Positions 1 through 64,000 of a stretch of 64,000 bases of DNA are shown here, piece after piece. The first letter of the stretch is position 1, and every line of letters starts with the position of its first letter. The translations under genes were made by a program, and so were the position numbers. The stretch is from NCBI GenBank assembly GCA_029261965.1, contig JAJDAH010000039.1, positions 1-64,000 of the forward strand, given 5' to 3'. The notes below the pieces were generated by a model that worked only from the letters and a program-made list of their open reading frames with translations, had not been told where the DNA came from and ran no database searches. The DNA is from Polyangiaceae bacterium (GTDB lineage Bacteria; Myxococcota_A; Polyangia; Polyangiales; Polyangiaceae).

Positions 1-1391
1 TCGGGTGCGGGTGCGGGTGCCGGAGGCTTCCGCACGATCGGCTTGCCAGCGACTGGTTTTGGGGCCGCGGGTTTCGGAGAGGTGGGTTTTCGCTCGCCGG
101 AGGGCCCGTCTTTTCCGGAACGCACTGGACTCGTCGGGTCCGCAGCCGCGTCCGGCAGCGTGCCGGCGGCGGAGACCACCGGCGCCACTTCCTCGGCGGG
201 CGCGTGCTCTCGGGGGTCTTGCGCCGGCGCGTCGAGCGTCTCAGCAGTGACGGCGGACGAAGAACCCACAGACTCCGTCACGTCCGACGAGCCGCCCCCG
301 AACGCCACGAAAAGAATCGCGACGACCGCGACGCCGCCGACCCCGGCCACAGCCCACATCGTCGTCCGCGGCCTTTTTTTTCGGGAGAGCTCTCCCGGCG
401 CCGTGCCGCCCCAGCTCGCGTTCGTGCTCGCGGAGGCGCTGGACTCGGGCTCCACGCGCGCGGACGGCGTGGCAAGCAACCCACCGCGTTCGAGCACTCG
501 CTGGATCCGTTCGAGCGAAACCCGAGCGGCCGCAGGACCGAACGGAGCCAGCGCCTGGGCGAGCTCACTCACGTTCTGGTGCCGGTGCTCGCGATCTTTG
601 TTGAGGGCGTCGTCCAAGACGTTCTCGAGCTCGACCGGGACATCGGGACGAGCTTCGCGAATCGGGGCCGGCTTTTTTTCGAGTACCGCGGCGACGAGCC
701 CGCTCATCGAGTCCGCATTGAACGGAGGACTTGCGGTGAGCAGCTCGTGCAGGATGGCGCCGAGAGACCAAATGTCCGTCCGGTGGTCGACGTCCTTCGA
801 CGAACGCATTTGCTCTGGCGACATGTAGAGCGGAGAGCCCATCATGCCGCCGGTTTTCGTGAGCGCCGGCTCGGTGGCGCCGGTCGACTTCGAAATCCCG
901 AAGTCCAACACCTTCACGGTCCGAGTGCCGTCCGCGCGCTCGGCTAGAAAGAGGTTCGCTGGCTTGAGGTCGCGGTGGACGATGCCCGCCACGTGGGCTT
1001 CGGCGATCGCTTCGCACGCCTCGAGCACGTACATGACCGCGTCCTCGATCGGCAACTGCCCTTTCGATCGAAGCTCTTGTGCCAGGTCGCCACCCTCGAG
1101 GTGCTCCATCACCATGTAGGGGGAGCCGTTTTCGAGTGTGCTCACGTCTATGACGCGCGCGACGTGCTCGCTCTGGATCTTCGCCGCCGCCCGCGCCTCG
1201 CGGGTGAAGCGTTGCGCCGCGATGGGTTGAGCCGCCCAATCCGGCAGCAGGAACTTGATGGCCACGAGCCGGTCGAGGGTCTGGTCGGTCGCTGCGACGA
1301 CAACTCCCATCCCACCCGCACCCAGCACGCGCTCGATCCGATACTTGCCAGCGACGACCTCGCCGACCTCGAATGGCCCTTCTTTACCCAC
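1..1391 (-). CDS. Ser/Thr protein kinase, C-terminus cut by window edge
   Basis: Hanks-type (PknB-like) kinase read leftwards and running off the left edge. The N-terminus shows the glycine loop LGAGGMGVV near residue 23, the ATP lysine in AIKFLLP near 46, catalytic loop HRDLKPANL near 136, DFGISK and MSPEQ. Kinase homology ends near residue 275. A Lys/Arg-rich stretch then leads into one membrane segment near 343-366 and an Ala/Pro/Lys-rich tail outside, the usual myxobacterial receptor-kinase layout. The GTG at 1391 is chosen because the reading frame starts GKEGPFEVG just before the kinase domain; an in-frame GTG at 1397 is also possible. There is no clear ribosome-binding site, but a TAGGCT box lies 8 bases upstream. 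The substrate is unknown. Confidence 0.93.
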   Translation of the reverse strand, partial: MGKEGPFEVGEVVAGKYRIERVLGAGGMGVVVAATDQTLDRLVAIKFLLPDWAAQPIAAQRFTREARAAAKIQSEHVARVIDVSTLENGSPYMVMEHLEGGDLAQELRSKGQLPIEDAVMYVLEACEAIAEAHVAGIVHRDLKPANLFLAERADGTRTVKVLDFGISKSTGATEPALTKTGGMMGSPLYMSPEQMRSSKDVDHRTDIWSLGAILHELLTASPPFNADSMSGLVAAVLEKKPAPIREARPDVPVELENVLDDALNKDREHRHQNVSELAQALAPFGPAAARVSLERIQRVLERGGLLATPSARVEPESSASASTNASWGGTAPGELSRKKRPRTTMWAVAGVGGVAVVAILFVAFGGGSSDVTESVGSSSAVTAETLDAPAQDPREHAPAEEVAPVVSAAGTLPDAAADPTSPVRSGKDGPSGERKPTSPKPAAPKPVAGKPIVRKPPAPAPAP

Positions 1392-1399
1392 TCTCACCT

Positions 1400-1405
1400 A
1401 GCCTA
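1400..1405 (-). promoter_or_regulatory. TAGGCT -10-like element before kinase start
   Basis: Reads TAGGCT on the minus strand, 8 bases before the GTG at 1391. The same hexamer stands 9 bases before three other starts (14230, 17408, 25242), so I read it as a -10 promoter box of a nearly leaderless transcript. No -35 box is evident. Confidence 0.4.
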
Positions 1406-1557
1406 GTGTCGCGTCTCGAAAGTCGCGAAGGGAATTCGCGCGGCACGCATTGTCGCACAGTTCGGGAATTCCGCGGGAGACGCGGGCAGGCAGTGGGGCG
1501 GGCGATCATCCGGCACAAGCGCGTCGCCACGACTGCTACGATGCCCCGCGAGGCCAC

Positions 1558-2274
1558 GTGTCCCGAAATCGCAAACTCCGTCGCGCTCAGCAATCCAAAC
1601 GAGCCAAAACGAGCCAAGCCCGCCCCCTCAAAGGGAAGGCAGAGCTTCGACAGCAATCCTCTGGACAGCGATTCACCAAACCCGGCGCCGAGCAGCTCTG
1701 GGCATCTTTACTCGGGTGGGACGAAACGCGACAGCAGCGGATCTGCTTGGCCGACGCGGTGCACGATGGCGCGCTGTGGAAGAAACACACCGCATCGGGA
1801 GCCGACGGCGACGCGCCTCCGTACGACCCGAAGGCGGTCATCGCGCAGTTCGCTCAGCGCTGCCCGAAGGTGGGTACCAAACTCGAAGTCGAGGATGCCG
1901 ACCTCGCCGTCGATGCGTGGATCGCGTCGGGTGAGGAGTACGACGCGAGCACCCCGCCGACGAAGTGGGGTCACCTCGCCAATCTCTCGGAAAAACTCGG
2001 CCTCGGGGAGGTCCGCGCCCACGACTTTCAGGAAGACTGGGAAACTTGGGTCAGCCCTGCCCTCGCCGGCCGCCTGCGCACCGCGCTCATGGAGATGCTC
2101 GGGCAGACGGAGCAAGTCGCCTCCAGCCTCAACGAAGTGGTCAAGAGCGACAACATCACCGCGATGATGGGGGTGATGCGCGTAATGTGGTCGGCGCTGG
2201 CTTATGGCGACGAGACGACCTTCAAGCGTGTCCGTGGTTGGGCCGAGTCGTTGTCGCCGCCAACGGAGGGTTGA
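1558..2274 (+). CDS. Hypothetical protein
   Basis: About 238 residues with no family I recognise. The first 45 residues are basic and low in complexity (KLRRAQQSKRAKTSQ region). The rest is an acidic, Trp-containing, mostly helical soluble domain with stretches such as WASLLGWDETRQQR and MMGVMRVMWSALAYGDE. There is no signal peptide or membrane segment. The GTG at 1558 is preferred over the upstream in-frame ATG at 1450 because CGAGG lies about 4-5 bases before it and the extra N-terminus looks like non-coding sequence; the true start could be later still. Its 3' end overlaps the 3' end of the convergent radical SAM gene by 73 bp, with both frames open. Confidence 0.6.
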   Translation: MSRNRKLRRAQQSKRAKTSQARPLKGKAELRQQSSGQRFTKPGAEQLWASLLGWDETRQQRICLADAVHDGALWKKHTASGADGDAPPYDPKAVIAQFAQRCPKVGTKLEVEDADLAVDAWIASGEEYDASTPPTKWGHLANLSEKLGLGEVRAHDFQEDWETWVSPALAGRLRTALMEMLGQTEQVASSLNEVVKSDNITAMMGVMRVMWSALAYGDETTFKRVRGWAESLSPPTEG

Positions 2275-4031
2275 CCGCCCGAAGCAGCCAGAGGCGCAGC
2301 CCAGATCTCGAAATCGTCGGGCAGATCGCCGGGAAGCGCCGGCTGTTTTGTCCTCTCGAAGACCTGAAACTCGTGACGGGCCGCTAGATTGAGCGGCAGG
2401 TTCTGTACCGGGCCACCCTGCGAGAACCAGGTTCGCACCGCTTCGGCGTTTTGCGCGACGACGAAGTGCTGCGGGTCCTCGCGAAGAGCTCGCTTGAGAT
2501 TCTCTTGCAGCGCGTCGAGGTTTCGCCGATTCGCAGCGATGCAAGCGAGGTAGTTGTAGGCGAGCCCCGGCAGAGGGTAGCCGAGCTCGAGAGCCTTTTT
2601 TACGTGTTGCTCCGCCAGGTCCATCTGAGCCTCGCGGTAGTAGGCGCCCCCGAGATCCATGTGCGCGGCGTGATAGTCGCCAAGCCGCTCGACTATCGCC
2701 AGGCACTCGTCGACTCCTTCGCGATAGAAATCACGCATGCCGCAGTTCTTCTCGAACCACTCGTTCATCAACTTGGCATCGTCCTCGGAGGCGTCGAACG
2801 GGGTCTTGAGCTCCTGAAAATTTTCCGTGAAGAACATCTCGCGATTCACGCGACCTTGTTTCTCCGCCTCGTAGAAGTCTCGAGTACCGGGGTAGATCGA
2901 GAGACAGGAGAAAATGTACTGGTGCGGCTTCGCCGCTTTCAGAAACGCCAAGGTCTCCATGAAGCTCTCTTCGGTCTCACCGCGATTTCCGAGCATCATG
3001 TAGAAGCGGAGCTGGATGCCGTACTTCTTGGCGAGAGCCGAGCTTTCGAGAATCTTGTCTACGGTAATTTTTTTGTCGATGGCCTTCAGGATTTTCGCGG
3101 AGCCGGACTCCACACCGAGGCTCATGCGCTGACAGCCGGCTAGCCGCATCTCGTACAGCAACTCGTCGCTCAACACGTCCACCCGCGTGTCGCAACTCCA
3201 GAGGAAGTCGAGCTTGCGCTCTCGTATGCCTCGACAGAGCTCGATGACCCGCTTCTTGTTCGTGGTGAAGGTGTCGTCTTTGATCTGAATCATTCGAACG
3301 GGAATGCGTTCGAGCGCGGCTTCTAGCGCGTCCAGCACATACGCCACCGATTGGCCGCGAAAACCACGACCCCAGGTGGTCTCTGCGCCACAAAACGTGC
3401 AAGCCCACGGGCAGCCGCGACTCGTCATCACGATGTGCGTGGAGAAGTAGTCGTGCGGCGAAGCCAATGAATCGAGCTCGTGAATCGCCGCACGCTCCGG
3501 TCCGCGCGTCACGACGCCCAACTCGTCTCGATACACCGTTCCAGCGATTCCGCGGACGGAGGCGCCGGATTCCAGCCGCGAGATCAACTCCATGAGCTGC
3601 TCTTCGCTCTCGCCGAGGGAAATCGTGTCGATGTGCTCGTGGTGTTCGAGCATCTCTTTGGCGAGAGGCGTGGCGTGAGGTCCGCCGACGAGCACGTGCG
3701 CTGCCTGTCGCTTCTCCTTGATGAGCTTCGCGACGAGCGCCACGCCCCGTCGGTTCGCGGTCCAACACGATATGCCGAACAGCTCGGCGTCGAGCCCTTC
3801 GATGACTCGTTCGACGCGAGACCACTCGAACGCGGAAAGATTGACGACCTTGACTTGGTGTCCCGCACGCAGCGCTTGCGCACCGAGCGACAGCAAGCCG
3901 TAGGGGACCTGCCAGAAGTCGGGGTCGAGGTCGCCGGCGCGATAGCCCGGGGGCGGGCCATGCACGGGGTCCGGCGACTCGCTGGCCGCCGCAATCTTCC
4001 ACGGCGGCGGATATATGAGTGCGATACGCAC
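2202..4031 (-). CDS. B12-binding-type radical SAM protein with C-terminal helical repeats
   Basis: About 609 residues. Residues 1-160 resemble the cobalamin-binding Rossmann domain that precedes many radical SAM enzymes (VRIALIYPPPW start, LFGISCW, HVLVGGPHATPL), but I see no DxHxxG cobalamin ligand, so the domain may bind no B12. The radical SAM cluster motif CPWACTFC (CxxxCxxC) lies near residue 205, followed by MSLGVESGS and FYMMLG motifs of the TIM barrel. Residues from about 430 form TPR-like helices (AAHMDLGGAYYREAQMDLAE). The tail after about 560 is low complexity. The substrate is unknown. GTG at 4031 is chosen because the conserved domain starts there; the extra upstream codons from a TTG at 4112 look non-coding. 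A TACACT box stands 10 bases upstream. Confidence 0.88.
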   Translation of the reverse strand: MRIALIYPPPWKIAAASESPDPVHGPPPGYRAGDLDPDFWQVPYGLLSLGAQALRAGHQVKVVNLSAFEWSRVERVIEGLDAELFGISCWTANRRGVALVAKLIKEKRQAAHVLVGGPHATPLAKEMLEHHEHIDTISLGESEEQLMELISRLESGASVRGIAGTVYRDELGVVTRGPERAAIHELDSLASPHDYFSTHIVMTSRGCPWACTFCGAETTWGRGFRGQSVAYVLDALEAALERIPVRMIQIKDDTFTTNKKRVIELCRGIRERKLDFLWSCDTRVDVLSDELLYEMRLAGCQRMSLGVESGSAKILKAIDKKITVDKILESSALAKKYGIQLRFYMMLGNRGETEESFMETLAFLKAAKPHQYIFSCLSIYPGTRDFYEAEKQGRVNREMFFTENFQELKTPFDASEDDAKLMNEWFEKNCGMRDFYREGVDECLAIVERLGDYHAAHMDLGGAYYREAQMDLAEQHVKKALELGYPLPGLAYNYLACIAANRRNLDALQENLKRALREDPQHFVVAQNAEAVRTWFSQGGPVQNLPLNLAARHEFQVFERTKQPALPGDLPDDFEIWAAPLAASGGQPSVGGDNDSAQPRTRLKVVSSP

Positions 4032-4041
4032 GGAGGAAAGC

Positions 4042-4047
4042 AGTGTA
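4042..4047 (-). promoter_or_regulatory. TACACT -10-like element
   Basis: TACACT on the minus strand, 10 bases before the GTG of the radical SAM gene, in the 119-bp divergent gap shared with the DUF2252 gene. It is grouped with the other TANNCT boxes that precede starts in this window. Confidence 0.3.
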
Positions 4048-4150
4048 GCAGGCCCCGAGCCCGAGGAAGTCGCCACGCCTGGGCGTGACGCGGTGGGCCC
4101 GACGTCACACAATCAAGCTGAAAGCGCCCTGTCGGGCTGTGCTCTCGGCA

Positions 4151-5401
4151 ATGACACGAACCCAAGCTTCACCAGCCGCTCTTGCCCCACCACGCGCGAT
4201 CCTCGCCCGAGCGACGGTGGGCTGCGCGGCGATTGGGGCAATCGTGCTCGCCGCAGCATGCGCGGGCCACAACGGCCCGCCGGGCTCCGCGCCTCGGTCC
4301 CAGCTCGAAATCTACGACGACGATCCGAACGTCGAGAGGCACCGGGCGCTGCTCGGTGTCATCGGGGCGTCGCCTCACAACTACTTCCGATTCATCGCGA
4401 CGGAGTTCGCCGACGCGACGTGCGCGCAATTCGCCGAGGGTGCGCCTTTGGTCAAGCTGCATGGCGACGCGCACATCGAACAGTACGCCGTTACGGACCA
4501 GGGCCGGGGTTTGACGGACTTCGACGTTTCCGCCGTCGGCCCGCCGGAGATCGACCTGGTGCGGCTGGCGGTCTCGGTGGATTTGGCGCTGCGAGCGAAG
4601 GGCTGGACCAAACAGAGGCGGGTACTGCTCGACTCCTTTTTCCGCGGCTACCGTTCGGCGTTGAAGAACCCGGAGATCGAGGTAGCGGAACCCGTGCTAG
4701 CGAGCCGACTACGCGCGGGGTTCCGGCGCACTCGCCCGCAGTTCATCTCGGAAGCGACGGCGATGTTGACCCCCCTTCCATCCGAGCTCGAGCGCTCCTT
4801 TCTCGGGGCGTTCCGGCGATACGCCTCGGAGCGAATCGAGCACGCAAAAAATCTCGAACCCCAGAACTTCGTGGTCAAACGAACTGGCTCATTTCAGGCG
4901 GGAATCGGGAGCAGTTTGACGGAGAAGTACCTCGCGGTCGTCGACGGTCCGAGCAACTCGGACGAGGACGACGTCGTCCTCGAGGTCAAGCACATCCAGG
5001 ACCTGGCCCGAGTCAGCTGCATTCGCGGTGGAAAAGACCCCACGCGTGTGCTCGAAGCGTTCAAGTATCTCGGTCATTTTCAGTCGCCCTACCTCGGCTT
5101 GTTCGTGATGGATGGTGAGCGCTTCTGGGTGCAAGAGTGGCTGCCGAACTACGAGGAGCTGTCGATCGAAAAGACGCTCCGCTCGAGTGGCGAGCTCGGC
5201 GAGGTGCTTTACGACGTGGGGGTTCAGCTCGGTCAGGGCCATCCCCACGCCGCCGTGACGAGCGCGGCCCAAGCAAAGCTACGAGGAAAAACGCTCGCCC
5301 ACCTCGACGCGAACGAGCGGAAAATCCGTCGTGCGAGCCGCGGGCTCGCCAAAAAGTCAGTGCAAGCGTGGCGCCGGTTCGTCAAAGGGGCCACGCGGTG
5401 A
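4151..5401 (+). CDS. DUF2252 family protein
   Basis: About 416 residues. DUF2252 has a kinase/aminoglycoside-phosphotransferase-like fold of unknown substrate. Family motifs are visible: KLHGDAHIEQ near residue 103, LTDFDVSAVGPPEIDLVRLAVS spread over 121-142, and the late GQGHPHAAV. The N-terminus has a hydrophobic stretch (ATVGCAAIGAIVLAAACAG) that could be a lipoprotein signal ending at LAAAC, although the lipobox is weak. Family members are usually cytoplasmic, so an exported form would be unusual. ATG 4151 is chosen over the in-frame start at 4085 because it leaves a sensible signal-like N-terminus. The gene is divergent from the radical SAM gene. Confidence 0.85.
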   Translation: MTRTQASPAALAPPRAILARATVGCAAIGAIVLAAACAGHNGPPGSAPRSQLEIYDDDPNVERHRALLGVIGASPHNYFRFIATEFADATCAQFAEGAPLVKLHGDAHIEQYAVTDQGRGLTDFDVSAVGPPEIDLVRLAVSVDLALRAKGWTKQRRVLLDSFFRGYRSALKNPEIEVAEPVLASRLRAGFRRTRPQFISEATAMLTPLPSELERSFLGAFRRYASERIEHAKNLEPQNFVVKRTGSFQAGIGSSLTEKYLAVVDGPSNSDEDDVVLEVKHIQDLARVSCIRGGKDPTRVLEAFKYLGHFQSPYLGLFVMDGERFWVQEWLPNYEELSIEKTLRSSGELGEVLYDVGVQLGQGHPHAAVTSAAQAKLRGKTLAHLDANERKIRRASRGLAKKSVQAWRRFVKGATR

Positions 5402-5509
5402 GCGCGGGATGCAGCATATTTCACGCCGCTGATCCCGAGTGGAACGCGAGCAGGGCGACTCGACGCACCGATCAGTTGACAAGTGCTACCATGCGGTTAG
5501 GACGAACCA

Positions 5510-6448
5510 ATGTCGACTGAACGACGCACCTCGGCCTCTCGTCGACGCGCGGTCGTTTTGTGGATCGGTGCCGCGTCGGTGTTCGCGGCCTGTGCCAGCG
5601 AGCCGAGTGGCCGAGGAGCGTCGTTCGGCGGGGCTGGCGGGGGCGCCGCGGCAGACGCGTCCTCAGGATCCGGCGGCAACACGTCGAGCACACGAACCTG
5701 CGAGGAGCTCGGCATCCTCAACAGCTGGCCGGCGGCGGTCTGCGACGACGGCTCTGGACTGTGCCCCGCGGGCGTGATGACAAGCGATTGCGCCTCATGT
5801 TGCCGTAGTGACGCGCCCGCAACCGGCGGAGTCGGTGGTGGCGGCGGATCCGGCGGAGGGTCCGCGACGGGCGGTGGAGCGTCCATGGGAGGAACGGGCT
5901 CCGGTGGCACCGCGAGCGGCGGTGGCCCTGCGACCGGCGGCGCGGGCGGCGCCAGCGGGGCGGGCGCAACGGGAGGTGCACCGGGGACGGGGGGTGCGCC
6001 AGGAACGGGCGGCGGAAACACGGGCGGTTCCGGCGGCATGGCCATGGACGGTTCTTCGGGCACCGGTGGCGTGTCGGGCACCGGCGGTGTGGCCACCGGT
6101 GGTACCGGCGGCGTGGCCACGGGTGGCACAGGCGGCATAGCCACGGGCGGAACCGGCGGCGGAACCGGTGGGACGGGCGGCGGAACCGGCGGGACGGGCG
6201 GATCCCCGCTGACGCCGTGTTGCCCGAATACGAACTGCCCCGGGTTCATCACAGCGTCCTGCTACAACGGCTACTGCCAAGACCCCGGCTTCCCCCCGAA
6301 CTTCCCCGCGTTGGTCTGCGACAACGCGGCTTGCAACGACTACTGCCTGTGTCCGGACAACGTGCCCGACAGCGGTGTTCCCTACACGAGCGGAGACTGC
6401 CGGTTCATCCCGCTCTTCAATTTCTTCGACTGCGTCTGCCGTAACTGA
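5510..6448 (+). CDS. Gly/Thr-rich probable lipoprotein with Cys-rich ends
   Basis: 312 residues. A basic N-terminus and hydrophobic stretch end in FAACASE, a plausible lipobox. Two Cys-containing patches (CEELGILNSWPAAVCDD... and the C-terminal block beginning PCCPNTNCPG) flank about 150 residues of Gly/Thr/Ala repeats of the GGTGG type. This build is common among myxobacterial surface lipoproteins; the linker probably spaces a small disulfide-bonded head from the membrane. No enzymatic motif is seen. The start is supported by AGGA about 7 bases upstream (near 5499), and TTGACA at 5476-5481 could serve as a -35 box. Function unknown. Confidence 0.75.
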   Translation: MSTERRTSASRRRAVVLWIGAASVFAACASEPSGRGASFGGAGGGAAADASSGSGGNTSSTRTCEELGILNSWPAAVCDDGSGLCPAGVMTSDCASCCRSDAPATGGVGGGGGSGGGSATGGGASMGGTGSGGTASGGGPATGGAGGASGAGATGGAPGTGGAPGTGGGNTGGSGGMAMDGSSGTGGVSGTGGVATGGTGGVATGGTGGIATGGTGGGTGGTGGGTGGTGGSPLTPCCPNTNCPGFITASCYNGYCQDPGFPPNFPALVCDNAACNDYCLCPDNVPDSGVPYTSGDCRFIPLFNFFDCVCRN

Positions 6449-6463
6449 ACGCCCGCAGCGCCC

Positions 6464-6493
6464 CCCGCCGCCCTCTCACCCGCCGCCCTCTCA
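6464..6493. repeat. 15-bp perfect tandem duplication
   Basis: CCCGCCGCCCTCTCA occurs twice in a row (6464-6478 and 6479-6493) in the 42-bp gap between two convergent genes. The second copy contains the stop codon of the Rieske-ThDP gene. Probably replication slippage. Confidence 0.8.
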
Positions 6494-8461
6494 GATCAGG
6501 CCGGCGTCGGTCAGGATCTCGACCAACGCGGGGCCATCATGCGACAAGGCGGCGGCGAGCGCCGCGTCGAGATCCTCTCGTCTCTTGACGAGCCAGCCCT
6601 TGGCGCCGCAGATCTTCGCAAACGCGCTGAAGCTCGGATTGTGAAGCGAGGTCTGCCAGACGTCGAAGTCCGCGGCCCGTTGCTCTTTGCTGATCTTGCC
6701 GAGTTCGGAGTTGTTGAGCAGCACGTGCGTGATGTTCATCCCGTACTTCACGGCGGTCGTGATCTCGCCCATGTACTGGCCGAATCCACCGTCTCCGGAA
6801 ACGCTCACCACCTGGCGTCCGGCGAACCGGGGGTCGTCTTCCTGAGAGGCCGCCCAAGCCCCCATCGCCGCCGGAAAAGAAAACCCGATGGAGCCGAGGT
6901 AGCCGGACATCAATACCGACTGCCTCTTGCACTCGAAGTAGCGACCAAAGGAGTACGTGTTGTTGCCGACGTCGACGCACATGATCGCGTCCTCGGGAAC
7001 AGCCCGGGTCAAGGCGTGGAAAACCGACGCCGAGTCGATGCCTTTGCCCATGTCTTCTTGGCGACGCTTCTTCTTTTCGGCTCGCCAGATCTTCCAGCGC
7101 TCGGCGACTTCCGGTTGCACGTCGGTCTTGCCGTCGCGCGAGCATCGTTCGGTGAGCAAGCTCGCGGTGACTCCGACTTCGCCCAAGACCGGCACGGTGA
7201 CGCTGTGGAACTTGCCGAGCATCATCGGGTCGAAGTCGACCTGAACGATGGGCTTCTTGCGGTCGATGCCCGTGTGATTGCTGAAGCTCGCGCCGAACAC
7301 GACGAGGAGGTCGGACTCGTTCATGACCCAGCTGGCGATGGGAGTGCCGCTTCTGCCGAGCACTCCGCACCCGAGCGGATGGTCGTCGGCGATGAGCCCT
7401 TTGGCCTTGAAGGTCGTGATCACCGGCGCGCCGAGCGCCTCGGCGAACGCCGTGATCGCCGGCATGTCGAATCTCGCACCGTGCCCGACGATGATGGCCG
7501 GCCGCTTCGCCGCATCGATCGCCGCGACGGCTCGTTCGAGGGACTCCGCGGGCGGGGCGATGTCTCGTGAAGGCAGTCTTCCTTCTGGGCCACCGGCTTT
7601 TGCGCCATCCGCGGCAGCAATGGTCTGCACTTCATCGGGAAAAATCAGATGGGAAACGCCGCGATGAAGGATGGCGCTCTTGCAGGCGAGATTCACGAGC
7701 TCCGCGTGCTTGCTCGTGTGCAGAACGGGCTGAGACCACTGGGCCACTTTGCCGAAGGCGGCCGCGAGATCGACCTCCTGAAACGCTCCAGCTCCGAGCA
7801 CCTGCGTGTCCACCTGGCCCGTCAGGGCCAGCACGGGCGCTTGGTCCACGTTCGCGTCCCATAGTCCGGTCAAGAGGTTCGTCGCCCCCGGCCCCGCGAT
7901 CGTGAGGCAGGCGGCGGGCCGACCCGTGAGCTTCCCGTAGGCCGAGCACGCAAAGGCCGCTGCGCCCTCGTGTCGAATGCCGACGTACCGGAGCTTGCCA
8001 TCTCTCTCCTGAACGCGAAGAGCGTCTGCAAGGCCCAGGTTCGAGTGCCCGACCATGCCGAACACCCACCGGACTCCCCAGTTCACCATCGTCTCGGCCA
8101 TGACGTCGGTGACCGTGCGCACGCGCGGCTTTTCGGCGGGGAACGCCACGTAGACGCCGTCGTCCCGAACGTCCGTCTCGAAGGTCTCGATGCCGTCGTC
8201 GTAGCCGCCGGGCGGCTTCCCGGTGAGCGGGTGAAAATCCCAGCCGTGCCAGGGACAACGTATCCAGCCGTTTTCTATCGAGCCCTCGCCGAGGGGCCCG
8301 CCCTGGTGCGGACAACGGTTGTCGAGCGCGGCGTACTTCCCTTCGAAATGTGAAAGGCACATCGTCAGGTGCCGACAGGTCACCGACTTGACTCGACCGT
8401 CGAGCAGCTCGTCCGGCTCCAGCACCTTCAGCCAGGTTTTTTCTTCAGCGTCGTTGGGCAT
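6491..8461 (-). CDS. Rieske [2Fe-2S] + thiamine-diphosphate enzyme fusion
   Basis: 656 residues. Residues 1-105 form a Rieske ferredoxin-like domain with the cluster ligands C50-x-H52 and C69-x2-H72. The remainder is a complete ThDP-dependent enzyme of the acetolactate synthase/pyruvate oxidase superfamily: catalytic-glutamate motif RHEGAAAFA near 165, a central domain with VGHGARFD, and the ThDP/metal motif GDGGFGQ...NN near 550-580. This suggests decarboxylation or oxidation of a 2-oxo acid with electrons passed to the attached cluster, but the substrate is unknown. ATG 8461 is chosen over the upstream start at 8584 because GAGGA lies 7 bases before it and the Rieske fold begins there. It is last in a three-gene operon, 10 bases after the previous stop, next to another Rieske fusion. 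Confidence 0.9.
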   Translation of the reverse strand: MPNDAEEKTWLKVLEPDELLDGRVKSVTCRHLTMCLSHFEGKYAALDNRCPHQGGPLGEGSIENGWIRCPWHGWDFHPLTGKPPGGYDDGIETFETDVRDDGVYVAFPAEKPRVRTVTDVMAETMVNWGVRWVFGMVGHSNLGLADALRVQERDGKLRYVGIRHEGAAAFACSAYGKLTGRPAACLTIAGPGATNLLTGLWDANVDQAPVLALTGQVDTQVLGAGAFQEVDLAAAFGKVAQWSQPVLHTSKHAELVNLACKSAILHRGVSHLIFPDEVQTIAAADGAKAGGPEGRLPSRDIAPPAESLERAVAAIDAAKRPAIIVGHGARFDMPAITAFAEALGAPVITTFKAKGLIADDHPLGCGVLGRSGTPIASWVMNESDLLVVFGASFSNHTGIDRKKPIVQVDFDPMMLGKFHSVTVPVLGEVGVTASLLTERCSRDGKTDVQPEVAERWKIWRAEKKKRRQEDMGKGIDSASVFHALTRAVPEDAIMCVDVGNNTYSFGRYFECKRQSVLMSGYLGSIGFSFPAAMGAWAASQEDDPRFAGRQVVSVSGDGGFGQYMGEITTAVKYGMNITHVLLNNSELGKISKEQRAADFDVWQTSLHNPSFSAFAKICGAKGWLVKRREDLDAALAAALSHDGPALVEILTDAGLI

Positions 8462-8471
8462 GGGCGATTCC

Positions 8472-9320
8472 TCAGAGGGCGACGAGGCGGAGAGATTCAC
8501 GAAGTGCCGAGCGCAAAAAAGCGACGGCGCGGGTAGCTGGATCTTCAGCTTCGAGCAACCGACTCGCGGTGAGAACTGCGCCAAACCACCCTTCCGTATG
8601 CCAAGCGCCGCCGCCGTCGAGGTCGGGCGGAGACGCAGCTTTCGGATAAGGCCACGGCGTCACGTAGAAGTAGGGCTCTGAATACCCGCCATCCCCGGGG
8701 GTCATTCCGACGCCGATGCTTCGCGCGTTCTCGCCGGTCTCGCTCGGATCGATGGAAACGAGCGTCGCAATGTCGAAGTGATGCGGCCAGCAGCGCACTT
8801 CCGACGCGTGCTCGTGCTCCTCTCGCACGGCACCGATCAAACGGTCGGCATTGCCGTACCAGGCGGCGAGCTCCAAAAGCGCCTTCGGATCCGCGTCGAA
8901 CTCGGCGCCGTCTCCAACGGCGTGCGCGGGCAGGTCGTGGGTGGGTCGAGCGAGTGGTTTCGGCGACTTCAGATGTGCCCCGGCGCGCTCGCCGAGCCAC
9001 GACATGGCCGCGTCGAGCGTCTTGCCGGACAGCGGCAGCTCCTCGACCGAGGGCTCGGCAGTGACCAGCACGAGCGTCAGGTCCCGAACTCGAATCGCCG
9101 CCCGCACACCTCCCGCCGCGTGGCTCGCCAGCAGACCGCCAGCGGTCAGACCCAGATTCGAATGGCTGTCATCGTCACGTTTCTCGACGTGGGTCGAACC
9201 GAATGCCGCGACGACCTGCGCGGCCCAGTGGGCTTGTAGCCGCGCGTCCACCAGTTGTTTCGGCGACACGTCGCCGAGATCCGTCCAAGCCGATACGGCG
9301 TTCTCGAAACTGCCTATCAT
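8472..9320 (-). CDS. Unknown protein between two Rieske fusion enzymes
   Basis: 282 residues, soluble, with no signal peptide or membrane segment. I do not recognise a characterised family. Distinctive stretches are CWPHHFDIATL (possible metal or haem ligands: one Cys, two His), ARSIGVGMTPGDGGYSEPYFYVTPWPYP read in two parts around residues 205-230, and GGGAWHTEGWFG near 240. The conserved-looking His, Tyr and Trp residues suggest an enzyme or cofactor-binding protein rather than a structural one. It sits 18 bases after the Rieske-glutamate synthase gene and 10 bases before the Rieske-ThDP gene, so all three are probably co-transcribed and act in one process. Confidence 0.8.
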   Translation of the reverse strand: MIGSFENAVSAWTDLGDVSPKQLVDARLQAHWAAQVVAAFGSTHVEKRDDDSHSNLGLTAGGLLASHAAGGVRAAIRVRDLTLVLVTAEPSVEELPLSGKTLDAAMSWLGERAGAHLKSPKPLARPTHDLPAHAVGDGAEFDADPKALLELAAWYGNADRLIGAVREEHEHASEVRCWPHHFDIATLVSIDPSETGENARSIGVGMTPGDGGYSEPYFYVTPWPYPKAASPPDLDGGGAWHTEGWFGAVLTASRLLEAEDPATRAVAFLRSALRESLRLVAL

Positions 9321-9338
9321 TCGGTGGCTCCAGTGGGG

Positions 9339-10982
9339 TCAAAGGGGGACGACACCGGCGTACGCCACGCCGGTCAGGTACGCCATGTCTCGGTCCCATG
9401 TCGTCAGATCGCTGGGCGAAAATTGGCTCAGATCGTTGTAGCCGCAGGCACGCGCGAGAATCTTCATCAGGTCGGTCGTGGCCGTGAGATATCGCCCAAG
9501 CCGCTTGGCCGACTCGTCGACGACGAGACGCTTTCGCAAATGCTCCTTTTGAGTCGCGATGCCCACTGGACAATTGTTCGTGTGGCAAGCCCGCATGCCG
9601 AGGCACCCAATCGCTTGAATCGCCGAGTTGGCGACCGCAACCGCGTCCGCCCCGAGGGCCAGCGCCTTGACGAAATCGCTCTCGGTACGAAGCCCGCCGG
9701 TGGCGACCAGCGACACGTCGCCCTTTCCGCGCTTGTCGAGATGGCGGCGCGCCCGGACCAATGCCGGGATGGTGGGTACGGAAATGTTGTTCTTGAAAAT
9801 GTTCGGCGCCGCGCCCGTCGCGCCTCCGCGACCGTCGATGATGATGTAGTCCGAGCCCACCTCGAGCGCGAAATCGATGTCCGCCTCGATGTGTTGGGCG
9901 CTGATCTTGAACCCGATCGGAATGCCGCCCGCCACCTCTCGAACTTCGTCAGCGACTTTTCTGAAATCCGCGGCTGAATGAAGGTCCGGGAAAGTCGCCG
10001 GGCTGATGGCCGGCGTACCGGGCTTCAAGTTGCGAACCTGAGCGATTTCGCCGCGCACCTTGTCGCCGGGCAGGTGTCCGCCCGTGCCGGTCTTGGCGCC
10101 CTGCCCTCCCTTGAAGTGAAAGGCCTGGCACTTCTTGACCTTGTCGAGCCCCCAGCCGAAACGCGCCGAAGCGAGCTCGTAGAAATACTTCGAGTTTGCC
10201 TCCTGCTCGGCCGGCAGCATGCCGCCCTCGCCGGAACAAATGCCCGTCCCGGCAAGCTCCGCGCCTTTGGCGAGCGCGACTTTTGCTTCGTGGCTCAGCG
10301 CGCCGAAGCTCATGTCGCTGACGAAGACCGGGATGTCGAGAGCGAGCGGCTTTTTCGCCGCCGGACCGATGATGACCTTGGTGCCGACGTCGGCGTCGTC
10401 GAGCAACGGTTTGGTGGCGAGCTGAGCCGTCAGGATCTGAAGCTGATCCCACTTCGGGAGTTCTGGCCGCGGCACGCCCATCGCGCTCATCGGCCCGTGG
10501 TGTCCGACTTTCTCGAGACCGCTCTTCGCGAGCGTTTGGATGTAGCCGTTCTGGTCCTCCACCGGCGTCCCGTGCACGTCGGCGTAGAGTCCCAAGTACT
10601 CGTCGCGTTGGTAGGGTTGAGGGTGCGCTTTTTCGAACGCCCGGATCTCGGCTTCGCTCACGTAGACGGCGTCGGCGTCCTGGTCGACGACGGCCTCGAA
10701 CTTGTGAAGCGCTTCGGAGTTCTTGTACTCGCTCACGCCATCATCGACTCGATAGTCCCACCCGTGGACACCGCAGATGAGATTGTCTCCGTCGACATGA
10801 CCGTCCGAAAGCAGGGCGCCCCGATGCAAACAGCGGCCGTACAACACGGACACGTGCTCCCCCAGCCGGATGACGACCAGATCGACCTCGCCGGCGAGCG
10901 CGTACGCCGGTTTTCGATCTTCGAGCTCGCTCCAAGCGGCAATCTGGATTTTCTCGTTGGTGTGGAGTTTGGCGAGAGTCAT
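9339..10982 (-). CDS. Rieske [2Fe-2S] + FMN-binding glutamate synthase domain fusion
   Basis: 547 residues. The N-terminal Rieske domain has ligands C51-x-H53 and C70-x2-H73, the same CxH-x16-CxxH spacing as the Rieske-ThDP partner. Residues from about 150 match the FMN-dependent glutamate synthase barrel: FVSDMSFGALS, GEGGMLPAEQ, KGGQGAKTGTGG, VATGGLRTESDF. The 3Fe-4S cysteine pattern C-x5-C-x4-C is intact in CLGMRACHTNNCPVG near 450. No glutaminase (GATase II) domain is present, so it either receives ammonia from elsewhere or acts on another substrate. Family relatives with this barrel alone include archaeal-type GltB and GlxD-like proteins. First gene of the operon, divergent from the PP2C gene across a 124-bp gap. 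Confidence 0.9.
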   Translation of the reverse strand: MTLAKLHTNEKIQIAAWSELEDRKPAYALAGEVDLVVIRLGEHVSVLYGRCLHRGALLSDGHVDGDNLICGVHGWDYRVDDGVSEYKNSEALHKFEAVVDQDADAVYVSEAEIRAFEKAHPQPYQRDEYLGLYADVHGTPVEDQNGYIQTLAKSGLEKVGHHGPMSAMGVPRPELPKWDQLQILTAQLATKPLLDDADVGTKVIIGPAAKKPLALDIPVFVSDMSFGALSHEAKVALAKGAELAGTGICSGEGGMLPAEQEANSKYFYELASARFGWGLDKVKKCQAFHFKGGQGAKTGTGGHLPGDKVRGEIAQVRNLKPGTPAISPATFPDLHSAADFRKVADEVREVAGGIPIGFKISAQHIEADIDFALEVGSDYIIIDGRGGATGAAPNIFKNNISVPTIPALVRARRHLDKRGKGDVSLVATGGLRTESDFVKALALGADAVAVANSAIQAIGCLGMRACHTNNCPVGIATQKEHLRKRLVVDESAKRLGRYLTATTDLMKILARACGYNDLSQFSPSDLTTWDRDMAYLTGVAYAGVVPL

Positions 10983-11058
10983 TGGGTGCCTAGGTGGTAG
11001 CGATGGCGGGGAGCGGATCCAAGTGGCACCAAATACGCGGGCTTAGGGCGAACGGTTA

Positions 11059-11074
11059 CCGACCTCTTGGTCGG
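11059..11074. promoter_or_regulatory. Inverted repeat in divergent promoter region
   Basis: CCGACC-TCTT-GGTCGG, 6-bp perfect arms with a 4-base spacer, lies between the Rieske operon and the PP2C phosphatase gene. It could be an operator for either gene, or a short hairpin in the phosphatase leader. Confidence 0.3.
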
Positions 11075-11106
11075 CATGGCGGCCTGGGCCAATATGGGCG
11101 CGGAGC

Positions 11107-11931
11107 GTGACGCCAGAACTGACCGATCCACGACTGTTCATCGACGCGCGGCACGAGATCCCGGTCCTGATCGGGTTGGACCCCGCCGTGGCCGTCGTAT
11201 TTTCCGCAGCCTGTCCGGGGGGCACGGGACCCAACGAGGACTCGGCCGCCGTCGTGCCCGCGTCGGCCGGTCGGCTGCTTCTCGCCGTGGCGGACGGAGC
11301 GGGCGGGCCCCCGTCGGGAGAAGAGGCGTCGCGCATCGCCGTCGAGCAAGTCGCGAACACCGTGAAACGTGCGAGCGAGGACGAGGCCCTGCGCGTGGCG
11401 ATCCTCGACGGCATCGAGCACGCCAACGAGGAGATCCGCGCTCTCAAAGTCGGCGCTGCCACCACCTTGGCAGCCCTCGAGGTGGACGACGGCAGCGTGA
11501 GGCCCTACCACGTGGGTGACTCGACGATTCTGGTGGTCGGCCAGCGGGGCAAGCGGAAGCTGACGACGGTGTCGCACTCCCCGGTCGGCTATGGCGTCGA
11601 GGCGGGGCTCATCGACGAATCAGAAGCGCTGCACCACGACGAGCTCAACGTCGTCTCGAACTTCGTCGGCGCCGAGGACATGCGGGTCGAGGTCGGTGCC
11701 GTACTCGCGCTCGACGAACGCGACACCGTCGTGCTCGGCACCGACGGGCTGTTCGACAACGTGCATGTCGACGAGATCGTCGCCTTGGTGCAGAGCGGTC
11801 CGCTCGACGAGGCCGCAGCGAAGCTCGCCGAAACTTGTCTATCGAGAATGCTCGAGCCGGAGGAAGGCAAGCCGTCGAAAGTCGACGACGTGACGTTCAT
11901 TCTCTATCGCGGTTGGAGCTCGCCGACCTGA
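11107..11931 (+). CDS. PP2C-type Ser/Thr protein phosphatase
   Basis: 274 residues. The PPM fold is recognisable from the metal-binding motifs: GTGPNEDSAAVV near 37-48, LAVADGAGGPPSGEEAS near 60-77, YHVGDSTILVV near 138, VVLGTDGLFDNV near 210, and the final DDVTFILYR. The conserved metal aspartates are all present, so it should be active on phospho-Ser/Thr. The region between the GD and TDG motifs is compact, as in stand-alone bacterial PP2Cs. It starts with GTG; AGCG immediately before is a poor ribosome-binding site. It likely counteracts the many Ser/Thr kinases in this genome; the atypical kinase just downstream on the other strand is one possible partner. Confidence 0.9.
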   Translation: MTPELTDPRLFIDARHEIPVLIGLDPAVAVVFSAACPGGTGPNEDSAAVVPASAGRLLLAVADGAGGPPSGEEASRIAVEQVANTVKRASEDEALRVAILDGIEHANEEIRALKVGAATTLAALEVDDGSVRPYHVGDSTILVVGQRGKRKLTTVSHSPVGYGVEAGLIDESEALHHDELNVVSNFVGAEDMRVEVGAVLALDERDTVVLGTDGLFDNVHVDEIVALVQSGPLDEAAAKLAETCLSRMLEPEEGKPSKVDDVTFILYRGWSSPT

Positions 11932-11959
11932 GCCGAAGGGGTGCGCCGCGAGTTTCTCG

Positions 11960-12715
11960 CTAGCTGCGTCGGGCGGGACGGCTCTCCCACTGCAGGTTCT
12001 CGAGGTGATCCCGCAGCTGGCTAGCGCTTCTGAACCGCTGCCGAATGAGCGAAGTGCGAAGCCCGCGCACGATGTTTTTGATTTCCGGCGGCTGCTTGGC
12101 GTAGCGGGCTCGGCCGCCCACCGCTTCGTACAGCACTTCGATGAGACCGACGACGTCTCCTTGGACCTGCTCCGGTTTCGGCGCGCTCCAATGATAGAGA
12201 TCCACCAAGCGAACGTCGAAACCGAGTCCTCGTCTCCGAACCATCACGTTCCCCGTGTGCAAGTCACCGTGATACTCGTTGAAGGAGTGGATCTGCTCCA
12301 CGCCGATGGTCAGCGCTTGCAGTAAATGTAGCGCCTCGAACGTCAGCAAGCGCTTGCCGGGCTGCCTATCCAAGAAATCCCGGAGCATCTCGCCCTCGAC
12401 GTACTCGGAGACGAGAAACGTTACCGGCCAGGTGCGCACGGTGATCCGATCCTGCGTGATGTACTGAATCAGGATGGGGCAATCGCGGAGCTTGTGGAGC
12501 TTCTTCGCGTAGAACTTCACCGCCTTGTCGCGCGGATTTCGCTGCGGGAAGAAGAACTTCGCCGCGCGATCGATCCCAGTCGTCAGCTCTCGCACGCGGT
12601 AGACTTCGCCTTCCCAACCTCCGCCGAGGAGCTCGATCACCTCGTACTTGCGCGCGAGCACCCGGCCGGGGCGCAAATCGAACCCATCGATGCGCGGGGG
12701 GCGAGTTTTCATCAT
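11960..12715 (-). CDS. Atypical small protein kinase-like protein
   Basis: 251 residues, a bare kinase fold with no tail. The glycine loop is GGGWEGEVY, the probable ATP lysine is in RAAKFFFP near 53, and the hinge reads FLVSEYVEGEML. The catalytic loop is HGDLHTGNV near 155 instead of HRDLKPxN, and the metal-binding DFG is DLY (RLVDLYHW). HGDLxxxN is the form seen in aminoglycoside-kinase-like, ABC1 and lanthipeptide kinases, so the catalytic Asp and Asn are present and activity is plausible but probably not on the usual substrates. A second ATG (12712) follows the first directly. It is convergent with the PP2C gene, 28 bp apart. Confidence 0.82.
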   Translation of the reverse strand: MMKTRPPRIDGFDLRPGRVLARKYEVIELLGGGWEGEVYRVRELTTGIDRAAKFFFPQRNPRDKAVKFYAKKLHKLRDCPILIQYITQDRITVRTWPVTFLVSEYVEGEMLRDFLDRQPGKRLLTFEALHLLQALTIGVEQIHSFNEYHGDLHTGNVMVRRRGLGFDVRLVDLYHWSAPKPEQVQGDVVGLIEVLYEAVGGRARYAKQPPEIKNIVRGLRTSLIRQRFRSASQLRDHLENLQWESRPARRS

Positions 12716-12765
12716 GGCGAATCTATCACCTGGGGTCTCCGGGGCCTTCCGGCTACGCTCGCGCA

Positions 12766-13488
12766 GTGCGCTGGGTCCTGCTCATCCTGTTCGTCCTGGG
12801 CTGCTTGGGATGCGAGGAGAAAAACGCCAAGTGGTGCCGCCCGGTCTGCAAGACCGAGGGCAAGTGCACCGGCAAGGGAGAAGGAGTCTGTTACGCCACT
12901 TCGGGCAACGCTTGCAAGCGTTCGGAGGGGTGCGTCTTCCGAGGCCAGTGTGTGCTCGAAGGGCAGGCCTGCGTGTCGTCCGATGCGGCCTGCAAAGCGT
13001 CGATCGAATGCGGCACCCACGGCTACTGCTCGGCGACAGAAGGGCGCTGCGCCGCCGTCACCAACGCGGACTGCACGTCCACCGAAGGCTGCAAGAAGGA
13101 CGGTCGCTGTACCGCCGAAGGCGGGCAATGCGTGCCGCGCGCGGACGATTGCGCCAAGGCGCCGGGGTGCGAGCTGTTCGGCAAGTGCTCGGTGCGGGGA
13201 GACCAGTGCGTCATCTCGTCGACCGAAGACTGCGCGCGGGGACGGATTTGCCAGGAGCAAGGTTACTGCACGTATTCGAAGGGGCAGTGCCGTCTGACGG
13301 GCTCCGACGACTGCAAGAAGACACGCGCCTGCCGTGTCAAAGGTCAGTGCACATTTGTGGAGACGGACCAGAACCTCGGACTACCGCAAGGCGTCTGTCG
13401 GGTCGGCTCGAGCGCTGATTGTCGGGGCGCCGAAGCCTGCACCAAGTTTCGCCGTTGTCGCGCCGTCGAGTCGGAGTGCGTGAAGTAA
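12766..13488 (+). CDS. Lipoprotein with eight 27-residue Cys repeats
   Basis: 240 residues from a GTG start. The signal peptide RWVLLILFVLGCLGCEE has two overlapping lipobox-like cysteines. The mature part is almost entirely a tandem repeat, C-x5-C-x5-C-x6-C-x7, about eight units (for example from CKASIEC near residue 80), the last units slightly expanded or shortened. A small Gly before the third Cys of each unit is nearly invariant. Many paired cysteines outside the membrane imply a rod stabilised by disulfides or a metal-binding surface protein. No known domain is recognised; it recalls eukaryotic Cys-rich repeat proteins only superficially. TACGCT stands 6 bases before the start and there is no ribosome-binding site. 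Confidence 0.75.
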   Translation: MRWVLLILFVLGCLGCEEKNAKWCRPVCKTEGKCTGKGEGVCYATSGNACKRSEGCVFRGQCVLEGQACVSSDAACKASIECGTHGYCSATEGRCAAVTNADCTSTEGCKKDGRCTAEGGQCVPRADDCAKAPGCELFGKCSVRGDQCVISSTEDCARGRICQEQGYCTYSKGQCRLTGSDDCKKTRACRVKGQCTFVETDQNLGLPQGVCRVGSSADCRGAEACTKFRRCRAVESECVK

Positions 13489-13546
13489 GACACGGTTGTC
13501 CCCCCGAAACTCGCTCGTGCTCGTCCGCGTAGTGCGATAATCAACC

Positions 13547-14194
13547 ATGACTTCATCGACCTGGATTCTCGGCGCGGCACTCTTCGGCGCGGCACCCTTC
13601 GGCGCGGCAACGATCGGCTGTAGCGATTCTTCCGGAGACGACAACGCCGGAGCCGCTGGCTCTCCCTCCACGGGCGGATCTACTTCTACCGGTGGATCGG
13701 CGGGCGCCACGGGATCCGGTGGCTCGGCCGGCGTCGGGGGTAGCGCGGCCGCGGACTTCGACGCGACCGCCGCCGACTTCGAGTGCCTGAAGGATTGGAC
13801 GCCCGTACGACGCTTCTTCATCACCAACAAGCTCGGACTCGAAGACGAGACCCTGGCCGTCGCCAACTCACCCACCGGCGGCGTGTATCCCCCCGGCACG
13901 ATCATTCAGCTGGTGCCGCAGGAAGCCATGATCAAGCGCGGCGCTGGCTTCAGCCCCGAGACGAAGGATTGGGAGTTTTTCAAGCTCGGAGTGGACGCTG
14001 CCGGTACGACCATCAACGAGCGCGGCACGACCGAAATCACCGGTGACATTGGTGGGATCAGTTGCGCCACGTGTCACGCGGGAGCGGAGCCCCAATGGGA
14101 CTTCGTCTGCGAAGAGGGCCACGGCTGCATCCCGCTCGGGCTCACCACCGACCTCATTCGCACGGTCCAGGACGCGGACCCGCGCTGTCAATAG
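13547..14194 (+). CDS. Lipoprotein with one c-type haem motif
   Basis: 215 residues. The signal peptide ends at ATIGCSDS (lipobox-like), followed by a Gly/Ser/Thr linker to about residue 70. The folded part contains a single CATCH (CxxCH) haem c attachment site near 170, preceded by WEFFKLGVDAAGTTI and followed by PQWDFVCEEGHGC. The arrangement is like small cytochrome c or cytochrome P460-like lipoproteins, but I see no clear methionine ligand or P460 lysine, so the axial ligand and role are uncertain. GATAAT stands 5 bases before the ATG. It ends 35 bases before pssA, on the same strand. Confidence 0.7.
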   Translation: MTSSTWILGAALFGAAPFGAATIGCSDSSGDDNAGAAGSPSTGGSTSTGGSAGATGSGGSAGVGGSAAADFDATAADFECLKDWTPVRRFFITNKLGLEDETLAVANSPTGGVYPPGTIIQLVPQEAMIKRGAGFSPETKDWEFFKLGVDAAGTTINERGTTEITGDIGGISCATCHAGAEPQWDFVCEEGHGCIPLGLTTDLIRTVQDADPRCQ

Positions 14195-14214
14195 GCTCTC
14201 CGGCCCCACGAAGC

Positions 14215-14220
14215 TAGGCT
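14215..14220 (+). promoter_or_regulatory. TAGGCT -10-like element before pssA
   Basis: GCTAGGCTCC context, exactly 9 bases between TAGGCT and the ATG at 14230. The same octamer and spacing occur before the genes starting at 17408 and 25242. It predicts a transcript with a leader of only 0-3 bases. Confidence 0.5.
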
Positions 14221-14229
14221 CCCGCATCC

Positions 14230-14853
14230 ATGGGCGGGAAGCGGCGTCGACACTTCACGATGCTGCGGGATTTTGCACCCGCGGACTTCATCACGCTCGC
14301 GAACGGCTTCACCGGCACCGGATCGGTGCTTGCGGTGATGCAGTATCTCGTGGGAGCCGAAGAACGCTTCCTCTGGATCGCGTTCGCGCTTCTTCCTCTC
14401 TCGCTGCTCTTCGACTTTCTCGACGGGCGCGTCGCCAGGTGGCGCGGGGGATCTGCTCTCGGGCCCCAGCTCGACTCGCTGGCTGACCTCATCAGCTTCG
14501 GCCTCGCGCCCGCAGCTTTGGCGTTCGCCGTGGGCATGCGCGGGGGTTGGGACGCCGCGGTGCTCATCTACTTCGTTGCCTGCGGCCTGAGCCGGCTCGC
14601 GCGGTTCAACGCCACCGCCGACGAGCTCGCCGACGAGTCCGGCAAGGTCAGATACTTCGAGGGCACGCCGATCCCGACGAGTCTCGTTCTCGTCGCCGGA
14701 CTAGCGGTCCTTCTCTGGAAGGATCTCGTGCATGCGGATCTCCCGCTGGGCTCGGTCGAGCTCGGCCCCTGGCGCTTACATCCGCTGGTGTTGATTTACC
14801 TGTTGAGCGGAACGGCGATGATCAGCAAGAACCTGAGGATCCCGAAGATCTGA
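14230..14853 (+). CDS. pssA: CDP-diacylglycerol-serine O-phosphatidyltransferase
   Basis: 207 residues, an integral inner-membrane enzyme making phosphatidylserine from CDP-diacylglycerol and serine, the first step to phosphatidylethanolamine. The CDP-alcohol phosphotransferase signature D-G-x2-A-R-x8-G-x3-D-x3-D is complete in FDFLDGRVAR and GPQLDSLAD, residues about 60-86, with both catalytic aspartates. The start MLRDFAPADFITLANGFTG and the block IPTSLVLVAGLAV are typical of the bacterial PssA type II group. Five to six membrane helices are visible. No decarboxylase gene is in the window. The start is supported by the TAGGCT box 9 bases upstream; there is no ribosome-binding site. Convergent with the next gene, 5 bp apart. 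Confidence 0.9.
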   Translation: MGGKRRRHFTMLRDFAPADFITLANGFTGTGSVLAVMQYLVGAEERFLWIAFALLPLSLLFDFLDGRVARWRGGSALGPQLDSLADLISFGLAPAALAFAVGMRGGWDAAVLIYFVACGLSRLARFNATADELADESGKVRYFEGTPIPTSLVLVAGLAVLLWKDLVHADLPLGSVELGPWRLHPLVLIYLLSGTAMISKNLRIPKI

Positions 14854-14858
14854 TCAGC

Positions 14859-17408
14859 TCACTTTTTCTCCGCCGCGCTCTTCTTCTCCGCCGCCTTCTT
14901 CTCGAGGGCGTCGGTGATGGCGTGGTACTTGCCGATCTCCGAGACTGCGATCGCATCGCGAGAGTTGATTTTGAGCGCCATCCTAAATCTTCGGTAGGCC
15001 TCAGCGTGCTCGCCTTGCGTCTGGGCCAACACGCCCTCGAGGGCGACTCGACGAGCTTCTTGATACTTGCCGAGAACAAATGACCCTCGGGCGTCCATCC
15101 GGTCGAACCGGTCGACCACGAACGAACGAGCGCCGAGCAGCGCCGACAAGTTCGCCACCGCGTGCCGATAGCGCTTCTTGCCTCGGGTCGACGCGACGTC
15201 GAAACGACTGAACTCGATACGCAAATCGTCTTCGGTGTTTTGTGGAGCTCCTGCGCAGAGCTTCGCCGCGGCTTCGGGTCCCATGAGCGCCGACGCGAGA
15301 AACGACAACGGATCGGTGAGTTCCCACTTCTCGAGGTCCGGGAGGATCGATTCGTTCCGAAACGAGGACGCAAAGTGCGCGTAGTCGACGCGAAACTGCT
15401 CCTTGGGGCCGATGAGCGCGACGTATTGTCCCTTCTCCCAGAGGTGCGCGTCTGGAAAGACTGCGAGGAACGTCACCATCACGCTGCACAGGGACTCCGG
15501 CGACAATTGGTCGAGCGGGAGCCAATGAACGAGCAGCCCGCCGTCCTCGAGGCGAGCACGCGCGGTCGCGTACATTTCGCGCGTGAAGAGGTATCCCGCG
15601 GATGGCCGATACGGAACGAAGAGCCCGAGCACGATGACGTCGTAGAGGTCTCGGCTGGTGCGCAGAAAGTGGCGCCCATCGGCGATCGCGACGTTCGTCT
15701 TCGGAGAATCGAGGACGCCCGAGCTCTCCGCGGAAAAATGGCGTGCCGCCTTCACCATGGCCCCAGAGATCTCGACGACCTGCACATGCTCGACCGCGTC
15801 GTAGATCGCCGCTGGGCCGAGTTGCACGCCGGTGCCCAACCCGACTTCGAGAACCCGTTTTGGGCTCGGATGCAAAAGGAGCGGCATGTAGCCCTGGAGA
15901 CGCATCGACTGCACCATGCGCGGCGCGGTGCTGCCCCAGAGGTGGGTGCGGTCGCTCATCAGCGTGAGAATCCCGCTTTGCTCGCGAAACACTTCGACGA
16001 GGCCGATCGAGTCCTCTCGCTCGAAGACCACGGCTTTCGAGCTCGGAGGCGAGCGGAAGAACGGCTGCGACGCGCCCGTGGAAAGCACGAACGCGCCAAC
16101 CGCGATCCCCGGCAGAAAGAGGTATTTCGCCCATCCCGCGAGCGACGGCAGCTCACTCTTGCCGTTTTCTCGATAGGCGAGCAAAGACGCCGCGCCACTC
16201 GTCAGCGCGGCGACGACCACCGCGCCCCGCAACCCCCAAAACGGAATCGCCACGAGGCCGGCGAACAAGACGCCCACGATCGCACCGACGGTGTTGCACG
16301 CGTAGATGCGTCCAGTGGCTCGGGCAACATCGCTTTCCGCTCGAGCCGCGATCTGGACGGCCAGCGGCAAGGTCGCCCCCATCAGGAAGGTCGGAAGGTA
16401 CATCGTCAGGCTCGCCAGGCCGAAAGGCACCAAAAGCGCGGACGCCGCCCACGTATTTCCGATTTCCGAACCGAGGTGCTCTTGCAGCATCCGGAACAAT
16501 GTCGGGCTGACCACGAGGTAACAGCCGATGCTGACTTGAGCAGCGCCGAGCCACGCCCACAACTGCTTGGCCCGGGCAGCCTGACGCGACAGAACCTCGG
16601 CGCCGAGCCCGATGCCCGCGAGAAACGCAGCCAGCGTGACGCCGAAGGCGTAGACGGTGTCCTCGGTGATGACGGCGACGACCCGAAACCAAACGACTTG
16701 AGCCGAGAGCGCCGCGAATCCCGACGCGGCGACAACCACTGCCGCTATCTTTGCGGGTCGCGGCACCAGCGAGCTCGCGGCGACGGCCGCTTTCTCCGGC
16801 GATGACTTCTGGCGCTTCGACGCCCAGAGGGCGACTGCACCGACTGACAAGTTGAGCAAGACCGCGGCGAGGTGGGTCTTGTTGATCCCGACTTTCGGCA
16901 CCGTGACGAGAGTGGCCACGAGCACGCCGGCGACGGCGCCGAACGTGTTGACGGCGTAGAGTCTGCCGACGATTGCTCCGGCGTCCTCCACGCGACGTGA
17001 CAGGCAGCGGGCCAGCACCGGGAGGGTCGCGCCCATCAACGTCGTCGGAACGAGCAACACCCCGGCGGCGATGGCAAACCGGACCGCCGTGCCCGCCGCG
17101 CCTTCACCCAGAAAACCGAAGGCCGCGTAGTGGCGTCCGACCCAGTGGACCAAGAACGGCACGGCGAGCGCGCTCACTCCGATGCCGACCTCGAGCCATG
17201 CATAGGTTCGAAGCGGCGAGGCAGACGGGGCGCGACGTCCCATCCGCCAGGCGCCAAGAGCGAGACCCCCGAGAAACGCGGCGATGACCGCGGTCGTGGC
17301 GTGCAGGGTCACGCCGAAGAAACCGCTGAACAGTCGCAACCACAACAGCTCGTAGACGAGGCCGAGAGCGCCCGAAACGAAGAACAGCGCGTAGAGGAGC
17401 GCGCGCAT
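14859..17408 (-). CDS. Membrane protein fused to spermidine synthase-like domain
   Basis: 849 residues. Residues 1-440 hold about 12-14 membrane helices in two similar halves (each with a LMGATLPxLxR/Q motif: TLMGATLPVLARCL and FLMGATLPLAVQIA), as in the fused MFS/spermidine synthase family. A class I methyltransferase-type fold follows, with VLEVGLGTG near 516 and the acidic nucleoside-binding VVEIS. Where aminopropyltransferases have a catalytic Asp motif this protein reads DVIVLGLFVPYRPS, so spermidine synthesis is unlikely. The tail after 720 is helical (TPR-like EAYRRFRMALKINS) and ends in a Lys/Ala/Glu run. Substrate unknown. The TAGGCT box 9 bases upstream supports the ATG at 17408. 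Confidence 0.82.
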   Translation of the reverse strand: MRALLYALFFVSGALGLVYELLWLRLFSGFFGVTLHATTAVIAAFLGGLALGAWRMGRRAPSASPLRTYAWLEVGIGVSALAVPFLVHWVGRHYAAFGFLGEGAAGTAVRFAIAAGVLLVPTTLMGATLPVLARCLSRRVEDAGAIVGRLYAVNTFGAVAGVLVATLVTVPKVGINKTHLAAVLLNLSVGAVALWASKRQKSSPEKAAVAASSLVPRPAKIAAVVVAASGFAALSAQVVWFRVVAVITEDTVYAFGVTLAAFLAGIGLGAEVLSRQAARAKQLWAWLGAAQVSIGCYLVVSPTLFRMLQEHLGSEIGNTWAASALLVPFGLASLTMYLPTFLMGATLPLAVQIAARAESDVARATGRIYACNTVGAIVGVLFAGLVAIPFWGLRGAVVVAALTSGAASLLAYRENGKSELPSLAGWAKYLFLPGIAVGAFVLSTGASQPFFRSPPSSKAVVFEREDSIGLVEVFREQSGILTLMSDRTHLWGSTAPRMVQSMRLQGYMPLLLHPSPKRVLEVGLGTGVQLGPAAIYDAVEHVQVVEISGAMVKAARHFSAESSGVLDSPKTNVAIADGRHFLRTSRDLYDVIVLGLFVPYRPSAGYLFTREMYATARARLEDGGLLVHWLPLDQLSPESLCSVMVTFLAVFPDAHLWEKGQYVALIGPKEQFRVDYAHFASSFRNESILPDLEKWELTDPLSFLASALMGPEAAAKLCAGAPQNTEDDLRIEFSRFDVASTRGKKRYRHAVANLSALLGARSFVVDRFDRMDARGSFVLGKYQEARRVALEGVLAQTQGEHAEAYRRFRMALKINSRDAIAVSEIGKYHAITDALEKKAAEKKSAAEKK

Positions 17409-17417
17409 CGGTCGCGG

Positions 17418-17423
17418 AGCCTA
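17418..17423 (-). promoter_or_regulatory. TAGGCT -10-like element
   Basis: GCTAGGCTCC on the minus strand, 9 bases before the ATG at 17408; identical context and spacing to the boxes at 14215 and 25252. Confidence 0.5.
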
Positions 17424-17483
17424 GCAGGTGTTACGCTCCGCAGGCGGCGATCGGACCAGCCATGCCCGTCGCCCCGGAGGTTC

Positions 17484-18158
17484 ATGTCTACTGCTCTCGT
17501 CACGGGTGCCAACCGCGGAATCGGTCTGGAGTTGGTTCGACAACTTCAGGCCAAGGGTCTGGACGTCATCGCCACCTGCCGCTCGAGTTCGGATTCGCTC
17601 GATGAGCTCGAGACCGGCACTCCTCCGGTTAGAGTGGAGACTGGTGTAGACGTCGCCAGCAACACCTCCGTCGCCGAATTCGGCAAGAAGCTGGGCGCAC
17701 CGAAGATCGATCTGCTCGTGCTCAACGCCGGAGTCATGAATCTCGACGTGATCTTCGATCTGTCGATCGAAAAGGTGCAGAAGCAAATCGAAGTGAACGC
17801 TCTCGGACCCTTGCGCGTCGTCGCTGCGCTGGTCGACAAGTTGGGCGAAGGGTCGAAAATCGTCATCATCACCAGCCAACTCGCGTCCATCGAGAACAAC
17901 AACGGCGGGCTCTATGGCTATCGAATGAGCAAAGCCGCCGTGAACCAATGCGGCCGCTCGCTAGCTCGCGACCTCGAACCCCGAGGCGTCGCCGTCGCGA
18001 TGCTCCACCCGGGTTTCGTCGCCACGGACATGAACGCCCATCAAGGGCCCGTTTCCGCCGAGACGTCGGTGCGAGGACTGCTCGAGCAAATCGCCGCTCT
18101 GAGCATCGAGACGACCGGTCAGTATCGAGACTTCGAAGGCGCCGAGCTTCCCTGGTAG
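17484..18158 (+). CDS. Short-chain dehydrogenase/reductase
   Basis: 224 residues. Classical SDR: cofactor loop TGANRGIG at residues 7-14, NAGVM near 82, catalytic Ser in ITSQLAS near 130 and YRMSK (YxxxK) near 149, then LHPGFVATDM. It should reduce a carbonyl or oxidise an alcohol with NAD(P)H; the second motif TCRSSSD suggests NADPH. Closest in style to the C-factor/sniffer-like SDRs; in Myxococcus CsgA is such a protein, but nothing here shows that role. ATG 17484 is chosen with CGGAGG just 3 bases before it; the longer frame from 17130 is non-coding. The stop codon overlaps the first bases of repeat copy A. Confidence 0.88.
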   Translation: MSTALVTGANRGIGLELVRQLQAKGLDVIATCRSSSDSLDELETGTPPVRVETGVDVASNTSVAEFGKKLGAPKIDLLVLNAGVMNLDVIFDLSIEKVQKQIEVNALGPLRVVAALVDKLGEGSKIVIITSQLASIENNNGGLYGYRMSKAAVNQCGRSLARDLEPRGVAVAMLHPGFVATDMNAHQGPVSAETSVRGLLEQIAALSIETTGQYRDFEGAELPW

Positions 18159-18288
18159 CGTGGTGGACCAGGAGTCCACCACACTCTGGAAAGAACCGGG
18201 ACACGGATCAGATCTGTGCCTTGGCCGTCAAAATTCGGCGGCCTCGCCCCGGAGGGGCCGCCGTAGTTTTGTAAGCAATCACGGATCC
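18157..18288 (+). repeat. Dispersed structured repeat, copy A
   Basis: About 132 bp, some 92% identical to 47224-47354 in the same orientation. Three inverted repeats: arms 18160-18168/18174-18182 with loop CAGGA; 18202-18209/18211-18218 with one G-T pair; 18236-18243/18256-18263, followed by AGTTTTGT like a factor-independent terminator. The outermost pair of the third stem is C-G here and G-C in copy B. The repeat starts at the stop codon of the SDR gene, so it could end that transcript. No coding potential is conserved between copies. Confidence 0.85.
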
Positions 18289-18306
18289 AGAGGAGTAACT
18301 CGGCGG

Positions 18307-18627
18307 TCAGCGCCCGAGCTTGGCCATCAGCGCGGCGCGCGAGGTGACCCCCAGCTTCCGAAAGACCGCGGCCACTTGATTCGCCACGGTACGGACACTG
18401 GTGCCACGGTGCTCGCCGATCTCTGCGTTCGAATGGCCACGGAGCAACATGTCGACGACATCGCGCTCGGCATTGGTCAGCGAATCCGGCAGCTGGTACT
18501 CCGGCACCGGGAAGCTCAACACGGCGACGTCTTGGGTCCCTACCTTGAAACGCGTCGCCGACAACCCGCGCGGCGGCATGAGGTCGGCGCTGTCCGTGGC
18601 CGCGGATGAAAGTTGATTGTGGTCCAT
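18307..18627 (-). CDS. Stand-alone LuxR-type HTH regulator
   Basis: 106 residues. The C-terminal half is a LuxR/GerE helix-turn-helix: LTNAERDVVDMLLRGHSN, then AEIGEHRGTSVRTVANQV with the recognition helix, and VFRKLGVTSRAALMAKLG. The N-terminal 45 residues contain no receiver, PAS or autoinducer-binding domain. ATG 18627 is chosen over GTG 18684 because AAGGG lies about 5 bases upstream; the longer form adds only a basic stretch. It follows a second small LuxR gene on the same strand with a 72-base gap, and the two look like diverged paralogues. Targets unknown. Confidence 0.85.
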   Translation of the reverse strand: MDHNQLSSAATDSADLMPPRGLSATRFKVGTQDVAVLSFPVPEYQLPDSLTNAERDVVDMLLRGHSNAEIGEHRGTSVRTVANQVAAVFRKLGVTSRAALMAKLGR

Positions 18628-18699
18628 TGGTTTCCCTTCACGTCTTGAACGCCCACCGCGACGCCGTCGTTTTTTCGTGGCCACGACGGCGCCCTGGGC

Positions 18700-19077
18700 T
18701 CAGATTCCGAACATGCGCACGAGCTCGGGGTGGCTGTTCGCACCCAGTTTCGCCATTGCGCGGCGGCGATAGTGAGAAACCGTGGACGGAGACAACCCGA
18801 GCTCGGTCGCCACCTGCGTCACGCCGAGACCCTTGGCGGTGAGCGCGACGACCTGCTTCTCTCGTGACGTTATCGCGTTCTTCGTGCCCGTCGCTCGGGT
18901 GAGCACGAGGTGGCGCCTCCCGGCGTCGTCGAAACGATGTTCGACGATCCACTCCCCCGCCATGAGTGCTCGCCAAAGCGAGCGCGCGTCCCCTGCCACC
19001 GAGTCCCATGGTCGGACATCGTCGGGCTCGAGCGCTACATCAAAATCATGAGACTCAGCGCAATCGCTAGAAGCCAT
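18700..19077 (-). CDS. Stand-alone LuxR-type HTH regulator
   Basis: 125 residues. The N-terminal 65 residues are an unassigned small domain (WDSVAGDARSLWRALMAGEW). Then ITSREKQVVALTAKGLGVTQ, VATELGLSPSTVSHYRRR and AMAKLGANSHPELVRMFG form a LuxR/GerE DNA-binding domain. There is no phosphorylation or ligand domain. ATG 19077 has no convincing ribosome-binding site. The 241-bp upstream gap is poorer in GC than its surroundings and holds a 26-bp palindrome at 19269-19294, a candidate operator for this gene pair. Confidence 0.85.
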   Translation of the reverse strand: MASSDCAESHDFDVALEPDDVRPWDSVAGDARSLWRALMAGEWIVEHRFDDAGRRHLVLTRATGTKNAITSREKQVVALTAKGLGVTQVATELGLSPSTVSHYRRRAMAKLGANSHPELVRMFGI

Positions 19078-19268
19078 TGTTATTTACACCTTTGCGATTG
19101 ATGTCGGCTCTCGCCGCCTGTCAGGTTTTTCCTACGAAGCACTGCCGAGCCAGTCCTGGGCCCGCGAGCTACCAGTGGCTAGAGCACGCCGCGTGCCATG
19201 CGGTTCGCCTTCGGGAAACGCTCTGTTTTCCTCTAGCGAACGGGATGTTCCGCGCCCGGCCAGGCGAT

Positions 19269-19294
19269 CGAGTGTTCAAGTTCTTGAACACTCG
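19269..19294. promoter_or_regulatory. 26-bp near-perfect palindrome, candidate operator
   Basis: CGAGTGTTCAAG-TT-CTTGAACACTCG: 12-bp perfect arms with a 2-base centre. The half-site TTGAACACTC recurs at 19326-19335 inside the end of cca. It lies 25 bp after the cca stop and about 190 bp before the LuxR gene. There is no T-run on either side, so a terminator is less likely than a dimer binding site. Confidence 0.55.
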
Positions 19295-19302
19295 CATGTG
19301 CA

Positions 19303-19316
19303 ATCGTTTGAACGAT
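19303..19316. promoter_or_regulatory. Second inverted repeat next to the palindrome
   Basis: ATCGTT-TG-AACGAT, 6-bp arms, 8 bp from the larger palindrome and sharing the TTGAAC core. It may be a secondary or diverged operator site. Confidence 0.35.
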
Positions 19317-19318
19317 GT

Positions 19319-20737
19319 TCAGTCGGTTGAACACTCTTCGGCCGCGAGCACCTGGGCTCGCTCGAGCAGCGCCGTTCTTTCGTTCGCTTCCGGATTCTCG
19401 ATGACTTCTTCGAGCAAGCCTCGAAGAACCCGTCCAATGACAGGGCCGGGGCTCAAGCCCACTTCCGCCATGAGGTCCCGTCCGCTGACCTCGAGATCTC
19501 GCACGGTGAGCGCCGCGCCTTTGGCGATTTCGGCTTCGACGCGAGCCTTGAGCCGTTCGAGGTTTTCGAGATCTTCGGACGCATCGCGCCCTTTCGCCGA
19601 CACGTCGGCTTCGTTGAGCAAGTACAGGTCCTCCAAGAGCTCCGGTGAAACCCGGCGAACCCAGCGGCGCACTGCGGCGTCACTCCAAGATTCTTCGTAG
19701 CAAATCAGGTGGTGCCGCACGAGACCGACGATCCGTTCGCGTTCGGCGTTCGAGAAGCGCAAGCGATCGAGCATCGGGTCTGCCATTTCCGCGCCGACCC
19801 GCTCGTGCTCGTAGAAGGTGTAGTCGTTGGTTTTCTCGCTGTGCTCGCGCGTGCGCGGCTTGCCGACGTCATGCAACAGACCTGCCACTCGCAGCACGGC
19901 GCTCTTCGGGCAGTTGTCGAGACAACTCATGGCGTGCCCCCACACGTCGTACGCGTGATACTTGTTCTGCTCGCATCCGACGGATTCGAGCAGCTCGGGA
20001 GCCGTGATCTCGAGCATGCCGTGGTCCTTCATGACCTCGAACGCGCGGCTCGGCCGGTCGGCTTTCATCGTTTTCATCCACTCGTCGCGAATCCGCTCGG
20101 CGCTGACTTTGCGGTACGAATCGAGCGAAGGCTCGATGGCCCGCGCCGTCTCTTCCTCGAGCTCGAGCTCGAGAGTCGCAACGAACCGCGCGGCGCGAAG
20201 CACGCGGAGGCCATCCTCATCGAAGCGCTCCGCGGGGTTCCCGACCGCCCGGAGCCTTCGAGCCCCGAGGTCCTCGAGCCCGAAAAACGGGTCGATGAGG
20301 CGATCTTCGAGCGGATCGAATGCCACGGCGTTGATCGTGAAATCGCGCCGAGCCAGATCCGCCTTGATGTCGTCGACGAAGTACACCGAGTCGGGGCGGC
20401 GGCCGTCGGAGTAGCTCGTTTCTCCACGCAGCGTCGTCACCTCGTAGGCAACCTTGTCGATCATCACCGTGACGGTGCCATGCTGGATCCCCGTGGGGAT
20501 CACGTGGCGGAACAGCTTCTGAACCTGTTCTGGGCGCGCGTCGGTGGCGATGTCCCAGTCGTTGCGGACCGCGCCCTCGCCGCTGGTACCATCGAGCTCC
20601 ACCAAACACAGATCCCGCACGCAGCCGCCGACGACCCACGAACGAAAACCAGCCTCGCGGAACCGGACGCACATGTCCCTGACGGGCGGCGGCAACGCCT
20701 GCCTCAGGGCCGTGACCGGCGCCTCAGAACCGCTCAC
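19319..20737 (-). CDS. cca: CCA tRNA nucleotidyltransferase with HD domain
   Basis: 472 residues. Class II nucleotidyltransferase: VVGGCVRDL near 36, the catalytic DxD as DWDIATDA near 60, RRDFTINAVA near 127, and the nucleotide-specificity region RFDEDGLRVLRAARF near 170. After the tRNA-binding helices an HD domain is present, GLLHDVGKPRTREHSEKT near 285, with HH later. This architecture is found in CCA-adding enzymes and poly(A) polymerases; the bacterial HD-containing form usually repairs the tRNA 3' CCA end. The stop lies 25 bases before the palindrome. The start is 19 bases after the kinase gene stop, so the two are probably co-transcribed. Confidence 0.88.
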   Translation of the reverse strand: MSGSEAPVTALRQALPPPVRDMCVRFREAGFRSWVVGGCVRDLCLVELDGTSGEGAVRNDWDIATDARPEQVQKLFRHVIPTGIQHGTVTVMIDKVAYEVTTLRGETSYSDGRRPDSVYFVDDIKADLARRDFTINAVAFDPLEDRLIDPFFGLEDLGARRLRAVGNPAERFDEDGLRVLRAARFVATLELELEEETARAIEPSLDSYRKVSAERIRDEWMKTMKADRPSRAFEVMKDHGMLEITAPELLESVGCEQNKYHAYDVWGHAMSCLDNCPKSAVLRVAGLLHDVGKPRTREHSEKTNDYTFYEHERVGAEMADPMLDRLRFSNAERERIVGLVRHHLICYEESWSDAAVRRWVRRVSPELLEDLYLLNEADVSAKGRDASEDLENLERLKARVEAEIAKGAALTVRDLEVSGRDLMAEVGLSPGPVIGRVLRGLLEEVIENPEANERTALLERAQVLAAEECSTD

Positions 20738-20756
20738 CCTCGACCTCGCCCTCGAG

Positions 20757-22499
20757 CTAGTTCCAGGGATTCACGATTTCGCCGCCACCGATCTTCGGTT
20801 TCGGCTTCGGCTTCGGTCCGGTTGGACGCACGGCCGGCTTCGTCTGCGGCTTCGGGACGGGTCGTGCGATGGCGCGGCCGCCGATGCGCCGGAGCTTGAC
20901 CGACAGCTTCGGGTCGCTTCCATCGATCTTCACCTTCCGCGTCACGAACCCATCGCGGCGGATTTCGGCCTCGACCGTCTTGCCATCCTTCACGTCGATT
21001 TCGACCGGACTCGCGCCCAAATCCTCGTCACCGACGAACACGTGCGCGTCGAGCGGCTCGACGGCAATCAGTACCTGCCGCGACACATCGAGCTCCTCGA
21101 CCGGTTGCACCTCGGGTTCGGGAGTTTTGAGCGCTTCGGCGGTCGTCACTGGGGCAGTCACCGCGGTGGTCGGTTGCTCGGCCGCGTCGCTGGACGAGCT
21201 CTTGGCGAAAATGGCGATGACGATGCCGAGGGATGCGCACACTCCCGCGATGCCGGCGTAGAGCGGCCAACGGTTTCGTGGGATCCCACCCGGAGAGGCG
21301 GGAACCGGCGCGGGCATTCCCTTGGTGTTGGTCTTGAAGAAGTCCGCCGGAACGTTGAAGCCGCCGGAGCGCGCCATCATTTCGTTGACGGCGGTCGGAA
21401 CGAGGCCCTCGAGCAACTTGTCGAGATCCGCGATCAGCTCGTCCATGTCCTGGTAGCGCTGCTCGGGGCGCTTCGAGAGGCACTTCAGAACAATCGCCTC
21501 GAGACCCGGCGGCACGTCTTGAGGCTCCGGAATGATGTTCCGAATCGGAACCGGCGCCTTGTACATGTGCTGGGTCAGGATGCCCATGAAGTTGTCGGCG
21601 TCGAAGGGCACCTTTCCCGACGCCATCTCGTAAAGCATCACGCCGAGGGAGTAGATGTCCGTGCGGTGATCCACCGGGGCGCCGGCGGCTTGCTCCGGCG
21701 ACATGTAGTGCGGCGTACCGAAGACGCTCCCCGCTCGCGTGAGCTTACCCGTCGCGGTGGTCGACACCTTCGCGATCCCGAAGTCGAGAATCTTGACGAA
21801 GTCGCTCGACTTGCCTCGAGTTACCAGGAACACGTTGTCGGGTTTCAGATCGCGGTGAACGATGTCCGAAGCGTGGGCGACCGAAAGTCCCTCGGCCATC
21901 TGCCGGGCGATGTGAACGATGCGCTCGACGGGGACCGGCTCCCCAGCGTCCACGATATTGGTCAGCGGCTCGCCGTCGAGAAACTCCATCACGAAGTAAG
22001 TCGACCCGTCCGGCAACTGCCCGAAGTCGCTGATGTCGATGATGTGCTGGTTGCCGATCGCCGACGCCGCTTTCGCCTCGATCAGAAACCGCTCGGTGAC
22101 CTCGGTGTCGCGCGCCATGTCGGCACGAAGCACTTTCATCGCGACTCTCTTGTCGATGATCTTGTGACGGCACTGGTAGACGACACCCATGCCGCCCTCG
22201 CCGAGCACCTTCTCGACCTTGTAGCGACCGTCGATGGTGCAGCCGATGTACGGATCGGGCGGGGGTAGCGGGAGGTCCTCTCCGATGTACTCGGGCTCGA
22301 CGTCGTGCACGCTGCTCGACGGAAGCACGGTGGCCACCTTCAGCTTGCCAGCAGCTGCCGGAACCTGGTCGTGTGAGCCCGGACCCGACTCACGGTCGAG
22401 TGCGTCGAGCGTCGGCACTTCCCGTGGACCCGATCCCGCGACGGACTCGCCCGACGAGGGGGCGCTCGGAGGCTTGCGCTGGCTCGAGTCCTCAGTCAT
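20757..22499 (-). CDS. Ser/Thr protein kinase with C-terminal PEGA-like domain
   Basis: About 580 residues. Pro/Ser-rich N-terminus of about 85 residues, then a full Hanks kinase: LGEGGMGVVY near 102, MKVLRAD lysine near 122, HRDLKPDNV near 211, DFGIAK, MSPEQAAG, and DHRTDIYSLG. One membrane segment (LYAGIAGVCASLGIVIAIFA) lies near 408-427. Outside it is a PEGA-like beta domain (VLIAVEPLDAHVFVGDEDLG) common on myxobacterial receptor kinases, then a Lys/Pro-rich tail. All catalytic residues are intact. ATG 22499 is preferred; a GTG 24 bases upstream is in frame. cca follows directly in the same operon, an odd pairing with no obvious functional link. Confidence 0.92.
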   Translation of the reverse strand: MTEDSSQRKPPSAPSSGESVAGSGPREVPTLDALDRESGPGSHDQVPAAAGKLKVATVLPSSSVHDVEPEYIGEDLPLPPPDPYIGCTIDGRYKVEKVLGEGGMGVVYQCRHKIIDKRVAMKVLRADMARDTEVTERFLIEAKAASAIGNQHIIDISDFGQLPDGSTYFVMEFLDGEPLTNIVDAGEPVPVERIVHIARQMAEGLSVAHASDIVHRDLKPDNVFLVTRGKSSDFVKILDFGIAKVSTTATGKLTRAGSVFGTPHYMSPEQAAGAPVDHRTDIYSLGVMLYEMASGKVPFDADNFMGILTQHMYKAPVPIRNIIPEPQDVPPGLEAIVLKCLSKRPEQRYQDMDELIADLDKLLEGLVPTAVNEMMARSGGFNVPADFFKTNTKGMPAPVPASPGGIPRNRWPLYAGIAGVCASLGIVIAIFAKSSSSDAAEQPTTAVTAPVTTAEALKTPEPEVQPVEELDVSRQVLIAVEPLDAHVFVGDEDLGASPVEIDVKDGKTVEAEIRRDGFVTRKVKIDGSDPKLSVKLRRIGGRAIARPVPKPQTKPAVRPTGPKPKPKPKIGGGEIVNPWN

Positions 22500-22900
22500 G
22501 CGGGGATGGAAAGGTAAGGGCACATCGGCGCGGTCTCCAGTGTGACGGCTGGCCGATGGATTCGGCCTACCGCAAGACAGCCAATTCCGTCCAGACTGGA
22601 CACCTGCATCTCATTCCACATCGCGGTCACCGGGGCAGCGACCCCTCTGCAAAGGTCGCGCCGAAAGGAAATGGCTCTTTTTCGCGGGCGAGACACCAGG
22701 CACATGGACACCAGTTGACGATGACTCTGCAATCCTTGCACACCCTGGCTCACTCGAACGAGTTCGAGGGCGCGACCGGGCCGGCCAGCGAGGCTGTGGG
22801 GAAATGTGGTCCAGACCACGCGTCGCGGAAAGGTCGCTGGCCCCCTGCGTGTTAAAGCCGGGGCCGCGCACGATTCACCTTCAGGCGCGTCCACCCACTC
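22500..22900. other. Intergenic region, no gene recognised
   Basis: About 400 bp between divergent genes (kinase leftwards, LolC/E-like permease rightwards). Open frames here run into the antisense of neighbours and show no family features. The only structure I see is a small palindrome, GTCCAG-A-CTGGAC at 22589-22601. It presumably contains both promoters, but I cannot place them with confidence. Confidence 0.5.
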
Positions 22901-24556
22901 ATGGCCTTCCCGCTCGAACTCGCCATCCGGTATATGCGCTCCAAGAAGCGGGCGTTCGTGTCCGTGGGGACCGTGCTGGCGATCGTGGGCGTGACGCTCG
23001 GCACCGCCGCGCTGGCGACGGTAATGAGCGTGACCGGAGGCTTCCGCGCCGAGTTTCGCGAGAAGGTGCTCGGGGTCAACGCTCACGTGCTCGTGCTCAA
23101 GTACTCGAGCGACTTCCGTGAATACCGGAAGATCATGGAGCAGATGGAGAAAGTTCCCGGCGTCGTCGGCGTCGCACCGTTCGTCATCAACCCGATGATG
23201 GTCACCCACGGCGAGCGGACCGCGACGGGAGTCTTGCTCAAAGGCGTGGACCCGGCGCGAATGGCACAGGTGCTCGACCTGCCGCGCCATCTGCAGAACT
23301 GCGGCGACGAATGCGACGAGCTCGTGCAGGAGCTGCGGCTGCCGGGAAAGCAACCGCCTGAACGGCGCAACAAGCTCTTCGACAAGCGCCCGAAAAAGAA
23401 GAAGCGACTGAAGAAGAAGGCCCCGCTCAGCCCCGGCGGAATCGGCAGTCCCCTAGGCGACGCCGACGCCGGCGCTCCGATGGATGGAGACGAAGCTCGG
23501 AAGCGCGTGCACGAAGCGGTTCGTCGGGCGATCGAGCGGCCCGACGCGGGCCCCGCGGCGGGGGATCTCGATGCTGGCGCCGCCGCCGATGGCGGCGAAG
23601 AGGATTGGGACGACCACGGCTTGGCGAGCGACGCACCCATGGGCTCGATCGAGCCCGACGGCGGATATCAGGAATGGGAAAATCTCGACGACGCCGACGA
23701 CGAGATTGAAGAGGCACTGCCCGATCCGTGCAAGGAGACCGACGCCGCTGAACGCGTGCCGGGCATCATCGTCGGCGCGACGTTGAAGGAAAACCTCGCC
23801 GTCGAGCTCGGGGGCTGCGTGACGGTCACCTCGCCAACCATCGGCTACTCGGTCGGCCGGGGTTCGCTACGCCCTCCGGTAGCCAAGCAATTTCGCGTCA
23901 TCGCGGTGTTCGAGGCCGGATTCGACCAGTACGACTCGAAGCTCGTCTACACCGACCTCTACGAGTCGCAGGATTTCTTCGACTACGGCGACAGCGTGAC
24001 CGGCGTCGAGATGAAGGTCGCCGACATCGACGACGCCCGAGACATCTCGAATCAGATCGACGCTCAGCTCGCCAACGGAATCTACAACACGATGGATTGG
24101 GAGGAGCTCAACCACGGGCTCTTCACCGCCCTCAGGATTCAGCAATTGATGATGAGCCTCGTGCTGGCACTGATCATCCTGGTTGCCGCGTTCACGCTAA
24201 TCGCCACGCTCATCATGGTCGTTCTCGAGAAGAAAAAAGAAATCGCGGTGCTCAAGGCCATGGGGGCAACGAGCTGGGCGCTCTTGCGGGCGTTCCTCTA
24301 CCAGGGCGCGTTCGTTGGCATTGCCGGTACGTCGCTCGGGCTCGTGCTCGGCTACGTGGTCTGCAAAGGGCTGCTCATCTACGGCTTCCCCCTCGACCCG
24401 AAGGTTTACTTCATCTCGAAGCTGCCCGTTCAGGTTCGACTGAGCGAGTTCGCGCTCACTGGCGTGTTCGCCGTGCTCGTATGCATCGGCGCCACCATCT
24501 GGCCCGCGCTGTACGCCGCGCGCCTGCGCCCGGCCGAAGCCTTCCGCGAGCAGTGA
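22901..24556 (+). CDS. LolC/LolE-like ABC permease with acidic insertion
   Basis: 551 residues; the family is usually about 400-415. N-terminus ELAIRYMRSKKRAFVSV followed by a membrane helix (GTVLAIVGVTLGTAALATVM) is typical of lipoprotein-releasing permeases, with the MacB-like periplasmic domain next and three helices after residue 405 containing IATLIMVVLEKKKEIAVLKAMG. LolCE moves lipoproteins from the inner membrane to LolA. Between about residues 145 and 285 there is an extra block, first Lys-rich (KRPKKKKRLKKKAP) then Asp/Glu/Ala/Gly-rich, splitting the periplasmic domain. No LolD ATPase is adjacent. No ribosome-binding site is evident. Confidence 0.82.
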   Translation: MAFPLELAIRYMRSKKRAFVSVGTVLAIVGVTLGTAALATVMSVTGGFRAEFREKVLGVNAHVLVLKYSSDFREYRKIMEQMEKVPGVVGVAPFVINPMMVTHGERTATGVLLKGVDPARMAQVLDLPRHLQNCGDECDELVQELRLPGKQPPERRNKLFDKRPKKKKRLKKKAPLSPGGIGSPLGDADAGAPMDGDEARKRVHEAVRRAIERPDAGPAAGDLDAGAAADGGEEDWDDHGLASDAPMGSIEPDGGYQEWENLDDADDEIEEALPDPCKETDAAERVPGIIVGATLKENLAVELGGCVTVTSPTIGYSVGRGSLRPPVAKQFRVIAVFEAGFDQYDSKLVYTDLYESQDFFDYGDSVTGVEMKVADIDDARDISNQIDAQLANGIYNTMDWEELNHGLFTALRIQQLMMSLVLALIILVAAFTLIATLIMVVLEKKKEIAVLKAMGATSWALLRAFLYQGAFVGIAGTSLGLVLGYVVCKGLLIYGFPLDPKVYFISKLPVQVRLSEFALTGVFAVLVCIGATIWPALYAARLRPAEAFREQ

Positions 24557-24564
24557 GCTCGCAC

Positions 24565-25242
24565 TCAGACGGCCACGGCGACTCGAGCTCGCCGAATGAG
24601 CCCCATGACGCGGGCTCCGAGCTCTGGGGCACGAAACGGCTTGGTGACGAAGTCGTCGGCACCGGCTTCGAAAGCCCGAACGACGTCGTCGCTGCTGTTG
24701 TGCGCGGTCAGAAAAAGGATGGGCATGTTCGAGTGGCACCGGTCGCGACGAATGCGCTCGCACATTTCGATGCCGGTCATGCCCGGCAGGTTCCAGTCGA
24801 GCACGACGAGATCTGCCGACGCCTTGCGTAGAGCATCGAACGCTTCCTCGGCGCTGTAGGCGGAGGACGTCTCGAAACCCGCGGACTCGAGCAAGCCGCC
24901 GACCACGCGCAAAATGTTCGGGTCGTCGTCGACGACGAGCACGTGGCCGCCTTTCGGAAGTTCTTCTTTTTCACTCGGAGGCGGCACGCTCTCGCGTGTG
25001 GCGAACCGCCAGAGCCTCTGCCAGTCGCGATCCTGAATCGCGAGATGGAAGCGCTCTCCGATGTCGCGGGCGCGCGCCGCCACGGACACTGAACAGTCTC
25101 CGGCGAAGAGCGTCGCCAAGAGCCACTCGCCGTCGCGAGGCCGTTGGTCCGCGGGCACGTCGAGCTCCTGCTCCGCCTCGGCGTCTCGCAGGTACTGCTG
25201 GAGGTCCGCGAAGTTGTCGAATCGGTAGACGACGTCGCGCAA
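24565..25242 (-). CDS. Response regulator with N-terminal PilZ-like domain
   Basis: 225 residues. Residues about 97-215 are a receiver domain: VVDDDPN acidic pocket, phosphoacceptor Asp in VVLDWNLPG near 146, LTAHNS, and the conserved lysine in TKPFRAPE near 201. The N-terminal 85 residues (FDNFADLQQYL ... LFAGDCSVSVAARARD) look like the short PilZ-type domain seen before receivers in myxobacteria; this is inferred from pattern only. There is no DNA-binding output domain. TTG start at 25242: no ribosome-binding site, but GCTAGGCTCC stands exactly 9 bases upstream, as for two other genes, which supports this start. Convergent with the LolC/E-like gene, 8 bp apart. Confidence 0.8.
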   Translation of the reverse strand: MRDVVYRFDNFADLQQYLRDAEAEQELDVPADQRPRDGEWLLATLFAGDCSVSVAARARDIGERFHLAIQDRDWQRLWRFATRESVPPPSEKEELPKGGHVLVVDDDPNILRVVGGLLESAGFETSSAYSAEEAFDALRKASADLVVLDWNLPGMTGIEMCERIRRDRCHSNMPILFLTAHNSSDDVVRAFEAGADDFVTKPFRAPELGARVMGLIRRARVAVAV

Positions 25243-25251
25243 GACCGGGGG

Positions 25252-25257
25252 AGCCTA
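25252..25257 (-). promoter_or_regulatory. TAGGCT -10-like element
   Basis: GCTAGGCTCC on the minus strand with 9 bases to the TTG at 25242. Same sequence and spacing as before pssA (14215) and the gene starting at 17408. Confidence 0.5.
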
Positions 25258-25298
25258 GCTCGCGCACTCCATCGGTCAAGCACTCGTGTGCGGGGTCC

Positions 25299-25979
25299 TC
25301 AACGGGGGGTCCGGCCGAGGGCGGCCGCGGCAGCGAGCACCAAAAGAGCGCCGAGGCCAAGGGCCGAGACCCACTGGGGCGCACCCAGGGGCGCGTCGGC
25401 GCCCAGCAGGTTGAGCACGTGCCCACGGGGACAAAAGGCGGCGGCGAAGGTTCCCGTCGAGCCGAGTAGCCAATCGGCCGCAAGCATGGCGAGCCGTCCG
25501 ACGGTGCCGCCCAGACCGCCGGCCGCGAACCACCACGTGTACGCGGCGCCGGCGAGCATTCCAATCCAACCGCTCGTGAGCGCGTCGGACAAGACCGGCG
25601 CGCCGACGGAGCCGCGGGCAATGAACACGGCGAGCGCTGCCAGGAGCCCGCAGACGAGACTCATCGAGGCAGTCGTCGCCAAGAGCATTCCCAGAGTGGC
25701 TCGCCGGCGGTGGACACCGTGGCGGGCGAGCTCGAGCGTCGCCCGGACGAGGGCACGGTGCCCGAGCGCCCGACCGACGGCGGCGTAGACCAGGATCGGC
25801 ACGACGACACCGAACGCGGAACCTACGAGGGCCCGATCGACCGCACCGAGCCCCCCCGTTTGTCGTTCGATCGCGGCGGCCACCGAAACGAACGCCGCGG
25901 CGCTCGAAAGGGCGATCAGCCACCACATGCCTCGAGCGCGCGACCAGGCCAGTCCCGCTCCGGAGGCGAGCGCCGTCAT
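25299..25979 (-). CDS. Membrane protein, last gene of pseudo-ABC operon
   Basis: 226 residues, mostly hydrophobic, with about six membrane helices (WWLIALSSAAAFVSVAAA, ALVGSAFGVVVPILVYAAVG, LGMLLATTASMSLVCGLLAA and others). No transporter family signature is recognised. A cytoplasmic helix GHRALVRATLELARHGVHRRRATLG between the second and third segments resembles the coupling region of ABC-2-type permeases. Its ATG overlaps the stop of the degenerate ABC ATPase gene by 4 bp (ATGA). Probably the second membrane subunit of that complex. Confidence 0.72.
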   Translation of the reverse strand: MTALASGAGLAWSRARGMWWLIALSSAAAFVSVAAAIERQTGGLGAVDRALVGSAFGVVVPILVYAAVGRALGHRALVRATLELARHGVHRRRATLGMLLATTASMSLVCGLLAALAVFIARGSVGAPVLSDALTSGWIGMLAGAAYTWWFAAGGLGGTVGRLAMLAADWLLGSTGTFAAAFCPRGHVLNLLGADAPLGAPQWVSALGLGALLVLAAAAALGRTPR

Positions 25980-26998
25980 TCGGAGCCTCCCGAGCGGTCT
26001 GCCGCGCGCGCCTCGGAGACGGCTGCGAGCTCAGGAGCTCGGGCGGATGCTGCGCGCCGCGTCGCCCAAGCCGCGTGGTACGCCGCTTCATACGCCGCCC
26101 GCGCGTGACCGGCCGAAGCGGCGCGGAGGATTTCGAGCGAAGCAGGCCGAGGCTCGATGGCGGTTATTTCGATGGCGTGCTCTCGAGCCAAGCGCGCTAG
26201 CTCGACCGCAGCTCGGTCGGCGCCGCCCGAGCGCAGGGAAAGCTGACCCGGAGATCGCTCCTCGTCGAATTCGACAGCGCCGACGTGAGGCGACTCGACG
26301 AGCAGCGCCGCCAGCCGACGCGTTTGGGGCGTGCGCACGACTAGCTCGGTGTCCGCACCGAACGGCTGCCGAGCCGTCGGCTCGAGCCATCTCATCCGTC
26401 CGTTTTCGAATTTGGCCACGCGCGCCGACGAGCCGAAGGCGTCCCGCACGCTCGCCGTGGTGACGACGACAACCGCGCCGTCGGCGGCGCGCGCCTCCAA
26501 AGCCTCGGCCACCTGGCCGCCGGAGCCGAAGCCTGGTCCGGCAGCAGCGTACGGCTCGTGCAGAGCCAACACCTTGGGCTTCTCCACGCTGAGCGCGATG
26601 GCCAGCGCCACGGTTCGAGCTTCGGCTGGCTCTAGTCGGTCAGGGCGCCGATCTGCCCACGCGCCGACGCCGACGAGCTCGAGCGCCGACCGCGCGTCGA
26701 CTCGCTGTGCACGGAAGCGTGCCGCGGCCTCGACCGCGCCCGCGACGGAACGAGCCCGAGGCAGATTTTCGTGGCTCAAGAGCGCACCGATCGATCGACG
26801 GCTAGCCGGATCCGCATGCGGAGCGGCTCCGTCTATCCTCACCTTTCCACGGCGTGGCGAGCGAACCCCAGCGACGACGTCGACGAGCGCCGCGGCTCCC
26901 TCGGCCGGACCTGCGAGAAAACAGTACACGCCCGCATCGAGGGAAAGCGACACGCCGAGGAGCGGCGACACGAACACGCGCTCTAGCTCGAGTCTCAC
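25976..26998 (-). CDS. Degenerate ABC ATPase-like protein
   Basis: 340 residues. The fold order of an ABC nucleotide-binding domain is recognisable over residues 1-215, but the catalytic motifs are eroded: the Walker A position reads GPAEGAAALVDVVAG with no Lys-Ser/Thr, the signature region reads LEPAEARTVALAIALS instead of LSGGQ-type, and Walker B ends in LALHEP where Asp-Glu is expected. The later VVVVTTASVRDA matches the H-loop strand but lacks His. It should not hydrolyse ATP. The C-terminal 120 residues are an extra domain. GTG 26998 overlaps the upstream stop by 4 bp (GTGA), and the stop overlaps the next ATG by 4 bp, so the three proteins are translationally coupled. Confidence 0.7.
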   Translation of the reverse strand: MRLELERVFVSPLLGVSLSLDAGVYCFLAGPAEGAAALVDVVAGVRSPRRGKVRIDGAAPHADPASRRSIGALLSHENLPRARSVAGAVEAAARFRAQRVDARSALELVGVGAWADRRPDRLEPAEARTVALAIALSVEKPKVLALHEPYAAAGPGFGSGGQVAEALEARAADGAVVVVTTASVRDAFGSSARVAKFENGRMRWLEPTARQPFGADTELVVRTPQTRRLAALLVESPHVGAVEFDEERSPGQLSLRSGGADRAAVELARLAREHAIEITAIEPRPASLEILRAASAGHARAAYEAAYHAAWATRRAASARAPELAAVSEARAADRSGGSE

Positions 26999-27708
26999 CT
27001 TCCGAGCGCTCCCAGCTCGAGCACGAGATCGAGCGCGTGGGCGCAGGCCGACGGCAAGCTCGGCAGATCCGCGAAAGCCGCCGAGGCGGCGTACGGCCCG
27101 AGCACGACCGCGAGCAAGAGCTCGCGAGCTCGGTGGGGAGCCAAGCGAACGCACAGCCGCGCGAGCACCGCCAAGACCGCGGAAAGACCCGCGACGTAGA
27201 GCAGCACGGCAAGCAAGAACGCGAGACCCCACGCTGCCCCGGCGAGCGATGGCGCGAGGGCGAGCGACACGATTCCGAGCGCCGCCGCCGGTAGGCCCAG
27301 AGCCCGGACGAGCGCGACGAAGATCGCCGCTGTGGCCAGAAGCTCGCTCTCTCCGGGCCCGACTCCTCTCTGCGCCGCGAGGGCATCGAGCCCGTCTGGC
27401 TGGAGCGGAATCACGCTCCGTGCCGCGATGAGCGCCACTGGCCCCGCGATGATCCAGCTCAAGACGACCAGCGCGCGGACCGCCACCGCGCTCGCCATCA
27501 CGCTGTCGTCGTGAATGTGGAGGAAGACCATCGCGGCGCCGTAGCTCAGCGCGATCGAAACGCTGCCGAGGCGGGCGAAACGAACGAGCCCCGACGCGAG
27601 AACGCGGTCCGAAAGAAGCGCGAGCAGGGCCCGTCGCCGGTGGCGACTCGCAACACCGAGCACGGCACGGGCGGCGGCGGGAACGGACTCGGGCGTCACG
27701 GCGCGCAT
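26995..27708 (-). CDS. Membrane protein, first gene of pseudo-ABC operon
   Basis: 237 residues. Short N-terminal helix (AAARAVLGVASRHRRRALLALL) at the membrane face, then about six hydrophobic segments (FARLGSVSIALSYGAAMVFLHIH, AVRALVVLSWIIAGPVALIAA, LGIVSLALAPSLAGAAWGLAFLLAVLLYVAG). No family is recognised; the topology resembles an ABC-2 permease. ATG 27708 is chosen because the 79 upstream codons of the open frame read as non-coding; TACAAT directly abuts the ATG, so the message may be leaderless. It overlaps the degenerate ATPase gene by 4 bp. Confidence 0.72.
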   Translation of the reverse strand: MRAVTPESVPAAARAVLGVASRHRRRALLALLSDRVLASGLVRFARLGSVSIALSYGAAMVFLHIHDDSVMASAVAVRALVVLSWIIAGPVALIAARSVIPLQPDGLDALAAQRGVGPGESELLATAAIFVALVRALGLPAAALGIVSLALAPSLAGAAWGLAFLLAVLLYVAGLSAVLAVLARLCVRLAPHRARELLLAVVLGPYAASAAFADLPSLPSACAHALDLVLELGALGR

Positions 27709-27863
27709 TGTACCGGCAGCCGCTGCCCAATCACGCGCTACCGACCAGCGGGCCGGGGGCGGCGCTCCCCTCGACCTGGTTCTTGCGGTACGATTAGACA
27801 CACTTCTTTCTGTGCTTCGGCGCACTCGTCGGCGAAAAACCGGCGACACCCGGGAGAACCACC

Positions 27864-30266
27864 TTGCGCACTCCTTCGATCTCGATACTCGCTCTGTTGG
27901 CTTCCGGCGTTTTGATGGGGTGCTCAAGCACTGCCGAGCCGCCACCTCCCGGAGCGGGCGGCGGAAACACCGACGCCGGAGTTGGCGGCGCGATGGCCAC
28001 CGGTGGCAGCGCCGGCACCGGGGCGACCGGCGGCTCGGGAGGCGGGAACATGGGCGGTGCGGCGGGCATGGGCATGGCCGGCTTCGGCGGAGGAATGGTC
28101 GTCTGCCTCCCGGACGCGGACGGCGACAACATTCCCGACAACGTCGAAGGTGCGCCGGACCGCGACACCGACATGGACGGCACGCCGGACTTTCAGGACG
28201 AAGACAGCGATGACGACACCATCCCCGATCGCCTCGAAGCCGACACGGCCCGCATCGGCTGCGAGGTCCCCCTCGACAGCGATCGCGACGGCACGCCGAA
28301 CCATCTGGACACCGACAGCGACAACAACACCATCCCCGATCGCGACGAAGCCGGGTTCGATGGAATGGGGAACCTGTCCGACGTCGACATGGACGCGCTG
28401 CCGGACGTTTACGACAACGACAACGACGGTGACACGCTCATCGATCTGGATGAGTTGGTCAATGGCGCGGGCGTCGACACCGACATGGACGGCGCCGACG
28501 ACCACAACGACTTCGATGCCGACGGGGACAACGTCGGCGACGGGTTCGAGGGGTTGAGCGACGCCGACGGCGACGGCCGGCCCAACTTCCGCGACCTGGA
28601 CTCGGACAGCGACACGGTTCCCGACCTTTGCGAGGGAGACAGTACCCGACCCCTCGCGGACCCGCCGCCGGACAGCGACAGCGACGGCAAGTTCGACATC
28701 ACCGACATCGATTCGGACAACGACGGCCTGCGGGACGGCGTCGAAGACGCCAACGCCAACTGCAGCGTGGAGATCGGCGAGACCGACCGAACCTTGGCGG
28801 ACACCGACGCGGACGGCGCCAACGACCTCATCGAGACGGTTCTCGACACCGACCCGAGCTGTGGCGTGTTCGGTGGCAACCCCGTCAAAGCATGCACTCC
28901 GGGCGAGGGCGGCAAGTACTTCTTCATCATGCCGTTCAACCAAACGCCGCAGCCGGCACAGCAAGACGTCGTTCTCAAGACCAACTTGAACAAGGGCGAC
29001 ATCGCCTTCGTGGTGGACTCGAGCGGCACCATGGGGCCGGCGATCGACAACATTCGCACGAATCTGAACACGATCGTCGACAGCATCAAGGCGGACGTGC
29101 CAGACGCGAACTTCGGCGTGCTGGCCCACGAGGACTTTCCCGTGCTGCCCGTTGGCCACTGCGTCGACGATCTGCCGGCGCGGCTCCCAGCAGGAACCGA
29201 TTCATTCCTGACTGGGGACATTACGATGACCCGCAACTCCGTGAACAGTCTCACCACCGGAAACGGCGTCGACGGACCGGAGTCGCAAGTCGCTGCGCTA
29301 TTTCGAGCGATCAAGGACGAGCTGATCAACTGGCCAGGCACGTGTCAGGGAGGCAGCCTCGCCGCGTACGGTCCGGGCGGGGCCTTCGGCGGACTCGGCT
29401 TCCGTGGCGACGCGCTGCCGATTCTCGTGTCCATCACGGACGCACCGTTCCACAACGGCATCTACGTCGACCAAACCACGGTCCACGACGACTACGCGTT
29501 CGGCGCAGGATTCTTCGACAAGACGTCGGCGGATCTCGTCGCCGAAATGAACGCCGTCGGTGCCAAGTTCGTGGGCATCGCCCTGAACAACGGGGGTTTC
29601 AATCGCGAGGCGGATCCCTACGACGACATGGCGTACATCACCGACGCTACGAACTCGAACGTGATGCCGGCGGCGTTCAACAGCACCCAATGCCTGACCG
29701 ACATCGTGCCGGTGCAGCCGGACGGCCCCACGGGACCGGGCATTCCGCCGACGTGCCGGCTGATTTTCAGCGCGTTCACCACCGGCGTCGGCGTGAGCAC
29801 GCGCATTGCGGACGGGGTCAAGGCGCTCCTCCGAGGCATCAACCTCGAGGTCCGGATTCTCGCGGCCAACGATCTGGCGTTCTCGAATCCGCCGACGATC
29901 CGCCCGATCGAGGACTTCGTCGACCACATCGAAGTGTTCGCTCCCGGTCAGGTTTCCGATCCGTCCGCCCCCGGCGAGTTCTGCGAAACGCTCGACATCC
30001 AGGATCTCCGGGATAATTGGGCGGATCCCTTCGGAACCGTCGTGGGACCCGACAGCTTCAACGAAACCGCCGCGGCGGTCACGCCCGGAACCCGCGTTTG
30101 CTTCCGGATCATTCCCAAGAACAACACGCTCTACCCTCAGACCAACGACGTTCAGTTCGCACGCGCCTTCTTGACCGTAAAGGCCCGCAACGAAGGCCAG
30201 ATAGAGGAGCTCGACGTCGGCGAAGCGCGCGACGTGTTCTTCGTCATTCCCCCGACGTCGCAGTGA
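27864..30266 (+). CDS. Surface lipoprotein with DxDxDG repeats and von Willebrand A domain
   Basis: 800 residues. Signal peptide ending LASGVLMGCSS (lipobox), Gly-rich linker to about 80, then roughly ten thrombospondin type 3-like calcium repeats (DADGDNIPD, DRDTDMDGTPD, DSDSDGKFD) over 85-345. A VWA domain follows with its MIDAS start VVDSSGTMG near 383. Within the domain are unusual inserts with cysteines (GHCVDD, LPARLPAG). The C-terminal 120 residues form a beta-rich region ending in a small Ig-like segment. Likely an adhesion or matrix protein on the outer surface. TTG start with GGGAGA 6 bases upstream. The 3' end overlaps the convergent TPR gene by 23 bp. Confidence 0.85.
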   Translation: MRTPSISILALLASGVLMGCSSTAEPPPPGAGGGNTDAGVGGAMATGGSAGTGATGGSGGGNMGGAAGMGMAGFGGGMVVCLPDADGDNIPDNVEGAPDRDTDMDGTPDFQDEDSDDDTIPDRLEADTARIGCEVPLDSDRDGTPNHLDTDSDNNTIPDRDEAGFDGMGNLSDVDMDALPDVYDNDNDGDTLIDLDELVNGAGVDTDMDGADDHNDFDADGDNVGDGFEGLSDADGDGRPNFRDLDSDSDTVPDLCEGDSTRPLADPPPDSDSDGKFDITDIDSDNDGLRDGVEDANANCSVEIGETDRTLADTDADGANDLIETVLDTDPSCGVFGGNPVKACTPGEGGKYFFIMPFNQTPQPAQQDVVLKTNLNKGDIAFVVDSSGTMGPAIDNIRTNLNTIVDSIKADVPDANFGVLAHEDFPVLPVGHCVDDLPARLPAGTDSFLTGDITMTRNSVNSLTTGNGVDGPESQVAALFRAIKDELINWPGTCQGGSLAAYGPGGAFGGLGFRGDALPILVSITDAPFHNGIYVDQTTVHDDYAFGAGFFDKTSADLVAEMNAVGAKFVGIALNNGGFNREADPYDDMAYITDATNSNVMPAAFNSTQCLTDIVPVQPDGPTGPGIPPTCRLIFSAFTTGVGVSTRIADGVKALLRGINLEVRILAANDLAFSNPPTIRPIEDFVDHIEVFAPGQVSDPSAPGEFCETLDIQDLRDNWADPFGTVVGPDSFNETAAAVTPGTRVCFRIIPKNNTLYPQTNDVQFARAFLTVKARNEGQIEELDVGEARDVFFVIPPTSQ

Positions 30267-31182
30267 CCCCGGCGTGCCGTAGCGCACCGGGAGCGACGAG
30301 GCCCGCCCGCTCGCGCCACGCTCGGGCCTTCGGATCTCCGAGTCGAGTCAGCGCCACCGAGAGAGCGTAGACGCTCACCGGGTGGTGCGGGTCGAGCGAG
30401 AGCGAGCGACGTGCTGCCCGAACCGCGGCGAGATCGCCTCGTCGGGAGAGCTCCGCGGTGGCGATCCACGACAGCGCCTCGACGGCCAAGTCGTCCTCCC
30501 CGTGGCTGAGGGGCTCGAGTCTCCGAATGGCCCGAGCGGGATCTCCTCGTCGGAGTTCGCTACGGGCCGACAAAATCACCAGCCGGGGCTCGTCGGGGAA
30601 GCTCACGAGGCCCTCTTCGACGATGACGTCGGCCTCGGCGACGCGCGAAAGCCGAATCAGAGACTCGGCGAGCCCCACATGGCCGGTCGGGTCCTCGGGA
30701 GCGACCTCGACGAGCTTTTTGAACTGCTCACGGGCGTGCTCGATCATGCCGGCGTCGAAGAGCACCCGACCCAGGTTCGCTCGGCTCGGGGCAAATCCCG
30801 GGTCGACGTCGAGCGCGGCTCGATAGTGGGTGGCGGCGAGATCGGCGCGGTGCTCTCGCTCCGACAGCACCCCCAGCCCATGGTGGGGTTGGGCGATGTC
30901 CGGGTTGAGACGCCGCGCGCGCTGGAGCAGCTGCCGGGCCCGGCGGAAGTTGCCCTGCTGCATCTCCACCAGGCCGAGGTTGGTGAGCGCCTCGACGAAC
31001 TTCGGGTTGTACTCCAGCGCGACGGACAGCCGCGCCGCGGCACTCTCGAGATCCCCGCGTTCGAGGGCCTCTGCACCAGCGTGGTTCAGCTCGAGGGCTT
31101 TGGGCGGCAGCGGCGCGCGGCCCGCACACGCGAGGGCCACCGAGGGCACGAGGGCAACCAGGACCAGCACGTCGAGTCTCAT
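30244..31182 (-). CDS. TPR lipoprotein
   Basis: 312 residues. Signal peptide VLVLVALVPSVALACAG with a lipobox at ALAC, then at least seven TPR units from residue 30 (AGAEALERGDLESAAARLSVAL, ALTNLGLVEMQQGNFRRARQLL, SRANLGRVLFDAGMIEHAREQF, SVYALSVALTRLGDPKARAW). It is probably a periplasmic or outer-membrane scaffold, PilF/PilW-like in build, but no pilus genes are nearby apart from a distant pseudopilin. ATG start. Its 3' end overlaps the VWA gene by 23 bp on the opposite strand. Confidence 0.82.
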   Translation of the reverse strand: MRLDVLVLVALVPSVALACAGRAPLPPKALELNHAGAEALERGDLESAAARLSVALEYNPKFVEALTNLGLVEMQQGNFRRARQLLQRARRLNPDIAQPHHGLGVLSEREHRADLAATHYRAALDVDPGFAPSRANLGRVLFDAGMIEHAREQFKKLVEVAPEDPTGHVGLAESLIRLSRVAEADVIVEEGLVSFPDEPRLVILSARSELRRGDPARAIRRLEPLSHGEDDLAVEALSWIATAELSRRGDLAAVRAARRSLSLDPHHPVSVYALSVALTRLGDPKARAWRERAGLVAPGALRHAGVTATSGE

Positions 31183-31306
31183 GGCCCCCTGGTCGGCCAG
31201 TCGCGCCGGTCAGTTGCGTGGAAAATCGGCCCCCGCCCTCATTTTTCGAGCCATCCTCCCGACATCGCGGTTGCGCGGGCGCCCCGGGCCGTGGATAGTC
31301 CCGGCC

Positions 31307-32299
<993 letters not shown>

Positions 32300-32327
32300 T
32301 CACTCGGACGCCAACGGCGGAGACGAC

Positions 32328-32918
32328 TCAGAGCGGGGCGGCGTCGACCATCGCGAGCCAGTTTTCAATGTCAGCCCGGCTCGGCGCGCCGGTCGCCACG
32401 TGCCGCACCGTGCCGTCGGCACCGAGCAGAACGAACGTCGGCAGCACGCTCACGTCGTAGGAGCTGGCGACGCTGCCATCGTCGACCGCCACGTCGTAGG
32501 GCACACCCCACGCTTGTTTCAGGGCGCGCGCAGCCTCCGGAGTTTTGTCCACGCTGACGCCGACGAAACACACCGGCTTCTGCCTCGGGGCCTCGAAGGC
32601 GGCGCGCAACGCCGGCATGGCCCGCTCACAGCTGGCACACCAGCTCGCAAAAATCTCGATCAACACGGGATTGCCCCGACGACTCGCGAGATCGAACGAG
32701 CCCTCGTTAGTGGTCGGCAGCACGAAGTTCGCCGCCTCGGCTCCGACCTCCGGTCCGGACTTTTGCCGGGAAATCAGCGAAACGACGAGCACGAAAACGC
32801 CGACATAAATGAACCACCTGAGGGCCCGATTTCCGCGCTCCGAACGCGGTGGCTGACTCGCGCCGCCCGCGCTCTTGACCGTGCCTCCGAGTTGCTCGTC
32901 GGAACGCGGGTCGGTCAC
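32328..32918 (-). CDS. Membrane-anchored thioredoxin-like (TlpA family) protein
   Basis: 196 residues. One N-terminal membrane helix (WFIYVGVFVLVVSLI) near 38-52, then a TlpA/ResA-type thioredoxin domain outside: EIFASWCASCERAMPAL near 93 with a WCxxC active site (WCASC), VGVSVDKTPEAARAL, and the cis-Pro region DVSVLPTFVLLGADG near 160. It likely reduces or oxidises envelope disulfides. GTG 32918 overlaps the stop of the anti-sigma gene by 4 bp (GTGA), so it belongs to the sigma operon; it could set the redox state of the cysteines in the membrane anti-sigma factor. Confidence 0.88.
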   Translation of the reverse strand: MTDPRSDEQLGGTVKSAGGASQPPRSERGNRALRWFIYVGVFVLVVSLISRQKSGPEVGAEAANFVLPTTNEGSFDLASRRGNPVLIEIFASWCASCERAMPALRAAFEAPRQKPVCFVGVSVDKTPEAARALKQAWGVPYDVAVDDGSVASSYDVSVLPTFVLLGADGTVRHVATGAPSRADIENWLAMVDAAPL

Positions 32919-33601
32919 GGCGCAAACGACTTTCGCCCGACGAACCACCCGGCGAGCGACAATCCCACGACCACGAGTCCGTGGCCGACCCACAAGTGCC
33001 ACGTTTCTCCGCTGGGACACGCCAGACCGATGGCCACCGCGCCCGCGAGACCGCCGGCGAGACCCGCGATGGCGCCGGACACGCCGGGGCTCAGAGGATC
33101 CGTGCGACGCCAGAACAAGAGCACGCCACCCGACGCGAGTGCCCCCCACGCCACCGCTTGAATGGCGCAACCCATCGCGGCGTGGCGGTGCGCCTCAGCG
33201 CCCAGGAACTCACCAACGGGCAGCAGTTGGCTGCCCGCAAAGCCGAGGTAGACGAAGAACGCCGCGATGACCACCGCCAAGACCACGAGCCGGGCGACTC
33301 GCGGGACGCGGCGACCCGGCGGCCGGGACAGTCCCAAAAACAAGACGGCGCCCTGGACGATCCCCCAGCCGACGGCACCGAGCAGCGCTCCTTCCATCCG
33401 CTTCGAGCTTCCGGACAAGAGCAGCGCGGCAAAAACCACCCCCGCTGACGCCGCCACCGAGAGCAGCAGCCGCACGCCAGCGCTCAGGCCACGGTCGGGC
33501 TTCAAGTCGCGCGTAACCGACTCACGAATGAGCTTGCTCGCGCGGGCGCTCGGCACCGCGGGCTCCGGCCAACCGATCTCGGCAAGCGGGTCCTTGGTCA
33601 C
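32915..33601 (-). CDS. NrsF-like (DUF1109) membrane anti-sigma factor
   Basis: 228 residues: a soluble N-terminus of about 42 residues and six membrane helices. The conserved polar features of the NrsF/DUF1109 group are visible near the end: GLACPSGETWHLWVGHG (Cys, His, His), with another Cys in HRHAAMGC near 140. Characterised relatives hold an ECF sigma factor at the membrane and release it under heavy-metal or redox stress. GTG start overlaps the ECF gene stop by 4 bp; the thioredoxin-like gene overlaps its own stop by 4 bp. The ECF factor upstream is the obvious partner. Confidence 0.78.
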   Translation of the reverse strand: MTKDPLAEIGWPEPAVPSARASKLIRESVTRDLKPDRGLSAGVRLLLSVAASAGVVFAALLLSGSSKRMEGALLGAVGWGIVQGAVLFLGLSRPPGRRVPRVARLVVLAVVIAAFFVYLGFAGSQLLPVGEFLGAEAHRHAAMGCAIQAVAWGALASGGVLLFWRRTDPLSPGVSGAIAGLAGGLAGAVAIGLACPSGETWHLWVGHGLVVVGLSLAGWFVGRKSFAP

Positions 33602-34254
33602 GAATCACCTCGCTTGAAGCCATGGAGGGACTTCCGAAGCACGTTGTAGCCGCGGTGCACCCTGAGCTTCACCGCCGTAGGCGTCGTGCCGAGGACTTCA
33701 GCGGCCTCCGAAATCGAGAGACCGGTCAACTTCGTGAGCTGGATAGCCTCCCGATACGACTCCGGCATCGAATCGAGCGCTTTCTCGAGAGCGACCTGGA
33801 TGTCGGTCGGCAGCCCGTGCTCCTCCAACTTGGGCTCCGGCAGCTCACCGTCGGGGCTCAGGTCCTCGCTCCTGCTCTTTGCCGCGCGCCGTTCGTCGTA
33901 GAAGGAGCGGCGCGCGATCGCCAGAACCCATGGCAACAGGGGCGCGCCCAACAGGTAGCTCGCCCGCGCCCGATGGATTTTCGTGAAGGTGATCTGGAGC
34001 AGATCTTCGGCACGCTCGCGATTTCGTGTCAGTCGCAGCAAGTAGCCGAACAGCCTCGGGGACACGCGGCGATACAGCGCGTCGAATGCGGGGGCGCTGC
34101 CATCGACGTAGGCGCGCATCAGGTCTTCGACCGAGTCGTCCTCCGTGTTTTCACGGTCCTCTGCCACCGCGGCCACCCGTACTTCGAGGGACCGGCGGTG
34201 GCTACCCGCATGAAGCGAGAGAGATCCGCCGTCGAGTGCGGAGACGTGCGTCAC
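33598..34254 (-). CDS. ECF-family RNA polymerase sigma factor
   Basis: 218 residues. Region 2 (AFDALYRRVSPRLFGYLLRL, AEDLLQITFTKIHRARASYL, WVLAIARRSFYDERR) spans about 55-120 and region 4 (LDSMPESYREAIQLTKLTGL, SISEAAEVLGTTPTAVKLRVHRGY) about 160-210. The linker between them is acidic. The N-terminal 25-35 residues may not be translated: a GTG at the start of VAAVAEDREN is an alternative. It is followed by an NrsF-like anti-sigma factor and a TlpA-like protein with 4-bp overlaps, so this is likely a stress-responsive sigma/anti-sigma/redox module. Confidence 0.92.
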   Translation of the reverse strand: MTHVSALDGGSLSLHAGSHRRSLEVRVAAVAEDRENTEDDSVEDLMRAYVDGSAPAFDALYRRVSPRLFGYLLRLTRNRERAEDLLQITFTKIHRARASYLLGAPLLPWVLAIARRSFYDERRAAKSRSEDLSPDGELPEPKLEEHGLPTDIQVALEKALDSMPESYREAIQLTKLTGLSISEAAEVLGTTPTAVKLRVHRGYNVLRKSLHGFKRGDS

Positions 34255-34315
34255 TCGCGGATCTACGCGAGCGTCCCCGCTGAAGTTTCCTCCAGCGGGG
34301 CGCCGTATTTCCGTT

Positions 34316-35170
34316 CTAGATCAGGGACTTGAGGTCCAACATCTCTTCGACGTCGGGCATCAGTACGAGCTCGACACGTCGATTTCCCTGCCGACCCTCG
34401 TCGGAGTCGTTGTTGGCCACGGGATCCGTCTCCCCGTATCCGGCCGCGTGGAGCCTGGCGGCGTCGAGACCACCACCACCGTCTTTGTGGTCAGTCGCGC
34501 GAACCATGTACACGAGCACTTCTCGGGCTCGCATTACCGAAAGACCCCAGTTGTCCTTGTAGGTTCCGCCCTTGAGGGGCTTGTTGTCGGTATGGCCGGC
34601 AATCTGGAAATACCGCTTCTTGAGCTGCTGGTCGTTGCGGATCACGTCGGCAACGGCTGCCACGACTTGGATGCCCGCGTCGCGAAGTGAAGTTTTTCCA
34701 GAAGCGAACAGCACGTCGCCCGGCAGCGAGATGACCATTCGGTTGTTCCGAATCGACACCTTGAGCCCGAGATTGGTGAGCTTCTGCAGCTTTTGACGCA
34801 GCAGCTCGAATCGCTGCTTGATGCGCTCGAGCACCGCAGCACGCTGCTTGTACTCGTCGATGGCTCGCCGAAGCGCCGCCATGCTCGCTTCCATCTGCTC
34901 TTTCTCGGTGCCGGCGCTCGCGAGATCGCCGCGCAGTTTCTTCAAGTCGAAGCCCATCTCCTCGAGTTGATCCGTGAGATCGGCGACCCGACCACGCTGC
35001 TCTTCGAGCTCGGCGCGAGTTGCGGCATGAGCCTGTTTCTCTTGATCGTGCTGCTGGGACAGCTGCTCGTATTTGGCGAGCTGCGCTTGCCACTCGTCTT
35101 CGGAGTATCCACAGCTGGCCAGTCCGACCAAAAGGACCGACACCATGCCCGTTACTAACTTCGACACCAC
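34316..35170 (-). CDS. OmpA-family lipoprotein with coiled coil
   Basis: 284 residues. Signal peptide VSVLLVGLASCGYS with a clear lipobox. Residues 25-130 are a coiled coil (QAHAATRAELEEQRGRVADL, QMEASMAALRRAIDEYKQRA). The C-terminal OmpA/MotB domain has FASGKTSLRDAG, the peptidoglycan-binding IAGHTDNKPLKGG near 193 and GYGETDPVANNDSDEGRQGNRRVEL read at the end. It should tether the outer membrane to peptidoglycan, with the coil as spacer. GGAGG lies about 5 bases before the GTG at 35170, one of the few strong ribosome-binding sites here. Confidence 0.9.
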   Translation of the reverse strand: MVSKLVTGMVSVLLVGLASCGYSEDEWQAQLAKYEQLSQQHDQEKQAHAATRAELEEQRGRVADLTDQLEEMGFDLKKLRGDLASAGTEKEQMEASMAALRRAIDEYKQRAAVLERIKQRFELLRQKLQKLTNLGLKVSIRNNRMVISLPGDVLFASGKTSLRDAGIQVVAAVADVIRNDQQLKKRYFQIAGHTDNKPLKGGTYKDNWGLSVMRAREVLVYMVRATDHKDGGGGLDAARLHAAGYGETDPVANNDSDEGRQGNRRVELVLMPDVEEMLDLKSLI

Positions 35171-35251
35171 CTAGGCCTCCTTGTGCCCCGCCTCGCGGGG
35201 CCTCGGCGGAGAACAAACCGCGTGCGGGCAGGCGCGTCAAGGGGATGGCTC

Positions 35252-35815
35252 TTACTGGCGTGGGGGATACTTCTTGAGCTTTCTTTGCAGCGAACGGCGG
35301 TGGATCCCGAGTCGCCGGGCGGCCTCGGACACGTTGCCCGCGCAGTCGCTCAAGACCCGGTTGATGTGCTCCCACTCGGCCCGCGCCAGCGTCGGGGCCG
35401 AGAAGCCCGGATTCGGCTCGATGCTCGGCGGGTCCTCGGCTCTCTGAAACGCGGCGAGCACGTCGTCAGCGTCGGCGGGCTTCTGCAGATAGTGGACCGC
35501 GCCGAGGCGTACGGCGTCGAGCGCCGTCGCGATGCTGCCGTACCCCGTCAGCACGACGATCTTGGTGGACTCGTCTATCTCCTTCAGCGCCGTGATGAGG
35601 TGCAGACCCGACCCTTCGGGCATGTTGAGATCGAGCAGCGCGAGCTCCGGAGAATCTCGTCGCGCGAGCTCCGTCGCCTCGTCCGGGCCGCTGGCCGTGC
35701 GCGTGTCGAGGCCACGCTCTTCGAGAGCGCGGGCCAGTCGCTCGCGTAGCGTATCGTCGTCGTCGACGATGAGTATCGACGGAGCGTCGAGCTCCCCGGA
35801 TGTCTGCTCGCTCAC
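35252..35815 (-). CDS. RegA/PrrA/ActR-type response regulator
   Basis: 187 residues. Receiver domain with VDDDDTLRERL, phosphoacceptor in LLDLNMPEG near 62, and the family-typical block YGSIATALDAVRLGAVHYL and KPADADDV. After a short acidic/proline linker comes a Fis-type helix-turn-helix (ECDS-free; HINRVLSDCAGNVSEAARRL, GIHRRSLQRKL). RegA relatives are global redox regulators of respiration and carbon use. The GTG start overlaps the sensor kinase stop by 4 bp, so kinase and regulator are coupled. Confidence 0.92.
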   Translation of the reverse strand: MSEQTSGELDAPSILIVDDDDTLRERLARALEERGLDTRTASGPDEATELARRDSPELALLDLNMPEGSGLHLITALKEIDESTKIVVLTGYGSIATALDAVRLGAVHYLQKPADADDVLAAFQRAEDPPSIEPNPGFSAPTLARAEWEHINRVLSDCAGNVSEAARRLGIHRRSLQRKLKKYPPRQ

Positions 35816-37320
35816 GCCGCGGCCCCCTTCGTGCGGTCTTGCTCCGTGCGGTCTTCCGCCGCTCGGTCTTCCTCACCACCACCGACGAACAGTGGGAGCT
35901 TCATCGACACGCGGGTCCCCTGGCCCGGCGTCGATTCGAGACTCATCACTCCTCCGAGCTGCTCGACGACGGCGCGAGTCAGGAAAAGGCCGAGCCCCAT
36001 GCCCCGACCAGCCTCCTTCGTCGTGAAAAAGGGCTCGGTCGCGCGGTGGCGTGTTTCGTCCTCCATTCCCCCGCCGTGGTCGGCCACCTCGATGCGACAC
36101 GAATCGCCGTCGCGGGCGGCTTGGATTTCGACCACGGCGTCGGGTGGCGAAGCCTCGATGGCGTTCTTGACGACTCCGCGTAGCGCCTGCGCTAGGGCGC
36201 GGCGCGGCACCCGAAGCGGACGATCGAGACCACCCGCGAGATCGACTTCGACTCGACTGCGCCCGTTCGGAAGCCCGTCGACCGCGTCGCGCAATAGCTG
36301 GTCGATGGTGACAGCCACCAGACCTTCGCCGGCGCTCTCCCCCGCTTCGGCGGCCATTTGCCCGAGGATCTCCCGGCAACGGTCGACTTGTTCTCGGATG
36401 GTTCTCACGTCATCCAGGGTTTCGCCAGAAGCTTCGGCCCTTTCGAGCTGCCGCTCGAGCTCCTTGGAGATGACCGCGATGGTAGCGAGCGGGGTCGAGA
36501 GCTCGTGCGCCGCCCCAGCGGAAAGGGTGGCCAAGGACGCGAGCTTCTCGCGCCTCGCCGTCAGCTCACGCACGTGCACCAGCTCCCGCTCGCGGTCCGC
36601 GAGCGATCGGGTCACCCGGTGGATGAAGTACACGATGAAACAGGCCCCGATACCGAACGCGACCCACATGCCCCACAGATGAAGGACCATGTCGTGGTTG
36701 GCGTGGGCGTCATGGCCCGAATTCGCGGCGCCGGCGGCGCCGTGCTCGGGCGGATGGTTCCCGTGCTCGGGAGGGTGATGCCCGGCATGGCTCTCGGTTG
36801 ATTGGCGCCCAGGCGATTGGTGTGCGGTTGAGTCGGGCTCGGAAACCGAACTGGATTCCGCCGAAACCCAGGGCAGCTCGCCCACCGCCGCCAGCGGCAC
36901 GTGGTCGACGAACAACAACCCAAAACACACGACGGCGAGCGCGACGATCGGCCACATCCAGCGCTGGCCCAGCACGAGCGCGCCGAGGGCGATGTGGACC
37001 AAGAACAGGAAGCTGAACGGGTTGAGCGGCCCTCCCGTGAAGTACAACAGCCCCGTGAAGAGCAGCAAGTCGACCGCGATGACCCCCCCGAGCACCGCCT
37101 CACGTGCCTGACCGCCCCTCCTCATCCAAAGGACGCAGGCCACGTTGCTCACCGCGCTCGCGGCCACGATGGACAAGAGAGGCACCATAGGTAACGCGAT
37201 CTGCATCACCTGAGCCACGCCGATGATGGTGGCCAGCTGCCCGGCGACAGCGGCCCATCGGAGGCGAATGAGCCATGAAAAGTTGATGACCTCGCGGGAA
37301 GGTGCCGACGCCGAGGCCAT
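35812..37320 (-). CDS. RegB/PrrB-type sensor histidine kinase with His-rich insertion
   Basis: 502 residues. Six membrane helices; the RegB quinone-site motif GGPLNPFSFLFLVHI is intact near residue 94. The H-box is AAHELSTPLATIAV near 270, N-box VVKNAIEAS near 395, then DHGGGM and GRGMGLGLFLTRA ATP-binding loops. Between the fifth and sixth helices, about residues 160-213, is a hydrophilic insert with about ten histidines (HHPPEHGNHPPEHG), absent from the RegB proteins I know. I do not see the redox Cys of RegB near the H-box. ATG 37320 is chosen over TTG 37353, with TACGCT 7 bases before it. It forms a pair with the RegA-like gene. Confidence 0.9.
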   Translation of the reverse strand: MASASAPSREVINFSWLIRLRWAAVAGQLATIIGVAQVMQIALPMVPLLSIVAASAVSNVACVLWMRRGGQAREAVLGGVIAVDLLLFTGLLYFTGGPLNPFSFLFLVHIALGALVLGQRWMWPIVALAVVCFGLLFVDHVPLAAVGELPWVSAESSSVSEPDSTAHQSPGRQSTESHAGHHPPEHGNHPPEHGAAGAANSGHDAHANHDMVLHLWGMWVAFGIGACFIVYFIHRVTRSLADRERELVHVRELTARREKLASLATLSAGAAHELSTPLATIAVISKELERQLERAEASGETLDDVRTIREQVDRCREILGQMAAEAGESAGEGLVAVTIDQLLRDAVDGLPNGRSRVEVDLAGGLDRPLRVPRRALAQALRGVVKNAIEASPPDAVVEIQAARDGDSCRIEVADHGGGMEDETRHRATEPFFTTKEAGRGMGLGLFLTRAVVEQLGGVMSLESTPGQGTRVSMKLPLFVGGGEEDRAAEDRTEQDRTKGAAA

Positions 37321-37436
37321 GCGTTTCAGCGTATCACGCGGGCTCGAAGCCAACGGCAGCGCGACCGCGGCAATGTGTCGCAGTCGGCTGTCGTGGCAGC
37401 TCGACCAGCGTGAGCTCGGGTCGAGTCACCAAGGAA

Positions 37437-38648
37437 TCATCGTGCAATCGGAGTCCCGATGCTCGGGCCCGAACCGGCGAGCTCGCGCAACTTCTTCACC
37501 TTGCGACGCTTCGTTTCGCTATCCCACTCGGCATCCGAAATCCCAGTGAGGGAGCTGGTCTCCAGCGTGTATTCGCCGTCGAACGGCAACATCATGTGCG
37601 TGTCCGGCTGCTGCCCTTCGACGTAGAGCGAGCCCCGCAGCTGACCCAGCGAAAACGGCGCGCGAGGCTCCGCGTCGAGAATGGCCTTGCCGAAGAACCT
37701 GAGCGGTACCTCGGTGGTGTCCGCGGTGATTCGACCCTTGAACCGCGACCACGCGACCGGGGACTCGTCGGAGTCGTACAGGTTGCAGTCGACGAGATAG
37801 TGTCCAGCGGTCTCCACCTCTACTCCGGCGTAAACCACGATGGAGCCATCGACCACCTCGTCGCGGAACTCTCCGGTGAACCGGGCGGGAATCGTCGCGG
37901 GCGGATTGAACACGAAGCTCAGCTGTGCGGACTCGGGTCCCGAGCCCGCTTCGAACACGACGACCAACCTGAGCTTCGTCGGGCCCTCCATCCCATCGAG
38001 CTTCGCCGGCGCGAGGGTGTTGGTGTGCCGGTGTCCCTCTTTGGCGTACGTCAGTGACACCCGCTTGCCTGCGGCATCCACGGGCTCGACGTAGGCATCC
38101 GTGATGCGCGCCGGCACCGGGCGCCCCTCGTTTTCGACCTCGAGAAACGACGTGATGCCTTCGTCGCCCGTCACCCAGTATTTGTCGGCACTGAAACGAT
38201 AGCTCGTGGTCGGGTCGTTGCGAGTCGCTCGCTCCCGCTCGTGGCGTCGATTCCACTCGATGAGGTCCACCTGGGTCGGCAAGAGTCGGCGAGACGTCGG
38301 GGGGTAGATCGACTGCTTCAGATAGGTCGTGAGCGGATCTTCGAGCTCCGGTTTCCCCCGCTGTTCGGCCGAGTCGCCCACCGCCGAGCCGTCCGCCGCC
38401 GAGTCGCCGGTGGCGACGGCGCCCGACGACCCCGCGCCCGTCGGCTCCGACCCCTTCCGGTTTGGGTCGTGGTCGGCATACGCGGGCGCTTTGGCGCTCT
38501 CGGCGACGCGGGCCGAAGCGCCGAGCGCCACGCGACGCTCCTCGCGATGTTTGACCCCCAGATAGATGGCGCCGACCAGAAACGCGGCCAGCAAGCCGAG
38601 GCCGAGCTTTCGACCCTTGACCTCGTCGAGCTTCTCGCCCTCGCTCAA
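37437..38648 (-). CDS. Unknown membrane-anchored protein coupled to cysN/C
   Basis: 403 residues. N-terminal membrane helix (LGLGLLAAFLVGAIYLGV), then a Gly/Ala/Ser/Asp-rich linker to about 100 and a beta-rich envelope domain (YRFSADKYWVTGDEGITSFLEV, RLVVVFEAGSGPESAQLSFVF, VVYAGVEVETAGHYLVDCNL). The later part looks like two immunoglobulin-like sandwiches. No known family is recognised. The TTG at 38648 overlaps the cysN/C stop by 4 bp (TTGA); this fits the coupling style of the window, whereas the longer open frame upstream is antiphase to cysN/C. A link with sulfate assimilation is suggested by position alone. Confidence 0.7.
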   Translation of the reverse strand: MSEGEKLDEVKGRKLGLGLLAAFLVGAIYLGVKHREERRVALGASARVAESAKAPAYADHDPNRKGSEPTGAGSSGAVATGDSAADGSAVGDSAEQRGKPELEDPLTTYLKQSIYPPTSRRLLPTQVDLIEWNRRHERERATRNDPTTSYRFSADKYWVTGDEGITSFLEVENEGRPVPARITDAYVEPVDAAGKRVSLTYAKEGHRHTNTLAPAKLDGMEGPTKLRLVVVFEAGSGPESAQLSFVFNPPATIPARFTGEFRDEVVDGSIVVYAGVEVETAGHYLVDCNLYDSDESPVAWSRFKGRITADTTEVPLRFFGKAILDAEPRAPFSLGQLRGSLYVEGQQPDTHMMLPFDGEYTLETSSLTGISDAEWDSETKRRKVKKLRELAGSGPSIGTPIAR

Positions 38649-40540
38649 ATGCCCGCGCCCCGGCGGTCCCCCGCACGCGAGCCGAGCAGCCCGCGCTTTT
38701 CGAGCACCTTGACGATGGCGGCCGCGGCTTCTTCGGAATCGATGTCGTCGAGCGAAACGACCACGTCTGGCGACTCGGGACGCTCGAATTCCGGAGCGGC
38801 GCTCGAGTAGGCGCCGCGCTGATCGAGCTTCTTCGACCGGTCGAGCGAAGTGTCGACGTGAACTTCGACGAAAGACTCGCCGATGAGGCGTCGGGCGGCC
38901 GCTCTTTCGTCCTGTTTGGGTGAAGCGTAGGCGACGATCGTCACCAAACAAGCCGCCGTTGCTCGCCGCGCGACCTCGATCGCGCTCCTCGGGGCCGTGC
39001 CATCGCTCGATGGCTCGGTTCCCAAGCCGTCGTGGGGATCCACGACGATGGCCGCTCTGCCGAGGTCGTAGAGCCTTCGCTCGAGGGCAAAAGCGATCTG
39101 GCTCTTGCCCGACCCCGGAAACCCAGTCAGCCACACGGTCGCGCCGGATTGCCCGAGGCGCTCGGTACGTTCCACCGGGCTCACCTGGCTCTTCGGTGGA
39201 CCTTCGACACCGCCGTCGGAGTCGGCCCGTCGCCGTTCGGTTTCGATGATCATCCCGGCGGCGACCGTGTTGTTCGTGATCGAGTCGATCAGAACGATGG
39301 CCCCGGTGCTGCGATTCTGGCGGTAAGGATCGTAGAAAAGTGGCTTGTGGGTGTGGATCGTGACCCGACCGATGTCGTTGAGCTCGAGCGTCTCCGCCGG
39401 CACGTGTTCGAGCGTCTCTAGATCCGTGTTGAAGTGCACCGTCTCGATTTCCGCGCGCACGGTCTGCGTCGTGTGTCGCAGGAAATAGGTCTTGTTCGGG
39501 TCGAGCGGCTTTTCGGTCATCCACACCAACTCGGCATCGAACCGTTGCCCCTCGTTGGGCAGGTTGTCGGGATGCACGAGCATGTCGCCACGGCTGACGT
39601 CGACTTCGTCCTCGAGGCGGAGACTGACGCTCATTGGTGCGAACGCTTCGGGCAGCTCCCCCTCCCAGACGTCGATCGCCTTGACGCGGCTGGTCCGTCT
39701 CGACGGCAGGACCATGACCTCGTCGCCCTTCTTGACGACGCCGGACGCAATTTCGGCGGCAAAACCGCGGTACGTCAGGTCGGGCCGGATGACGTACTGG
39801 ACGGGGTAGCGAAAGTCCTCGAGGTTTCTGTCGGCGGCGATCTCGACGGTCTCCAAGTATTCGAGCATCGTCGGGCCGCGATACCAGGGAGTCTTCGTGC
39901 TCGGAGTCACGACGTTGTCGCCTTCGAGCGCGCTGATCGGGATGAAGGTCACGTCCTTGAAGCCGAGCTTCTTCGAGAACCGACCGAACTCGTCGCAGAT
40001 GCTGTCGTAGATCGTCTGGGCGTACCCCTTGAGATCCATCTTGTTCACGGCGACCGCCAAGTGCGGAATGCCGAGGAGCGACGCGATGTAGGCGTGGCGG
40101 CGTGACTGCTGGAGCACACCAAGCCGCGCATCGATGAGGATGATGCCGACGTTGGCCGTCGAAGCCCCCGTCGCCATGTTCCGGGTGTACTGAACGTGGC
40201 CCGGCGTGTCGGCGATGATGAACTTGCGCTTGGCCGTCGAAAAATAGCGATAGGCGACGTCGATGGTGATGCCCTGCTCACGTTCGGCTTTCAGCCCGTC
40301 CGTGAAGAGCGCGAAGTCGATTTCCCCCGTACCGACCGAGCCCTTCGTCGTCGTCGCGCGCTTCACCGCGCTCAGCTGGTCCTCGTAGATGCCGTGAGTG
40401 TCGTGCAGGAGCCTGCCGATGAGCGTCGACTTGCCGTCGTCGACCGACCCCACGGTCACGAAGCGCAACAATTCCTTGTGCTCGTGCTCGATGAGGTACT
40501 CCTCGATGTCACGGCTCGCGTCGAACGCCACGTCGTTCAT
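38645..40540 (-). CDS. cysN/C: Sulfate adenylyltransferase subunit 1 / APS kinase-like fusion
   Basis: 631 residues. Residues 1-440 are CysN, the GTPase subunit of ATP sulfurylase: P-loop GSVDDGKST near 31, DTPGH near 112, NKMD near 166, and the two beta-barrel domains. From about 465 an APS-kinase-like domain follows with P-loop GFPGSGKSQ near 473. The usual LDGDNxRxGL motif is replaced by VVDPHDGLGTEPSSDG, and the RDPKGLY-like block by LDQRGAYSSA, so the kinase half may be weak or inactive. With CysD it makes APS from sulfate and ATP. It lies 10 bases after cysD; the next gene overlaps its stop. Confidence 0.9.
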   Translation of the reverse strand: MNDVAFDASRDIEEYLIEHEHKELLRFVTVGSVDDGKSTLIGRLLHDTHGIYEDQLSAVKRATTTKGSVGTGEIDFALFTDGLKAEREQGITIDVAYRYFSTAKRKFIIADTPGHVQYTRNMATGASTANVGIILIDARLGVLQQSRRHAYIASLLGIPHLAVAVNKMDLKGYAQTIYDSICDEFGRFSKKLGFKDVTFIPISALEGDNVVTPSTKTPWYRGPTMLEYLETVEIAADRNLEDFRYPVQYVIRPDLTYRGFAAEIASGVVKKGDEVMVLPSRRTSRVKAIDVWEGELPEAFAPMSVSLRLEDEVDVSRGDMLVHPDNLPNEGQRFDAELVWMTEKPLDPNKTYFLRHTTQTVRAEIETVHFNTDLETLEHVPAETLELNDIGRVTIHTHKPLFYDPYRQNRSTGAIVLIDSITNNTVAAGMIIETERRRADSDGGVEGPPKSQVSPVERTERLGQSGATVWLTGFPGSGKSQIAFALERRLYDLGRAAIVVDPHDGLGTEPSSDGTAPRSAIEVARRATAACLVTIVAYASPKQDERAAARRLIGESFVEVHVDTSLDRSKKLDQRGAYSSAAPEFERPESPDVVVSLDDIDSEEAAAAIVKVLEKRGLLGSRAGDRRGAGI

Positions 40541-40550
40541 GCGCGCCTCA

Positions 40551-41498
40551 TCAGAAGTAGCCCTCGCGCTTCTTGGTCTCCATCGAGCCCTCCTCGTCGA
40601 AATCGATGAGGCGTCCCTGACGCTCGGAGTACTTCGCGAGGAGCATTTCGCGGATGATCTTCGGCAGAGTGTCCGCGTCGCTCTCGATGGCGCCGGTGAG
40701 CGGGTAGCAACCGAGGGTGCGGAAGCGCACGAGCTTTTCGTCGGGCTTCTCGCCGGGCTCGAGCGGAATGCGGTCGTCGTCGACCATGATCCAAGTGCCT
40801 TCGCGTTTCACGACGGGTCGCGACTTGGCGAGGTACAGCGGCACAATCGGAATCTGTTCCAGATAGATGTAGAGCCAGATGTCGAGCTCGGTCCAGTTCG
40901 ACAACGGGAAGGCTCGGATGCTCTCACCCTTGACGATTTTGGCGTTGTACGAGTTCCAGAGCTCCGGCCGCTGATTCTTCGGGTCCCAGTGATGGTGCTT
41001 GTCGCGAAAGCTGAAGATGCGCTCCTTGGCGCGTGACTGCTCTTCGTCGCGACGCGCGCCACCGAAAGCGGCGTCGTACCCGCCCTTGCTCAGCGCTTGG
41101 CGAAGCGCCTGCGTCTTCATGATGTCGGTGTACTTGCTGCTACCCTGATCGAACGGGTTTACGTTTTGCGCCTTGCCCTCTTGGTTCGTGTGCACGAGAA
41201 GCTCGAAGCCCGCCTCTTTGGTGAACTTGTCTCGAAACTCGATCATCTCGCGGAACTTCCACGTCGTGTCGATGTGCAAGAGCGGGAACGGTAGCCGGCT
41301 CGGGTGAAACGCCTTGCGAGCGAGATGAACCATCACGCTCGAGTCCTTGCCGATCGAATAGAGCATCACCGGGTTGTCGAACTCCGACGTCACCTCGCGC
41401 ATGATGTGGATGCTCTCGGATTCGAGCTGGCGCAGGTGTGTCAGCCTGCGCTCGCTGAGCAGCTGATCCCACTGGGCTTGTTGTCGGACTTGGCTCAC
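40551..41498 (-). CDS. cysD: Sulfate adenylyltransferase subunit 2
   Basis: 315 residues, full family length. PP-loop [13 protein letters not shown] near 48, the [17 protein letters not shown] block near 145, [20 protein letters not shown] near 180, [20 protein letters not shown] and [11 protein letters not shown] near 255 are all typical CysD. It catalyses adenylyl transfer to sulfate, giving APS, with the CysN GTPase as partner. GTG start at 41498, with no good ribosome-binding site. Two copies of a 9-bp direct repeat lie about 105 bases upstream. Confidence 0.95.
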
Positions 41499-41601
41499 GG
41501 CGAAGCGATCGGCCCACCCACTCGGCCCAAGCCGGTCGGGCGGCTGGGGAGCCGCGGGCGGCCTGCGTCGGCATAGCGCTTTGTGGCGCCAATTTCGACA
41601 G

Positions 41602-41620
41602 AAAACCCGAGAAACCCGAT
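41602..41620 (-). promoter_or_regulatory. 9-bp direct repeat and AT-rich patch upstream of cysD
   Basis: On the minus strand TCGGGTTTC-TCGGGTTTT, two adjacent 9-bp units differing at one base, next to the most AT-rich stretch of the neighbourhood (41620-41652). It sits between aat and cysD and could be an activator site and promoter for the sulfate operon. I cannot fit a standard -35/-10 pair. Confidence 0.35.
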
Positions 41621-41680
41621 GATATTAGTCAAGTATGAGAGTTTTTGGCTCGATTCCGCCCCGAATGTCGCCAGCGCGGC

Positions 41681-42373
41681 TCAGGCGCCAGTCCAGCCGG
41701 GTCCCGGGAGCTGGACGCGACGCTGCCGGGCACGAGCCAATCGGCCAAGGTACTCGTGTCGGGAAAGCTCCTCGGCGCCCATGGCTTCGAGGTGCGGCGT
41801 GAGAAACTGCACCTCGAAAAGCTCGATGCCCGCGTGTCGGTAGGCCTCCACCATGCTCACGAGCGCAATCTTGGACGCGTCAGTGCTCCGATGAAACATG
41901 CTCTCCGCCGCGAAGAGCGCGCCGCGTTGAACGCCGTAAACTCCTCCGACGAGCTCGCCGCCAATCCAAACTTCGACGCTGTGCGCGTGCCCCTGCTCGT
42001 GCAGCCGAAAATACGCTTCGATCATTTCGGGCAGAATCCACGTTCCCTGCTCGGGTCGGTTGGCGCACATCTGGATGACACGCCGGAACGCTCGATTGTG
42101 TGAAACCTCGAACCCACCACGACGCATTCGGCGCGCGAGGGTTCGCGAAACGTGCACCTCCAGGATGATCGCCCGAGGATCTGGGCTCCACCAAAGCGGT
42201 GGCGCGTCCTCGTCGTACCAAGGAAAAATCCCAGAATCGTAGGCTCGAAGCAAGCGTTCCGGGCACAGGTCGCCTCCGACCGCGACGAGGCCATGGGAGT
42301 CGTAGGCTCGGGGATCGGGAAATTCGAGCGGTCCCCCTGGCGGAATGAAGACCGGGCGACGCCTACCGAGCAC
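41681..42373 (-). CDS. aat: Leucyl/phenylalanyl-tRNA-protein transferase
   Basis: 230 residues. N-end rule enzyme that adds Leu or Phe to proteins starting with Arg or Lys, marking them for ClpS/ClpAP. Family motifs: FPDPRAYDSHGLVAVGGDL near 18-36, RAYDSGIFPWYDEDAPPLWW, SPDPRAIILEV, EQGHAHSVEVWIGGELVGGVYG near 130-150, and AESMFHRSTDASKIAL near 155. Length is normal. GTG start, sharing a 25-bp divergent gap with the UbiB-family gene. TACCCT stands 6 bases before the start. Confidence 0.93.
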   Translation of the reverse strand: MLGRRRPVFIPPGGPLEFPDPRAYDSHGLVAVGGDLCPERLLRAYDSGIFPWYDEDAPPLWWSPDPRAIILEVHVSRTLARRMRRGGFEVSHNRAFRRVIQMCANRPEQGTWILPEMIEAYFRLHEQGHAHSVEVWIGGELVGGVYGVQRGALFAAESMFHRSTDASKIALVSMVEAYRHAGIELFEVQFLTPHLEAMGAEELSRHEYLGRLARARQRRVQLPGPGWTGA

Positions 42374-42383
42374 GCGGACAGGG

Positions 42384-42389
42384 TAGCAT
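42384..42389 (+). promoter_or_regulatory. TAGCAT -10-like element before UbiB-family gene
   Basis: TAGCAT with 9 bases to the ATG at 42399 and no ribosome-binding site; same spacing as the TAGGCT boxes elsewhere in the window. Confidence 0.4.
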
Positions 42390-42398
42390 CTCGAGTCG

Positions 42399-43733
42399 AT
42401 GCGGCGGCTCGGGTTGATCCTGCGCTTCCTTCACATTTTCTTCGTGTGCGGGTGGGCACTGCTCACCTACCTTGCACGAAAGCTCGCCAAAGGATCGATC
42501 AGCGCCCAGGACCGCGAAGCGCTGCGCGGCGAGGTGTTGGTGGATTTTCTCGAGCGCCTCGGGGCGACGTTCATCAAGTTCGGTCAGATCCTGAGCACTC
42601 GGCCGGACGTTTTGGGTCCGGGCTACACCAACGCCCTGGCCCGGTTGCAGGACGCCGTGCCGCCGGAGCCCTTCGAAGTGATCGAGCGTGTGCTCGACGA
42701 AAGTCTGACCCCGGAACAGCGCCGCAGAATCGTGAGCATCGAGCACGAGCCCGTGGCGGCCGCGTCGGTCGCTCAAGTACACCGCGGCCGGCTCGACGAC
42801 GGCACCGAGGTTGCGCTCAAGATCCAACGGCCAACGGCCGAATCGCAAATCCAGCGCGACTTCGCGATTCTGAGTTGGGGTGCGCGACTGCTCGAGCTCT
42901 TACCTTCGATGCGACTGCTCAGCCTAGTCGCCGCGGTCGACCAGTTCGGCGACGCGCTCCGCGCTCAGCTCGACTTCGTGCTCGAAGCCGAGCACAACCG
43001 CCGATTCGCACACAACTTCCGAGACGTCGCTGGCATCGACATCCCGAAGCTCGAAGACGATCTCTGCACCGGTCGAGTGATCACGATGGAGTTCATCCAC
43101 GGCGTCAAAGCAACCGAGCCGGAGAAAGTCGGCGGCGACCCGGGCAAGCTCGCCATCGGCGGCGCCGAGTGCATTCTGAAGATGGTGTTCACCGACGGCT
43201 TCGTCCATGCGGATCTACACCCGGGCAACATCATCCTCGCCAAGGACGACCGCGTCGTCTTGCTCGACTTCGGTGTCGTGAGCGAGATCCCCATGGATCT
43301 CATGCGGCCCTGGGTGCAAACGTTCCTCGCCTTGGCACAGCAAGACGGCGCGGCCGCCGCTCGGCTCTTCTACAGCTACGCGCCCACGGTCGGAGAAAGA
43401 GTCGACTACGAGGGCTTCGAGCAAGACGTCATCGACTACTTCCAGCGGCTCTACGGCAAGAAGTTGAGCGACGTGGAGGTCAGCGAAGCGGTGAGCGGAA
43501 TGATGAACATTCTGCGGAAGCATCGCATTCAGGTCGATCCGACGTTCACGGTGGTCAACATCGCTCTCTTGGTCGCGGAGGGGTTGGGCAAGCAGCTCGA
43601 CCCCGAAATCGACTTGGTCGAGCTCGCCACGCCGTACCTCATGAACGCGTTGGCGAGCTCACCTCCTCCGCGGCCCCCACCGCGAGAGCCTCCACAGCGC
43701 CGCGAGCGTTCGCCTACGTCTTCTTCTTCTTGA
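42399..43733 (+). CDS. UbiB/ABC1-family atypical kinase
   Basis: 444 residues. ABC1/ADCK/UbiB signature features: the KxGQ motif in TFIKFGQILSTRPD near 58, AAASVAQVHRGRL near 124, ATP lysine in VALKIQRP, catalytic ADLHPGNI near 270 and LLDFGVVSE near 288. N-terminal hydrophobic stretch ILRFLHIFFVCGWALLTYLA may anchor it at the membrane, but the usual C-terminal membrane pair is not evident; the end is Pro/Ser/Arg-rich. Relatives support ubiquinone or other isoprenoid-lipid metabolism. No ubi genes are nearby. The 3' end overlaps the convergent Lys/Pro-rich gene by 20 bp. Confidence 0.9.
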   Translation: MRRLGLILRFLHIFFVCGWALLTYLARKLAKGSISAQDREALRGEVLVDFLERLGATFIKFGQILSTRPDVLGPGYTNALARLQDAVPPEPFEVIERVLDESLTPEQRRRIVSIEHEPVAAASVAQVHRGRLDDGTEVALKIQRPTAESQIQRDFAILSWGARLLELLPSMRLLSLVAAVDQFGDALRAQLDFVLEAEHNRRFAHNFRDVAGIDIPKLEDDLCTGRVITMEFIHGVKATEPEKVGGDPGKLAIGGAECILKMVFTDGFVHADLHPGNIILAKDDRVVLLDFGVVSEIPMDLMRPWVQTFLALAQQDGAAAARLFYSYAPTVGERVDYEGFEQDVIDYFQRLYGKKLSDVEVSEAVSGMMNILRKHRIQVDPTFTVVNIALLVAEGLGKQLDPEIDLVELATPYLMNALASSPPPRPPPREPPQRRERSPTSSSS

Positions 43734-44565
43734 TGGCGGCGAGCGCTTTGGCCATGTGCGCCGGCATCGCGACCGGCGCCGGACCGGCAGCAGCAGGTTT
43801 CGCCTGAGCGGGCGCCGGCCCGTCCGGAGCGGTTTTTTTTTCCTTCGGCGGCGGGGGTGGATTCGGCGGCCGGGCCTTGCGCGGCGGGGGCCGCGCCGGC
43901 TGAGCTTTCGCTGCGGGGCGCGGGGGCGGCGCGGGCCTTTTCAGGGGCGGAGGGGCCTTTTTCTTGAGCGGCTTGGTCATTTTCGGGGGCAGCTTCTTTT
44001 TTAGAATGGGGACGGGCACGTGCTCGGACGCTGGAGGGTGACTCATGATCTTCGGAAGCTCGCGTGGGTGCGCCTGCGGCAGGAGGCTGTCGCTCACCGC
44101 CGAGTACGCCGGCGGCATCGACGTGCGTCGAAGCTCCGCGGTGGTGCGCAGCACCACCCGACGCGGTTCGATGACACCATCCACGGCAAGTGGCCGAATG
44201 ACCTCGATCGAGCTTCGAACCACGGCCAACAGCTCGTCGAACGGGACATTCAGCTCGAGCGGACCGATCACACGTTCGGCGGTGGACACGTCGTCGACCA
44301 GAGCTTCGATGACGGTGAGCTCCGCGTCCCCGATCAACTTGACGACGAGCTCCCCTTCGAGCCAGTCCGCCGTCGCCATGTGTGCGAACACGAGCAAGAT
44401 CTTCGGCGCCCCCTGTCTCGCCGTGGCGACTTCGGCCATACGAGTCACGAGGCGGGAAACCCTTTGCCGCGGACTCTGTTCATCCAGCGAACGTGCCGGG
44501 GCGAGCGCCGCGCGGATCAGCTCGTCGCTCACGTCGAGGCAACTGCTGATCTTGGAAAGGTCCAT
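43714..44565 (-). CDS. Hypothetical protein with Lys/Pro-rich C-terminal tail
   Basis: 283 residues. Residues 1-165 form a soluble alpha/beta-looking domain (KILLVFAHMATADWLEGELV, TVIEALVDDVSTAERVIGPL, ELLAVVRSSIEVIRPLAVDG) with no recognised family. From about 170 the protein is a Lys/Pro/Ala-rich tail resembling histone H1-like or TonB-like linkers (KKKLPPKMTKPLKKKAPPPL), ending in AAIKKKKT. The strong positive charge suggests nucleic acid or cell-wall polymer binding. ATG 44565 is chosen; the 15 extra codons upstream look non-coding. Overlaps the UbiB-family gene tail to tail. Confidence 0.65.
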   Translation of the reverse strand: MDLSKISSCLDVSDELIRAALAPARSLDEQSPRQRVSRLVTRMAEVATARQGAPKILLVFAHMATADWLEGELVVKLIGDAELTVIEALVDDVSTAERVIGPLELNVPFDELLAVVRSSIEVIRPLAVDGVIEPRRVVLRTTAELRRTSMPPAYSAVSDSLLPQAHPRELPKIMSHPPASEHVPVPILKKKLPPKMTKPLKKKAPPPLKRPAPPPRPAAKAQPARPPPRKARPPNPPPPPKEKKTAPDGPAPAQAKPAAAGPAPVAMPAHMAKALAAIKKKKT

Positions 44566-44670
44566 GGCCTCGATCGCGATTCGCCGCTGAGACCGTAGTC
44601 TCGGGAACACTAATCGTAACTCGGCGGCGCACGACCTGCCAACGAGCGCGTGGTATCACGCGAGTTGCGG

Positions 44671-45897
44671 ATGAAACTCGACGTCGACCATGCTCGCTCG
44701 TACTTTCCCGGCCTGGATTCCAAATGGGCTTTTTTCGACAACGCCGGCGGATCGCTCGCGCCGAGGCAGGTCATCGATAGAATCCACACCTACTTGACGC
44801 GCTATCAGGTACAGCTCGGCGCATCCTACGAAACGAGCGCCCGTGCATCGGAGCTCGTCCTGAACGGGCGGCGGGCGATGGCGGAGCTCATCGGCGCCGA
44901 CGCCGACGAAGTCGTGCTCGGCTCGTCCACGACGATGAACGTGTACGTGCTCGCCGCCGCTCTGCGCCCACAAATGCAACCCGGCGACGAGGTCGTCGTC
45001 ACCGACATCGATCACGAAGCCAACAACGGCGCCTGGAGGCGACTCGCCGCCTCCGGCATCGTCGTGCGGGAGTGGAAGATGAACCGCGACACCGCGCTGC
45101 TCGAGACCGACGAGCTCGACTCGATCCTGTCCAACAGAACACGGCTCGTGTGCTTCACCCACTGTTCGAACCTGGTCGGCGCCTTCCACGACGTCGCCGC
45201 AATCACCAGGAAGGTCCACGAGGTCGGAGCCAGCGTTTTCGTCGATGGCGTGGCCTACGCACCGCACCGCGCGCTCGACGTCGTAGAGCTCGACGTCGAC
45301 TACTACGCGACGAGCCTCTACAAGATTTTCGGGCCACACCTGGCGGTGCTGTACGGGAAACGGGACCGTCTTCTTGAAGCTCGAAACCAGAACCACGACT
45401 TCGTCGGCGAGGAGAGCATCCCGAGCAAGCTGATGCCGGGCAATGTCGCTCACGAGCTAGCCGCCGGCCTGCCCGGCATCGTCGACTACGTCGATGCGCT
45501 GCACGAGCGAGCGTTTCCCCGCGCGACCAGCCCCCGACGTTCACGACTCGCGCAGGTTTTCGACCTGTTCGCCGAGCACGAGCAGAGCCTGGGAGAGCAG
45601 TTCCTCGAGTTCATCCTCAGCAAACGCTCGATCCGCTTGCTCGGCCCGCCCACCGCCTCCAAAAATGTGCGCGCCCCGATCTTTTCTTTCGTCGTCGAGG
45701 GACGGAAGGCGAGCGACGTCGTGGCACGAGTGGACGCAAACGACGTCGCCATCCGATGGGGCGACTTCTACGCAAAACGCGCAATCGACGCGTGGGGACT
45801 CGGCGAGCGCGACGGCGTCGTCCGAGTCAGCATGCTTCACTACAACACGAAAGACGAAGTCGCTCGTCTCGTGCGCGCCTTGGACGCCGCTACTTGA
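44671..45897 (+). CDS. Class V aminotransferase (cysteine desulfurase-like)
   Basis: 408 residues, PLP-dependent fold type I. FFDNAGGSLAPRQVID near 24 is the CsdA/SufS-like N-terminus; FTHCSNLVGAFHDV near 160 and VFVDGVAYAPHRALD near 195 hold the PLP-pyridine Asp; the PLP lysine is in TSLYKIFGPH near 219. The active-site Cys loop of cysteine desulfurases is not evident near the C-terminus, where the sequence reads RAPIFSFVVEG and WGDFYAKRAID, so it may be a different lyase or aminotransferase (for example the CsdA-like group of unknown substrate). No Suf or Isc genes adjoin. ATG 44671 preferred over GTG 44650. Confidence 0.85.
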   Translation: MKLDVDHARSYFPGLDSKWAFFDNAGGSLAPRQVIDRIHTYLTRYQVQLGASYETSARASELVLNGRRAMAELIGADADEVVLGSSTTMNVYVLAAALRPQMQPGDEVVVTDIDHEANNGAWRRLAASGIVVREWKMNRDTALLETDELDSILSNRTRLVCFTHCSNLVGAFHDVAAITRKVHEVGASVFVDGVAYAPHRALDVVELDVDYYATSLYKIFGPHLAVLYGKRDRLLEARNQNHDFVGEESIPSKLMPGNVAHELAAGLPGIVDYVDALHERAFPRATSPRRSRLAQVFDLFAEHEQSLGEQFLEFILSKRSIRLLGPPTASKNVRAPIFSFVVEGRKASDVVARVDANDVAIRWGDFYAKRAIDAWGLGERDGVVRVSMLHYNTKDEVARLVRALDAAT

Positions 45898-45939
45898 CGA
45901 CCGGCTCTTCGAAGCGGACTCGCGGCCCTCGATGGGTCG

Positions 45940-47187
45940 CTAACGCTCGGCAGCGACGCGCTCTTCTTCGTCGATGCCCGCCTCAGTCTCGAGGTCGTCC
46001 TCGAACGCGTCTTCGTCGAAGCGCACGCGGGAGCGATCCGGCCGCACACGCCACCGCTGGCGGGGCCAAGCCGGTTCGACCTCCGGTTCGACGACGGGTC
46101 CGCTGCTCAAGAACCGGCGTCCGTCGCCGAGAGCGGTTCCCGCGCGCTCCCCCGCCCGGCTGACCCGCGCCGCCAGCCGACTGACCGAGCGCCCGAGCAC
46201 CAGAGACAAGAGACTGAGCGCGAGCGGAAGCAGCACTTTGAGCCCGACAAAAACTGCGACCTGGGCCATCAGCAGCAAAATGACTAGACCAGTGCGGATG
46301 AGTGGCGGCATGCGCGGACGCCGTTGTCGCTCGCGTCGCGATCGGCGTTTTGTCTTCTTGGTCTTTTTCTCCCGTGGGCGATCCGCCCGCGGCGGCCCGT
46401 CGATCAGCGCGGACATGAGCGGACCGATGCTCTGAGCGCGTTTGTCCGGATCGGGCTCGAGCATTCGTCGGAGCGCGTGGATCAACGCCGGACTCGCCGA
46501 CCCCGCGAGAGCCCGGTCGACGTCGATCGCGAGCCCTTGGTGCGGCAGGTTCTCCGGCTCCTGGCCGGTGAGCATCACCAACGCGGTCGTGCCGACGCCG
46601 TAAACGTCGGTGGCCGGCAGCGCGCGCCCTTGAAACTGTTCCGGTGCCATGTAGCCGAAAGTTCCGACGACGGTGCTCCCCCCCTCGGGCTTCAGGGTGT
46701 CTCGTACGGAGCCGAAATCGACGAATGCGAAGGTGCCGTCGGGCCGCCGAATGATGTTGCCCGGCTTGAGATCCCGGTGGATGAGCGGGGGGGAACGCGT
46801 GTGCAAGTACTCGAGCGCCCAGGCTGCGTCGCCCAAGAACCGGACGACGTCCGCCTCAGCCAGCACGACCTTCCGAGCGCGGAGCGACGCCACGCTTTCA
46901 CCTTCGATCTTCTCCATCACGAGAAAGAGCGCGCCGTCTTCCTCGAAGTGATCCACGTACGCAGGCAACGTCGGGTGCGCCACTTGCGCGAGCACCCGCG
47001 CCTCGCGCTCCGCCAGCTCGACGTCCTTCCAACTCTTCGCGCCCCGGATCTGAAAGTGCTTGATGGCGACGGCCCGCCCGTCGCGCTTGTCGACCCCGTC
47101 GAGCGTGGCCCCCTGGGCACCCTGCCCCAAAACCCCCGTGACGACGTACCGACCGTCTCGAAGCTCGTGGCCGGCGTCAGGAGGCAT
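45940..47187 (-). CDS. Ser/Thr protein kinase with C-terminal membrane segments
   Basis: 415 residues. Kinase: VLGQGAQGATL near 19, ATP lysine AIKHFQI near 42, HRDLKPGNI near 135, DFGSVRD near 154, GTFGYMAPEQ and ATDVYGVG. The GYMAPEQ style and DFGSVR are those of the bacterial PknB subgroup often found in myxobacteria and cyanobacteria. A Lys/Arg-rich stretch (KKTKKTKRRSRRERQRR) precedes one or two membrane helices (VILLLMAQVAVFVGLKVLLP) near 310-345, then an acidic tail. ATG 47187 fits the domain; the frame stays open another 28 codons upstream into repeat copy B, where a TTG or other start could give a longer form. Confidence 0.9.
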   Translation of the reverse strand: MPPDAGHELRDGRYVVTGVLGQGAQGATLDGVDKRDGRAVAIKHFQIRGAKSWKDVELAEREARVLAQVAHPTLPAYVDHFEEDGALFLVMEKIEGESVASLRARKVVLAEADVVRFLGDAAWALEYLHTRSPPLIHRDLKPGNIIRRPDGTFAFVDFGSVRDTLKPEGGSTVVGTFGYMAPEQFQGRALPATDVYGVGTTALVMLTGQEPENLPHQGLAIDVDRALAGSASPALIHALRRMLEPDPDKRAQSIGPLMSALIDGPPRADRPREKKTKKTKRRSRRERQRRPRMPPLIRTGLVILLLMAQVAVFVGLKVLLPLALSLLSLVLGRSVSRLAARVSRAGERAGTALGDGRRFLSSGPVVEPEVEPAWPRQRWRVRPDRSRVRFDEDAFEDDLETEAGIDEEERVAAER

Positions 47188-47223
47188 ACCGGCGCAACCT
47201 GCGCACGATTTGCCGCGACCGCT

Positions 47224-47354
47224 AGTGTGGTGGACCAAGAGTCCACCACACTCTGGAAAGAACCGGGACACGGATCAGATCCGTGCCTTTGCCGTCAAAA
47301 GTGGGCGGCCTCGCCCCGGAGGGGCCGCCCAGTTTTGTAAGCAATCGCAGATCC
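47224..47354 (+). repeat. Dispersed structured repeat, copy B
   Basis: 131 bp, about 92% identical to 18157-18288. Stems: 47225-47235/47241-47251 (11 bp perfect, loop CAAGA); 47269-47276/47278-47285 (perfect palindrome); 47303-47310/47323-47330 (8 bp) followed by AGTTTTGT. The repeat lies between two minus-strand genes, the kinase and the DUF924 gene, and its terminator-like end points along the plus strand, so it does not end either gene. It might be a free small RNA or a mobile structured element. Confidence 0.85.
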
Positions 47355-47360
47355 GGGAGA

Positions 47361-47960
47361 CTAGAAAGAGGACCCGGGTTTTCCGAGAAACTCGACTTCT
47401 TCGGGCGTCGATTCTCGCCCGAGGATCGCGTTGCGATGCGGAAAACGGCCGAACCTCTCGACGATGTCGCGGTGGGCGACGGCGTATTTGACCGCTTCTT
47501 CGAAAAATGACCGGTGCTGTGCCGAAACGGAATCACGCAGCTCCTCGAACGCCCGAACGCAGGCGTTCTGCACCTCGCGGTCTTCGGCGTGCATCAGCGG
47601 CATGAAGAGAAAGTACCGCCGAATGGGTGGGAGCTCGCGCGCGTGACCCGAGCGGATGCCCTCCTGGGCGAGCTCGCGTGCCCGCGAGTCACTGGCGAAG
47701 CTCTCGGGTTTGCCGCGATGAATGTTGCGGTTGAACTGGTCGAGTAGGATCACCAACGCGAGCCGACCGTTGGCGGTCTCCTTCCACGAGTCGAGGTCGC
47801 CGGCAGCGGCGCGCTCGATCGCCTCGCCAAACGTGCGAGCAATCTCGTCGTCGACGGCCGGCTTCTTCTTCCACCAGAGCACCGACTTCTCGGCGTTCAC
47901 CTCGATGGGGTCCTCGCGGTCGCCAAACCAGAAGCTGAGCACGTCCTTTGGACTCGTCAT
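47361..47960 (-). CDS. DUF924 family protein
   Basis: 199 residues, full family length. DUF924 signatures are clear: VLSFWFGDRED at the start, LWWKKKPAVDDEI near 30, LALVILLDQFNRNIHRGKPE near 68-87, and IRRYFLFMPLMHAEDREVQ near 113. The protein is all-helical, TPR-like and cytoplasmic; the family has no established biochemical role. ATG 47960 has TAGACT 8 bases upstream and no ribosome-binding site. It ends 6 bases from repeat copy B. Confidence 0.92.
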   Translation of the reverse strand: MTSPKDVLSFWFGDREDPIEVNAEKSVLWWKKKPAVDDEIARTFGEAIERAAAGDLDSWKETANGRLALVILLDQFNRNIHRGKPESFASDSRARELAQEGIRSGHARELPPIRRYFLFMPLMHAEDREVQNACVRAFEELRDSVSAQHRSFFEEAVKYAVAHRDIVERFGRFPHRNAILGRESTPEEVEFLGKPGSSF

Positions 47961-47968
47961 GGCGGGCG

Positions 47969-47974
47969 AGTCTA
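47969..47974 (-). promoter_or_regulatory. TAGACT -10-like element
   Basis: TAGACT on the minus strand, 8 bases before the ATG of the DUF924 gene; member of the TAGNCT group noted upstream of several starts. Confidence 0.4.
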
Positions 47975-48002
47975 GAGGCTTCGGGGCGTCACGTGTGACG
48001 CG

Positions 48003-48431
48003 TCACCCGTGCACGCGCGCAACCTCGAGATCGTCGTGGGTCCCGGCCCGTCGGTCAGGGCCGGCCGAGCGCACCCTGAGGCGATCGCCGTCACACTGCA
48101 CGCGGAACTTGCCGCCCCAAGGGTCGGCGGTAGGTACCTCCTCGCCCAAGATGGACTCGTGCACGAGGACGGAGACGGTCGGACAACCGCCTTCTTCGGC
48201 GTGTTCTTCGTGCCATGCCTTCGTCGCTTCGAGAATTCTCCCCGCATCCGCCTGGGCCTGGCTGAGGTCCTGATTGGCCCCGCTACGCACGATCAGGAGG
48301 GTCGCAGCCAACGCCAGCACCCCGACGGTCCCGAGCCCGGCCAGCAGCTCGACCGCGGTTACCCCCCGTACCCGGCCTCGGGCTCCTCTCTCCGAATGTC
48401 TTTCCCGCATCATCGACTCGCTATTGAGCAA
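48003..48431 (-). CDS. Type II secretion pseudopilin, GspG-like
   Basis: 142 residues. Prepilin-type signal: a basic leader (RGARGRVRG) then VTAVELLAGLGTVGVLALA, with cleavage before Val instead of the usual Phe and the Glu at +5 present. The C-terminal part has DPWGGKFRVQCDGDRLRVRS and SAGPDRRAGTHDDLE, matching the GspG calcium-binding end (DPWG..., GPDG..GT.DD). It should be processed by prepilin peptidase and join a pseudopilus. An internal ATG at 48413 would give a shorter leader. No other secretion genes adjoin, so it is an orphan pseudopilin here. Confidence 0.8.
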   Translation of the reverse strand: MLNSESMMRERHSERGARGRVRGVTAVELLAGLGTVGVLALAATLLIVRSGANQDLSQAQADAGRILEATKAWHEEHAEEGGCPTVSVLVHESILGEEVPTADPWGGKFRVQCDGDRLRVRSAGPDRRAGTHDDLEVARVHG

Positions 48432-48623
48432 AACGCGTGCCGCGGCTCGCCCTGGGACAAACCCCGGAAATCGCGGTCCCGGGGCGTGTCGTGCGCGTCA
48501 TTTTGGCCACAGTGACCGTCGGACACGGGGCCGCGGCGACACTTTGGCAAAGCGGCACTGAGGGGCCCTCTCCGTCCAGCGTGACGACCAACTCGTGGGC
48601 CGTGTTAACCCTCTGCTCCGCCG

Positions 48624-50033
48624 ATGTCGAAGTACAGCGAGCTTCCTCCGCCCGGCGTGTCGCCCGTCGCACAACTGATGCGGCGTCGGGCCACCGCCCC
48701 GATCGAGTCGTTCCTCCACGTCGAGTCAGCGAGCGGCATCTTGCTCCTGGTGGCGGCCGTCGTCGCCCTGGCTTGGGCCAACTCGCCTTGGGCCGAGGGC
48801 TACGCGCATTTCTGGCACGCCAAGATCGCGTTCACCCTCGGGCCGGTACATTTCGACAAGACGCTTCACTTCATCGTGAACGACGGCCTGATGACGATCT
48901 TCTTTTTCGTGGTCGGGCTCGAGATCAAGCGCGAGATCGTCGAAGGCGAGCTCAGCGAGCTGCGACGAGCCTCGCTCCCCATCGCCGCGGCGATCGGCGG
49001 CATGATCGTGCCAGCGGGGATCTACCTCATCTTCAACACGGGAACACCGACCCAGGACGGCTGGGGAGTCCCCATGGCCACCGACATCGCGTTCGCTGTC
49101 GGCGTGCTGACCCTGCTCGGGCCAAGAGTTCCCGCCGCGCTCCGCATTTTGCTGTTGGCCCTGGCCATCATCGACGACATCGGCGCCATTCTGGTCATCG
49201 CCATCGCCTACACGTCGGACCTGAAGCTCGACGGTCTGATTCTCATTGGTGCGGCTTTCGCGATCATCGCCCTGTTGAAGCGCAGCGGCGTGCGCCCGGC
49301 GACCAGCTACATCCCCGCCGGCGTCATCCTGTGGATTGGCTGCTACCGCCTCGGCGTGCACCCGACCATCGGCGGCGTGATGCTCGGTCTCATCACGCCC
49401 AACACGTCGTGGTTCGGCAAAGAAGGTTTCATCGTCGAAGCGCGGGAGGCCATCGACGAGTTTCAGGTCGCCTCCCTCAAGGACCATCCAAGCGACCATG
49501 AGCTCATGGCTCCTCTCAATCGCATCGCCGACGCCCGACGCGAAGCTTTGAGCCCCGTAGTCCGGCTCCAATCATCATTGCATCCGTGGGTGGCGTTTCT
49601 GATCATGCCGATCTTCGCTGTCGCGAACGCCGGGGTGAACCTCTCCGGGATCGATTTCGCCAGCCCGAGCGCCAACGTCGTCGCTCTCGGAGTCTTTCTC
49701 GGCTTGGTGATCGGAAAGCCCCTCGGCATCGTCGCCGTGAGCTGGTTGGCGGTAAAAACAGGTATCTCGTCGCTGCCGAGGGGGGTCGGCTTCAGGGGCG
49801 TTTTCATCGTAGGCGCCACGGCGGGCATCGGATTCACGATGGCCATCTTCATCGCCGAACTGGCATTCAACGACCCTGCGGTGCTCGGCGTTTCGAAGCT
49901 AGCGGTGCTCGCGGCGTCTGGCATCGCCGCCGTCGTGGGTCTCGGCGCCGGATGGCTCTTGCTGCCTCGCGAGCTGCCGGAGGACATCCGTCACGTCACC
50001 GTGGCGGAAGCCGAGCGCTCGACCGAGTTCTGA
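48624..50033 (+). CDS. nhaA: Na+/H+ antiporter NhaA
   Basis: 469 residues, slightly longer than the E. coli protein (388). About 12 membrane helices. The functional aspartates are in PMATDIAFAVGVLTLLG near 152 and LALAIIDDIGAILVIAIAY near 181; FFFVVGLEIKREIVEGEL near 93 and GKPLGIVAVSW near 370 are family motifs. It exports Na+ for H+ and supports pH homeostasis. The first 25 residues (SELPPPGVSPVAQLMRRRA) are a hydrophilic extension. ATG 48624 has no obvious ribosome-binding site. Divergent from the pseudopilin gene across 192 bp with no clear promoter. Confidence 0.95.
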   Translation: MSKYSELPPPGVSPVAQLMRRRATAPIESFLHVESASGILLLVAAVVALAWANSPWAEGYAHFWHAKIAFTLGPVHFDKTLHFIVNDGLMTIFFFVVGLEIKREIVEGELSELRRASLPIAAAIGGMIVPAGIYLIFNTGTPTQDGWGVPMATDIAFAVGVLTLLGPRVPAALRILLLALAIIDDIGAILVIAIAYTSDLKLDGLILIGAAFAIIALLKRSGVRPATSYIPAGVILWIGCYRLGVHPTIGGVMLGLITPNTSWFGKEGFIVEAREAIDEFQVASLKDHPSDHELMAPLNRIADARREALSPVVRLQSSLHPWVAFLIMPIFAVANAGVNLSGIDFASPSANVVALGVFLGLVIGKPLGIVAVSWLAVKTGISSLPRGVGFRGVFIVGATAGIGFTMAIFIAELAFNDPAVLGVSKLAVLAASGIAAVVGLGAGWLLLPRELPEDIRHVTVAEAERSTEF

Positions 50034-50063
50034 GGGGCGCGCGAAGACGAACGCGGCGCGGGC

Positions 50064-52007
<1,944 letters not shown>

Positions 52008-52172
52008 TGACGAACCTCGAAATACAGACCAGTAGCGGACATTCAGCATGCCACGGCCCGGCGACGAGTCGAACGGGCTTTTAGCCTACCTAGCTCGCTT
52101 TCCCGGCAAGCGCAGGATCTTGACGAAACGTGTTCGTCGCTTATGGAGCCGCGAGCACCCCCGACGTTCAGA

Positions 52173-52198
52173 ACGCGTTGGGCGATGGGCCAACGCGT
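52173..52198. terminator. Inverted repeat between tilS and ftsH
   Basis: ACGCGTTGG-8-CCAACGCGT, 9-bp perfect arms. On the minus strand it lies 37 bp after the tilS stop but has no T-run; on the plus strand it is followed by GGTTTTCTCC. It may be a weak terminator, a hairpin in the message, or an operator before ftsH. Confidence 0.35.
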
Positions 52199-52235
52199 GG
52201 TTTTCTCCGGGAAAATGCTCGATTGCGGGAACGTT

Positions 52236-53165
52236 TCAGCGCGACTTGGCGCCTGGCCGAGAGCGCCCGCCCGCCGCCAGGGACCGCGCCTTCTTGGAGA
52301 TCGGCGGCGCCGGCTCCGCGGAGAGTCGGCCGGTCTTGGGCTCGACACGAACTTGTCGCCCCCCCCCGATCCGGACAGTGGTCGGGCGGCGAAGCTGGAG
52401 CGCGCGCCGGATCTCCGCCAGGTGAGCCCGTGCGAGAGCGATGGGTCGACCGCGCTCGTCCTCGACGACGACGGCGCGATCCGCCAACAGCTCGTCGGCC
52501 AACGCGTTGAGGTGGTCGACGATGCCGGTGGACACGTGCTCGAGCAGCGGCAGTACCTCGAGGCGCACCCGAGCGCGCAAGTAGCGACGATCGTCGTTGC
52601 TCGGATCGACGGCGAATTCGAGCCGATGCCGCTGCACATGCGCGGAAATGTCTGACTTTCTCGAACGAACCAGCGGGCGGATCCGATGCCCGTCTCGCGC
52701 GGGAAGCACTCCTAACCCGTGGGGACCGGAGCCACTCATCAGCCGAATGAGGACGGTCTCGGCGCGATCGTCGGCATGGTGTGCGGTGGCGATGAACGTC
52801 GCCCCGAGCCGCTCCCGCGCTCGTTCGAGCGCTCGGTACCGAGCGTCGCGAGCTCTGGCTTGCAAGTTTCCCCCGGCCGCCACACTGAGCTTCGAGCATG
52901 AGAACGGAACGTCCAGGGACGCCGCGAGGCGGGCTGCGATGTCCAGCTCCGCCGATGCGGTCGCCCGGAGACCGTGATCGACGCCGTGCGCGAACACGTC
53001 GAAACCCAGCCGGGGGGCGAGCTTCGCGAGCACGTCGAGCAGCGCCTGGGAATCGGGGCCGCCGCTGACGGCCGCGAGCACGCGATCCCCGCGACTCGCG
53101 CCACACTCCTCCACGAGGCTCTTTTTTGCGATCTTGAGCAACGTCGGGGGATGCGAACGAGGCAC
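52236..53165 (-). CDS. tilS: tRNA(Ile)-lysidine synthase
   Basis: 309 residues. N-type ATP-pyrophosphatase with the PP-loop AVSGGPDSQALLDVL at residues 32-46, HGVDHGLRATASAELD near 60, ATAHHADDRAETVLIRLMSG near 125 and LGVLPARDGHRIRPL near 150. It converts C34 of tRNA-Ile (CAU) to lysidine, essential for AUA decoding. The C-terminal domain after 200 is short compared with E. coli TilS (432 residues) but similar to Gram-positive and other short forms, which often lack the last domain. The gene follows the small Cys-rich gene by 15 bp. Confidence 0.92.
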   Translation of the reverse strand: MPRSHPPTLLKIAKKSLVEECGASRGDRVLAAVSGGPDSQALLDVLAKLAPRLGFDVFAHGVDHGLRATASAELDIAARLAASLDVPFSCSKLSVAAGGNLQARARDARYRALERARERLGATFIATAHHADDRAETVLIRLMSGSGPHGLGVLPARDGHRIRPLVRSRKSDISAHVQRHRLEFAVDPSNDDRRYLRARVRLEVLPLLEHVSTGIVDHLNALADELLADRAVVVEDERGRPIALARAHLAEIRRALQLRRPTTVRIGGGRQVRVEPKTGRLSAEPAPPISKKARSLAAGGRSRPGAKSR

Positions 53166-53180
53166 GGCAGACCCGACGAA

Positions 53181-53375
53181 TCAGCCGAGCTCGAAGCCCT
53201 TGCAGAAAAGCAAGGTCTCGGCGACGGCGAGGTCGACAGCGCAGTGCGGCGCCGTCGGATACCCGTTGGCGCAACGACGCGGTTCCGGGTCGAAGTGAGC
53301 GCAAGACTCGCACGTGAACTTCAGGCCGAATTCTTCGGCTTCGCGCCGCAAACGAGGGTCGACCCGCGTGATCAT
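53181..53375 (-). CDS. Small Cys-rich protein, coupled to lipoprotein gene
   Basis: 64 residues, starting MITRVDPRLRREAEEFG. Cysteines at positions in FTCESCAHFDPEPRRCANGY, APHCAVD and FCKGFEL suggest a zinc or iron-sulfur knuckle (CxxC, then C, C, C). There is no signal peptide, so it is cytoplasmic. The ATG at 53375 overlaps the upstream lipoprotein stop by 4 bp (ATGA), and tilS follows 15 bp after its stop. It appears to belong to the kinase-lipoprotein-Cys protein-tilS string. Function unknown. Confidence 0.72.
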   Translation of the reverse strand: MITRVDPRLRREAEEFGLKFTCESCAHFDPEPRRCANGYPTAPHCAVDLAVAETLLFCKGFELG

Positions 53376-53854
53376 TGGCACCGTCCTGCCGTGCAGCTCT
53401 GGCCCATGCCGCACCCGCCGGTGTCCAGCGGAGTGCAGAGCGCCGCCCGAGTCCATGCGCGGAGCTCGATTCGGATCTCTCCGACCTGGCTGAGGTTCGC
53501 CTCGACGCAACCAAAGCCGACCACACGACACTGCTGATCGCGAAGAATGTTCGCAAACCCGAAAGTACCGGATCCGAGCTTCCCGATCGACGGTGGGGGC
53601 GGAGCGTCCGCGGCGAGCACTTGATCGAAAACGGTGGCGAAGATCGAACCGGCTTCGAGGGCTTCGTCGGTGGGGCAACCGTTGTCGAACACCAGCACCT
53701 GCGCATGGGTCGCCTGACCGCGAAGACACTGCCCGACCTCCGTACAGCACGGGTCCAGAAAAACGATGGTGGTCGGCCCATCCGAGCACGACGCGAGCCC
53801 GCCCGCGACGAGACCCGCTACGATGACCCGTCTCAGGAGTCCATCACGGCTCAA
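53372..53854 (-). CDS. Small lipoprotein
   Basis: 160 residues. Signal peptide VIVAGLVAGGLASCSDG with lipobox. The mature protein has eight further Cys (LDPCCTEVGQCLRG, VVGFGCVEANLS, CTPLDTGGCGMGQSCTAGRC), probably disulfide-bonded. No family recognised. TTG start at 53854 overlaps the kinase stop by 4 bp (TTGA), and its own stop overlaps the next ATG. It is thus co-translated with a receptor kinase, and could be its envelope partner or an independent lipoprotein. Confidence 0.75.
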   Translation of the reverse strand: MSRDGLLRRVIVAGLVAGGLASCSDGPTTIVFLDPCCTEVGQCLRGQATHAQVLVFDNGCPTDEALEAGSIFATVFDQVLAADAPPPPSIGKLGSGTFGFANILRDQQCRVVGFGCVEANLSQVGEIRIELRAWTRAALCTPLDTGGCGMGQSCTAGRCQ

Positions 53855-56055
53855 GGAACTACCGTGGGCAGATCCGACGGATCGACGATGTCGTCATCGG
53901 GCGCTTTCTTCGGAATCGGACGCGGCGCAACCGCTGGTGCTCCGGTAACCGTAGCCGTCGGGGTTGTCGGGATCGCTTCCGGCGCACTCTTTCGCAAAGC
54001 CAAGACGAGGATCGCGGCGATGAGCATCAAGGCGAGCGCGCCGGCGATGATGAGCAACAGCCGCCTCGGCTCCCAAAGCGCGCTGACCGGCGCTTCCCTC
54101 AGGAGCTTCTGAGTGGCAACCGCCGAGAGGCGCGGCGCGGGAGGCGCCGCCTCTGGCGAAGCGCTTCGGGAGGGAGCGGCCTGACTCGGCGCCACGCTCG
54201 ACACCGGCGGCTGACGCGACGGAGCCGAGGCTGGGGCCGGGGCCGGGGCCGGGGCCGGGGCCGGGGGGGCATGCTGCGGTGATGACGCGGGCGCGCGTTC
54301 AGCGCGGGTGGGCTCCGGCACGGGGGCACGAGTAGCGGGCTCGGGTACCGCCGCCGCGGTGGGCTGCGAGGGGCGCGCCCGCCCGGACATCTGCCCCGGA
54401 TTCGGGGGCGGCGGGGGCGGACCGGTGCGCGGCCGCGCAGATACCAGCGCACGAATCGACTGGTCCGGCAGCTGGTCCATGATGGTTGTCACGGCGTTGT
54501 CGTCTTCGTCGTCGAGATCCGGAAACTCCGACGCCTGACTCGCCTTCGCCTCCCGGGTGATGGGCACCGTGAGATCCGTGCCCGTCAGGACATCCTCGTC
54601 CGCCAACATGTCGCCGTCCGACGGCTGCTTGCCGCGGTCCTTCCAGCTGGCCGACTGCTCCCGGATCTCGATGATTTCCGCGCTCTCGGTCACGCCGGTG
54701 TTCGTGTTGAGGTCGTAGCTCGGCAACGGTTGCGACCTCGGATCCGAAGCGGCCGGAAGCCCCGCGGCAGGGCGAGGCGCGCCGGAGGCCTCCTTCGGGA
54801 CCGGTCCGCTCGGCGCCGAGGGTGTCTCCGAAGGAGAGGGCGGTCGGGGCCGCGCGGCCGGACGCGACTCGGATTGAGTCGGTATCCTGTCCCTCGTACC
54901 GAGCTCCGGGCGCACCGAGACGTCCGACGAAAACGTCGTGCTGTCCTCCTCGCGCGCCGCGGGTTGGCTCAACTCGTCGATGTTGATCGTTTGGGTCACC
55001 TCGGCGGCCCACTTCAAGTGCGCTTCCCGTCTTTCGAAGCGATCCCCGAGCGCCTCCTTGACGTACTCCCCGAGCTCTTCCGGTCCGACGAACTGTCCGG
55101 TGGCCATCAAGAATTTCTGGAGGGCGCGCGACATCTCCCGCGCGGTTTGGTACCGGCGCTCGGGATCCTTCGCGAGCGCTTTCATGACGATGGTCTCGAG
55201 CTCGATCGGATAGTCGTCGACGATCGCCGACGGGGGCGGCACGACGCATGCCTGAACCCGTTCGAGGGTTTCGAGGTCGCTCTCCTTGCGGAAGAGCCGG
55301 GTGTGCATCGTCAGCTCCCAGAGCACGACACCCAGCGCAAAAACGTCGGTCCGCCGGTCAATCGTCTGGCCTCGCACTTGCTCGGGGCTCATGTACGCGA
55401 CCTTGCCTTTGAGCATGCCCGCTCGAGTTTGTGAAAGCTGACCGGCAACCTTCGCGATGCCGAAGTCCACCACTTTGACGCTGCCCGCGTAGGTGATGAA
55501 GATGTTGTGTGGCGTGACGTCGCGGTGAACGAGGTTGAGCGTCGACCCCTCCTTGTCCGTGAGCTGATGAGCCGAGTGCAACCCCTCGGCAGCATCTGCG
55601 ACGATCTTCGCCGCGATCACCGGGCTCGGCCGCGGGCCGCCGTCATCCACCGCGCGCATGATTTCTCGGGCGGGCTCACCATGAAGGTATTCCATGGCGA
55701 TCCAGTACGTATCGTCTTGCTGACCGAGCTCGAACACCTGCGCGACGTTCGGGTGGTCGATGCGCGCCGCAATGCGCGCTTCGTCGAGGAACATCTTGAT
55801 GAACTGCTCGTCCTCGGCGAGGTGGGGGTGAATGCGTTTGATCGCCACCCATTTTTGAAACCCACCGGGGCCATCGGTGCGAGCGAGGTGCACACTCGCC
55901 ATTCCACCGACTCCGATTTCGTCGACGACGCGGTAGCGTCCCAAAAAGTAGGTCCCGACGGTGCCCGGAGAGGACTTCATCGACGCTCGGGGCAGGCCGC
56001 TGCGAGACGAGCTGGTGGTCTTGCGAGTACGCGGGGGGACTGGCCGGTTAGCCAT
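53851..56055 (-). CDS. Ser/Thr protein kinase with long Pro/Ala-rich juxtamembrane region
   Basis: 734 residues. Kinase domain from about 38: IGVGGMASVHLA, ATP lysine AIKRIHP near 71, HRDVTPHNI near 175 (the HRDV/TPHN variant, catalytic Asp and Asn intact), DFGIAK, YMSPEQVRG, DRRTDVFALG. The region 345-660 is disordered and rich in Ser/Pro/Ala with acidic patches (DLDDEDDNAV), including an Ala-Pro repeat coded by GGGGCC units. One membrane helix (LLLIIAGALALMLIAAILVLAL) near 680 and a Pro-rich exterior tail follow. First in a chain with the lipoprotein, Cys protein and tilS genes. Confidence 0.92.
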   Translation of the reverse strand: MANRPVPPRTRKTTSSSRSGLPRASMKSSPGTVGTYFLGRYRVVDEIGVGGMASVHLARTDGPGGFQKWVAIKRIHPHLAEDEQFIKMFLDEARIAARIDHPNVAQVFELGQQDDTYWIAMEYLHGEPAREIMRAVDDGGPRPSPVIAAKIVADAAEGLHSAHQLTDKEGSTLNLVHRDVTPHNIFITYAGSVKVVDFGIAKVAGQLSQTRAGMLKGKVAYMSPEQVRGQTIDRRTDVFALGVVLWELTMHTRLFRKESDLETLERVQACVVPPPSAIVDDYPIELETIVMKALAKDPERRYQTAREMSRALQKFLMATGQFVGPEELGEYVKEALGDRFERREAHLKWAAEVTQTINIDELSQPAAREEDSTTFSSDVSVRPELGTRDRIPTQSESRPAARPRPPSPSETPSAPSGPVPKEASGAPRPAAGLPAASDPRSQPLPSYDLNTNTGVTESAEIIEIREQSASWKDRGKQPSDGDMLADEDVLTGTDLTVPITREAKASQASEFPDLDDEDDNAVTTIMDQLPDQSIRALVSARPRTGPPPPPPNPGQMSGRARPSQPTAAAVPEPATRAPVPEPTRAERAPASSPQHAPPAPAPAPAPAPASAPSRQPPVSSVAPSQAAPSRSASPEAAPPAPRLSAVATQKLLREAPVSALWEPRRLLLIIAGALALMLIAAILVLALRKSAPEAIPTTPTATVTGAPAVAPRPIPKKAPDDDIVDPSDLPTVVP
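54233..54269. repeat. GGGGCC hexanucleotide repeat in kinase gene
   Basis: Five GGGGCC units on the plus strand followed by a run of seven G, coding for an Ala-Pro stretch on the minus strand. The G-tracts could form a G-quadruplex on the non-template strand of the kinase gene, and the array is prone to slippage. Confidence 0.8.
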
Positions 56056-56204
56056 CGACGCTCCCGACGCCGCCCGACCTCACGACGCCAGCGACCGAAA
56101 GACGCGGTGCGGCAAGGGTATGGGCAGCAGAGGCCACAGACAAAAGGGTATCGGCGCGCGGCAGCAGAATCAACCGGACGAGGCTAGTAGGTAGACCAGG
56201 ACGA

Positions 56205-56825
56205 CTACGGAAACGGCTGCGCTGGCTGACCGCGCTGAAAGAAGAAGCGGAACCACCCCGTGATCTCCGTGACCTTACCGGGAGGAAAGGTGCCGTCGGG
56301 TTGCTGGTCCCGGGGGTCGCCCATGGTGGCCGTGAACGTCGCGTCCGAAAGGCGCTCGTCTGCGTTGCCTTCGTCGAGGTCGCCGCTGAACAATGACTGA
56401 AAAGTGATGCTGCCCGACAGCGACGAGATCGCGCCGTTCTGCTGGCCGCAGGTGTTGTTGAGGTAGAGCGTCATGCTCACGAGGGGCTCTTCGCCGCGTT
56501 CGATCGGAAATCCGGGTGGATTCACGCCGACGGGGACGCCGACGCGGTCGATCGCTTGACCGAGCAGAGCGCTCCGCACGAGCGCGACGTCGTTGACCAC
56601 GATCAACAGGCCGTCCGAGTTCTCAGCTAAGTCCGCTCCGCGTTGGAGACGAACGAACATGGAGTTCTCCGCTGGGTTGGCGCCGAAGAAGGTTGGATTG
56701 AGGTCCAGCGGCCCGTCCCAACAGTCTTCGATGAACAGCTTGTCGCTCGTGACCTCTCCGGATCCTTCGCCGACGGTGCAGCCGACGAGCCCGAGCCCCA
56801 AGAGCAGAACGATCGAACGCCTCAC
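56205..56825 (-). CDS. Lipoprotein, coupled to mnmA
   Basis: 206 residues. Signal peptide RRSIVLLLGLGLVGCTVGEG with a good lipobox. The mature part is a beta-rich domain (SMFVRLQRGADLAENSDGLL, VSMTLYLNNTCGQQNGA, ITFQSLFSGDLDEGN). No family recognised. The GTG at 56825 overlaps the mnmA stop by 4 bp (GTGA). The open frame upstream is only antiphase to mnmA, so the lipoprotein is the real product. Expression is tied to tRNA thiolation by position, with no obvious functional reason. Confidence 0.78.
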   Translation of the reverse strand: MRRSIVLLLGLGLVGCTVGEGSGEVTSDKLFIEDCWDGPLDLNPTFFGANPAENSMFVRLQRGADLAENSDGLLIVVNDVALVRSALLGQAIDRVGVPVGVNPPGFPIERGEEPLVSMTLYLNNTCGQQNGAISSLSGSITFQSLFSGDLDEGNADERLSDATFTATMGDPRDQQPDGTFPPGKVTEITGWFRFFFQRGQPAQPFP

Positions 56826-57916
56826 GCGGGCTCTCCGATCGCTCGAGCCGACACGGCCTCGTGGATCGTTCCACCGCCGAGCACGCGCTCGTCCCGATAG
56901 AACACGGCGACCTGCCCGGGCACCACCGCGAGAGCCGGCTCTTCGAAGGTCACATCCACTCGTCCGCCGGCCACCGGGCGGACCTCCGCCCGATGTGGCT
57001 TGCCACGATATCTCACGACGACGTCGCAGGTCGTCGGCAGCGAAACATCGTCCGACAGAGACACCTCGTCGAGCACGGCTCCCGCTGCGAGCAGCTCGCG
57101 CTGATCTCCCAGTCTCACCGTGCCGGTGTCGGCTTCCACCCCGACGACATACAGCCGGCGGCCGAGAGACACGCCGAGGTTTCTTCGCTGCCCGATCGTG
57201 TAGCGATGAATGCCGTCGTGCTCGCCGACTTCCGCGCCGGTCTCGTCGACTAGCGAGCCCGACCGCACTCGATCCCCGGCGCGCTCGGCCACGAACGAAT
57301 CGTACCGACCGGTGGGAACGAAGCACAGTTCCTGGCTCTCGCCTTTGCCCGCCCCGGGCAAATCCAGTCGCAGAGCTTCCTGTCGAACCTCGTTCTTGTG
57401 GGCATCGCCGAGCGGAAAACACAGGCGCGCCAGGGTTTCCGCGTCGAGCATGTGCAGAAAGTAGCTCTGGTCCTTTTTTTCGTCGGCGGCTCGGAACAGT
57501 CGAACCCTTCCGTCGACTTCACGGAGCCGTGCATAGTGGCCGGTCGCCACCGAGCTTGCGCCGAGCTCGTCGGCGAGGTGCATCAGCTCGCGCGCTTTGA
57601 CGCCTCGGTTGCAGCGCACACACGGGCTCGGGGTTTCGCCAGACAGGTAGCTCTCGACGAACGGATCGACGACTTCTCGACGGAAGAGCTCTCGACGGTC
57701 AAAAGCATAGTGCGGGATCCCGAGACGGTCGGCGACGCGGCGCGCGTCGTGCACGTCCTCGGGAGCGCAGCAGCGACCGCGGACGGTGCCGTCGTCCGGG
57801 TAGTCCCACAGGTGGAGCGTCACGCCGACGACCTCGCGACCCGACGCGACGAGACGGGCGGCGGCGACCGAAGAATCGACGCCGCCGCTCATGGCGACGA
57901 GTACACGATCAGGCAT
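56822..57916 (-). CDS. mnmA: tRNA-specific 2-thiouridylase MnmA
   Basis: 364 residues. PP-loop AMSGGVDSSVAAARL at residues 8-22; the catalytic Cys in TPSPCVRCNRGVKA near 98 and the second Cys in GESQELCFVPTG near 195; ATGHYARL near 125 and YTIGQRRNLGVSLG near 245. It adds sulfur to U34 of tRNA-Lys, -Glu and -Gln. Length and motifs are normal. The first ATG is preceded by no clear ribosome-binding site. Its stop overlaps the lipoprotein start by 4 bp. Confidence 0.96.
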   Translation of the reverse strand: MPDRVLVAMSGGVDSSVAAARLVASGREVVGVTLHLWDYPDDGTVRGRCCAPEDVHDARRVADRLGIPHYAFDRRELFRREVVDPFVESYLSGETPSPCVRCNRGVKARELMHLADELGASSVATGHYARLREVDGRVRLFRAADEKKDQSYFLHMLDAETLARLCFPLGDAHKNEVRQEALRLDLPGAGKGESQELCFVPTGRYDSFVAERAGDRVRSGSLVDETGAEVGEHDGIHRYTIGQRRNLGVSLGRRLYVVGVEADTGTVRLGDQRELLAAGAVLDEVSLSDDVSLPTTCDVVVRYRGKPHRAEVRPVAGGRVDVTFEEPALAVVPGQVAVFYRDERVLGGGTIHEAVSARAIGEPA

Positions 57917-57999
57917 GTCGAAGGCGGTCGGTCATGGCTCGGGGAACCCCGGTCGCAGAAACCTAGCAACTGATCGCCCAGGGTGACCGAAAGGGGGCC

Positions 58000-58329
58000 A
58001 TGACGACGCGAATTCAAGGGTCCCCGGGGGCCGAGTTGCCCCCGTTGCCGCCCCCAAAACCGTCGGGAACCCGCCCGGCCCCGGTTGCGCCTGGCGAGCC
58101 GAGCGGCTTCCAAAAGGCGCTCGGCGCCCTCGGTCGCCAAATCGACCACGGCGAAACGATGGTCAACCGAGCGCTCGGGGCCGCCCGACACCGCGCTCTC
58201 AGTCCGGGCGATCTCATCAGCCTGCAGGCTGGGATCTACCGCTACAGCGAAGCCGTGGACCTGGCGGCAAAGCTCGTGGACCGCGCTGGCAGCGCCGTCC
58301 GCACCACCCTACAGAGCGGCAACGGATGA
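58000..58329 (+). CDS. Possible type III secretion inner-rod-like (YscI/HrpB) protein
   Basis: 109 residues. Pro-rich N-terminus, then a helical hairpin (FQKALGALGRQIDHGETMVN, LSPGDLISLQAGIYRYSEAV, DLAAKLVDRAGSAVRTTLQS). The C-terminal helix pattern LQxxIYRYSEAVDLAAKLVDRAxxAVxTxLQ resembles YscI/PrgJ inner rods and, more loosely, FliE or FlgB-type rod proteins, which end in an amphipathic helix of this kind. No signal peptide. There are no other type III secretion genes in the window, so assignment is by pattern only. ATG 58000 has AGGGGG about 3 bases upstream. It runs towards the FliA-like sigma gene, 9 bp away. Confidence 0.5.
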   Translation: MTTRIQGSPGAELPPLPPPKPSGTRPAPVAPGEPSGFQKALGALGRQIDHGETMVNRALGAARHRALSPGDLISLQAGIYRYSEAVDLAAKLVDRAGSAVRTTLQSGNG

Positions 58330-58338
58330 CGAGGCGGC

Positions 58339-59034
58339 TCACCCAGCGACGGATCTCAGCCGCCGGGTGAGGCGGTCCACCGCTCGAGTGTGCAGACGAC
58401 TCACCCAAGATTTGCTCAGCCCGAGCGATGTCGCGACATGGTCGAGCCGTTCCCCGTCGAAGTAGTGCCGCCGCACGAGCTCGCTTTCTTGATCCGGAAG
58501 CTCCGCTACCGCCTCACGCACGAGCTCGAGTAGCTCTGCTTTCGAGGTCGCCTCTTCCGGGCTCTCGTCGGCGGAAGCGAGCGTCTCCTGGCTCGCGTCG
58601 CTCGACGTGGCCATGGCGACGGCCATGGCCGTCGCCATCGACGCCAGCTGACTGCTGAGCGCGACATCCGCGTCGGCCGCCGTGGAGCCAGCGGGCGACG
58701 GGGCCTGAAGATCTTCCAACGTGCCTTCGCTCGTCGTCGCGGCAGCCTGAAGCGCGCGGGTCTTTTCGTGCATGCGTCGCGATAGACGCGCATCCGCGCG
58801 AACGCCGTCGATGATGGCACCGCGAACCCGATAGTTGGCGTACGCGCGAAACGGGACACCACGCTCCGCATCGAAACGTCTCGCTGCGTTCAGTAGTCCT
58901 TCGCGCCCATAGCTTTCGAGATCGGTCACCTCGACCGACTGCCCAAACGAACGCGCGACCTGGCGCGCGACGATCTGCACCAGCTCGAGTGTCTCGTGAA
59001 AGCGCTCGAGTACCTCCGGGGGATCTTCCGGCAC
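58339..59034 (-). CDS. FliA-like sigma factor with unusual linker
   Basis: 231 residues. Region 2 is present at residues 10-90: TDLESYGREGLLNAARRFD, GVPFRAYANYRVRGAIIDGV. Region 4 follows after about 185: LPDQESELVRRHYFDGERL, DHVATSLGLSKSWVSRLHTR. This matches the FliA/WhiG/SigD group. In place of a normal region 3 there is an Ala/Ser/Thr/Met-rich linker (MATAMAVAMATSSDASQ). It starts with GTG. Classical partners are flagellar or sporulation genes; here it only faces a possible secretion-rod gene. Confidence 0.82.
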   Translation of the reverse strand: MPEDPPEVLERFHETLELVQIVARQVARSFGQSVEVTDLESYGREGLLNAARRFDAERGVPFRAYANYRVRGAIIDGVRADARLSRRMHEKTRALQAAATTSEGTLEDLQAPSPAGSTAADADVALSSQLASMATAMAVAMATSSDASQETLASADESPEEATSKAELLELVREAVAELPDQESELVRRHYFDGERLDHVATSLGLSKSWVSRLHTRAVDRLTRRLRSVAG

Positions 59035-59108
59035 GGCACCGTTTTACACCGAACCAGCGACGGGTGACGATGCTGGCCGGGGTTCCGGCCGCGTGCGATA
59101 GTCCAGCG

Positions 59109-59702
59109 GTGATCCGCTGGGGACAAATCGCTGCCGCATACGCCTTCTTGGCCGTCCTGGCGTCCGTGATTGCCGTCGTCCTCGGGGGCTCCCCCATGAG
59201 CCATCCCGAGCCCTGGCTCGTTCTCGCTCCGCGGGTCTCCCACATCTACAGCGCCTTCATCGGCGTGGCGTTCGGCGCCCTGGTGCTCGTGATCACACGG
59301 CTCATCGTGCCCCGGTTCGAGTGGGCGCGGACGCTGCACACGGAGCTTCGGCCCTTCGCCCGCGGCATGAGCCTGTCGACAATCATCGTCGTCGCAATCC
59401 TCAGCTCGCTGGGCGAGGAGCTCTTTTTTCGGGGGCTTCTCCAGCCACTCGTCGGGTTAATCCCTCAGGCGATCCTTTTCGGTTTGCCCCACCAAGCTCC
59501 CGGACCGGCGCGCTGGGCCTGGCTCGCCTGGGCCACTTTCTTTGGATTGATACTGGGCGCCATCTTCCAGCTGACAGGATCGCTCGCGGGGCCCATCGCA
59601 GCTCACGCCCTCGTCAACGCCGTAAATCTCGCTTACCTCAAGAATTACGACCCCGACCCCGCCAGGAAATCGCTCGGCGGGCTCTTGGGGGAGAGAAGCT
59701 GA
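59109..59702 (+). CDS. CPBP/CAAX-type intramembrane metalloprotease
   Basis: 197 residues, about five membrane helices. The conserved motif SLGEELFFRGLLQPL contains EExxxR; the second motif is FGLPHQAPGP and the third AAHALVNAVNLAYL, giving the expected Glu-Glu, His and Asn/His ligands. Members include Abi-type bacteriocin-immunity proteins and prenyl-protein endopeptidases; the natural substrate is unknown. The GTG at 59109 is chosen because it starts a short cytoplasmic segment before the first helix; an upstream ATG at 59070 would also fit. GATAGT stands 6 bases before the GTG. Confidence 0.8.
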   Translation: MIRWGQIAAAYAFLAVLASVIAVVLGGSPMSHPEPWLVLAPRVSHIYSAFIGVAFGALVLVITRLIVPRFEWARTLHTELRPFARGMSLSTIIVVAILSSLGEELFFRGLLQPLVGLIPQAILFGLPHQAPGPARWAWLAWATFFGLILGAIFQLTGSLAGPIAAHALVNAVNLAYLKNYDPDPARKSLGGLLGERS

Positions 59703-59764
59703 GCCATTCGCGAGCATTCGTGCAGTGTCGATGAAGTTCGACGCCTGCCCCGGGTTTGATACTG

Positions 59765-59770
59765 TAGATT
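59765..59770 (+). promoter_or_regulatory. TAGATT -10-like element before HD-GYP gene
   Basis: TAGATT with 10 bases to the ATG at 59781; further member of the start-proximal TAGNNT group, no ribosome-binding site. Confidence 0.35.
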
Positions 59771-59780
59771 CGCGTCGCTC

Positions 59781-61280
<1,500 letters not shown>

Positions 61281-61328
61281 GTCCAAGCTCGACATCGTGG
61301 GAAATCCGCCCCACGCTCGAGATGTTTC

Positions 61329-62594
61329 ATGCGAGCTCTCAACTGGCAGCACGCGCTGAGCGTCGTCACCACCCTCACGTGGACAGCCGCTCTGTCGGCA
61401 AGCGCCTGCAGCGGGAGCAGCTCGGGAGCCGATGGGGGCTTCGGCGGCGCTGGGGTGGGTGGCTCGGCGGCAACCGGAGGCGTCGGCGCGAACCCGGGAA
61501 CGGGCGGCACCATCAGCACCGGGGGCACGGGAGGCAACACCGGCGGAGCCCCCGGCACCGGGGGCGCGACCGCGGACGCCTCCACACCGTGTCCGGCTCC
61601 AGCCGATCCAACCAAGAGCGCGATCTGCATCGAGCTCGAGCCCGAGACGATCAGCTTCGACACCCAAGATCCCGACCTCGACGGTCTCGGGGTGCTCGTC
61701 GTGGAGGTCTTCGATGCACCGGATCCCGAGCTGCCGGACGGAGGCAGCATCGCCCCGCTCCACCAAGTCACCTTTGGTGCTGACGGCGGCCAGCTCGACA
61801 TCTCGACCACCATTCCCCCGCAGCGCTTCGACGATCTACCGTCCACCGTCTACGTTCGGGCGACCTTCGTCGACGCCAGCTCCTCGGACTCGTTCCCGCG
61901 CCCAGGCGTCTGGCTAGGCGGCGTCGACCTGAATCAAGGTCTCGAGCGAGACGCTCGATTGCTCGCCGTGAACCTCGTTCGTGCGGAGGGGCGCACGGTC
62001 ACCGTCCCCCTTCGCGCGCTTCGGCGCTTGGAGGTGGAGGTCTCGCTCGGAGCCGGCGTCGTGCCCGTCGACGACGCTCAGGGCCCGGGCAGCTTCCTAG
62101 CGCTCAGCGCCGCCGCGCCCATTTCCGGTCAAGTGGCGTTTGGCGTGGGAGAATCCGATTGCGTCGACGTCAGCGGTGGTCGCACCGACGTCATCTCCGG
62201 AGTCGTCATCGGAGAAGGTCCGTACTTTCTGTTCTCGGCGCTGGACGACTTCCGCATCGGCGGCCTTCCCGCCCCGGGCGCGATCGTCACCCTCGACCTC
62301 GACGATGCGGGCGCGGGCTCCGTCCCGAGCGCCAACCGTTTCTCGGTACCCGTGGGAGCCTACGAGCACCGGTTGAATGTCGAATACAACCGCGCGATGG
62401 CGCTGGGAGATGCCGGCGCTCCCCCGTCGTTTTCGTGCGGCCCGAACGACGGAGGTAGCTTCGACGGCTCCCCGCCGGACGGAGGCGCTGACGCCGACGG
62501 CGACTCGTCGTCTGCGGACGCTTCTGCCGACGGCTCCATCGACGCGAGCCCCGACGGTCCTGGGGACGGCTCGATCGACGTCGGACTCGATTGA
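61329..62594 (+). CDS. Lipoprotein with Gly-rich linker and acidic tail
   Basis: 421 residues. Signal peptide VVTTLTWTAALSASACSG with a lipobox-like ASAC, then a Gly/Thr/Ala linker to about 85. The central part (120-350) is a beta-rich domain (FDTQDPDLDGLGVLVVEVFD, VPLRALRRLEVEVSLGAGVV, ISGQVAFGVGESDCVDVSGG). The tail is Asp/Gly/Ser-rich (GGADADGDSSSADASADGS). This build is similar to other surface lipoproteins in the window. No family recognised. ATG start. lipB follows on the same strand 10 bases after the stop. Confidence 0.75.
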   Translation: MRALNWQHALSVVTTLTWTAALSASACSGSSSGADGGFGGAGVGGSAATGGVGANPGTGGTISTGGTGGNTGGAPGTGGATADASTPCPAPADPTKSAICIELEPETISFDTQDPDLDGLGVLVVEVFDAPDPELPDGGSIAPLHQVTFGADGGQLDISTTIPPQRFDDLPSTVYVRATFVDASSSDSFPRPGVWLGGVDLNQGLERDARLLAVNLVRAEGRTVTVPLRALRRLEVEVSLGAGVVPVDDAQGPGSFLALSAAAPISGQVAFGVGESDCVDVSGGRTDVISGVVIGEGPYFLFSALDDFRIGGLPAPGAIVTLDLDDAGAGSVPSANRFSVPVGAYEHRLNVEYNRAMALGDAGAPPSFSCGPNDGGSFDGSPPDGGADADGDSSSADASADGSIDASPDGPGDGSIDVGLD

Positions 62595-62604
62595 GGCAAA
62601 GCGC

Positions 62605-63324
62605 GTGGCGCGAAGACGGCAGTTGCACGGCGTCTGGCTCGGGCGCCGCGCCTACGAACCCGTTCACCAGATGCAGCAAGAACTCGTCGAACGCCGTCGG
62701 CGTGGCGAGGCGAACGACACGGTGCTTTTCGTCGAGCACGAACCAGTCGTGACGCTCGGCCGCGGCGCCCACGCCGAAAACCTCCTCGTCCCCAAGGCGG
62801 CGCTGAGAGAGCGCGGGATCGACGTCGTGGACACCGGCCGAGGCGGCGACGTGACGCTCCACGCGCCGGGACAGCTCGTGGCATATCCGATTTTGGATCT
62901 GGCCCCGGATCGCTGCGACGTGCGCCGCTACGTCGGCGATCTGACCGAAACGATGCGCCGCCTGGTTCGCGAATGGGACATCGACGCGGGCCCCATCGAC
63001 GGGCTCATCGGCCTGTGGACGGACCGGCGCCGACCGGCGGTCTGGTCCGGCCGAGACGACGCCACCGAAGTCGCGAAGATTGGCGCCATTGGGGTTCGGA
63101 TCTCGAGGTGGATCACGATGCACGGCTTCGCCCTCAATTTGACGACGGACCTCGACCAGTTCGGGCTCATCGTCCCCTGCGGGATCCGCCAGTTCGGCGT
63201 CACGTCGGTGTCGGCGCTGACTGGCCAGTCTCCCGGAGTGGAGGCCACGGCGGAGCGCGCGCTCAGCGTGCTCGCCGACGTTCTCGACGCCGAGGCCGTC
63301 GGCTTCGAACGCCAAAGCACCTGA
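62605..63324 (+). CDS. lipB: Octanoyl-[acyl-carrier-protein]-protein octanoyltransferase
   Basis: 239 residues. LipB signatures: VLFVEHEPVVTLGRGAHAEN near 40, the acyl-binding TGRGGDVTLHAPGQLVAYP near 77-95, the catalytic lysine in KIGAIGVRISRWITMHGFAL near 155-175, and the catalytic Cys in FGLIVPCGIRQFGVTS near 190. It transfers octanoate from acyl carrier protein to lipoyl domains. The GTG at 62605 is chosen because the preceding open frame overlaps the lipoprotein tail and reads non-coding. No lipA gene is adjacent. An insert (LWTDRRRPAVWSGRDDATEV) before the lysine motif is slightly longer than usual. Confidence 0.92.
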   Translation: MARRRQLHGVWLGRRAYEPVHQMQQELVERRRRGEANDTVLFVEHEPVVTLGRGAHAENLLVPKAALRERGIDVVDTGRGGDVTLHAPGQLVAYPILDLAPDRCDVRRYVGDLTETMRRLVREWDIDAGPIDGLIGLWTDRRRPAVWSGRDDATEVAKIGAIGVRISRWITMHGFALNLTTDLDQFGLIVPCGIRQFGVTSVSALTGQSPGVEATAERALSVLADVLDAEAVGFERQST

Positions 63325-63328
63325 CGGA

Positions 63329-64000
63329 CTACGCCTGAGGCGGTATCGACGCCTTGTCCTTCTGGGCCTTGGCGATTCGGGTGTACATCTGCGCGCTCTT
63401 GTTCTCGGGGTCGAGCTCGAGCACTTCCTGCCATTCGCCGATGGCTCGGTCGATGGCCCCGGACGTCAAGAGCAGCACCCCCAGCATCACGCGAGCATGG
63501 ACGTATTTCGGGTTGGCGTTTTTCGCTTCCTCGAATTGCTCGAGGGCACGACCGACGTCGCCCGCGTCACGGTAGAGAACGCCGAGCCTCGTCCGGAGGT
63601 CGGCAAACGCGGGGCAGAGCGCTACGGCTTTTTCGAGCTCTCCAATCGCCTCCGGCGTCATGCCGATGTCCTGATACGCTTGGCTCGTCTCGGCGTGCAT
63701 GTTCGCGATTTTTCCCTTCGCGAACGGGTCCATCTGACTCGTGCCCGCTCCGCCTCGGCTTCGGATCTCGGAGTAAATTCGGCGGGCCGCATCGTATTTC
63801 CCGAGGTCGTTGTAGGTGACCATCAAGTTGAGCTGAGCTTCGGTGTAGTTCGGGTTCAAACCCACCGCGCGCTCGAAGTACGCCTCGGCGGTGGTGAAAT
63901 CCCCCTTGCCGTGGGCAATGACACCGAGCATGTCGTACACGTCGGCGAATCGCTCGGTCTTCTCGAGAACCTGCTTGAGCAGGTACTCGGCCTTTTCGAG
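63329..64000 (-). CDS. TPR-repeat protein, N-terminus cut by window edge
   Basis: At least 223 residues remain. About six TPR units: TERFADVYDMLGVIAHGKGD, AEAYFERAVGLNPNYTEAQL, KIANMHAETSQAYQDIGMTP, AFADLRTRLGVLYRDAGDVG, ARVMLGVLLLTSGAIDRAIG. The frame runs through the right edge without a start. The sequence is basic-acidic mixed and soluble. No anchor or signal is visible in the part present. A scaffold role in protein complexes is likely. Convergent with lipB, 4 bp apart. Confidence 0.82.
   Translation of the reverse strand, partial: LEKAEYLLKQVLEKTERFADVYDMLGVIAHGKGDFTTAEAYFERAVGLNPNYTEAQLNLMVTYNDLGKYDAARRIYSEIRSRGGAGTSQMDPFAKGKIANMHAETSQAYQDIGMTPEAIGELEKAVALCPAFADLRTRLGVLYRDAGDVGRALEQFEEAKNANPKYVHARVMLGVLLLTSGAIDRAIGEWQEVLELDPENKSAQMYTRIAKAQKDKASIPPQA

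Follow-up and report, generated by a model that had tools for sequence, protein, structure and literature searches.

The ~143-bp repeat that occurs twice in the window (the whole 64,000-nucleotide stretch analysed here, part of a 9.6-Mb host genome in 480 contigs) has no coding capacity and is, with a probability of about 90%, a MITE (miniature inverted-repeat transposable element) derived from an insertion sequence of the IS630 family (Tc1/mariner superfamily); it would be moved in trans by an IS630-type transposase. Its copies are dispersed through the genome, have defined borders flanked by NTAG, lie at gene ends and include deletion derivatives, and one end is identical to that of a complete IS630 element. 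The MITE family is new; its kind, the IS630-linked MITE exemplified by RUP, is well known, and it does not constitute a new class of structured RNA.

A preliminary description of the window had reported two copies in the same orientation with 92% identity, and comparison of one sequence with the other found them as claimed; the element itself is real at the ~131-bp extent given, but its borders are wider when the NTAG at each end is included (Table 1). Several finer details are likewise present in the sequence: the pair C18236-G18263 of stem 3 in copy A is exchanged on both sides for G47303-C47330 in copy B, stem 2 has a G-T pair in one copy and G-C in the other, and AGTTTTGT directly follows stem 3, which scores as terminator-like in both copies. 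A search of the window at Rfam gathering scores returned no match. By predicted folding energy the two copies reach -69.7 and -74.3 kcal/mol, whereas dinucleotide shuffles lie at about -46 +/- 4 (z -5.9 and -6.7). Elsewhere in the window (28160-28638) there are five imperfect 83-nt repeats that encode Asp-rich units, resembling the repeats of calcium-binding surface proteins.

Table 1. Positions of the two repeat copies of the window (A and B) and of their parts.
Feature	Position	Strand	Remarks
MITE copy A, full length, flanks GTAG...GTAA	18155..18298	+	covariance model 169 bits, model 1-143
Copy A, left NTAG (GTAG)	18155..18158	+	TAG serves as stop codon for the short-chain dehydrogenase gene upstream (gene end 18158)
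Copy A, stem 1, formed by the left terminal repeat GTGGTGGAC with its inverted copy	18158..18184	+	
Copy A, stem 2: CACGGAT-CAG-ATCTGTG, resembling inverted pieces of subterminal sequence	18202..18218	+	
Copy A, stem 3: GC-rich hairpin, A-run 5', T-run 3', terminator-like	18229..18271	+	
Copy A, right terminal repeat CACGGATCCAGAGGA	18280..18294	+	
Copy A, right flank, NTAG-type (GTAA)	18295..18298	+	
MITE copy B, full length, flanks CTAG...CTAG	47222..47364	+	covariance model 171 bits, model 1-143
Copy B, stem 1	47225..47251	+	
Copy B, stem 2	47269..47285	+	
Copy B, stem 3, terminator-like; pair G47303-C47330, G.G mismatch G47301/G47332	47296..47337	+	
Copy B, right terminal repeat CGCAGATCCGGGAGA	47346..47360	+	
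Copy B, right CTAG	47361..47364	-	TAG on the minus strand terminates the DUF924 gene 47361-47960(-)

The repeat is far from confined to the two copies first noticed, since pattern, blastn and covariance searches found dozens more, and ~70 sites are present in the host genome when short ends are included. With one copy as the query, blastn located ~40 distinct places, the other listed matches being palindromic arms on the opposite strand. The right-end 15-mer GATCCAGGGGACTAG has 67 matches in the host genome at up to 2 mismatches (7 for the reversed control) and the left-end 15-mer has 45 (9 for the reversed control); most of these copies are also detected with a covariance model. About 20 copies are near-complete (143 bp). 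In internal-deletion forms one or both of stems 2 and 3 are missing (L021, L025, L026, L028, L030 and others), and a recurrent short form with a 57-58-bp core consists of ...GACACGGATC joined to the terminal ...CAGGGGA (L029, L032-L036, L038). Fragments with the right end only are numerous, clearly outnumber copies with the left end only, and have varied 5' break points (L047, L048, L050-L053, L067, L074, L076 and others); in some 5'-truncated copies an NTAG stands exactly at the break (L047, L079, L081, L084, L085), and others break at the stop codon of a neighbouring gene (L048, L053, L074, L078). Some of this right-end excess, but not all, can be put down to convergent genes whose stop codon lies in the right CTAG, which is thereby kept (L048, L052, L053, L062, L066, L070, L074), and simple DDE transposition does not explain the many right-end-only copies, which counts against the IS630 reading. 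Retrotransposition, with a fixed 3' end and variable 5' truncation, was considered and rejected, the breaks at gene stops fitting equally well a later deletion between genes in which the right CTAG survived as a stop codon.

The element was found in the host genome only when 59 genomes (the host and its relatives) were searched at the DNA level, and no match was obtained in plasmid and phage records. Among 379 genomes of the phylum there were no full copies, and the search returned weak matches to the GC-rich hairpin and one end relic (genome G448). Two other repeats of the host genome touch on the family. One is a chimeric element (L066:1144-1158, contig C448) with the left end CTAGTGCCTTAGAGCTG and the right end of the MITE family of the window. 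The other, also dispersed and ~210 bp long, has CTAG as its boundaries and reads CTAGTGCCGCGTCTCAAGAGTCGCGA...GGTTACGATTGTTACTTTCGAGACAGAGCACTAG; it abuts MITE copies (left flank of L006, contig C224; L080:2549-3001, contig C318) and is likely another CTAG-targeting mobile repeat.

Complete copies read CTAG-TGTGGTGGACC...GATCCAGGGGA-CTAG, with terminal inverted repeats that are imperfect (CTAGTgtggTGGAcC / CTAGTccccTGGAtC). Similarity between copies stops sharply at NTAG, outside of which the flanks are unrelated, and nearly all flanks are CTAG or GTAG. In flank counts curated by hand, with one case joined from the contig ends L011 and L013 by their common internal variants, a left flank of GTAG or GCAG is accompanied by a right flank starting with G in five of six cases (G on both sides in L008, L011/L013, L014, L028 and L157), compared with 0 of 29 otherwise (Fisher p=1.8e-5). 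Such a correlation between the left and right N is the mark of a duplicated target to which the N belongs, and NTAG thus appears to be duplicated; as read from the flanks, the G/G correlation implies a putative duplication of 3-4 bp, with CTAG/CTAG sites unable to distinguish 2 from 4. Characterised IS630 elements duplicate TA only (2 bp), and the longer duplication implied for the MITE is a point of difference from that family and an argument against the IS630 reading.

The link to IS630 comes from the right end of the element, a 19-mer of which had a single match among ~85,000 species genomes, in an Acidobacteria MAG contig. The match coincides with the very end of a complete ~1.19-kb insertion sequence (L151:1903-3091), the other end of which is also CTAGTCCCCTGGA, and which encodes an intact 363-aa transposase (258.8 bits to the NCBIfam IS630 model NF033545, cut-off 100; Pfam PF13358 DDE_3, 6e-25). 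The right end of the MITE is identical to one end of this element over 22 bases. One 19-mer match alone could be due to chance, but its placement at the precise end of an entire element tells against that. An end shared with a known insertion sequence is what the preliminary description had named in advance as evidence against its own reading of the repeat. The left end of the MITE diverges from L151, agreeing with its ends only as CTAGT....TGGA, which weakens the match. Taken with other IS630 insertion sequences (L166-L168, L192), L151 shares with the MITE the use of CTAG targets and, at one end, the CTAGTCCCCTGGATCTGTGATT of the MITE consensus, and differs from it in the divergent left end and in having the transposase gene that the MITE lacks.

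Relatives of the host carry elements of the same type, related IS630 genes being present in 41 of 194 of their genomes. The IS630 elements of relatives in the family and order have inverted repeats that start with CTAGT (for example CTAGTGTCCTGAGTCCGTGA, CTAGTGTCCTGCATCCGTGATTAC and CTAGTCTCCCGTCTGAG), and in two relatives with multi-copy IS630 all of the copies compared lie in CTAG, immediately beyond which the sequences are unrelated. The end relic of genome G448, which belongs to the same class as the host, reads CTAGAAATCACGGATCCAGGGGACT and is close in sequence to the L151 end. A preference of IS630 for TA within CTAG is attributed to Tenzen and Ohtsubo (1991) as cited in PMC2170065. An intact parental IS630 (ends CTAGTGTGGTGGACC / CTAGTCCCCTGGATC) was not found in the 480-contig assembly of the host, which also counts against the IS630 reading; a search of the host genome with the L151 transposase gave nothing at E<=1e-20, and the sole IS630-type trace there is a short DDE_3 remnant (L165) without clearly matching ends. 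Presence of the parental insertion sequence in the same genome is usual for MITEs, but not required, and because the assembly is so fragmented a collapsed multi-copy insertion sequence could be missing from it.

Genes around the copies were called with a codon-usage gene finder trained on the host genome. At the 58 sites that could be placed, the neighbouring genes are convergent in 32 cases, co-directional in 24 and divergent in two, the convergent share being well above that of the gene gaps of the window (12/55; p=3e-8). By hand count, the gene next to the element ends on the terminal TAG at roughly 30 of 76 candidate sites, and both window copies provide the TAG stop of a neighbouring gene. 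CTAG is scarce: base composition predicts about 206 occurrences in the window, and there are 46. In the most likely mechanism, the ends CTAG|TGTGGTGGACC... and ...GATCCAGGGGA|CTAG would be recognized by an IS630-type transposase supplied in trans, which would cut out the element and paste it into CTAG or GTAG, leaving NTAG on each side. Some of the few available CTAG sites would be at gene ends, TAG being a stop codon, and the duplicated NTAG would preserve the stop codon upon insertion there, so that the insertion may persist. As an insertion that keeps the stop codon would have little cost, enrichment at the 3' ends of genes and between convergent genes would follow; a bias toward convergent regions is shared by RUP, BOX, SPRITE and IS elements (PMC3049150). 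The hairpins look partly built of inverted pieces of the end sequences, and stem 3, which resembles a bidirectional terminator, may be tolerated or kept for that property.

The preliminary description had taken the two-sided change in stem 3 as a sign that an RNA structure is under selection. A functional RNA, whether a small one acting in trans or another structured type, whose three-stem fold is selected and which is only incidentally repeated, is very improbable, despite a fold far stronger than that of shuffled sequences. Across 21 aligned copies, 95.6% of the pair cells of the three stems are standard pairs and five pairs are changed on both sides versus 1.1 expected by shuffling, but all five are singletons, pairing is lost in 25 of the 43 distinct departures, and one-sided transitions show no clear preference for G-U over A-C (13:6, p=0.08). 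The C-G/G-C exchange is seen in copy B alone among the 21, and two pairs outward of it copy B has the uncompensated G.G mismatch G47301/G47332, which together weaken the inference from the compensatory change. Replication of a palindrome in which one arm is copied from the other could yield the same double changes. Copies without stem 2, stem 3 or both are common, and the lack of an Rfam match in the window and the IS630 ends further disfavour a structured RNA. There is a weak signal for retention of the stems, mostly stem 3, and nothing like that of a conserved RNA. Selection for RNA structure is therefore not borne out; among the three origins that had been offered, a mobile structured element is the right one, a terminator-like insertion is plausible for stem 3, and a small RNA is disfavoured.

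Domestication as a bidirectional terminator, in which an element that arose as a MITE is retained because its stem 3 now stops transcripts of convergent genes at many of its sites, is possible though doubtful: stem 3 with its A-run and T-run scores as terminator-like in both window copies, 32 of 58 sites lie between convergent genes and pneumococcal SPRITE is a published parallel (PMC3049150), but the T-run is just 4 long, forms without stem 3 occupy similar places (L026, L036), and convergent regions accept insertions in any case, little being damaged there. The host genome also encodes three Y1 transposases of RAYT-like size (285-318 aa; L152, L153 and L154 on contigs C260, C8 and C105), and GTAG or CTAG stands beside a hairpin that directly follows the left NTAG, as might be expected of an element of the REP/REPIN type, with a Y1 (RAYT) transposase as its mobilising enzyme. 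To our knowledge Y1 enzymes make no target duplication, which the equality of the flanking N on left and right indicates here; no copy of the element is near any of the three Y1 genes and the right end is an IS630 terminus, making this origin extremely improbable. The NTAG correlation, which suggests a 4-bp duplication, would suit a MITE of another DDE family that duplicates CTAG/YTAR, such as an IS5-type element like MITEPsy1, which duplicates CTAG or YTAA (PMC3189936), with the resemblance to an IS630 end arising by chance. This is improbable given that the single match falls exactly on an IS630 terminus with a matching second end, that IS630 relatives in the family of the host carry related ends, and that the same-class genome G448 has a relic similar to the L151 end. 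An extension of the IS630-derived MITE interpretation, in which the MITE duplicates four bases (NTAG), targeting of stop codons hands the gene a new TAG stop together with a ready-made bidirectional terminator, and the right-end excess might indicate one-ended or 5'-truncating insertion, is rather unlikely in its entirety.

The precedent for an IS630-linked MITE is RUP of the pneumococcus (~107 bp; PMC2229807). Like the repeat described here, RUP is a short, non-coding, intergenic sequence with many copies and with ends that match an IS630-family element (IS630-Spn1), is enriched between convergent genes and has a stable predicted RNA fold (PMC2229807, PMC3049150). RUP has an unrelated, AT-rich sequence and a parent, IS630-Spn1, that is frequent in the pneumococcus, whereas the present MITE is GC-rich, targets CTAG/GTAG and has no parent found in the host assembly. 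The Correia/NEMIS elements of Neisseria are similar in their size classes (~107 and ~155 bp), in having TA at the termini and in their structured transcripts (PMC2229807), and different in sequence, host and length of the terminal inverted repeats (24 bp in Correia). SPRITE likewise has a hairpin followed by a T-run, near the 3' ends of genes between convergent genes (PMC3049150), but no recognised insertion sequence ends, and in the present MITE the terminator-like hairpin is one of three stems. In the papers searched, no description of such a MITE family in myxobacteria was found.

A structured repeat with a compensatory change thus reduces to a MITE once all of its copies and one distant insertion sequence end are known. 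The length of the target duplication and the use of the terminator are mildly interesting side questions in an otherwise ordinary family. The family clearly illustrates how stop codons can serve a transposon as safe landing sites when its host genome has few CTAG, and it may supply convergent genes with ready-made terminators.
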